Shown here: piece after piece, positions 1 to 30,565 of the stretch | Position numbering within the stretch: position 1 is the stretch's first letter | How the letters are laid out: the number at the start of each line of letters is the position of its first letter | IMG/VR virus record: IMGVR_UViG_3300030430_000310 | Location: 1-30,565 of that record | Reading direction: 5' to 3' (one strand) | Length of the DNA: 30,565 nt | Origin: a virus | Position numbers and translations under genes: made by a program | The notes under the pieces: generated by a model | Told to the model about the DNA's origin: nothing | The model's database searches: none | Seen by the model: the letters and a program-made list of their open reading frames with translations, nothing else

Positions 1-1
1 C

Positions 2-652
2 CGTGGACCTCAAGGTATATTGGGTCAAGCGGCTAGTCTTCTAACTGGTGGTTTAGATCCGACACAGGCGACAGCACGAGCGGCGGCAGGTATACAGAGC
101 CTGAGAGATCGCTTTGCTCCAGACACGCCCATGCCCGGAGTTATGCCTACGTCTGCACCAGATCGCCCTGCAAGAAATCCAGATCCGTTAGCAGGGTTTG
201 AACAAAGAATTGACAGAGTTCCTACAGGTCGTCCAGCACCAAGACCAGATGCCAGAATGGAAAAATACGCAGCACCAAGACCAGATGCCAGAATTGAGAG
301 AAAGGACCCAATCTTAGATGTGTTTGAACGAGGAGTTGGTCCGTATCTTGATCAGAGTACAGCAACACCACAAAATCCTGTGCCTCGGATTAGCCGAGTT
401 GGTTTTGGCAGGCCATCAAGAGGCGGCTCTATAGATGCAGACAGAAGGTTTGCAAGCACAGTAGACACGACTAACTTGTACGATCAAGGTGGGGGTATGT
501 ACAGAACTAGACCTAAACAATCTGCATATGAAAAAGTGTTAGAAATGATGGGCATAAGGCAAGGACGCAGAGGTCCGGCGGCTCAGATATTTGTTCCTAA
601 AGACGAAAGAAGCATATTTGACAGCATAAATTTTGGAGGGATGTTTAAGTAG
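2..652 (+). CDS. C-terminal part of a Pro/Arg-rich protein, probably virion-associated (5' end outside window)
   Basis: The frame is open from base 2, so the gene very likely begins upstream. The TTG at 20 has no convincing ribosome site and is not taken as the start. The visible part is about 216 residues, rich in Pro, Arg, Ala and Gly and probably mostly disordered. It holds an in-frame duplication encoding APRPDAR twice, a GGSID motif also seen near the end of the giant protein at the right edge, and a C-terminus ending in FGGMFK. No catalytic motif or membrane segment is visible. The stop codon overlaps the next start by one base (TAGTG), so it is cotranscribed with the head genes. A virion-associated role is inferred from position and composition only. 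It could be the tail of a portal-region protein or of an internal virion protein. Confidence 0.6.
   Translation, partial: RGPQGILGQAASLLTGGLDPTQATARAAAGIQSLRDRFAPDTPMPGVMPTSAPDRPARNPDPLAGFEQRIDRVPTGRPAPRPDARMEKYAAPRPDARIERKDPILDVFERGVGPYLDQSTATPQNPVPRISRVGFGRPSRGGSIDADRRFASTVDTTNLYDQGGGMYRTRPKQSAYEKVLEMMGIRQGRRGPAAQIFVPKDERSIFDSINFGGMFK
234..294 (+). repeat. 25-bp direct repeat, two copies
   Basis: Bases 234-258 and 270-294 are identical over 25 bases and lie 36 bases apart, so the duplication stays in frame. It encodes APRPDAR followed by M or I, within a Pro/Arg-rich stretch. It looks like a recent internal duplication in a low-complexity region. Confidence 0.85.
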
Positions 653-861
653 TGGACGTAGTAGATTTTGTGAAAAAGTATCGGAAGCTCTTGAATACTA
701 GAATAGAAGAGCTTAGTGTATCGGTGACTAGCGGCAGTGCCCGTAGTTACGAAGATTATAAAGCAAGAGTTGGCGAAATACAGGGTGTTGCCTTTGCTCT
801 TGATGAACTTAGATCCCTGCTAAAAAAGGCTAACTATGACGAAGACTTTGATAGTACCTGA
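652..861 (+). CDS. Small helical conserved hypothetical protein
   Basis: A 69-residue protein starting at GTG 652, which overlaps the previous TAG by one base. A GGAGGG lies about 12 bases upstream, and translational coupling is likely. The sequence is charged and looks alpha-helical (FVKKYRKLLNTRIEEL, then GEIQGVAFALDELRSLLKK), with an acidic end, YDEDFD. Small helical proteins of this type occur, from memory, among head genes of marine podovirus-like phages next to the scaffold; no biochemical role is known to me. The 3' end overlaps the GroES-like gene by 26 bases. A helper role in capsid or portal assembly is inference from position. Confidence 0.75.
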   Translation: MDVVDFVKKYRKLLNTRIEELSVSVTSGSARSYEDYKARVGEIQGVAFALDELRSLLKKANYDEDFDST

Positions 862-1270
862 CTACATCCTTGAGCAGCAACGTGCAAAAAAACAAGCCGA
901 AGAAGCTGCAAAATCTAAATCAATAAAAGAACGAGTGCCACAGCCAACAGGCTGGCGCATTCTTGTTATGCCGTATATAGGCAAAGAAAAGACCGATGGT
1001 GGTGTCTATATTCCAGATGCCGCTCGTGAAAAGGAAGCTCGTGCGACAACTGTAGCTTATGTCGTAAAGGTAGGTCCTTTAGCATATCAGGATCCCAACA
1101 AGTTCGGTGACGATTGTGAGCCGTGGTGCAAAGAGGGTGATTGGGTGTGTATTGGTCGTTATGCTGGATCTCGTTTCAATATTGAGGGTGGCGAGGTTCG
1201 TATTATCAACGATGACGAAGTCATTGCAACCATCATCGATCCCGATGATATAAAGACATACGGAGTTTAG
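836..1270 (+). CDS. groES: GroES-like co-chaperonin (Cpn10 family)
   Basis: A 144-residue protein. Residues 36-137 follow the Cpn10 pattern: PTGWRILVMPY (first strand), EKTDGGVYIPDAAREK (the mobile-loop region that docks on GroEL), AYVVKVGP, EGDWVCIGRYAG and INDDEVIATI. In E. coli GroES the GroEL-contacting loop carries Ile-Val-Leu; here the corresponding residues look like Val-Tyr-Ile. Residues 1-35 form a charged N-terminal extension absent from bacterial GroES, and an insertion with two cysteines (C94, C98) sits around residues 84-100. Phage GroES homologues such as T4 gp31 work with host GroEL to fold the major capsid protein, which fits this position just before scaffold and capsid genes. 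The ATG at 836 overlaps the previous gene, with AAAAAGG as a plausible ribosome site. Family assignment is strong; the capsid-folding role is inferred. Confidence 0.88.
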   Translation: MTKTLIVPDYILEQQRAKKQAEEAAKSKSIKERVPQPTGWRILVMPYIGKEKTDGGVYIPDAAREKEARATTVAYVVKVGPLAYQDPNKFGDDCEPWCKEGDWVCIGRYAGSRFNIEGGEVRIINDDEVIATIIDPDDIKTYGV

Positions 1271-1271
1271 T

Positions 1272-2183
1272 ATGCCTGATGTAGCAGAGAAGCAACAAGA
1301 ACTAGAATTGGAAGAAGTAGAAGTGGTCGAGGCGGAAGCTGAATCCGAAGCAGATCAGCAAAAGGCAGAAGCCGAGTCACAAGAAGAGACAGAAGCCGAA
1401 GAGCCTAAGAATGATAACGAAGATGAACTAGCACAGTATTCAGAGTCTGTTCAGCGTCGCATTCGTACTTTAACAGGCAAGTACCGCGAAGAAGAGCGAC
1501 AACGTCAGGCGGCGATTGAATATGCCGAGGCGGTAAAAAAGCAAAACGAAGAGCTAAAGTCTAAGTTAGATAATCTTGATAAGTCATATCAAGGTGAGTT
1601 TGGTAGTCGCGTCGAGTCTCAGATTGAATCTGCAAAGCAGGCTTATCAAAAGGCATATGACGATGGCGATGCTGAAGCCATGTTTGAGGCGCAGAAGAAT
1701 TTAAGTAAGCTGGCTTTAGATCAAGCACGGTTAGAAGAGTCTAAATCTAAGCGCGAAGCAGCGACAGAAGCCGTTGCAGCACAACCACAACAACCACAAC
1801 AACCACAACAACCACAACAAAAGCCAGCACCAGATCCCAAGGCAGAGCTTTGGGCAACTAAAAATGAATGGTTTGGTACAGATCAAACCATGACTTATGC
1901 TGCTTTTGGCGTACATAGGCAATTAATTGAGGATGAAGGATTTGACCCATCGTCCGATGAGTACTATAATGAGCTTGATCGTAGAATACGAACCGAATTT
2001 CCGCACAAGTTTAAGGAAAAGGTTCGTGATGCGGGACCCAGAGTCGCTTCTGCTGAGTCCACGGCTTCTAAGTCGTCATCACCAAAGAAGCGCAGAACAG
2101 TCAAACTTACGCCTTCGCAAATCGCTATTGCGAAACGGTTGAATGTTCCGCTTGAAGAATATGCGAAATATGTTAAGGATTAG
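1272..2183 (+). CDS. Capsid scaffolding protein
   Basis: A 303-residue, very acidic protein with the layout of a phage scaffold. Residues 8-55 are Glu-rich, 56-170 are a long charged helical or coiled-coil region, 171-183 are a QPQ repeat, and 190-250 are a conserved-looking block (ELWATKNEWFG, MTYAAFGVH, DEYYNELDRRIRTEFPHKF). The end is basic then helical: KKRRTV near 272-277 and an amphipathic helix near 280-300. Scaffolds typically use a basic C-terminal helix to hold the coat protein during procapsid assembly and leave before or during packaging. It starts two bases after the GroES-like gene, with CGGAG upstream, and lies two genes before the major capsid gene. The assignment rests on composition, domain order and context; no protease active site is visible. 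Confidence 0.8.
   Translation: MPDVAEKQQELELEEVEVVEAEAESEADQQKAEAESQEETEAEEPKNDNEDELAQYSESVQRRIRTLTGKYREEERQRQAAIEYAEAVKKQNEELKSKLDNLDKSYQGEFGSRVESQIESAKQAYQKAYDDGDAEAMFEAQKNLSKLALDQARLEESKSKREAATEAVAAQPQQPQQPQQPQQKPAPDPKAELWATKNEWFGTDQTMTYAAFGVHRQLIEDEGFDPSSDEYYNELDRRIRTEFPHKFKEKVRDAGPRVASAESTASKSSSPKKRRTVKLTPSQIAIAKRLNVPLEEYAKYVKD
1782..1820 (+). repeat. Tandem 9-bp repeat (CAACCACAA) x4 plus CAA
   Basis: Four exact copies of CAACCACAA run from 1782 to 1817 and are followed by CAA. They encode Gln-Pro-Gln four times plus Gln (residues 171-183 of the scaffold), a likely flexible hinge. The repeat unit is a multiple of three, so slippage would change linker length without breaking the frame. 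It also creates an open but meaningless Leu/Trp-rich frame on the opposite strand. Confidence 0.95.
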
Positions 2184-2186
2184 GAT

Positions 2187-2639
2187 ATGACTGATAGAAA
2201 AACTCGTGAATCGACATCACGCGCAAAAACAACACGGCGCAAGCCGTGGACACCACCATCAAAGTTGGCAGCACCTGAAGCTCCAGCAGGCTACTCACAT
2301 CGTTGGATCCGTACCTCAATACGCGGAGAGGATGATCGTACAAACGTAGCGGCAAAGCTTCGGGAAGGTTGGGAGCCAGTACGGGCTGACGAATACCCGG
2401 ATATGGCTGATCAATATCCAACTATTGATGAAGGTAAATATACTGGAGTTATTGGTGTAGGTGGTTTAATGCTTGCACGGATTCCAGAGGAAACGGTAGA
2501 TGAAAGAACTGAATATTATCGGGAGCAGACCCGCAATCAAATGACAGCCGTTGACGATAACCTGATGAGGGAACAACACCCCTCAATGCCTATACATAAT
2601 GATAGGCAAAGTCGTGTATCATTCGGGGGTAAAGATTAA
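2187..2639 (+). CDS. Conserved hypothetical protein between scaffold and capsid genes
   Basis: A 150-residue protein starting three bases after the scaffold stop. The first 30 residues are basic and Thr/Pro-rich. Residues 35-71 form the most distinctive block: GYSHRWIRTSIRGEDD, then NVAAKLREGWEPVRADEYP. A Gly-rich hydrophobic strand (GVIGVGGLMLARIP, 87-100) follows, then a charged helix (VDERTEYYREQTRNQM). Proteins with this RWIR...GWEPV pattern are, from memory, common at this spot in marine phage genomes, but I know of no assigned function. The position suggests a capsid-assembly or minor head role. Its coding frame is shadowed by a long opposite-strand frame at 2173-2421 that I do not consider real. 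Confidence 0.75.
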   Translation: MTDRKTRESTSRAKTTRRKPWTPPSKLAAPEAPAGYSHRWIRTSIRGEDDRTNVAAKLREGWEPVRADEYPDMADQYPTIDEGKYTGVIGVGGLMLARIPEETVDERTEYYREQTRNQMTAVDDNLMREQHPSMPIHNDRQSRVSFGGKD

Positions 2640-2666
2640 TCCCCTTAACTTGATAAGGAGTAAGCA

Positions 2667-3284
2667 ATGGCAAACGTAAATGTTGCCTTCGGCCTCAAGC
2701 CGATCAATACCGCAGGTAGCACTCCGTCTACCCAAGGTACAAATGCATACTTCATCGGCAGCAGCGCAAATGCGATCTATCAGGGATCAATGGTAAAGGC
2801 GGATAATGGTGGTAGCATCGTTATCAGTTCTGCTACCGGAGATACCGAAGCTCCCGTTGGTGTTTTTGCTGGCTGTGAATATGTAGATGCCACTACCGGA
2901 AAGAAGAAGTTTTCTAACTTCTGGCCCGGTTCGGGTAGCGCTAATACAAATTTTGACATCATTGGATTTGTCCATGACAACCCAATGCAGCGGTTCATTA
3001 TTTGTAGTGACGCTACGTTAACTGATGAAGCAACTGCTCGGGCTGCTATTTTTGAGAACTCTCAGTTAAATAGTGGTGCAGGCGGTAGCACAACCACAGG
3101 TATTTCTAGCGCACAGCTTGATGTTGCGACTCTAGATTCATCTAATGCCTCTCTTCCTTTGAAGATCGTGGGCATTTTGGATGATGTGGAGAACGCAGAT
3201 TTTACTGCTGCTGGTATTCCCGTGATTGTGATGCTTAACAACCACGCACTGCTTCAGGCTGATTCTGAAGCTGCGATATCGTAA
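2667..3284 (+). CDS. Capsid-associated structural protein (decoration-like candidate)
   Basis: A 205-residue protein with a strong ribosome site (ATAAGGAG before the ATG). It is rich in Gly, Ser, Ala and Asn with predicted beta-strand content, no signal peptide and no membrane segment. It opens MANVNVAFGLKPINTAGS and contains VKADNGGSIVISSATGD, PVGVFAGCEYVDATTGKKKF, a stretch ending IIGFVHDNPMQRFI, and a C-terminal LKIVGILDDVENADFTAAG block. Similar proteins sit directly before the major capsid gene in many uncultured marine phages (recollection, not a search). A role as a capsid decoration or accessory capsid protein is the best inference; a second coat component is an alternative. Confidence 0.7.
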   Translation: MANVNVAFGLKPINTAGSTPSTQGTNAYFIGSSANAIYQGSMVKADNGGSIVISSATGDTEAPVGVFAGCEYVDATTGKKKFSNFWPGSGSANTNFDIIGFVHDNPMQRFIICSDATLTDEATARAAIFENSQLNSGAGGSTTTGISSAQLDVATLDSSNASLPLKIVGILDDVENADFTAAGIPVIVMLNNHALLQADSEAAIS

Positions 3285-3297
3285 GGGAGTGTAGATA

Positions 3298-4212
3298 ATG
3301 GCTATTTCTAGAGCACAACTCGCCAAAGAATTAGAGCCGGGTCTAAACGCTCTCTTTGGTATGGAATATGGACGTTACGAAGGTCAGCATGCTGAGATCT
3401 TTGACACCGAAACATCGGATCGGGCGTTTGAAGAAGAAGTGATGCTGTCAGGCTTCGGTGCTGCTCCAGTAAAAGGTGAAGGTTCTGGCGTATCTTTCGA
3501 CGACGCGCAAGAAGCATACACTGCTCGTTACAACCACGAGACAGTGGCTATGGCCTTCTCAATCACTGAGGAAGCTGTCGAAGACAATCTTTATGATCGT
3601 CTAGCATCTCGCTATACTCGTGCACTCGCACGTTCTATGGCACACACAAAGCAGGTTAAAGCTGCATCAATCCTGAACAACGCATTCTCTGCTGGCGCAT
3701 TTGCTGGTGGTGACGGTGTTGCTCTTTGTGATGCGTCACACCCGCTGACATCTGGTGGCACATTCAACAATGAGCCAGCGACTGCCGCTGACCTTAACGA
3801 AACTTCTTTGGAAGATGCGTTGATCAGCATTGCTGGATTCGTTGATGAGCGTGGCCTAATCATCGCTCTGAAAGGAATGAAGCTTATCATTCCACGTCAG
3901 TTGCAGTTCGTTGCAGAGCGTCTGCTCGTGTCAAACCTACGGGTTGGTACAGCCGACAACGATGTGAACGCAATTAAGTCAATGGGCATGTTGCCTGAAG
4001 GCTATGTGGTCAATGACTACTTGGTTGACACTGATGCGTTCTTCATCAAAACCGATGCACCAAACGGACTCAAGCACTTTGAACGTGCTGCTCTTGCAAC
4101 CAACATGGACCCAGATTTCGACACTGGTAACATGCGGTTCAAGGCTCGTGAGCGTTATAGCTTCGGCTTCTCAGACCCACGTTGCATCTTCGGATCACCC
4201 GGAGCCGCATAA
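3298..4212 (+). CDS. Major capsid protein (HK97-fold candidate)
   Basis: A 304-residue protein with AAGGGAG ahead of the ATG. It begins with an alpha-helical segment (LAKELEPGLNALFGMEYG), followed by an E-loop-like acidic stretch (residues 30-75), a helix rich in charged residues (SRYTRALARSMAHTKQVKAASILNNAF) and a C-terminal beta/alpha part including LKGMKLIIPRQLQFVAERLL, YVVNDYLVDTDAFFIKTDAPNG and FKARERYSFGFSDPR. Length, helix/strand order and its place right after scaffold genes and before a strong terminator fit a podovirus major capsid protein without a large N-terminal delta domain. I do not see a prohead protease gene nearby. The HK97 fold is inferred; the capsid role is well supported by context. 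No frameshift is visible. Confidence 0.85.
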   Translation: MAISRAQLAKELEPGLNALFGMEYGRYEGQHAEIFDTETSDRAFEEEVMLSGFGAAPVKGEGSGVSFDDAQEAYTARYNHETVAMAFSITEEAVEDNLYDRLASRYTRALARSMAHTKQVKAASILNNAFSAGAFAGGDGVALCDASHPLTSGGTFNNEPATAADLNETSLEDALISIAGFVDERGLIIALKGMKLIIPRQLQFVAERLLVSNLRVGTADNDVNAIKSMGMLPEGYVVNDYLVDTDAFFIKTDAPNGLKHFERAALATNMDPDFDTGNMRFKARERYSFGFSDPRCIFGSPGAA

Positions 4213-4233
4213 GTTTGGGCACAATAAATTAAG

Positions 4234-4260
4234 GGGCGACTTCTCAGTCGCCCTTTTTTT
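4234..4260 (+). terminator. Rho-independent terminator after the major capsid gene
   Basis: Eight perfect base pairs (GGGCGACT at 4234-4241 with AGTCGCCC at 4246-4253), a four-base loop TCTC and seven T residues (4254-4260). This is the clearest transcription signal in the window. It would end or attenuate the head-gene transcript 22 bases after the capsid stop codon. Confidence 0.93.
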
Positions 4261-4269
4261 ATGTATAAT
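4241..4269 (+). promoter_or_regulatory. Candidate sigma70-type promoter overlapping the terminator
   Basis: A perfect -10 box, TATAAT (4264-4269), lies 17 bases downstream of TTCTCA (4241-4246), which matches the -35 consensus TTGACA at four of six positions with optimal spacing. The -35 candidate falls in the terminator loop and 3' arm. Start of transcription would be near 4276, about 50 bases before the next gene. This is the only larger non-coding gap in the window, which makes a promoter here reasonable. TATAAT also occurs by chance in AT-rich DNA, so this is a moderate call. Confidence 0.45.
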
Positions 4270-4282
4270 ACAGCATTCCTGA

Positions 4283-4301
4283 CAGTCGCATGGGGCGGCT
4301 G
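4283..4301 (+). other. Stem-loop in the predicted 5' leader
   Basis: CAGTCGC (4283-4289) can pair with GCGGCTG (4295-4301), giving seven pairs including one G-U, around a five-base loop. If transcription starts near 4276 the hairpin would sit almost at the 5' end of the new mRNA, 14 bases before the AGGAG ribosome site. Such 5' hairpins stabilise some phage late messages (for example the T7 gene 10 leader), but function here is inference. Confidence 0.4.
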
Positions 4302-4326
4302 ACACTAGCCAAGACAGGAGATCTAA

Positions 4327-4815
4327 ATGGCTAATACTACTTTCAGCGGTCCCGTCCGTTCCGAAAACGGTTTTAAAAATATTATCAAGAACAGCACCAC
4401 AGGTGCTTTGACTAACGAGATGACTCTGTCAACCTACACAGCAACAATTGATATTGCTGCTTCAGGTACGGCTCATAAAGAGGCATCTATTGGTATACCT
4501 TCAAACTTTATACCTATGGGCGTAGCGGTTACGGTTGTAACGGCTGCTGCTAATAACGTAAATCTTGTTGACATTGGTACAGACGCAGACCCAGATGGCT
4601 TTGTTGACGGACTTCCTACAATGGCGATCAACTCAGCAGGTTTTAAAGGTTTCTTTGGTTGCAATGGTGTGCTGGGTATGTCTGGATTTGCTGCTGGTCA
4701 AGTAGCTACGGAAACCGCTGATGAGGTTGAAGTAACTATTTCAGGTGCCGCAGGCGCTGGTGGTCAGTTGTCATTGAAGTTCTTTGGTATTTCATCTGAT
4801 TCACCAACAGCATAA
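4327..4815 (+). CDS. Capsid-associated protein, head decoration or fibre candidate
   Basis: A 162-residue protein with AGGAG six bases before its ATG. It opens with MANTTFSGPVRSENGFKNI, an N-terminus that I recall as common in the gene directly after the major capsid gene of marine phages. The rest is small-residue-rich and beta-like (TATIDIAASGTAHKEASIGIP, with a Gly-rich end near GAAGAGGQLSLKFFGISSD). There is no membrane segment or enzyme motif. Being first after the terminator and promoter, it may be highly expressed, which fits a decoration protein present in many copies. Exact role unknown; the structural assignment is inferred from position and composition. Confidence 0.68.
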   Translation: MANTTFSGPVRSENGFKNIIKNSTTGALTNEMTLSTYTATIDIAASGTAHKEASIGIPSNFIPMGVAVTVVTAAANNVNLVDIGTDADPDGFVDGLPTMAINSAGFKGFFGCNGVLGMSGFAAGQVATETADEVEVTISGAAGAGGQLSLKFFGISSDSPTA

Positions 4816-4827
4816 TAGGAGTCTGAC

Positions 4828-5100
4828 ATGGCTGCTTCTATTACGGCAAAAACAGTTACAGCTACTGGCACATTGCTGGGTGGCAGAACTCGTCTGAAAG
4901 CTTTCTATGTAAAGACGGCTGGAAGTGGGTCACCTGCGGTGGTGTTTAAAAACGGCAGTGGTGGGGCTACTCAGTTGTCGATGGTGTTTCACACATCTGA
5001 TGATAATCAAATCACCATTCCTGACCACGGCATGATCTTTGATGATGAGTGTCATGTGACGCTTACGAATATTGATTCGCTCACAGGGTTCTTTGGCTAA
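4828..5100 (+). CDS. Small beta-rich structural protein
   Basis: A 90-residue protein, ATG preceded by AGGAG. It reads as a compact beta-sandwich: ITAKTVTATGTLLGGRTRLKAF, a VVFKNGSGGATQLS strand pair, then IPDHGMIFDDECHVTLTNID. The last part resembles a short module (strand, Gly, strand, CHVTLTN) that I associate with small virion proteins of marine phages. It sits 12 bases behind the preceding gene and overlaps the next one by one base (TAATG). It is probably a minor capsid or head accessory component; a free fibre module is an alternative. Confidence 0.65.
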   Translation: MAASITAKTVTATGTLLGGRTRLKAFYVKTAGSGSPAVVFKNGSGGATQLSMVFHTSDDNQITIPDHGMIFDDECHVTLTNIDSLTGFFG

Positions 5101-5384
5101 TGGCTAGAAAGCCATCTAAGATGCCAAAGCGCAACAAAAAGAATTTCCGCCCCACAAAGTCTGGGGCGGGAATGACTGAGGCTGGAGTACGGGCATATAG
5201 ACGTGCAAACCCCGGGTCTAAGTTAAAGACGGCTGTTACAGGTAAAGTAAAACCCGGTAGCAAGGATGCAAAAAGACGTAAGTCGTTTTGTGCCAGAAGT
5301 GCTGGGCAGATGAAAAAATTTCCAAAAGCTGCAAAAAATCCCAATAGCAGACTTAGACAAGCAAGACGGAGATGGAAATGTTAA
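5100..5384 (+). CDS. Small basic protein with KSFCARS motif (DUF6321-like)
   Basis: A 94-residue, strongly basic protein. Residues 24-70 carry GMTEAGVRAYRRANPGSKLKT, then TGKVKPGSKDAKRRKSFCARS, a signature I recall from small basic proteins of cyanophages and other marine viruses grouped as DUF6321 (from memory, unverified). Cys64 and a terminal Cys94 are the only cysteines. It is coupled to the previous gene through TAATG. The charge suggests binding to DNA, RNA or the inner capsid surface, but the function is unknown. It heads a cluster of about nine tiny genes of similar character. Confidence 0.75.
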   Translation: MARKPSKMPKRNKKNFRPTKSGAGMTEAGVRAYRRANPGSKLKTAVTGKVKPGSKDAKRRKSFCARSAGQMKKFPKAAKNPNSRLRQARRRWKC

Positions 5385-5611
5385 ACATCAACAGTCTTAT
5401 TGGTGGCGCAGCATTAGCTTTCTTGGGCTGGATAGCTTTGACTGTTGTCGAACTAAAAACAGAAACCGCAGTTATTGCGGTCAAGGTAGAAGAAAACCAC
5501 AAGATATTATCTGTGTTGTGGGGAGATTTTATGGAGAAAAAGAATGGCAATCTCGCGTGGGTCACTCGCAAACCAAATATCAAAGCCACCACAGAAACGC
5601 AAGTTCGCTAG
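5378..5611 (+). CDS. Small single-span membrane protein (holin-like candidate)
   Basis: A 77-residue protein taken from ATG 5378, which has GGAG (5368-5371) six bases upstream; ATG 5372 is possible but too close to that site. Residues 5-25 (NSLIGGAALAFLGWIALTVV) form one transmembrane helix, followed by an amphipathic charged segment (ELKTETAVIAVKVEENHKIL) and a basic tail. Size and one-helix layout resemble BhlA/UviB-type holin-like proteins, but no endolysin is recognised nearby, so a lysis role is only a possibility. It overlaps the end of the previous gene by seven bases and the next small gene by 68 bases. Confidence 0.7.
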   Translation: MLNINSLIGGAALAFLGWIALTVVELKTETAVIAVKVEENHKILSVLWGDFMEKKNGNLAWVTRKPNIKATTETQVR

Positions 5612-5705
5612 AAAAAGACCAACAAAAAATCCCAAGATTGCTAGAGGATGTGGTGTTGTTCTAAGTAACAAAAGAAAAGTAACTAAACGTGCGAGAAGGA
5701 AGTAG
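5544..5705 (+). CDS. Tiny basic protein (53 aa) with RGCGVV motif
   Basis: Starts at ATG 5544 with GGAG seven bases upstream and ends at TAG 5703-5705, in a different frame from the membrane protein it overlaps. It reads MAISRGSLANQISKPPQKRK, then a Lys/Arg-rich core and KIARGCGVVLSNKRKVT. The MAISRGSL...ISKPP...RGCG pattern is, from memory, a recurring tiny protein in marine podovirus-like phages, usually in just this setting. The good ribosome site, the recognisable pattern and the tight packing before the next ATG at 5710 support a real gene. Function unknown; nucleic-acid binding is suggested only by charge. Confidence 0.7.
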   Translation: MAISRGSLANQISKPPQKRKFARKRPTKNPKIARGCGVVLSNKRKVTKRARRK

Positions 5706-5709
5706 CACT

Positions 5710-5994
5710 ATGGCAAAAGATCCAAAGGTCGGCACGGGTAAAAAGCCAAAGGGGTCAGGACGTAGACTTTATACTGATGAAAATCCTAAAGACACAGTTA
5801 GTATAAAATTTGCTACACCCGCAGACGCTAAAGCCACCGTTGCCAAGGTTAAAAAAATTAAAAAGCCTTATGCTAGAAAGATACAGATTTTAACTGTGGG
5901 GGAACAAAGAGCAAAAGTTATGGGTAAAACAGAAGTAGCTAAAATTTTTCGTCAAGGTAAAGAAAGCATAAGGAGAGCTAAAAAGGATGCCTAA
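5710..5994 (+). CDS. Basic conserved hypothetical protein (94 aa)
   Basis: The start is taken at ATG 5710, preceded by AAGGA and four bases after the previous stop, rather than the in-frame GTG at 5689, which lies inside the upstream gene. The protein opens MAKDPKVGTGKKPKGSGRRL and continues with YTDENPKDTVSIKFATPADA, a KVKKIKKPYARKIQILTVGE segment and a helical end (TEVAKIFRQGKESIRRAKKD). It is soluble and highly basic, with a small alpha/beta core. I recognise it as a conserved marine phage hypothetical of unknown function. It belongs to the tiny-basic-protein cluster and overlaps the next start by eight bases. Confidence 0.75.
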   Translation: MAKDPKVGTGKKPKGSGRRLYTDENPKDTVSIKFATPADAKATVAKVKKIKKPYARKIQILTVGEQRAKVMGKTEVAKIFRQGKESIRRAKKDA

Positions 5995-6166
5995 AGATGC
6001 ATGTTATCACAAAGTTAAACGACGCTATAAGGTCTTCCCGTCGGCGTACGCAAGCGGTGCCATCGCAAAGTGCAGGAAGGTCGGTGCCGCTAACTACGGT
6101 ACAGGTGGAAAAAAGAAGAAAGCCAAAGGCGGAACATACAAATACAAAACAACAACGATATATTGA
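5987..6166 (+). CDS. Small Cys-containing basic protein (KDACYHKVK type)
   Basis: ATG 5987 overlaps the end of the previous gene and has AAGGAG 11 bases upstream. The 59 residues begin MPKDACYHKVKRRYKVFPSA and continue YASGAIAKCRKVGAANYG, then a Lys/Gly-rich tail. The ACYHKVK...RYKVFPSAYASGA...KCRKVGA pattern is a widespread small protein in cyanophages and other marine phages (recollection). Cys6, His8 and Cys29 might bind metal or form a disulphide; this is not established. A longer open frame at 5997-6197 in another phase covers the same DNA but has no such signature and no ribosome site, so it is treated as a shadow. Confidence 0.78.
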   Translation: MPKDACYHKVKRRYKVFPSAYASGAIAKCRKVGAANYGTGGKKKKAKGGTYKYKTTTIY

Positions 6167-6168
6167 CA

Positions 6169-6192
6169 GTGGCTGTATAAGATTAAAGCCAC
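6169..6192 (+). other. Small stem-loop between genes
   Basis: GTGGCT (6169-6174) can pair with AGCCAC (6187-6192) across a 12-base AT-rich loop, three bases after one stop and just before the GGGAGAG ribosome site of the next gene. There is no T-run, so it is not a terminator. It could affect mRNA processing or translation; the evidence is only the pairing. Confidence 0.3.
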
Positions 6193-6207
6193 AATAGGGA
6201 GAGAAAA

Positions 6208-6687
6208 ATGGTTGTGGCAGAGGTGCTGACGGGAATCGCTTTAGTCCAGCAGTCTGTCAAGTTCATAAAGGAGAATATAAATACAGCCAAGGATCTAGGT
6301 GCAATAGCAGGTCAAATAGATAATCTATTGACAGGCGAAAAACAGGTGCAGGAACAACGCGCTAAAAAATCTGGAGTCAGCATTGGAGATCAGTTTGGTA
6401 TAAAAAGTGTTGCTCAAGAGGTGATAGACGCTAGACTGGCGCAAGAACAAGTTCAAGAGATGCGTACACTTATTGATTTACGTTTTGGTCCGGGGACTTG
6501 GCAAAGTATTGTAGATGAGAGAGCCAGACGCATACAACAGGCAAAGGAGCAAGCTGCTGCTGAAAGGCGTAAAAAGATGCAAGAGGCCAAAGAGTTTGAA
6601 GAAACTATGCAGCAAGCTGTTTTGATTGGGGCTGTTATACTTATGACTCTTGGTTTGTTTGTTTTGTTATTCACAGTGGTTTTATAA
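6208..6687 (+). CDS. C-terminally anchored coiled-coil membrane protein
   Basis: A 159-residue protein with AGGGAGAG before the ATG. Residues 1-45 are helical (MVVAEVLTGIALVQQSVKFI), 75-100 contain RTLIDLRFGPGTWQSIVDER, 102-133 form a highly charged helix (ARRIQQAKEQAAAERRKKMQ) and 136-159 are one strongly hydrophobic transmembrane helix at the extreme C-terminus. It looks like a tail-anchored protein with its charged helical part on one side of the membrane. The FGPGTWQ...RARRIQ block is, from memory, conserved in marine phages. Holin, spanin-like or virion-entry roles are all possible; none is shown. No lipobox or signal peptide is visible. Confidence 0.72.
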   Translation: MVVAEVLTGIALVQQSVKFIKENINTAKDLGAIAGQIDNLLTGEKQVQEQRAKKSGVSIGDQFGIKSVAQEVIDARLAQEQVQEMRTLIDLRFGPGTWQSIVDERARRIQQAKEQAAAERRKKMQEAKEFEETMQQAVLIGAVILMTLGLFVLLFTVVL

Positions 6688-6700
6688 GTTTGGAAAAGAC

Positions 6701-6979
6701 ATGGCAGTAAGGAAAACAAAAAGTGGGTTGGCGCTCAAAAGATGGTTCAAGGAGAAGTGGACGGACCAAAGAACGGGTAAACCGTGTGGGCGTCGCAAGG
6801 GTGAAAAACGGGGTACTCCATATTGCCGCCCCACCAAACGTATCAGTTCTAAAACCCCCAAAACAGCCAGCGAAATGACATCTGCTGAAAAGCGTAGTAG
6901 AATAGCGCAGAAGAAAAGGTTAGGTCAGCCAGCGGGTAAACCAAGACGTGTTAAAGCAGTAAGAAGGAAGAAAAGATAA
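6701..6979 (+). CDS. Small basic Cys-pair protein (DUF5872-like)
   Basis: The start is set at ATG 6701, since the longer in-frame reading from 6650 lies inside the preceding gene. The 92-residue protein has a W-rich N-terminus (LALKRWFKEKWTDQRTGKPC), then CGRRKGEKRGTPYCRPTKR with Cys29 and Cys42, a KTPKTASEMT segment and a Lys/Arg-rich tail. The KW.D..TGKPCG...YCRP..R signature is, from memory, shared by small basic proteins of cyanophages and some large eukaryotic viruses (DUF5872-like). The two cysteines with surrounding Arg/Lys suggest a small redox or metal site, but this is inference. It is coupled to the next gene by TAATG. Confidence 0.76.
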   Translation: MAVRKTKSGLALKRWFKEKWTDQRTGKPCGRRKGEKRGTPYCRPTKRISSKTPKTASEMTSAEKRSRIAQKKRLGQPAGKPRRVKAVRRKKR

Positions 6980-7158
6980 TGGCAAAAAAATTTCCAGATT
7001 TAAGTGGTGATGGTAAAGTCACCCAAAAAGATATTTTGATAGGCAAAGGCGTAATAAAAGCAAGAAGAGGTAAATCAGTGAATCTTGTTTGCCCACGCAA
7101 GGAGATGGCTGGTGCTTTGGAAATGCCGACAAGAGGCAGAAAAACTAGACGAGTCTAG
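6979..7158 (+). CDS. Tiny EF-hand/dockerin-like protein
   Basis: ATG 6979 overlaps the previous TAA by one base. The 59-residue product begins MAKKFPDLSGDGKVTQKDIL. Residues 7-18 (D-L-S-G-D-G-K-V-T-Q-K-D) fit an EF-hand or dockerin calcium loop: Asp at 1 and 5, Ser at 3, Gly at 6, Thr at 9 and Asp at 12, with a hydrophobic residue at 8. A short helix (ILIGKGVIKARRG) follows and the tail is basic. Only one loop is present, so a stable site might need dimerisation or a partner. Small DGKVTQKDIL-type proteins are, from memory, common in marine phage structural regions. The 3' half overlaps the next gene by 47 bases if the GTG start there is right. Confidence 0.72.
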   Translation: MAKKFPDLSGDGKVTQKDILIGKGVIKARRGKSVNLVCPRKEMAGALEMPTRGRKTRRV

Positions 7159-7627
7159 CATGCGTAAGCTCATAGAGGAGTGGGTTTACAACGATTTAAG
7201 TGTGGTTGATCCAGATGTAGGATATGCGCCTTGCCCTTTCGCAAAGAAGGCTTTGAAGGATGGTAAGCTGCTGGTTATAGAGTGCACAGACAAAGAAGAC
7301 TTATGGCGCACTGTAGCTAAAAAATGCAAGAAGTTTAAGAAGAAACATTCCGTTATAATATGTTTGGAAGAAGAGCCTAGTCAGACATACGAAGAAGTAG
7401 AAGCCGCCTGCGTAGCAATGAATGAGTGGTTTGCCGCGAACAAAAAAGATTTATGGCTTCTAGCTTTTCAAACGGACTTCACAATGGTGTTTATACAAAG
7501 ATTGTCAGAACTTGACGATGCCAGTAGAATACTTGAGAAGACGGGTTATTATAAGACCTATGATAAGAAAGACTACATTAACTTAATACTCAACCGAAGA
7601 AGGAGACGGGAAAATGCCCGGAGCTAA
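7112..7627 (+). CDS. Hypothetical protein with CPFAKKAL motif
   Basis: The start is uncertain. GTG 7112 has AAGGAG seven bases upstream and is preferred, giving 171 residues; ATG 7160 is the alternative and gives 155. The protein is soluble and mixed alpha/beta: MRKLIEEWVYNDLSVV, then GYAPCPFAKKALKDGKLLVI, a CTDKEDLWRTVAKKCKKFKK helix, SVIICLEEEPSQTYEEVEAA, and a segment ending LLAFQTDFTMVFIQRLSELD. The PCPFAKKA turn recalls small proteins of uncultured marine phages and loosely DUF1415 (CPF), but I cannot assign an activity. It is surrounded by tiny basic genes yet is not itself extreme in composition. The 3' end overlaps the Met/Arg/Gly repeat gene by 14 bases. Confidence 0.65.
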   Translation: MLWKCRQEAEKLDESSMRKLIEEWVYNDLSVVDPDVGYAPCPFAKKALKDGKLLVIECTDKEDLWRTVAKKCKKFKKKHSVIICLEEEPSQTYEEVEAACVAMNEWFAANKKDLWLLAFQTDFTMVFIQRLSELDDASRILEKTGYYKTYDKKDYINLILNRRRRRENARS

Positions 7628-7781
7628 GAAAAAAGCAATGAAGCGTATGCGTGGCGGTAAAGTCGTGGCTAAAAAAATGATGGGTGGTGGTGCTATGAAA
7701 GCTCCCATGAAGCGTATGCGTGGCGGCGGTGCTATGAAAAAGCCTGTTATGGCTAAAAAAGGTAAGGCAGTGAAGAAGTAA
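7614..7781 (+). CDS. Met/Arg/Gly/Lys repeat protein (55 aa)
   Basis: ATG 7614 has AGGAG eight bases upstream, and the stop lies one base before the next gene's ATG. The product uses almost only Lys, Met, Gly, Arg, Ala, Val and Pro. It has two copies of MKRMRGG separated by 23 residues, plus two GGAMK units, with no acidic residue at all. The DNA repeat ATGAAGCGTATGCGTGGCGG occurs exactly at 7638-7657 and 7707-7726. Small Lys/Met/Gly repeat proteins occur, from memory, in marine podovirus-like genomes near the neck genes. With this charge it probably binds DNA, RNA or an acidic protein surface, possibly inside the capsid. Function is unknown. Confidence 0.7.
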   Translation: MPGAKKKAMKRMRGGKVVAKKMMGGGAMKAPMKRMRGGGAMKKPVMAKKGKAVKK

Positions 7782-7782
7782 A

Positions 7783-8451
7783 ATGGCGACTTCAGGTTCT
7801 ACAGACTTTGATCTTGATGTAGCCGAGATCATTGAAGAAGCATATGAGCGGTGCGGACTTGAGGTTCGCACCGGATATGATGCAAAAACAGCGCGTAGAT
7901 CAATGAACTTAATGTTTGCTGACTGGGCTAATCGTGGTCTTAACTTATGGACTGTAAAGCAGAGCACACAAGCGCTGACTCAAGGCACTGCAACATACAC
8001 TTTTAACACTAATTTTACAGATCTACTTGAGGTGGTTCTTAGACGCAGTAGTGTTGATACGGAATTGACTCGGATGTCACGGGCTGAATATTTGGCGATA
8101 CCCAACAAAACAACGCAGGGTCGCCCGAGTCAGTACTACTACAACCGTCAAACAACTCCAGAAATAACATTATGGGCGACTCCAGAAAACTCTACTGATA
8201 CTTTAGTGTACTATTATGTAAAACGCATTGAAGATATGGATACTCTAATTAATACAGCGGATGCTCCATTTAGATTTCTTCCATGCATGGTTGCTGGTCT
8301 AGCGTATTATCTGTCTGTTAAGAAAGCACCTGATCGCGTTCAGTTATTGAAGTCAATATACGAAGAAGAGTTCCAACGTGCAGCGGCAGAAGACGAAGAT
8401 CGCGTACCTTTAAAAATACAACCTAGTATACAGTACTTGAGGGTTAACTAA
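7783..8451 (+). CDS. Head-tail adaptor-like protein (P22 gp4 / T7 gp11 type)
   Basis: A 222-residue protein. It begins with helices (DVAEIIEEAYERCGLEVRTG, then TARRSMNLMFADWANRGLNL), followed by a beta part (LTQGTATYTFNTNFTDLLEV, then RPSQYYYNRQTTPEITLWAT and TLVYYYVKRIEDMD) and a C-terminal helix (RVQLLKSIYEEEFQRAAAED). This helix-beta-helix order with P..YYY...P.I.LWP-like strands is typical of the ring adaptor that binds the portal and starts the short tail, as in P22 gp4 or T7 gp11. It is the first gene after the tiny-gene cluster, and its ATG follows the previous stop by one base. Family is inferred from pattern and context. Confidence 0.75.
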   Translation: MATSGSTDFDLDVAEIIEEAYERCGLEVRTGYDAKTARRSMNLMFADWANRGLNLWTVKQSTQALTQGTATYTFNTNFTDLLEVVLRRSSVDTELTRMSRAEYLAIPNKTTQGRPSQYYYNRQTTPEITLWATPENSTDTLVYYYVKRIEDMDTLINTADAPFRFLPCMVAGLAYYLSVKKAPDRVQLLKSIYEEEFQRAAAEDEDRVPLKIQPSIQYLRVN

Positions 8452-9023
8452 TGGCTCGGTACGCTTCAGGTAAAAAAGCTTGGGGCTACTCTGACAGATC
8501 CGGTTTTAGATACCGCCTGTCGGACATGCTTACTGAATGGAATGGCTTAAAGGTCGGACCAGATGAGTATGAAGAAAAACATCCACAGCTTGAACCTATC
8601 CGTCCCGGACCCGATCCGCAGGCTTTGTTCCAACCTAGACCAGATCAACGAACGGAAACAGCGGGTCAAAGACTTCTAATATCTAATCCTTTTCAATCAG
8701 GAGCGTCTGGGTCTTCAGTCATAACGGTGTTTGAGCCTTCTCATAATCGTAGTACATCAGATGTTGTTATTTTTCGTAAGGTAACAGCATTAGATGGATT
8801 TACCGTTGCTAACTTACAAAAAGCCGCAGGGTACCCAATTACCGTTATAGACTCTAATTCCTATACCATAACTGCTGTTGGCACAGCATTAGTTGGTAAT
8901 GTAAGAGGGGGTGGAGTTAATGGAACTGTTGCACCGGGAGTGGCTTCAACACCAGCCGCATCGACGTTTGATCAAACAAGTGTTACACTCGACGCGACTA
9001 ATAAAACTTTTGACGAGGCTTAA
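8451..9023 (+). CDS. Conserved virion protein with FCCH-like beta module
   Basis: A 190-residue protein coupled by TAATG. Residues 1-62 form a conserved-looking block (MARYASGKKAWGYSDRSGFR, LKVGPDEYEEKHPQLEP, DPQALFQPRPDQR) that I recall from head-tail region proteins of many marine phages. Residues 88-142 form a beta module with VITV..PSH....D.V, L.GF, ITVIDSNSYTI, nearly the same pattern as residues 107-165 of the tail stabilisation protein at 21233. The pattern resembles the FCCH beta-barrel module that profile searches report in phage proteins. The last 45 residues are low complexity. It is probably a neck or tail component; the exact role is unknown. Confidence 0.72.
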   Translation: MARYASGKKAWGYSDRSGFRYRLSDMLTEWNGLKVGPDEYEEKHPQLEPIRPGPDPQALFQPRPDQRTETAGQRLLISNPFQSGASGSSVITVFEPSHNRSTSDVVIFRKVTALDGFTVANLQKAAGYPITVIDSNSYTITAVGTALVGNVRGGGVNGTVAPGVASTPAASTFDQTSVTLDATNKTFDEA

Positions 9024-9677
9024 ATGGCAAAACAAGCGGTAGGGATCGGCACAACTGCAAATGATGGTACTGGTGACACTCTTCGTGTTGGTGCGGACAA
9101 GATAAACGATAATTTTGATGAGATTTATGCAGCGTTAGGCAATAGCTCTAACGTGCTAACAGACATCATAGACGCGAATGGTCTTTTGGATGTTAGCTCC
9201 GGCGCTAATAAAATAGTGTTCTACTATGCTGCTCTTAGCGATTTACCTAGTGCGTCAACATATCATGGGGCTGTAGCACACGTTCATGCAACGGGTGGCC
9301 TTTACTTTGCTCACGGTGGCAACTGGATTAAGTTGAATGATGAGACCAGCGGTCCGGTGACCAAATACACAACAACTGCGGCTAACGGGTCTGCCTATCA
9401 GTTTTCTGGACCGGGAGCCACTGCTGGTAACAACCCCAACTTTACCTTTTACAAAGGTCATACATACCTAATAGATAATACGTCATATGTCAGTAGCCAT
9501 CCTTTACAAATAAGAACGGCTGCTGGCGGGTCAGCTTTTACAACAGGTGTCACAGACAACTTTAATTCTACGACTGGACTAACACAATTTATTGTGCCGC
9601 ATGAGCCTAGTGATACGTCGTTAGTGTATCAGTGCACAGTTCACGGCAGCATGGTTGGAAACATAACAATAGTATAG
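9024..9677 (+). CDS. Virion appendage protein with plastocyanin-like C-terminal domain
   Basis: A 217-residue protein in three parts. Residues 1-36 (MAKQAVGIGTTANDGTGDTL, then DKINDNFDEIY) match a common phage fibre N-terminus used for attachment or trimerisation. Residues 60-107 contain SDLPSASTYHGAVAHVHATGG then LYFAHGGNWIKL, a recurrent marine phage module. Residues 116-217 look like a cupredoxin domain: NFTFYKGHTYLID, SSHPLQI with His159, and VYQCTVHGSMVGNITIV with Cys204, His207 and Met210. Those four residues correspond to the His-Cys-His-Met copper set of plastocyanin-like proteins. Whether copper is bound is unknown; the fold may be reused purely as a structural module. It sits between the two adaptor-like genes, which suggests a neck or short-fibre role. 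Confidence 0.75.
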   Translation: MAKQAVGIGTTANDGTGDTLRVGADKINDNFDEIYAALGNSSNVLTDIIDANGLLDVSSGANKIVFYYAALSDLPSASTYHGAVAHVHATGGLYFAHGGNWIKLNDETSGPVTKYTTTAANGSAYQFSGPGATAGNNPNFTFYKGHTYLIDNTSYVSSHPLQIRTAAGGSAFTTGVTDNFNSTTGLTQFIVPHEPSDTSLVYQCTVHGSMVGNITIV

Positions 9678-9688
9678 CGAACAATAAG

Positions 9689-10336
9689 ATGTCTTTTACA
9701 TACGCAGAATTAAAAACAGCTATTCAAGATTTTTCTGAAAACACAGAAACAAGTTTCGTGACAAACTTGCCTGTATTCATACGCAGCGCAGAGGACAGAA
9801 TATTTACATTAGTTGATTTAGAGTTGTTTCGTAAGAATGCTACATCAACTGTTTCTGCGGCGGACCCGTATCTTACAATACCAAGTGACTATCTTGCGCC
9901 CTTTTCTTTACAGATCACAACAGCAGGTAGTAAAAACTTTTTGGATTTTAAAGATGTAAACTTTATACAGCAGTACAGCATTGATAAAAATGCAAACGCA
10001 GTGCCTCAGTATTACGGAGTCTTTGACGTAGATAATTTTATATTAGGTCCTACACCAGATTTAGCGTATACGGTTGAGCTTCATTACTACTATAGACCAG
10101 CAAGTATTACTGCGGGTGCGGACAGTGCAACTTCTTGGCTCAGTACTAACGCTCCAAACACCCTTCTTTACGGTGCGCTTGTCGAAGCGTATACTTACAT
10201 GAAAGGCGAAGCAGACATGATGCAACTGTATGAACAGAGGTTTGCACAAGAAATTCAACGTCTAAAAGATTTGGCTGAAGCTAGAGAGAATAGCGATGCC
10301 TACAGGAGAGGTCTACCTGATAGGCCACGCACATAA
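9689..10336 (+). CDS. Second adaptor-like protein (SU10 adaptor type)
   Basis: The start is ATG 9689, 11 bases past the previous stop; the longer in-frame reading from GTG 9632 overlaps that gene and is rejected. The 215-residue protein has helical N-terminal parts (YAELKTAIQDFSENTE, NLPVFIRSAEDRIFTLVDLE), a beta core (YLTIPSDYLAPFSLQITT, then QYYGVFDVDNFILGPTPD and VELHYYYRPASI) and C-terminal helices (LLYGALVEAYTYMKGEADMM, YEQRFAQEIQRLKDLAEA). This is close in order and motif to portal adaptor proteins such as that of phage SU10. It shares architecture with the protein at 7783 but little obvious identity, so the two may form successive rings or be distant paralogues. Confidence 0.77.
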   Translation: MSFTYAELKTAIQDFSENTETSFVTNLPVFIRSAEDRIFTLVDLELFRKNATSTVSAADPYLTIPSDYLAPFSLQITTAGSKNFLDFKDVNFIQQYSIDKNANAVPQYYGVFDVDNFILGPTPDLAYTVELHYYYRPASITAGADSATSWLSTNAPNTLLYGALVEAYTYMKGEADMMQLYEQRFAQEIQRLKDLAEARENSDAYRRGLPDRPRT

Positions 10337-10349
10337 GGAGTAAAGTAAG

Positions 10350-10778
10350 ATGGCAACATCAAACGCAGCAACCACCTATTTGGAGAATAAGCTACTTAGC
10401 TTTATCTTTAAAAACAACGCGGGGTCTTTTTCATCCCCGGGAAACAGTATCTATGTTGGTTTGGCAACCGCTGTATCTGACGCAGAGGCAGGCTCACTGA
10501 CAGAGGCCACCTTTGGAAGTTACGCAAGACAACAAGTTACAGCAGCAAACTGGACTTTAGCCTCTGCTTCCACAGATCAGCAAACTATCAAGAATGCAGC
10601 AAACATAGAGTTTCCTGCTTCCACGGGCACGTCAAATACAATAACTCATGCCTTTATTGTAGACGCAGCAAGCAGTGGAAACATTTTGTTTGTCGGCGCA
10701 CTAGATGCTAGTAAGACAATCGCCACTGGTGACATCTTTCGGATAAATACAAACAATCTGGTGATTGAGTTAAAGTAA
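10350..10778 (+). CDS. Fibre-like structural protein (YLENK...SYARQ type)
   Basis: A 142-residue protein with a strong TAAGGAG ribosome site. It begins with a short helix (AATTYLENKLLSFIFKNN), then an extended beta part: SIYVGLATAVSDAEAGS, FGSYARQQVTAANWTLASAS, IEFPASTGTSNTITHAFIVD, and a final ILFVGALDASKTIATGDIFR strand pair. The pattern YLENK...YVGL...G.YARQ..T...W matches a protein family that I recall in tail-tip or fibre clusters of many phages. No enzymatic residues are visible. It opens the 11-kb appendage cluster and is coupled to the next gene by TAATG. Confidence 0.7.
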   Translation: MATSNAATTYLENKLLSFIFKNNAGSFSSPGNSIYVGLATAVSDAEAGSLTEATFGSYARQQVTAANWTLASASTDQQTIKNAANIEFPASTGTSNTITHAFIVDAASSGNILFVGALDASKTIATGDIFRINTNNLVIELK

Positions 10779-11149
10779 TGGCCTTAGTGCTCAGAGATCG
10801 TGTAAAGGAAACATCAACTACCACTGGCACAGGGACTTATACACTGAGCGGTGCGGTTTCTGGTTTTGAAACATTTGGTTCAGTAGGTGATGGTAACACT
10901 ACTTACTACGCCTGTACTGATGGCACGGACTTTGAGGTAGGCATAGGAACTTATGCATCATCAGGAACTACATTGGCGCGTACAACGATTTTGCAGTCTA
11001 GTAATTCAGATGCTGCGGTAAACTGGACTTCAGGAACTCGCACACTTTTCTGTACCCTGCCAGCAGAAAAAATGGTTTTTAATGATGCTAGTAATAACAT
11101 TCAAGGTTTTACAGACAACAGCTTGGCATTCGCCATTGCGTTAGGATAA
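10778..11149 (+). CDS. Small fibre-associated structural protein
   Basis: A 123-residue protein starting within the previous stop. It opens MALVLRDRVKETSTTTGTGT, then YTLSGAVSGFETFGSVGDGN, TYYACTDGTDFEVGIGTYAS and TTLARTTILQSSNSD, and ends with FCTLPAEKMVFNDASNN. The ALVL.DRVKE.T.TTGTG...FEVGIGTY.....L.R..I..SSN sequence is a module found very widely in phage fibre clusters (recollection). It appears to be all-beta and soluble. It is most likely a component or adaptor of a tail appendage; its precise location in the virion is unknown. Confidence 0.72.
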   Translation: MALVLRDRVKETSTTTGTGTYTLSGAVSGFETFGSVGDGNTTYYACTDGTDFEVGIGTYASSGTTLARTTILQSSNSDAAVNWTSGTRTLFCTLPAEKMVFNDASNNIQGFTDNSLAFAIALG

Positions 11150-11153
11150 TAAA

Positions 11154-11492
11154 ATGGCAAACGCTTTTAAGACAAAAACATTTGATGGATCCTCTACGAA
11201 TGCTAACACTGACATGACCATATATACATGTCCGTCTAGTACTGAAACAACTATCATCGGAATGACAATAGCAAACATATCTACGTCACAAATAACAGTA
11301 GATGTTAAATTTGAAAACAATGATGGTAACAATGTATTTCTTATTAAAGATGCACCTATACCTGTTGGATCATCTTTTGTTCCGATTGGCGGAGATCAAA
11401 AAATAGTTATGGAAGCATCGGACGTTTTAAAAGTTCAATCAGATACAGCTAACAGCGCGGATACAACATTGAGTATTTTGGAGATTAGCTAA
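11154..11492 (+). CDS. Small beta-sandwich virion protein
   Basis: A 112-residue protein starting five bases after the previous stop. Strands such as MTIYTCPSSTETTIIGMTIA, ITVDVKFENNDGNNVFLIKD, IPVGSSFVPIGGDQKIVME and a terminal DTTLSILEIS suggest a compact jelly-roll or Ig-like fold. No membrane segment, signal or catalytic motif is visible. Similar 110-residue proteins with IANIS...DV......AP.P.G.S......K.V....D.L.V form a familiar minor component of marine phage appendage clusters (recollection). It overlaps the next gene by one base (TAATG). Its function is unknown beyond a likely structural role. Confidence 0.68.
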   Translation: MANAFKTKTFDGSSTNANTDMTIYTCPSSTETTIIGMTIANISTSQITVDVKFENNDGNNVFLIKDAPIPVGSSFVPIGGDQKIVMEASDVLKVQSDTANSADTTLSILEIS

Positions 11493-13024
11493 TGCCGTAT
11501 CAGGGTAATCCGCTTGTTAAAGCATTCTCCACAATGAATAAACAAACTATAACGGGTAATGGTGGCACAAATTACACCTTAGATTTTTCCGTTGGTAGCT
11601 CTCAAGAAGTCGAGGTTTTTGTCAATAACGTCCGTCAAGAGCCGGGGGTAGCTTATACCGTTGCCGGGACCTCTCTGGCGATGACTGGTGCTGTATCAAA
11701 CACCGATGACTTTTATGTTGTCTTTCAAGGCAAAGCTCAACAAACAGTTACTGCCAGCGCTGAATCTGTTTCAGATAAGAACAACACGTCTACTGGTTTT
11801 TTTGCTGTACCAGCAGGCACAACAGCACAAAGACCGAGTTCCCCCGCAAACGGTCAAATACGAGTAAATACAACTATTGGCTCTTTGGAGTTTTACAATA
11901 ACAACTCGTGGTCACAGACAAATCTTGTTCCTACGATTAGTTCCATCTCTGGTTCTATTGTTGTATCAACGGCAGGTAACATAACAATAAATGTTACAAA
12001 TGCTACAGATACCATGGATGTCGTATACAAAGAGGGCGGCACAACTCTTGCAACTACAGCGGGAGTTGCTTTTACTAGCGGAGCCGCAACCACGGCTGTC
12101 CCAGCGGCTGTTTATAATCAAAGTGCTGGGGATACGATTACTATAAGCGTAGTTGATAATCAAAATGTTCCATCTTCTAACAGCGTAAACAAAACAGTTG
12201 TTGCTCTGGCTAGTGGCGGCACTATAACTACATCGGGTAGTTATTACATTCATACATTTACATCGTCTGGAACATTCACCATTCCATCAGGCTCTACATT
12301 CAGTTGTGACATACTTGTTGTTGCTGGCGGTGGCGGTGGAAACCCTGCTGGCGGTGGCGGCGGTGGCGGCGGTGCAGGTGGTTTTCGTTATCTTACATCA
12401 CAGTCACTAAGTGCAGGTGCAAGAACGGTCACCGTTGGCGCAGGTGGTGCCGCACGAACTGGTGGATATGTCACGGCAACTAACAAAGGTACTAACTCAA
12501 GTTTTGATACTGGTGGTGGTGGCGAGATTGCTTCGACTGGTGGTGGTGGCGGTAAATCTGACCATACGTCAGGCGCGGTAAATAATGGTGGTTCTGGTGG
12601 CGGCGGTTCTGGTGGTCACAAAACTACTGGTGGCACAGGAAACGAAGGTGGTTACACACCATCAGAGGGTAATAATGGTGGTAATGGTGCTTCAGGAAAC
12701 TACGCTGGCGGTGCCGGTGGTGGAGCTGGTGCCGTTGGTGGCAATGGATCTGCACCCACAGGCGGGACTGGCGGTGTAGGAGCATCTAACAGCATCACTG
12801 GAAGCGCTGTGTTTTACGCTGGTGGTGGCGGCGGCGGCGGTAACGGCGGCAGTGATGCCCCGGGCGGTAACGGCGGTGGTGGCACAGGTCGTGGGCCTAA
12901 CGGCGGTACAGCAGGTTCTGGAACAGCTAACACTGGTGGCGGTGGCGGCGGCGGTTCTGGTGGCGGTTCTAGCACAAGTGGTGCTGGTGGTTCTGGTATT
13001 GTGATTATTCGTTACATTCCATAG
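11492..13024 (+). CDS. Fibre with glycine-rich C-terminal tip domain
   Basis: A 510-residue protein. Residues 1-85 form an N-terminal beta module (KQTITGNGGTNYTLDFSVGS, VEVFVNNVRQEPGVAYTV). Residues 90-145 hold a short conserved element (TGFFAVPAGTTAQRPSSPAN, GSLEFYNNNSW). Residues 146-245 look Ig-like. From 247 on, ITTSGSYYIHTFTSSGTFTI leads into LVVAGGGGGN and about 230 residues dominated by Gly, with only a few strand-like inserts, ending SGIVIIRYIP. Gly-rich regions of this kind can pack as polyglycine-II bundles at fibre tips, as in the S16 gp38 adhesin, where surface loops choose the receptor. The receptor-binding role here is inferred. Long overlapping frames over the Gly codons (for example 12585-12779) are artefacts of GGT/GGC repeats. 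Confidence 0.78.
   Translation: MPYQGNPLVKAFSTMNKQTITGNGGTNYTLDFSVGSSQEVEVFVNNVRQEPGVAYTVAGTSLAMTGAVSNTDDFYVVFQGKAQQTVTASAESVSDKNNTSTGFFAVPAGTTAQRPSSPANGQIRVNTTIGSLEFYNNNSWSQTNLVPTISSISGSIVVSTAGNITINVTNATDTMDVVYKEGGTTLATTAGVAFTSGAATTAVPAAVYNQSAGDTITISVVDNQNVPSSNSVNKTVVALASGGTITTSGSYYIHTFTSSGTFTIPSGSTFSCDILVVAGGGGGNPAGGGGGGGGAGGFRYLTSQSLSAGARTVTVGAGGAARTGGYVTATNKGTNSSFDTGGGGEIASTGGGGGKSDHTSGAVNNGGSGGGGSGGHKTTGGTGNEGGYTPSEGNNGGNGASGNYAGGAGGGAGAVGGNGSAPTGGTGGVGASNSITGSAVFYAGGGGGGGNGGSDAPGGNGGGGTGRGPNGGTAGSGTANTGGGGGGGSGGGSSTSGAGGSGIVIIRYIP
12319..13005 (+). repeat. GGT/GGC-rich low-complexity coding region
   Basis: The DNA encoding the glycine-rich tip is a patchwork of GGTGGC-type runs, for example around 12340-12375, 12820-12860 and 12935-12970. 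The runs are imperfect but similar enough for slippage or unequal recombination to change the number of Gly residues in frame. Base composition is clearly more GC-rich than the neighbouring genes because of the Gly codons. Confidence 0.85.
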
Positions 13025-13032
13025 GGGTTACG

Positions 13033-13371
13033 ATGGGACATTATGCAAAAGTAGAAGATGGAATCGTTACAGAAGTAATCGTATCATCTAAAGAACACGC
13101 AGATACTCTAAGCGGTACTTGGATAAAAACCTCTTATAATACATTAGGTGGTAAAACAAAGAGCATCGTTAGTGAGCCGTTGCGTAAAAACTTTGCTGGC
13201 ATCGGCATGATCTATGACAAGGATAGAGATGCCTTTTATGAGCAGAAACCTTTTGATAGCTGGACACTAAATGAAGACACATGTATGTGGGAACCACCAG
13301 TAAAATACCCGGACGATGGTGGTAATTACAGATGGAACGAAAGTAAAAAAACTTGGGACGTGGTGGAGTAA
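13033..13371 (+). CDS. Conserved fibre-cluster protein (RKNFAGIG type)
   Basis: A 112-residue protein with AGGGG before its ATG. It opens MGHYAKVEDGIVTEVIVSSK, then TWIKTSYNTLGGKTKSIVSE, PLRKNFAGIGMIYDKDRDAF, PFDSWTLNEDTCMWEPPVKY and a terminal PDDGGNYRWNESKKTWDVVE. The pattern TSYNT.GG...L.K..AGIG..YD...DAF..PKPF.SW.L....C.W..P...P.DG..Y.WNE...W is among the most widespread small proteins in cyanophage structural regions (recollection). Its function is unproven. Its place right behind a receptor-binding-type fibre suggests a fibre partner or assembly factor. It is soluble, with several Trp residues in the C-terminal third. Confidence 0.78.
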   Translation: MGHYAKVEDGIVTEVIVSSKEHADTLSGTWIKTSYNTLGGKTKSIVSEPLRKNFAGIGMIYDKDRDAFYEQKPFDSWTLNEDTCMWEPPVKYPDDGGNYRWNESKKTWDVVE

Positions 13372-14595
13372 ATGGCGCTTTCTAAAATCAAAACAGCTTC
13401 GATGGCGGCTGATGCTGTAGACAACACCATTCTTGATTTGACAAGTGATTATGCATTTACTGGCACGGTAACAGGCGCAAGTGCTTTAGGTGATAATATG
13501 GTCATCAATGGCGGGATGATCATTTCGCAACGCGGAACAACATTCGCATCAACAGCAAATACTGCATACACATTAGACAGGATGCAGTGGTATGATACGG
13601 GGGCTGGCGTTGTAGATATTTCACAATCAACGGATACACCAAATGGTAATTTTAAAAACTCATTAAAGGTTGATGTTACAACAGCAGACTCTTCATTAGC
13701 CGCTGGTGATTTGTATAATATACTTACCCGGCTAGAAGGTTATACCATTGCTCACTTAGGTTGGGGAACATCAGCGGCAAAAACAGTCACTTTGTCCTTT
13801 TACATTAAGTCCCCGAAAACAGGTACGCATTCTGTAGTATTAAGAAATAGTGATTCAAGTCGTACTCGTGTTGAAGAGTTTACGGTTAGTGCAGCAAATA
13901 CTTGGGAAAGAAAGACTATCACTATCCCGGGTGATACTGGTGGAACGTGGCAATCAAATCATACTGTAGGGTTACAACTAATATTTCCACTAGCAGCAGG
14001 GTCAACTTTTCATGCAGCCTCTACAGTTGGTTCTTGGGGCACAGACTCAAATAACAGCGGCAATATTTATGCATCATCTAATCAGGTAAACTGTATGGAT
14101 GATGCTGCAAACAACTGGTACATCACTGGCATTCAGTTAGAGGAAGGTCCGACAGCTACAGCGTTTAAGCATGAAGATTACGCAACCACGCTTAGAAAGT
14201 GTCATCGATATTATTTTCGTACAGATAGCTTTGCTTCGGCAGCCGTTCATTTTAATATTGAAGGATTTATATACACCGACACACAATCTAGATTCGCTCT
14301 TCAATTACCGACGGTACTTAGATCACAGCCAACCATAACCTTGGTTCCAGCATATAATACCGGAAGCGATTGGCAAACCAACATAGCTGGCATTGGAAAT
14401 AAAGTATGGACATTAACAGCAACAATTTATCTAACTGGTGGCGCTCATGGCACGGGGGCAAGTTTGTCACCAAGGGTAGATTTTTATGTTACTAACAGCA
14501 CTTGGAGTAATTCAACTTACTGGGGAAGAAGATGTCAACCTTTTTCTAACACAGGTGTAAGTGCAAATTACATAGAGGCTGATTCGGAGTTTTAA
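13372..14595 (+). CDS. Tail fibre or receptor-binding protein with QRGT-type beta domain
   Basis: A 407-residue protein starting immediately after the previous stop, with GGAG ahead. Residues 1-40 are an N-terminal attachment segment (MALSKIKTASMAADAVDNTI). DNMVINGGMIISQRGTTF (41-58) and the following YTLDRMQWYD open a carbohydrate-binding-like jelly-roll that runs to about residue 270: LSFYIKSPKTGTHSVVL, NTWERKTITIPGDTGGTW, then YITGIQLEEGPTATAFKHED. The last 130 residues (LRKCHRYYFR, DFYVTNSTWSN) form a separate beta tip. This N.G..I.QRGT...YTLDRW layout is recurrent in marine phage fibres and in prophage side-fibres. The role in binding a cell-surface glycan is inferred. No lyase or hydrolase residues are apparent. 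Confidence 0.77.
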   Translation: MALSKIKTASMAADAVDNTILDLTSDYAFTGTVTGASALGDNMVINGGMIISQRGTTFASTANTAYTLDRMQWYDTGAGVVDISQSTDTPNGNFKNSLKVDVTTADSSLAAGDLYNILTRLEGYTIAHLGWGTSAAKTVTLSFYIKSPKTGTHSVVLRNSDSSRTRVEEFTVSAANTWERKTITIPGDTGGTWQSNHTVGLQLIFPLAAGSTFHAASTVGSWGTDSNNSGNIYASSNQVNCMDDAANNWYITGIQLEEGPTATAFKHEDYATTLRKCHRYYFRTDSFASAAVHFNIEGFIYTDTQSRFALQLPTVLRSQPTITLVPAYNTGSDWQTNIAGIGNKVWTLTATIYLTGGAHGTGASLSPRVDFYVTNSTWSNSTYWGRRCQPFSNTGVSANYIEADSEF

Positions 14596-14596
14596 A

Positions 14597-14779
14597 ATGG
14601 AAATTAAAGACGCACAGTACATGTCAGCAGATGGTGTTGCAATATGTGCTATAAACGCAACCATTGATGGCGTACCTGTTTCAGTGCCAATGGATCCAGC
14701 AAACCGTCACTACGAAGAAATTCTTCGTCAAGTAAAGGCTGGCGAACTTACTATAAAAGAAGTTGACAAGGAAGAATAA
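14597..14779 (+). CDS. Small fibre-adjacent protein, possible fibre assembly helper
   Basis: A 60-residue protein with GGAG (14586-14589) upstream and TAATG coupling to the next gene. It reads as a small alpha/beta unit: MEIKDAQYMSADGVAICAIN, ATIDGVPVSVPMDPANRHYE, then a helix (EILRQVKAGELTIKEVDKEE). Short proteins with A.Y....G....I.A..DG....VP.D..N..Y..I..WV..G are common just after fibre genes in phages and prophages (recollection). A chaperone or assembly role by analogy is possible but unproven. Its acidic, soluble character sets it apart from the fibre proteins around it. Confidence 0.68.
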   Translation: MEIKDAQYMSADGVAICAINATIDGVPVSVPMDPANRHYEEILRQVKAGELTIKEVDKEE

Positions 14780-15195
14780 TGTCATACTTAGGAAAAACAC
14801 CAACACAAGGCTTTAGACAGAGATTCATATTTACGGCTTCAGGCAGTGAAACATCTATCTCTGGCGCTGATGATAGTGGTCAAACACTCAGCTTTACAGA
14901 TGGTGAGTATGTTGATGTTATGCTAAATGGCGTACAACTTATTGCAGGTTCCGATTATAACACTAACACAGCTAACACCATCAGCGGATTGAGCGCACTT
15001 GCGGCCAGTGACGTTGTTGAAGTAATGGTGTATGATGTGTTTAACGTAGCGAATTTAAGTAGCTACTTCACTTCGGCGCGGGTGCCGTTCACAAGGTTTG
15101 ATGGAACTGTAAAAAACATACCTTTGAACGCGGATCAGAAGGTGCCGTTCACAAGGTTTGATGCGACAAGTAGTGACTTCTCGCTCACGAATTAG
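14779..15195 (+). CDS. Short fibre protein with duplicated VPFTRFD motif
   Basis: A 138-residue protein coupled by TAATG. It opens MSYLGKTPTQGFRQRFIFTA, a widely used phage fibre N-terminus, then a beta module: TLSFTDGEYVDVMLNGVQLI, GSDYNTNTANTISGLSALAA and SDVVEVMVYDVFNVAN. The same kind of module opens the glycine-rich fibre at 11492. The C-terminus holds VPFTRFDGT and VPFTRFDAT, encoded by an exact 23-bp DNA repeat, and ends SDFSLTN. It may be an adaptor linking larger fibres or a short fibre itself; there is no direct evidence for either. The next gene follows eight bases later. Confidence 0.7.
   Translation: MSYLGKTPTQGFRQRFIFTASGSETSISGADDSGQTLSFTDGEYVDVMLNGVQLIAGSDYNTNTANTISGLSALAASDVVEVMVYDVFNVANLSSYFTSARVPFTRFDGTVKNIPLNADQKVPFTRFDATSSDFSLTN
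15081..15163 (+). repeat. 23-bp direct repeat inside a short fibre gene
   Basis: Bases 15081-15103 and 15141-15163 are identical and exactly 60 bases apart, so both copies are read in the same frame and encode VPFTRFD. The flanking bases differ. It is either a duplicated structural motif kept by selection or a recombination hot spot for module exchange. Confidence 0.9.
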
Positions 15196-15203
15196 AGGCT
15201 GAT

Positions 15204-15608
15204 ATGGCAAGACTTGTAAAATCGATTGTAAATGGCTCAAATGTAACAGGGCTTGGAGAAACAACCAGCAGTGATCAGCTTGAAGGACGGTATGCGGTAG
15301 CAATTGGCACACTGTCAGATGGTGCTACAATCACGCCAGACTTTGGTGCGAATCAAAACTTTACGGTAACTCTTGGCGGCAATCGTGCTTTAGCTAATCC
15401 AAGTAACATGGTGGTTGGTCAAACCGGATCTATCTTTATTGTACAAGATGGCACAGGCTCTCGCACTTTGTCCTATGGCACTAGCTATGATTTTGCTGGT
15501 GGAACCGCACCTACACTTTCAACAGGAGCCTCAGCAGTTGATCGCATAGATTATGTTGTTCGCACATCAACCTCAATCCACTGCGTGTTTACGGCGAACT
15601 ATAGCTAA
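15204..15608 (+). CDS. Beta-rich fibre-cluster protein
   Basis: A 134-residue protein with GAGG before its ATG. It opens MARLVKSIVNGSNVTGLGET, continues TSSDQLEGRYAVAIGTLSDG, then ATITPDFGANQNFTVTLGGN, SNMVVGQTGSIFIVQDGTGS and TLSYGTSYDFAGGTAPTLST, and ends VVRTSTSIHCVFTANYS. The stretch with NF.VTLGGNR.L.NP.N...GQ.G.I.I.QDGTGSRTL.YG..Y.FAGG..P.LST...A.D...Y is a standard C-terminal beta-sandwich module in phage fibres (recollection). It has no catalytic motif. It is probably a tail appendage component, coupled by TAATG to the large LamG/SPRY-like gene. Confidence 0.76.
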   Translation: MARLVKSIVNGSNVTGLGETTSSDQLEGRYAVAIGTLSDGATITPDFGANQNFTVTLGGNRALANPSNMVVGQTGSIFIVQDGTGSRTLSYGTSYDFAGGTAPTLSTGASAVDRIDYVVRTSTSIHCVFTANYS

Positions 15609-18271
15609 TGTTTAACAATCAGATTATTGCAGGTTCATCAGGGCAGGGGGGTGGTTTTTACGATCATACCATCGATCAGTCTTTACGGTTTAATGATGGT
15701 GATACTGCCTATCTTACCTTTGACCCGGCTAGTGCCACCGCAGGAACTTGGACTTGTTCGTTTTGGGTTAAACGCGGCGTCATAAGCACCACGCAATATA
15801 TTTATTACTCTGGTGCTGTTAATGCTAGAGGTGGTTTTTACTTTTTATCTGATAATAGATTTGGTGTAAGTCCGTTCAACTCTAGCGGAGCAAATGCTAA
15901 CTTGTTTTCTGTGCCAGTGTTTCGTGACACTGGTTCATGGTATCACATTGTAATGACGGCAAACGCTATCACTCCTGCCAACTTATCGACCAATTTAAAT
16001 ATTTATGTAAACGGTGTGGAGATTTCACACACAAATACTCAACAGTCTTCACCGACTGGTGGTGATAGAATCAATGATGCTCAAGCAAAAAGAATAGGTT
16101 CACTAACACCATCGGGTGGGCAGCATTTCGACGGGTATCTTGCCGAGTGGCACTGGATAGATGGGACAGTTTATGACCAAAATAATTTTGGTGAGTTTAA
16201 AGATGGCATTTGGGTGCCAAAACAAGTTACGGGTCTCACCTATGGTGCAGCGGGGTACTACCTTAATTTTGCAGATAGTGGTGATATTGGCAATAATGCA
16301 AACACCACTGATGGCACAAATGATTGGACTCCGTCTGGTTTAATTGCAAGCGATGTCACCAGTGACTCACCCACATCAAATTTTGCTACCATTGTGCCAA
16401 TGCCAAATACTTCATTAAGTGAGGGCAATCTAAACCTTACCACAAGTCGAACAGGAAATTGGGACGGCACTATTGGTAGCTTTGGCGTCACCTCTGGCAA
16501 GTGGTACTATGAAGTTAGAATGAGTAAGACTGAAACTAATTTTAGATGTGTTGCTGGCTGGCAAGGTAATCAAGCGTCGCAGACCGTTACATACAGCGGT
16601 GAAGGCGCAAGTGGGTCTCCGTATGGAACTTTGTTTGACAATTATTTAACTAATGCATGGACCACATCTTATTATAAAGATGGTGGAACCGATGGCACTA
16701 AAAGTGCACCATCATCCGGTGATGTAATAAACGTCGCGGCTGACTTTGATGCCGGAAAAATTTGGTTTGGCATCAACGGAACTTACTATGCTAACGATGG
16801 CGGGGCAGACGGCAACCCCAGTGCTGGTACAAATGAAAGTTTGTCAGGCATTGATTTAACCGCTGAACAATATGTTCCAGCTTTTCACATACGTTCAGAT
16901 AGCAGTGCTGGCGGTAATGTAATGATCGTCAACTTTGGTCAAGAAGGCACATTCGTTAACACCGAAACCGCTGGTGGGAACAGTGATACTAACGGGGTGG
17001 GTAATTTTTTTAGTGCAGTGCCCTCTGGTTTCTTAGCTCTCTGTTCATCTAATCTACCTGACCCAGAGATTGGTCCCGGAAAGGCCACTCAATCTGACGA
17101 TCATTTTAATACGGTGCTGTGGTCGGGCAATTCAACAAACAATAGGAGCATTACGACAGGCCACGCAACAGATTGGATTTGGATTAAAAAACGCGGCACA
17201 ACGGTGCAAAGTCACGTTATTGCAGATAGTGTGCGTGGCACATCTGACAGTAGTGGCACAGGAAATGTTGGCATATTAGCATCAAACCTCGCTAACGCTC
17301 AAAGCACTAACTCAAGCGACAGCGGCATAGCATCATTTGACAGCACTGGTTTTACTATTGGGGCTGGCTCTAACACAGCCAATGCGGATTCCGCGTATCA
17401 AGGCACAAATGCAAGCAGTCATACTTATGTTGGCTGGTCTTGGAAGGCTGGCGGTGCGCCTACAGCAACAAACACTGAAACGTCAGGCGCGATGACAAGT
17501 GGGTCTGTTTTTGTTAATGGTTCATCTACGTCTTTTACACCTCACTCAGACACGACAATTTACCCAAAAAAAATTAGCGCAAATACAACTGCTGGACTTT
17601 CGATAGTTCTTTATCAAGGCAACGATGCAACATCAGCTAAAGTTCCTCATGGATTGAACAGTGCGCCAGAGGCAGTAATAATCAAAAATCTCTCGGAAGC
17701 AATCACAGGCCCATCATGGCCTGTCGGTCACATAGGCACTGCAAGTGACCCGTGGACGGATTATTTTGATTTGGAAGACAGTGGGGCTGTCCTTGATGCA
17801 CAAACTGTTTGGTATGATACCGCTCCAACAAGTTCTTTAGTTAGTCTTGGAACTGCTGATAGTGTAAACTCAGGAAGTCAACATATAATGTACTGTTTTC
17901 ATTCTGTGCCCGGTTATTCAAAATTTGGGTCATATTATGGAACTAATGCTAATTTTCCGAGCGGTCGCTTCATATTGACAGATTTTAGGCCAGCATGGGT
18001 CATGGTAAAAGCATCTGGGACCACTGGATCTTGGATTATTACAGACAATGAAAGAGCCACCGCGTATAATGGAGCTACGGCTAGACTATATGCGGATCAA
18101 TCTGCGGCAGAGACCGCATACAATTCAAACAGAAATGTAGAACTTTTTAGTAATGGTTTTGCGGTCCATGGTAATTCTGCATCCTCTGTAGGTAATAAAC
18201 TTAACGAAGCCGCTAAATATATCTATTTTGCTTTTGCTGAGGCCCCGTTTAAGTTCGCCAACGCCAGATAA
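15608..18271 (+). CDS. Large fibre/adhesin with LamG-like and SPRY-like domains
   Basis: An 887-residue protein, the largest complete gene here. Residues 25-195 read as a concanavalin/LamG-like lectin: SLRFNDGDTAYLTFDPASAT, TWTCSFWVKRG, WYHIVMTAN, NIYVNGVEISH and FDGYLAEWHWIDG. Residues 198-250 are a linker with GIWVPKQVTGLTYG and GYYLNF. Residues 275-450 fit a SPRY-like fold: GKWYYEVRMSK, DFDAGKIWFGINGTYY and IVNFGQEGTF. From 480 to the end runs a repetitive beta domain (DWIWIKKRGTTVQSHVIADS, YVGWSWKAGG, VPHGLNSAPEAVIIKNL, WVMVKASGTTGSWIITDN) closing with YIYFAFAEAPFKFANAR, an ending I recall as typical of marine phage adhesins (DUF7483-like). Host-surface recognition is the likely role; no enzymatic residues were identified. 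Confidence 0.8.
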   Translation: MFNNQIIAGSSGQGGGFYDHTIDQSLRFNDGDTAYLTFDPASATAGTWTCSFWVKRGVISTTQYIYYSGAVNARGGFYFLSDNRFGVSPFNSSGANANLFSVPVFRDTGSWYHIVMTANAITPANLSTNLNIYVNGVEISHTNTQQSSPTGGDRINDAQAKRIGSLTPSGGQHFDGYLAEWHWIDGTVYDQNNFGEFKDGIWVPKQVTGLTYGAAGYYLNFADSGDIGNNANTTDGTNDWTPSGLIASDVTSDSPTSNFATIVPMPNTSLSEGNLNLTTSRTGNWDGTIGSFGVTSGKWYYEVRMSKTETNFRCVAGWQGNQASQTVTYSGEGASGSPYGTLFDNYLTNAWTTSYYKDGGTDGTKSAPSSGDVINVAADFDAGKIWFGINGTYYANDGGADGNPSAGTNESLSGIDLTAEQYVPAFHIRSDSSAGGNVMIVNFGQEGTFVNTETAGGNSDTNGVGNFFSAVPSGFLALCSSNLPDPEIGPGKATQSDDHFNTVLWSGNSTNNRSITTGHATDWIWIKKRGTTVQSHVIADSVRGTSDSSGTGNVGILASNLANAQSTNSSDSGIASFDSTGFTIGAGSNTANADSAYQGTNASSHTYVGWSWKAGGAPTATNTETSGAMTSGSVFVNGSSTSFTPHSDTTIYPKKISANTTAGLSIVLYQGNDATSAKVPHGLNSAPEAVIIKNLSEAITGPSWPVGHIGTASDPWTDYFDLEDSGAVLDAQTVWYDTAPTSSLVSLGTADSVNSGSQHIMYCFHSVPGYSKFGSYYGTNANFPSGRFILTDFRPAWVMVKASGTTGSWIITDNERATAYNGATARLYADQSAAETAYNSNRNVELFSNGFAVHGNSASSVGNKLNEAAKYIYFAFAEAPFKFANAR

Positions 18272-18285
18272 AAGGAGATAGCGAA

Positions 18286-18789
18286 ATGGCATGGAAATTT
18301 AATAACGCTGTTATCCGCGTTGGTCGAGCGTGGACAGGCAAAGATGGAATCCAACATCCGGGTAACTGGATGACTTGTTGGTCAGACACAGAAAAGAAGG
18401 CCGCTGGATTGGTATGGGAAGATGATCCGGCACCGTTTGATAGTCGCTTTTATTGGGATGCCAAAACACCAAGAAGCTTAACTGATACAAAGGATGAAGA
18501 CGGCAATGTAGTAGAGGGTCTTAAATCCCTGTACAAAACAAGAACAAAGTCTGTAGCAAAAAGTCTTCTTGAGTCCACTGATTGGCAAATCATAAAAGCT
18601 GCCGAAGTATCGTCGTACTCCGTGCCCAATTCAATATTAAGCTATCGTGCAGCGATACGCACTGCAAGCAACAAGATTGAAGCATCGATTGATGGAGCGT
18701 CAGACATAAAAGCTTTTATTGCTTTGTTTGATACATTGGAAAATGGCAAGTCTGCGATGGATGATTGGCCCGATGAGTGGAGATATTAA
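18286..18789 (+). CDS. Fibre-companion protein, candidate fibre chaperone
   Basis: A 167-residue protein with a strong AAAGGAG ribosome site, right after the large adhesin. It opens MAWKFNNAVIRVGRAWTGKD and GIQHPGNWMTCWSDTEKKAA, then GLVWEDDPAPFDSRFYWDAK, a segment with KSLYKTRTKSVAKSLLESTD, and helices in TDWQIIKAAEVSSYSVPNSI, SYRAAIRTASNKIEASIDGA and IKAFIALFDTLENGKSAMDD. The DW.I.RK.E....VP.....YR.A.R..... pattern recalls the end region of phage fibre-assembly (DUF4376-type) proteins, so a chaperone or capping role is plausible. It is soluble and mixed alpha/beta, unlike the all-beta genes around it. Function inferred from motif and position. Confidence 0.72.
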   Translation: MAWKFNNAVIRVGRAWTGKDGIQHPGNWMTCWSDTEKKAAGLVWEDDPAPFDSRFYWDAKTPRSLTDTKDEDGNVVEGLKSLYKTRTKSVAKSLLESTDWQIIKAAEVSSYSVPNSILSYRAAIRTASNKIEASIDGASDIKAFIALFDTLENGKSAMDDWPDEWRY

Positions 18790-18804
18790 AGATGAGGTGT
18801 AGGT

Positions 18805-19350
18805 ATGAGTAATGCCCGTAATCTTGCAAACTTATTAGGTACAAGCACCAGTATTCCCGCAGATAAGTTACCGACAGGTGGTTTGGCACAGGTAAAACAT
18901 GCTCAAAGCACGGATATATCTAATCATACAGGTGGTTTAGGAACCTTTACAGATTCAAACCTTACAATTAATTTCACGCCTACCTCAGCATCAAATAAGG
19001 TATTAATTAATGTTTCATTCATCTATGGCGCTACGGTGTCTGCTGGCAACCAAGTAAGGATAAAAAGAGTAATAGGTGCTACAACAACTTATCTTTATTT
19101 TGATGACCCTGCCACAGGAAACACAAGAGCAACACTTGGTAATATTAGGGCGGCGTTAAATATTGCTCAAGGTTTTGGGGTTTTTAGTACAGTTATTGAA
19201 GATAGCCCAGCCACCACATCACAAATAACGTATACCATTCAAGGTGAACATCAGAATAATAGTGGCACCTTGTACATAAATGGTAGAAACGATGGTATAA
19301 TTGATTGTGACAGATTAGGTCACATTACTATTACAGAGCTAGTTAGCTGA
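18805..19350 (+). CDS. Fibre-like beta protein with phage N-terminal anchor
   Basis: A 181-residue protein, ATG after GAGGTGTAGGT. MSNARNLANLLGTSTSIPAD (residues 1-20) is a common phage fibre N-terminus, followed by KLPTGGLAQVKHAQSTD. The rest is a beta-sandwich: LTINFTPTSASNKVLINVSF, VSAGNQVRIKRVIGATTTYL, NIAQGFGVFSTVIEDSPATT, ITYTIQGEHQNNSGTLYING, then RLGHITITELVS. The FTPTSASNKVLI...I and S.ITITE.. pattern belongs to a widely used phage fibre C-terminal domain (recollection). A role in a short tail fibre or knob is inferred. Its TGA overlaps the next ATG by one base. Confidence 0.74.
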   Translation: MSNARNLANLLGTSTSIPADKLPTGGLAQVKHAQSTDISNHTGGLGTFTDSNLTINFTPTSASNKVLINVSFIYGATVSAGNQVRIKRVIGATTTYLYFDDPATGNTRATLGNIRAALNIAQGFGVFSTVIEDSPATTSQITYTIQGEHQNNSGTLYINGRNDGIIDCDRLGHITITELVS

Positions 19351-20069
19351 TGCTAGGCGCGGTTGCCATATCAGAACGAGCCATATCGGATCAAGGGGTT
19401 ATTCAATCTGCCTCTCAAACATCTATAGCTAACTTTACGCAAACGACTGATTTATCTGGCATATTCAACGGTTCTTCGTCGATAGAAACCTTGTTCTTTA
19501 AAGCTACAGCGGCGGCTGGGTTGTTACTCGGTGTTGTAGAGTTAGACAGCAACTTTACACAGTCTGCGGGTGCTGTATTACAAGCATCTGGTGAAGTAGA
19601 TATTGCATCCGATTTCACACAGACAACGACAGCAGTTGCCGAAGTGGTTGGCACTTCTAGTCAGATAGCTTCATTCTTCCAGACTACGGATGGGACATCA
19701 ATCTTATCTGGAGATGCGTCAGTAGATTTTAACTTCACACAAACAACGGCACCAACAGCTATATTCAGCGCGTCTTTGTCAGTTGATGGTAACTTTACTC
19801 TTACATCTAATGGCGGAATGCTTTTCGATGGGGCATCCACTCAAAGCTTTAACTTCACACAATCTGTGCTGGGTGGTTTCCTTATAAACATCGATCCCGG
19901 TGATATGGAGTTCTCCTTTGTTCAAACAGCAAATGGAGACATATTGTGGATTACAATTGACGCAGGCGCAACAACAGAAAATTGGACTCCAATTACCCAC
20001 TCTGGGGATACATGGACAGAAATAAACGCAAGTGGTACAATCGACACTTGGACAAATATGGTGGTTTAA
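19350..20069 (+). CDS. 20-residue tandem-repeat virion protein (possible beta-solenoid)
   Basis: A 239-residue protein built on a regular repeat. An aromatic pair-plus-Gln motif (FTQT/FTQS/FFQT) occurs with Phe at residues 29, 49, 69, 89, 109, 129, 149 and 169, exactly 20 apart, with a ninth copy (FVQT) shifted by one at 190. Between them lie small and hydrophobic residues (for example ILSGDASVDFNFTQ). Such regularity suggests stacked rungs, as in a beta-solenoid or a trimeric fibre shaft. After residue 195 a Trp-rich end (ILWITIDAG, NWTPITHSGDTWTEI, DTWTNMVV) forms a non-repeat cap. The gene is coupled to the one before by TGATG. I do not recognise a named family. It is probably part of an appendage. 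Confidence 0.72.
   Translation: MLGAVAISERAISDQGVIQSASQTSIANFTQTTDLSGIFNGSSSIETLFFKATAAAGLLLGVVELDSNFTQSAGAVLQASGEVDIASDFTQTTTAVAEVVGTSSQIASFFQTTDGTSILSGDASVDFNFTQTTAPTAIFSASLSVDGNFTLTSNGGMLFDGASTQSFNFTQSVLGGFLINIDPGDMEFSFVQTANGDILWITIDAGATTENWTPITHSGDTWTEINASGTIDTWTNMVV
19380..19919 (+). repeat. 60-bp periodic coding repeat, nine units
   Basis: Units of 60 bases each end in variants of AACTTTACAC or AACTTCACAC, for example around 19431-19440, 19551-19560, 19731-19740 and 19851-19860, with more divergent copies at 19491-19500, 19611-19620, 19671-19680 and 19791-19800. Periodicity is exact for the first eight units. The DNA copies differ considerably, so the repeat is old and maintained at protein level. 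Confidence 0.9.
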
Positions 20070-21224
20070 ATGGCTTCAACATATACGGCAAACATAGGTA
20101 TTGAACAGCCGGGTTCTGGTGAACAGGCTGGAGCTTGGGGTACTACAACCAATACAAATTTTGATTTAATTGATCGCAATCTAAATGGTGTCGGAACCAT
20201 AATACTCAGCGGGACTACGCATACGTTATCGACATCAGATGGTACGTTATCCGATGGTCATTTTAGAGTTTTGGTTTTAAGTGGATCTCCTAGTGGAACT
20301 AATACAATAACCATTAGTCCTAATGATCAAGATAAAGTTTATCTTGTTTACAACAATTCTGGTCAAACGGCTATCTTCTCTCAGGGTAGTGGGGCTAACG
20401 CCACAATAGCTAATGGCAAAACTGCTTGGATATACGCAGATGGCGAGGGATCTGGAGCAGCGGTAAGAGCCGTGCCAGCAGACATGGTAGACGATACTAC
20501 CCCTCAACTCGGCGGCAATTTAGATGTAAACGGCAACTCTATAGTTTCTGTAAGCGGTGGAAACATACCCATTACGCCAGACGGAAGTGGTAAGGTTATT
20601 ATTGATGGGCTATCACATCCAACAGCCGACGGCACTGCCAATCAAGTTCTAACAACAGACGGAGCAGGCAATCTTAGCTTTGCTAATGCGTCGGCCTCTG
20701 CGTTTCTTTCTGGTATGCTTATGCCCTACGCAGGGACTTCAGCACCCACAGGGTGGGTCCTCTGTTACGGTCAGTCATTGAACACATATACATATAAAGA
20801 TTTACACGCTGTTGTATCAAACACATACGGGGGCACTGCATACAACGCAGGGGTTACCGATCAAAATGGTGCAACCACGGTATTTAGTGTCCCTGATCTT
20901 CGTGGGCGAACTATCGCAGGTCAAGATGACATGGGTGGCGCGAGTGCCAACCGTTTGACTGGTCAAACTGGTGGACTTGATGGGGACACATTAGGTGCAT
21001 CAGGTGGTGTTGAGACACATACGTTGACTGAGGCACAACTACCGTCTCACACGCACGAAAATACCTTCGGTCTTGCGTCAATCAACTCTAACTACGCATC
21101 AGGCATTACAGGTCTTGTGCCTACAAGTCCGGGTGGTGGAAATGACACTCGTGCTACAGGTAGCGGAAGCGCACACAACAACGTGCAGCCCACTCTCATA
21201 CTAAACTATATAATTAAAACATAG
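20070..21224 (+). CDS. Tail fibre with phage tail-collar domain
   Basis: A 384-residue protein. Residues 1-36 (MASTYTANIGIEQPGSGEQA, WGTTTNTNFDLID) are a standard fibre N-terminus. Residues 40-135 form a beta shaft module, 136-157 hold DDTTPQLGGNLDVNGNSI and 185-207 an ADGTANQVLTTDGAGNLSF turn. From 213 the collar domain begins: GMLMPYAGTSAPTGWVLCYG, FSVPDLRGRTIAGQDDM (272-288), GGVETHTLTEAQLPSHTH (312-329) and a terminal AHNNVQPTLILNYIIKT. H327-T328-H329 form the HxH pair that, in T4 gp12, lines the metal-binding trimer axis. The fold and the fibre role are well supported; the receptor is unknown. It is the last fibre before the tail stabilisation gene. Confidence 0.88.
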   Translation: MASTYTANIGIEQPGSGEQAGAWGTTTNTNFDLIDRNLNGVGTIILSGTTHTLSTSDGTLSDGHFRVLVLSGSPSGTNTITISPNDQDKVYLVYNNSGQTAIFSQGSGANATIANGKTAWIYADGEGSGAAVRAVPADMVDDTTPQLGGNLDVNGNSIVSVSGGNIPITPDGSGKVIIDGLSHPTADGTANQVLTTDGAGNLSFANASASAFLSGMLMPYAGTSAPTGWVLCYGQSLNTYTYKDLHAVVSNTYGGTAYNAGVTDQNGATTVFSVPDLRGRTIAGQDDMGGASANRLTGQTGGLDGDTLGASGGVETHTLTEAQLPSHTHENTFGLASINSNYASGITGLVPTSPGGGNDTRATGSGSAHNNVQPTLILNYIIKT

Positions 21225-21232
21225 GTGGTTGA

Positions 21233-23374
21233 ATGCCACTTTCAAAGTTACAGTTTAGACCGGGCGTAAACACTGACCTTACATCATACTCTAACGAAGG
21301 TGGTTGGAGAGATAGTGACAAGGTACGGTTTCGCTTGGGTTTTGCAGAAAAGATAGGTGGCTGGGAAAAATACACGTCCAACACTTATTTAGGTGCGGCT
21401 CGTGCTCTGCATAACTGGATAGCTCTTGATGGTTCAAACTATTTAGGTGTTGGAACACATCTAAAATATTACATAGAAGAAGGTCAACTATTCAATGACA
21501 TCACACCTATTAGAGAGACCACATCAGCAGGTGACGTAACCTTTGCAGCGACAAATGGTAGTTCAACCATAACTGTGACAGATACAAGTCACGGTTGCCA
21601 GCAAAATGATTTTGTCACCTACTCAGGTGCAGCTTCTTTGGGCGGCAATGTAATCGCTTCAGTACTGAATGCAGAACATCAAATCACTCGTGTAGTTGAT
21701 GCTGATACATATGAAATAATTGTTAGTGTTACAGCAAACGGTTCAGACACAGGCAACGGTGGCGGCTCTGTAGTAGGTGCGTATCAGATAAATGTTGGAC
21801 TAAATACAACCGTTGGTGGCACTGGTTGGGGTGCTGGTTTGTACGGGGGCACTACGACGGGGGCACTTCAAACAACATTAAACGAGGGCGGTACTTTAAC
21901 CGCAGGTGATACCACTATAACTGTCACCAGCACCACAGGTATTGTGGCAACTGATGTTGTGTTGATTGACAATGAGTTAATACTTGTTGGCGGTATATCT
22001 AGCAATAATTTAACAGGTTGTACAAGAGGACACTCTGGTACAACTGCAACAACACATGTTGACGGAAGCACAGTCAGATTGGCATTAGGCAACGCTGACC
22101 CGGCTGACGATTTCTTTGGTTGGGGTAGTGCAGCGTCAGGTGGTCTTACAACTACAACACAAATACGTTTGTGGTCGCATGACAACTTTGGAGAAGACTT
22201 ACTTATTAATCCAAGAGATTCAAAAATATTCTATTGGGATAAAACGAATGGATTGGCAACAAGAGCAGTTGAACTAAACACAATTACAGGCACAAAGAGA
22301 AGTGTCCCCACCATCTGTCGTCAGATAATGGTTTCCGATAGAGATCGTCACGTTATCGCCTTTGGATCGGATGGATTGAATTCAAGCAACACAGCCACGG
22401 ACGGTGATGGTATACAAGATCCGTTGCTTATAAGATTCGCTGATCAAGAAAATCCCACAGAATGGTTTCCTACAGCCACGAACACAGCGGGAGACTTGCG
22501 GTTAGGTGCGGGGTCCGAGTTTGTAACAGCCATAGAAACAAAACGTGAGATACTGGTTTGGACAGACACGGCGCTTACGTCCATGCGTTTCATAGGTCCG
22601 CCGTTCACTTTTGGTCTACAACAATTATCTAGTAATATCACAGTGGCAGGACCAAATGCGGTCGCCTCGACCGAAGACTTTGTATTCTGGATGGGCATAG
22701 ACAACTTCTATGTTTATGCTGGGCAAACAGCACAGCTACCATGCACCGTTAAAGATCATGTGTTTCAAGATATAAATCTTGAGCAGCTAGATAAAGTGTA
22801 TGCTGGCGTCAACTCAGAGTATGGAGAGGTACAGTGGCTGTATCCATCTGCTAGCTCTTTGGAAAACGATAGATATGTTGTATACAATTATCTAGAAAAG
22901 ATATGGTATTATGGCACGTTGGCTAGAACTGCGTGGTTGGACCGTGGAACTCGGAGCTTCCCAATGGCAGCAGAATCAGGCTATTTATACAACCACGAGT
23001 TTGGTCACGATGATGACGGATCTGCAATGACGTCTTTTATAGAGTCTGCTGTAATGGACATACAGGATGGAGATCACTTCTTGTATATTCGTAGAATAAT
23101 ACCTGATCTAACATTTGCAGGATCAACGGCACTTAGTACTCCACAAGCCACCTTTACGGTGAAGGCTCGTAACTTTCCGGGTAAAAACTTTACAAGTACG
23201 GGATCTGGCACGGCAACTAGAACACAGGTCACACCTGTGGAAGAATTTACAGATCAGGTACATGCAAGAATTAGAGGCAGGTCTTTTGCGTTCAGGGTTG
23301 ATAGCACCGCGCTTGGATCAAAATGGAAACTAGGTAGCCCACGAGTGGACATAAGACAAGATGGTAGGCGCTAA
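21233..23374 (+). CDS. Tail stabilisation (nozzle-like) protein, P22 gp10 type
   Basis: A 713-residue protein starting after GGTGG. It begins MPLSKLQFRPGVNTDLTSYS, then NEGGWRDSDKVRFRLGFAEK and IGGWEKY, a start I recall from P22 gp10-like packaged-DNA stabilisation proteins of marine phages. Residues 107-165 carry an FCCH-like beta insert, and about 210-285 a second insert (AGDTTITVTSTTGIVATDVV, GCTRGHSGTTATTH). The remaining part has propeller-like repeats: WSHDNFGEDLLINPRDSKIF, RQIMVSDRDRHVIAFGSDG, IRFADQENPTEWFPTATNTA, EDFVFWMGIDNFYVYAGQ and DRYVVYNYLEKIWYYGTLAR. It closes with VDIRQDGRR. It would form the distal tube of the short tail. It is separated from the adaptors by 11 kb of fibre genes. 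Assignment is fairly strong from pattern and context. Confidence 0.83.
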   Translation: MPLSKLQFRPGVNTDLTSYSNEGGWRDSDKVRFRLGFAEKIGGWEKYTSNTYLGAARALHNWIALDGSNYLGVGTHLKYYIEEGQLFNDITPIRETTSAGDVTFAATNGSSTITVTDTSHGCQQNDFVTYSGAASLGGNVIASVLNAEHQITRVVDADTYEIIVSVTANGSDTGNGGGSVVGAYQINVGLNTTVGGTGWGAGLYGGTTTGALQTTLNEGGTLTAGDTTITVTSTTGIVATDVVLIDNELILVGGISSNNLTGCTRGHSGTTATTHVDGSTVRLALGNADPADDFFGWGSAASGGLTTTTQIRLWSHDNFGEDLLINPRDSKIFYWDKTNGLATRAVELNTITGTKRSVPTICRQIMVSDRDRHVIAFGSDGLNSSNTATDGDGIQDPLLIRFADQENPTEWFPTATNTAGDLRLGAGSEFVTAIETKREILVWTDTALTSMRFIGPPFTFGLQQLSSNITVAGPNAVASTEDFVFWMGIDNFYVYAGQTAQLPCTVKDHVFQDINLEQLDKVYAGVNSEYGEVQWLYPSASSLENDRYVVYNYLEKIWYYGTLARTAWLDRGTRSFPMAAESGYLYNHEFGHDDDGSAMTSFIESAVMDIQDGDHFLYIRRIIPDLTFAGSTALSTPQATFTVKARNFPGKNFTSTGSGTATRTQVTPVEEFTDQVHARIRGRSFAFRVDSTALGSKWKLGSPRVDIRQDGRR

Positions 23375-23601
23375 TGTCTAGCACTCAAGTACCACCACCA
23401 AGACTACCAGAGCCGACACAAGACTATTCTGCATCGTACATGCAGGATCTTATCAGGGCACTGGAGATATTTATTGAACAGGAACGCAACCCCGGTGAGT
23501 TGCGCGGCACAAAGATAACACTAACTGACCTGCCTACAAGCGCCACTGGACTTGAGACAGGTGCGCTGTATAATGACAGTGGTACAGTAAAGGTAGCGTA
23601 A
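23374..23601 (+). CDS. Small conserved protein after the tail stabilisation gene
   Basis: A 75-residue protein with TAATG junctions on both sides, so it is tightly coupled. It has a Pro-rich start (STQVPPPRLPEP), a helix (SASYMQDLIRALEIFIEQER), then ITLTDLPTSATGLETGALYN and a final DSGTVKVA. The TDLPTSATGLETGALYND.G.VKV piece is a module also seen at fibre ends in other phages (recollection). It may be a minor tail component or a bridge between the nozzle and the internal proteins; no firmer statement is possible. Confidence 0.72.
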   Translation: MSSTQVPPPRLPEPTQDYSASYMQDLIRALEIFIEQERNPGELRGTKITLTDLPTSATGLETGALYNDSGTVKVA

Positions 23602-24503
23602 TGGCATTATTTGGTGATCTAGGAAAAGCAATAGGACTAGACAACGTAGATACTGGTGATGCCTTGGCATTGGCTGGCACCGCTGCTGGCTTTTACTTCG
23701 GTGGTCCGGGGGGAGCGGCCCTTGGATCTGGGATCGGCAGTCTAGCTGGTGGCAAGTCTGTCAACGATGCTTTGACAAATGCTGCGCTAGCCTATGGCGT
23801 TACAAACTTTGTGTCACCAAATCTAATGAGTAAGTCAGCGCAGGCATCTACTTCTAACGTATTTGGCCCAACAAAGATGCAAAAATCTTTGTATGGTGTG
23901 CCTACAACAGCCACAACAGCCACCGTTCCACAAACATCTACCTTTGGGGACTCTTTAACACCAGAACAGGTCAAAGCTGCTGGAGAAGCCAGTAGTTCTG
24001 GTGGCATTGGTGAGTTCTTCAGCAACATGGACACAAGCGATTACTTACTTGCTGGTAGCTTGGGTCTTGGTGCCCTTGGCGCGTTCCTTGGACCTGAAGA
24101 ACAAGAGGCTGGTGGTACACCTAGACCAGACCCACAAGGCAAGGCTTGGGATGTAATGTTCCAAGGCGAAACATACGACCTTGACGATCCAGCACAAAAA
24201 GAAGCATACACACAGGCCAAGACAGCCGCACAAAAGCCAGACTTTGAATATGATCTAGATGCTGTACGGTCGCCGAAAAACCCCATTCTACTAGCACAAG
24301 GCGGTGCTATGGGTTATGATGTACCCGTAAGAGGTGAGGTCTCTGGACCCGGAACAGGCACCTCTGATTCAGTGCCTGCTAGATTATCGGATGGAGAATT
24401 TGTATTAACCGCTAAAGCTGTGCGCGGTGCAGGCGGCGGAGACAGAGACATGGGAGCAGCTCGTCTCTATGATATGATGGCAGAATTGGAGGCCACAGCG
24501 TAA
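23601..24503 (+). CDS. Putative internal virion protein with conserved C-terminal motif
   Basis: A 300-residue protein coupled on both sides. Residues 1-70 are Gly/Ala-rich and amphipathic, with GTAAGFYFGGPGGAALGSGI and a weak membrane-like character. Residues 145-165 (SDYLLAGSLGLGALGAFLG) form a second hydrophobic stretch. Residues 180-225 hold KAWDVMFQGETYDLDDP. The C-terminus has LAQGGAMGYDVPVRGEVSGP, then GTGTSDSVPARLSDGEFVL and RGAGGGDRDMGAARLYDMM, a motif I recall at the end of virion proteins in a wide range of marine phages. Gly-rich amphipathic segments fit proteins ejected into the host envelope on infection. The ejection role is inferred, and the meaning of the C-terminal motif is unknown. 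Confidence 0.72.
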   Translation: MALFGDLGKAIGLDNVDTGDALALAGTAAGFYFGGPGGAALGSGIGSLAGGKSVNDALTNAALAYGVTNFVSPNLMSKSAQASTSNVFGPTKMQKSLYGVPTTATTATVPQTSTFGDSLTPEQVKAAGEASSSGGIGEFFSNMDTSDYLLAGSLGLGALGAFLGPEEQEAGGTPRPDPQGKAWDVMFQGETYDLDDPAQKEAYTQAKTAAQKPDFEYDLDAVRSPKNPILLAQGGAMGYDVPVRGEVSGPGTGTSDSVPARLSDGEFVLTAKAVRGAGGGDRDMGAARLYDMMAELEATA

Positions 24504-25291
24504 TGGCAACACAAACACAAGAAGTAACTCAAAGATTACCAGAGTTCCAAGAAAAATTTTTAGCTGACATATTTGCACAGGCAGAGGCGCTAAAAGGAAC
24601 AGGTATGCCGTTTGCTCCTATACAAGTGGCTGGCATGTCTCCTGAGCAACTCCAAGCAGCACAATTAGCCAGTTCAGGCGTTGGTTCATATCAACCGTTT
24701 TTAGCTGCGGCGACTCAGTTTGCTGGACCCGGCGGCGCTGCCGCGTTTATGAATCCATTTGAAAGTGCTGTCATAGATCAGGCAATGCAGGACATTGCTC
24801 GTGGTGGTGCTATGCAACAAAACCAGTTAGCTGGTCAGGCTGTTGGTGCAGGAGCTTTTGGTGGTTCTCGTTCAGCCGTTGCGTCTGGTGAGCTAGCTCG
24901 TGGAACCTTGGAGCAGCAGGCTCGTACCGCTGGTCAGCTTCGTGCGTCAGGATTTCAACAGGCGCAGCAGGCAGCGGCACAGGCAGCGCGGCAGTTTGGT
25001 CAGTTGGGCACAGCCGCGCAGCAAATGGGCGTACAAGATATCAACACGCTTCTTGGCATCGGTAGCTTGATGCAAGGTCAGTCACAACAAGAGCTAGACG
25101 CTGCACGTCAGAATCTGTTAGCACAACAGGCACTTCCGTTCCAAGAAATTGGTTTCTTGTCAGATATTTTCCGTGGTGTGCCTGCGTTGCAGCAAACAAC
25201 CAGCACACAATTTACACCAGATCCTAGCACTTTCCAGCAGCTTGCGGGTCTTGGTATTGCTGGCCTTGGTGCCATGAACTATTTTGGTTAG
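24503..25291 (+). CDS. Ala/Gln-rich helical putative internal virion protein
   Basis: A 262-residue protein coupled by TAATG. It is almost entirely helical by composition. It starts with TQRLPEFQEKFLADIFAQAE, and residues 84-125 carry the recognisable block NPFESAVIDQAMQDIARGG and LAGQAVGAGAFGGSRSAV. A long Ala/Gln-rich heptad-like stretch (residues 128-215: TLEQQARTAGQLRASGFQQA, ELDAARQNLLAQQALPFQEI) follows, and the Gly/Leu-rich end (LAGLGIAGLGAMNYFG) could insert in a membrane. The NP....VIDQ...DI.R......N.L...A...GAFGGSR pattern recurs in marine podovirus-like genomes at this place (recollection). It is probably an internal or ejection protein. No enzyme motif is visible. Confidence 0.72.
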   Translation: MATQTQEVTQRLPEFQEKFLADIFAQAEALKGTGMPFAPIQVAGMSPEQLQAAQLASSGVGSYQPFLAAATQFAGPGGAAAFMNPFESAVIDQAMQDIARGGAMQQNQLAGQAVGAGAFGGSRSAVASGELARGTLEQQARTAGQLRASGFQQAQQAAAQAARQFGQLGTAAQQMGVQDINTLLGIGSLMQGQSQQELDAARQNLLAQQALPFQEIGFLSDIFRGVPALQQTTSTQFTPDPSTFQQLAGLGIAGLGAMNYFG

Positions 25292-25301
25292 GAGATAGTC
25301 A

Positions 25302-26492
25302 GTGATTGGTAACGAACTAGGCAGACTTAGAAATAATGTACTAAACCGTCGGATGTTTACAACACCACAGCAACGCGCTGCTTTAGCTCGTGGACCTGTT
25401 GGAATTAATGCATCTGGCCCAGAGTTAATAAGAGCGGCAGCAACGGCGCAGGGTCCAGATTTAGGAACTCGTAGAGGCGGCGTTGGAACTGCGGGTAACC
25501 TGCCAAATGTTATTGCAACTAATCCCGGATTAGCGGCAGCAAATACAGACCCATCAAAACGTGGAGACAGAAGAGATCGCAGAAGTGCAATAACTAACCC
25601 TGACGATACTACTGAAAATCAACCGCCCACAATAACTGTAACCCCACAGTCATCAACTTTGTTACCAAGACCAAAGCCAGAGCCGCCTGCAAGTGATAAT
25701 GACAAGAAAACACCTAAAAGCGAGATTGATAGATTTTTAGAAATAACTGGGAAAAGACGTGGCTCCACAGGGAAGACGCGCAAAGAAAATTTCGCTGACG
25801 CTAAAGATTTCTTAGCGGAAATAGGTATTACAGAAGCAAAAGATGTGCGTACAGATCGTGACATGCTGATGATGATTGGCGGTTTAAAACTGGCTATGGG
25901 TTATGGAACTGGTAGCGAGAGTCAAGACGCCGTTAAAGCTTTGAATGATGTTTTAGGTATTTATGTGGGTGGTAAGGAAGCTGAACGTGAAGACCAGAAA
26001 GCTATCAATCTTGCTGCTGCAAAACGTGCATTTGACTTGGAAGATGCAGAAACTGCTAGACTTGCCAAGCTAGATGAAATCGAGCTTGAAGCCATAGCTG
26101 AAAACATAAAACAACCTGAGAAGCTTAAACTAGCTAAAGCATTAATGGATGAAGATCCAAATTTAAGTCTGTCTGACGCCATGGCTGAAGTTAACGCTCG
26201 TTCTAAGTCCAGCAGTGCTTCGTTAGAAATACTAAGCACAATAAAGAAAGATTTCCCCGGTATAAAAGGGGCTTTCCTACGCGCTATCAATAGTGCCGGG
26301 GGTCTTCGTTATGTTATTGAAAACATGACGCCAGAAGCTATTGCAGCTAATCTTGGTGAAGACTACAGTACCCCAGAGGGTAAGGCAAAGGTGGATGCGT
26401 TTATGGGGCTGACAGCGCCGCCTGCGGATGTTGATGGAACTCCAAACGATTCAACAGGCGGCACCGGAATTATCGTCACCCCGGTGGACTAG
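25302..26492 (+). CDS. Putative internal virion protein, charged helical
   Basis: A 396-residue protein starting at GTG 25302 with AGGAG (25290-25294) seven bases upstream. The N-terminal 135 residues are Arg/Pro/Ala-rich and probably flexible (NELGRLRNNVLNRRMFTTPQ, PSKRGDRRDRRSAITNPDD). Residues 139-175 (SEIDRFLEITGKRRGSTGKT and a helix ending DFLAEIG) begin a folded part. About 205-300 is a long charged helix (EREDQKAINLAAAKRAFDLE, LDEIELEAIAENIKQPEKLK, LAKALMDEDPNLSLSDAMAE). The end is Pro/Thr/Gly-rich. It is flanked by two other putative ejection proteins, and the mix of disordered basic and helical acidic parts fits an internal virion role. I do not recognise a specific family. Confidence 0.7.
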   Translation: MIGNELGRLRNNVLNRRMFTTPQQRAALARGPVGINASGPELIRAAATAQGPDLGTRRGGVGTAGNLPNVIATNPGLAAANTDPSKRGDRRDRRSAITNPDDTTENQPPTITVTPQSSTLLPRPKPEPPASDNDKKTPKSEIDRFLEITGKRRGSTGKTRKENFADAKDFLAEIGITEAKDVRTDRDMLMMIGGLKLAMGYGTGSESQDAVKALNDVLGIYVGGKEAEREDQKAINLAAAKRAFDLEDAETARLAKLDEIELEAIAENIKQPEKLKLAKALMDEDPNLSLSDAMAEVNARSKSSSASLEILSTIKKDFPGIKGAFLRAINSAGGLRYVIENMTPEAIAANLGEDYSTPEGKAKVDAFMGLTAPPADVDGTPNDSTGGTGIIVTPVD

Positions 26493-26501
26493 GGGGCTTA
26501 A

Positions 26502-29500
26502 ATGCCAGAGTTTATGGTAACCATGCCAGACGGGCGCAAGTTCAAAGTAACAGCGCCTGAAGGCACTACATCTGACCAGATACGCGCTGAAGTTGAAAAG
26601 CAATACGGCAGCGCTGCACCTGACAAACCTGCCGCACCCGATCCTGAAAACGAAGGATTAATACAAGAGTTTGGTGAGGGTGTAGCTAGTGGTGTTATCG
26701 AAGCTGGCGCTGGTATAGCTGAATTTGGTTTAGCTGGCGTTGATTTACTAGCAGACACAGACTATTCACGAAAATTCACAAAAGCCAAGGATGAAGTTAA
26801 GACGAGCTTGGGCATCGATCCTGTGGGTTCTGTTGGTGAAATCACTGAAGCAATCACACAGTTTGTCGTACCCGGTCTTGGCGCTGCTGGCCTTGTTGGT
26901 AGAGCCGCTAAGTTACGCAATCTCAGTAAATCCGCAGTAAGAGCAAGACAGATCGGCGCTGCTGGTCTGACTGACGCCATGGTTGCCTCTGACGGTACAA
27001 CCACCATCGGTGATTTTGTTGACAGTGGTCCTACCATGACATCCGAGGACATAGGTCTGTCAGGTAGAGAAGAAGCAGCTAGGCGTCTCGGTAATAAGTT
27101 CAAGGTTGGGTTGGAAGCCGCAGGTGCGACAGCGGCCCTTGAACCTTTGTTTAAACTTATTGGTGCTACAGGTAGAACGGGACTCAGGCTTACCGCTCGG
27201 ACAAGCGAAGCTGTTGGGCTAAGTCAGTTGATTGCAAAGGGTGGTGAAAAAATTAGTGGAAGTGCTGCTAGTATTTTAGAAAGAAACCCCATGCTAGACC
27301 AGATATTTGGTCGATTACGGTCTCGTGGATTCTTACCTGTTAATATGTTTGAAAGGCGTTCAACTCTAGCAGGTGAGGTTGAAAGCGAATTAACTAAAGC
27401 TGCACAAAACATTAAACGATTTGAAACTTCACTTGACAACCTATTTAAAAACAAAAGTGCGTCATTCCACAACATACTAAGAGATGGGACGTCAACAACT
27501 CGCGTTGAAGCTGGTAACTTGTTCTATGGGTTCTTGACCCGCGATCCGGGGTTTGTTGACGCAGCTAAACGTGAAGCGGAACGATTGGGCATTGATAACT
27601 TTGATGCAACCAAGTCAGTGGACTTAGCAAAGGTGCTGCCTGACTTTATGCGTGACGATGCACTTGCAGCGCGTAATCACATTGAGCAGCTTACAAGAAC
27701 TATTTCTAGATCTGATTTTGTTCAATCAGGTGTAATCCCAGACGTACAGAATGTTATCAACGATAATCTGTCCGAGTATGTGCGCCGTAAATTTGCCGCA
27801 TTTGAAGACCCTAACTGGTTTAAGTCTGATGAGTTTAAGCAGAGCTACGACAACGCAATTGATTTTTACAAGCAGGAGCCAGCCGCTGCGCGTGAATTGT
27901 ATGAGCGTTTCTTTGGTCCAGTGCCCGATGATTTTACAACAGGTGTAGGAGTAAACGAGCGTGTTGCCGACGCATACGCAGAGAATATTGTTGATGCGTT
28001 TGTCAACAAGTATAAGAAGCCAGCCCCAACCAATAGTCAGGATGGCACAATAAACAGGGCCGTGCGTGATCGATTACGCACATCCATACTGACAAACAAA
28101 CCTATTAAAGAGCCTGTTCTACGCGCCATTCTTGGAGAAGTTAAAGATCCGTTGGATGCATACGTTGCGACTGTTGGAGATCTAGCTGAGTTTCGTGCCG
28201 TAGATTCGTTTTACAACTATGTGCAGCGTGAATTTTTAGATCAAGGTGATGAGATACTTTCACCAGAGGCATACAGAAGGTTGGGTAGTGAGCAGCAAAA
28301 AGAATATGTACAGTTAGGTGAGATACCAAGAACTGTCGATAACGCAGGCAACCCACTACCTGCAAGAGAAATGAAAGATATACAATACGGAGCGTTGCAA
28401 GGACAATATGTTAAGAGACCAATCTACAACGAGCTTACTCGACTGACTGTACCGGACGGTACAGCAGGTAGCTTTATATATCGTGCGACTTGGGGTAACT
28501 TCCTGAAAGCCAAGGGTGCAACACAGTATAGTAAAACAGTTCTGTCTCCAATTACGCAAGTTCGTAATGTCATATCTTCCGCTTTATTCGCCGCAGCGCA
28601 GGGTAATGTTGGTCGTGGTGGTAATGTTGGAGACTCATTAATGTACGTTCTTAACGACATACATAAGATGGGTAACAGACAGCGGGAAGTATACTATAGA
28701 AAGCTACAGCGTCTGGGTGTTGTCGGCACACAAACTCAAATTAAGGAAATGGATAAGTTGATCGAAGAGGGTTTGGGTGGATCACTCAAGGGCCAGCTTG
28801 ATGATATGGGTGTTAATGTCACTAGAGAGAAGGGTTCGATACGACGCACACTTGGTAGATCACGACTCGGAAACTTGTTAGATTCAGCAATTATTGAACG
28901 AGGCAGAAAAGTAAGCAGAGGTTTCCGTGATTATTACCAAGGCGGTGATGACATTTGGAAAATATACAACTTCGACTTTGAGCGTAACAAACTGATACGC
29001 GCTTTTGATGGCGATCAGGTTGCGGCGGAGCGTTACGCAAGAGACATGGGTTTTGATGATATTGACTCCTATGCTGCTGACATTGTCAAGAATGTAGTTC
29101 CAAACTACGAGCGTGTGCCTGAAGCTATTCGTTTGTTACGAAAAGCACCGTTTGGTAACTTCATTGCCTTCCCTGCTGAGATCATTCGCACCAGTGCAAA
29201 TACACTGAGCTATGCAGCTAAAGAGCTAGCCTCAGACAACAAAAGAATTAGAGAGATCGGTATGCGTCGCTTGATGGGTTTCATGTCAACTGCTGCCGTT
29301 ACTGGTCCAGCGGTTCAAGGCACAGCTATGTACGCTCTCGGCGTTGGTGAAGATCAGATGGAAGCTCTTCAAAGACGTGTTGCTGACTGGAGTCGCGCAT
29401 CTACGCTTATACCAACGAGTGTAAAGAAAGGTAAAGACGACAAATACTACGTCAGTGGCTATGTAGACTACAGCTATACAAACCCTTATGACTACTGGAT

Positions 29501-30565
29501 GCGTCCAGCAAGGGCCATTATGAATGCGTACAACAACAAAGAACTGAACCAGTACGACATAGATAAGTTTATGACGGATGCCACGGGTAGCGTCATAGCT
29601 GAAATGTTCAGCCCGTTTGCTGATGATTCAATCATAGCTGAAAAGATAATGGACGTTGCTCCGTTTGGTCGTCGTGGTCGAACCAAGACGGGTGCTGTTG
29701 TTTATGATGAAGGCGCTGGTGAATTTGCAGTTGACAGTGGCTTTGAAGCTGTAACTAAAAGCATGGCGCACATTGCCGACGCCTTTAACCCCGGAGCAGT
29801 AGAACAATTTATAGGCGGCATTGGCCCACGACCAGAACGTGGTGGTGCTGTTGGGTACAACCCAAGTCGTATTATGACTGCACTCACTGCCCCTGATGGG
29901 AGAGACCCACGCGGTAACGTGCGTAAAATAGAAGGTGAGATAGCATCTATCTTTACTGGGCTGCGTGAGGTAGAAGTAAAGCCAGACAATATTGTTAAGT
30001 ACGGAGCCTATCAGTACGGCGATGCTGTGTCCGGTGCACGTCAGATATTTAACCGCGCTGCTCGTGTGCAGGCTGCAATAAATCCAACAGATATTTTGAA
30101 TGCGTACAAAGACACAAACGCTAAGTTATACCGTGAACAAAATCGCATGTACGGTATGATACAGGACATGAGAGCGCTGGGTATGAGTGATCTGGAGATC
30201 AAAAAATCCCTACGTCAACACAAAGTTGGTGATGTCGCTAAATTAATGCGCGGTGAATTCACACCATTCAACCCGTCTGATGAAGTAAAAACGGCTGCTC
30301 GTAAAACAATCAGAGAATTCGGTGGTGAGTTTCCAATGAGGCAACTTATAGAAGAACGCAGAAAAGTATTGCGTATCCCGTTAACTGGAAAGCCAGTTGA
30401 ACGTAAAGCTATGGGTGGATCAATTGATGTGCAAGATGATAAGAAAGAACGTGTACTAATACCAGATCGTATAGGTGATGAATACAGGATAGCACCACCA
30501 ACTCCAAGTTCTGCTGCTCCGACAACTCCTCCTGTCGTAGCGCAATCGGCGGGGGCTGTTCCAGC
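26502..30565 (+). CDS. Giant internal virion / ejection protein (3' end outside window)
   Basis: The frame is open from ATG 26502 to the right edge, about 1354 residues, with no stop. Residues 1-38 (MPEFMVTMPDGRKFKVTAPE, IRAEVEKQYG) are a small N-terminal module common to large virion proteins of marine phages. Residues 55-85 and 105-135 are Gly/Ala-rich and membrane-active in look (VASGVIEAGAGIAEFGLAGV, FVVPGLGAAGLVGRAA). Around 660-690 lies FLKAKGATQYSKTVLSPITQ, then VRNVISSALFAAAQGNVGRG, and around 878-900 RKAPFGNFIAFPAEIIRTSA; both are familiar from giant proteins of pelagiphage-like genomes. The last 50 residues visible hold AMGGSIDVQDDKKE, then a Pro/Ala/Thr-rich linker. It would fill the role of T7 gp15/gp16, but no lytic transglycosylase motif was recognised. 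Minus-strand open frames here are shadows. Confidence 0.8.
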   Translation, partial: MPEFMVTMPDGRKFKVTAPEGTTSDQIRAEVEKQYGSAAPDKPAAPDPENEGLIQEFGEGVASGVIEAGAGIAEFGLAGVDLLADTDYSRKFTKAKDEVKTSLGIDPVGSVGEITEAITQFVVPGLGAAGLVGRAAKLRNLSKSAVRARQIGAAGLTDAMVASDGTTTIGDFVDSGPTMTSEDIGLSGREEAARRLGNKFKVGLEAAGATAALEPLFKLIGATGRTGLRLTARTSEAVGLSQLIAKGGEKISGSAASILERNPMLDQIFGRLRSRGFLPVNMFERRSTLAGEVESELTKAAQNIKRFETSLDNLFKNKSASFHNILRDGTSTTRVEAGNLFYGFLTRDPGFVDAAKREAERLGIDNFDATKSVDLAKVLPDFMRDDALAARNHIEQLTRTISRSDFVQSGVIPDVQNVINDNLSEYVRRKFAAFEDPNWFKSDEFKQSYDNAIDFYKQEPAAARELYERFFGPVPDDFTTGVGVNERVADAYAENIVDAFVNKYKKPAPTNSQDGTINRAVRDRLRTSILTNKPIKEPVLRAILGEVKDPLDAYVATVGDLAEFRAVDSFYNYVQREFLDQGDEILSPEAYRRLGSEQQKEYVQLGEIPRTVDNAGNPLPAREMKDIQYGALQGQYVKRPIYNELTRLTVPDGTAGSFIYRATWGNFLKAKGATQYSKTVLSPITQVRNVISSALFAAAQGNVGRGGNVGDSLMYVLNDIHKMGNRQREVYYRKLQRLGVVGTQTQIKEMDKLIEEGLGGSLKGQLDDMGVNVTREKGSIRRTLGRSRLGNLLDSAIIERGRKVSRGFRDYYQGGDDIWKIYNFDFERNKLIRAFDGDQVAAERYARDMGFDDIDSYAADIVKNVVPNYERVPEAIRLLRKAPFGNFIAFPAEIIRTSANTLSYAAKELASDNKRIREIGMRRLMGFMSTAAVTGPAVQGTAMYALGVGEDQMEALQRRVADWSRASTLIPTSVKKGKDDKYYVSGYVDYSYTNPYDYWMRPARAIMNAYNNKELNQYDIDKFMTDATGSVIAEMFSPFADDSIIAEKIMDVAPFGRRGRTKTGAVVYDEGAGEFAVDSGFEAVTKSMAHIADAFNPGAVEQFIGGIGPRPERGGAVGYNPSRIMTALTAPDGRDPRGNVRKIEGEIASIFTGLREVEVKPDNIVKYGAYQYGDAVSGARQIFNRAARVQAAINPTDILNAYKDTNAKLYREQNRMYGMIQDMRALGMSDLEIKKSLRQHKVGDVAKLMRGEFTPFNPSDEVKTAARKTIREFGGEFPMRQLIEERRKVLRIPLTGKPVERKAMGGSIDVQDDKKERVLIPDRIGDEYRIAPPTPSSAAPTTPPVVAQSAGAVP

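Follow-up and report, generated by a model that had tools for sequence, protein, structure and literature searches.

Whether marine virions carry copper is the question raised by a gene at positions 9024-9677 of the window, the whole 30,565-nt stretch of viral DNA analyzed here. An earlier note, made from the sequence, had described a plastocyanin-like domain with a complete copper ligand set at the C-terminus of the gene product, a presumed neck or fibre protein. Translation reproduced the 217-aa protein and the sequence quoted in that note. The gene and the parts of its product are as follows.

9024..9677, + strand: encodes a T4 gp9/gp10-like protein of 217 aa, of connector or fibre type, with a predicted C-terminal cupredoxin domain (ORF, PF07880, phrog_677, 80 close relatives)
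9030..9209, + strand: T4_gp9_10_N domain, residues 3-62, presumed virion anchor (PF07880, T4 gp10)
9219..9353, + strand: middle segment, residues 66-110, common to tail-fibre proteins (phrog_9729 tail fiber protein, E 6.5e-10)
9345..9674, + strand: cupredoxin-like domain, residues about 108-217 (AlphaFold2 model, PDB matches, amicyanin/plastocyanin profile matches)

The similarity to T4 gp9/gp10 extends over residues 3-62, where PF07880 matched with an E-value of 1.6e-8 and passed its curated cut-off (35.2 vs 25 bits). The T4 gp10 chain 5hx2_G also matched the N-terminus (E 2.6e-6); matches to the solved T4 gp10 and gp9 end near residue 44, and none reached the cupredoxin part. Searched as a whole protein, the product matched phrog_677, ‘baseplate wedge tail fiber protein connector’ (E 1.3e-46), a family that PHROGs names by position alone. 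Residues 100-217 correspond to the phrog_677 C-terminus (positions 296-409 of 412), and DNA 9369-9674, which encodes residues 116-217, lies inside this matching C-terminal domain. Residue 116 is where the earlier note had begun the domain; alignments move its start to near residue 108. The 80 close relatives are 87-94% identical to the product over their full length. The protein begins with MAKQAVGIG and has no evident signal peptide.

Pelagibacter phage HTVC023P, which belongs to a short-tailed pelagiphage type (PMC9599517), shares 71% identity with the window virus in the major capsid protein, and the virus is, judging from sequence, a relative of the HTVC023P-type pelagiphages. The phrog_677 or Kyanoviridae gp9-like connectors have the same C-terminal domain and the same kind of N-terminus as the window protein. 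However, the cyanophage proteins of this type are about 390-490 aa long and come from T4-like myophages, whereas the window protein, with 217 aa, is without their middle region and belongs to a relative of the short-tailed HTVC023P type with SU10-type adaptors. Its neighbours are listed below.

7783..8451, + strand: SU10-adaptor-family gene, upstream (PF24175 E 9e-13; 49% identical to HTVC023P gp54)
8451..9023, + strand: gene directly upstream (phrog_28581; N-terminal part common with HTVC023P gp55)
9689..10336, + strand: SU10-adaptor-family gene, downstream (PF24175 E 2.1e-28; 31% identical to HTVC023P gp56)

The GTG listed as the start of the downstream adaptor gene, at 9632, lies inside the cupredoxin gene; translation more likely begins at the in-frame ATG at 9689. 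The order is adaptor, small gene, 9024-9677 gene, adaptor. Both neighbours occur in the same order in at least 44 of 80 related contigs, and the upstream neighbour is present in 78 of the 80. Since the long tail fibres of SU10 attach at the adaptor ring (PMC9509320), we can reasonably infer, by analogy, that the 9024-9677 product is a neck-attached fibre or collar. The neck or fibre protein presumed by the earlier note thereby acquires a virion context, provided by the T4 gp9/gp10 N-terminus, the phrog_677 match and the SU10-adaptor neighbours, while its location on the particle stays presumptive. The flanking genes are also present in cultured HTVC023P, in which no match to the cupredoxin domain was found; presence of the domain therefore varies between lineages. 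In a tree of the domain, the window sequence fell into one clade (support 96/93) with gp9-type domains from other marine phages, which suggests that the domain came with the gp9-type anchor. A weak profile match at 20817-20915, considered as a second copy of the domain in the window, was rejected as a tail-collar-type protein without the ligand set. Elsewhere in the window, positions 26502-30563 hold a frame of at least 1354 codons that runs off the end; its placement resembles that of the large structural gene in HTVC027P.

These data bear on the idea that the product is an auxiliary electron carrier, that is, a phage plastocyanin at work in the infected cell. Cyanophages do carry petE (PMC3037559), P-SSM2 is among the matches obtained here, and one virion-type relative is annotated PetE. 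The 9024-9677 product, however, has a T4 gp9/gp10 N-terminus above the Pfam cut-off, lacks an evident signal peptide and is encoded in a structural module between adaptor genes; moreover, P-SSM2 has a separate plastocyanin-type gene beside four virion-type copies. We rejected a free plastocyanin (auxiliary gene) on architecture and gene context, and an electron-carrier role of this kind is extremely improbable.

Four residues of the C-terminal domain make up the putative copper site.

9498..9500, + strand: His159 (cat), putative copper ligand 1; invariant; on the ligand His of plastocyanin 2plt
9633..9635, + strand: Cys204 (tgc), putative thiolate ligand, sole Cys of the protein; invariant
9642..9644, + strand: His207 (cac), putative copper ligand 3; invariant; on the second ligand His of plastocyanin and amicyanin
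9651..9653, + strand: Met210 (atg), putative axial ligand; invariant; on the axial Met of plastocyanin and amicyanin

In a profile comparison with a broader alignment, all four fall on the four copper ligands of plastocyanin 2plt, consistent with the earlier description of these residues as placed like type 1 ligands. Calling the domain plastocyanin-like was apt for this alignment; the spacing of the ligand loop, C-x2-H-x2-M, is instead that of amicyanin, the plastocyanin loop being C-x2-H-x4-M. Across six-frame ORFs of at least 60 aa in the whole window, the pattern H-x(30-60)-C-x2-H-x2-M was found once, compared with 0.03 occurrences per window after residue shuffling. With the homologues counted, the four-residue pattern is far beyond chance.

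Structure prediction and comparison agree with the cupredoxin pattern recognized in the earlier note. The AlphaFold2 model of the domain has a pLDDT of 89.6 and a pTM of 0.83. Its top PDB match is residues 24-131 of copper nitrite reductase 2dv6 (VIA Z 10.6, rmsd 2.2 Å over 94 residues, 17% identity); rusticyanin and small laccases come next. Foldseek returned eight matches at E ≤ 0.001, all of them copper nitrite reductase or rusticyanin. The matched part of 2dv6 is the N-terminal cupredoxin domain of the three-domain enzyme from Hyphomicrobium denitrificans, and there it forms part of an enzyme. In the model, the first His lies ahead of strand 54-57, the Cys ends strand 92-97, and the second His and the Met are in the next loop; the modeled placement of the ligands is the canonical cupredoxin layout. 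That the four residues come together, a point raised in the earlier note, is consistent with these strand and loop positions and with the fold matches. In the full-length model the N-terminal half is of poor quality, which is no surprise when a probable trimer is predicted as a monomer.

A profile of 20 domains had 22 matches among solved structures, 21 of which are type-1 copper proteins or copper nitrite reductases, with amicyanin as the best match (E 5e-4). Local profile-profile comparison with PF00127 proteins reached a probability of 92.5 over the ligand loop. A Pfam search of the 9024-9677 product gave no match to PF00127 (Copper-bind), and NCBIfam, including the amicyanin family TIGR02657, gave no cupredoxin match for its domain; TIGR02657 matched 15 relatives weakly (best E 0.0039). 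We therefore do not count it in PF00127 and call it a divergent domain of the cupredoxin type. Two proteins bridge the distance. A second domain of the P-SSM2 fibre protein passes PF00127 (23.6 bits vs a cut-off of 21.2), and both PF00127 and the phage profile match one Bacteroidetes protein whose N-terminus resembles a signal peptide. By sequence, both bridge proteins tie the phage domain to the classical PF00127 family. Compared with amicyanin and plastocyanin, the window domain is similar in fold and ligand order but has no evident signal peptide, is fused to a phage tail anchor and carries Pro right after the first ligand His, where both of those proteins have Asn. This substitution means that second-shell hydrogen bonding differs, and with a second shell unlike that of plastocyanin the spectrum and potential may be unusual. 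Sequence and model together point to a divergent cupredoxin at the C-terminus with an intact predicted type-1 site of His, Cys, His and Met.

Conservation of the four residues in homologues was one of the checks named in the earlier note. His, Cys, His and Met are present in all 80 close relatives. In the 20-domain alignment, which includes 15 domains just 33-46% identical to the window domain, the four ligands are invariant. The full set was found in 457 of 458 domains covering all four positions, sets that overlap in contigs and so do not amount to 457 independent events. When 49 representatives with less than 75% identity are compared, just five columns show no variation at all: the four ligands and a Tyr two residues before the Cys. 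Many of these representatives were retrieved with patterns that include the Cys/His motif, so ligand-free searches are the cleaner test. With query segments that end before the first ligand, the ligands being read off afterwards to avoid motif bias, 158 of 158 complete domains from viral contigs had the full set. Homologues that routinely lack Cys204, His207 or Met210, a pattern named in the earlier note as one that would speak against the site, are not what the searches returned, as a single domain in 458 deviates. This degenerate copy, at residues 667-731 of the L148 ORF that starts at 706, has lost its Cys and His ligands. The other partial matches are either truncated where a contig ends or represent divergent or split copies.

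The pattern of conservation is central to whether the cupredoxin fold has simply been reused without metal, as a beta-sandwich block of a fibre whose ligand residues are kept for packing. Tail fibres often reuse beta-sandwich folds, and the L148 copy still matches the profile without its Cys and His. On the other hand, while columns of the domain alignment average about 50% identity, the four ligand positions do not vary, and the set is missing in just that one of the 458 domains. No Cys besides the ligand is present in 79 of 80 close homologues; among gp9-type cyanophage homologues, the same holds for 11 of the 12 examined. P-SSM4 gp9 has two Met in all, the start and the ligand. From the sequences, a lone unpaired Cys retained with two His and an axial Met is predicted by a thiolate-metal site, and packing alone would not be expected to conserve these residues together. 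Metal-free reuse is accordingly unlikely.

The same residues could form a real site that holds another ion, such as zinc, or a redox-sensitive thiol. Zinc can bind Cys/His sites, and with Pro, not Asn, following the first His, the second shell is changed. However, the solved relatives found by profile with the same ligand set are copper proteins, and a thiol switch has no need of an invariant axial Met. We regard a site for something other than copper as rather unlikely, and copper binding by the domain is strongly implied by sequence and model.

The domain is found well beyond the window virus. Throughout the marine T4-like cyanophages, gp9-type proteins end in it, with 331 phage records matched, and many of these cyanophage relatives are annotated gp9/gp10-like. 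Fibre proteins carry one or several copies of it. In the fibre protein of S-CAM1 (L091 1766-4021), the C-x2-H-x2-M half precedes the His half, which has no end of its own, as if the domain were split or recombined. A 168-aa stand-alone relative from S-SCSM2R (L089 2258-2764) is annotated PetE and has the N-terminus MAEKSFGVKDINLVG..., common to phage structural proteins; it is probably a virion-type domain and not a plastocyanin. P-SSM2 (L085, GU071092.1) has two of its four virion-type cupredoxin domains in one fibre-like protein. Its cupredoxin-type copies, with its one plastocyanin-type gene included, lie at the following positions.

27534-27839: cupredoxin-type copy
183197-183451: cupredoxin-type copy
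220019-220333: cupredoxin-type copy
225397-225717: cupredoxin-type copy
227413-227724: cupredoxin-type copy

Marine MAG contigs also encode the domain. Two Bacteroidetes MAG contigs encode a lipoprotein-like protein (L106 1876-2271) and a collagen-repeat protein (L107 1936-4965) with the full ligand set; the domain may have a cellular source or a shared exported role. Beta-sandwich proteins recorded under the names Pithovirus LCPAC302 and Marseillevirus LCMAC201 (BFVD A0A481Z6J5, A0A481YVH3 and A0A481YWX9) match the domain model.

Based on these data, we propose as the probable explanation that the gene encodes a gp9-like fibre or neck appendage of a marine phage, ending in a copper-stabilized docking or adhesion module. 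The T4 gp9/gp10-type anchor would hold the protein, probably a trimer, close to the adaptor ring on the tail or neck. Virions assemble in the cytoplasm, where free copper is scarce, so how the site would be loaded is not obvious; the exposed cupredoxin domain would most likely take its one copper ion after assembly or during or after lysis. The copper would then stiffen the loops and shield the lone thiol. At the fibre base, the domain would serve for docking or adhesion, holding the fibres or touching the host. The analysis itself establishes the domain architecture, the predicted fold, how the four ligands align, that they do not vary, and where the gene lies; in this scheme we infer the virion location in the window phage, the trimer state, copper as the metal and the docking role.

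A more active use of copper during infection can also be envisaged, in which the site lures host metal-uptake receptors, as a copper counterpart of the iron Trojan-horse hypothesis, or acts at the cell surface as a redox trigger. Preservation of the site is like that of an active site, the domain occurs on fibre and connector proteins of many phages, and precedents exist in the HxH iron of the T4 tail fibre and the Trojan-horse hypothesis (PMC11705849). Iron-binding HxH motifs are present in the T4 gp37 tail fibre and have been proposed for Alteromonas phage R22Y (PMC11705849). These fibres and the window protein are alike in having a metal site on a phage fibre, a predicted one in the case of the window protein, but HxH fibres hold octahedral iron between paired histidines in the stem, whereas the window protein would have a mononuclear Cys/His/His/Met site in a folded domain. 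Against active use, neither a receptor nor a redox partner is known. Moreover, gp9-type connectors, which by homology sit at the fibre base, have the domain; it is not confined to distal receptor-binding tips. A direct redox or lure function is possible, although active copper use is quite improbable as the main explanation.

In the open-licence literature we found no paper on a cupredoxin or plastocyanin domain or on copper in virions, and the genome paper on the HTVC023P type does not mention copper, plastocyanin or cupredoxin. Virion proteomics exist for S-SM1, S-PM2 and Syn9 (PMC3037559).

Even without metal, the present analysis names a fold for the C-terminal domain of the large ‘baseplate wedge tail fiber connector’ family. 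If copper does occupy the site, phage particles would represent a class of copper protein not recorded before, and a strictly conserved tail site of abundant ocean viruses would offer a specific, mutable target for the question of metals in phage tails. Marine phages would then also be among the organic copper ligands of seawater, as has been proposed for iron. We put forward, tentatively, the broader possibility that marine tailed phages, both T4-like cyanophages and HTVC023P-type relatives, have copper-loaded type-1 sites in their tails, about one per connector subunit, with copper needed for attachment, triggering or stability, and that phages may thereby take part in ocean copper chemistry.
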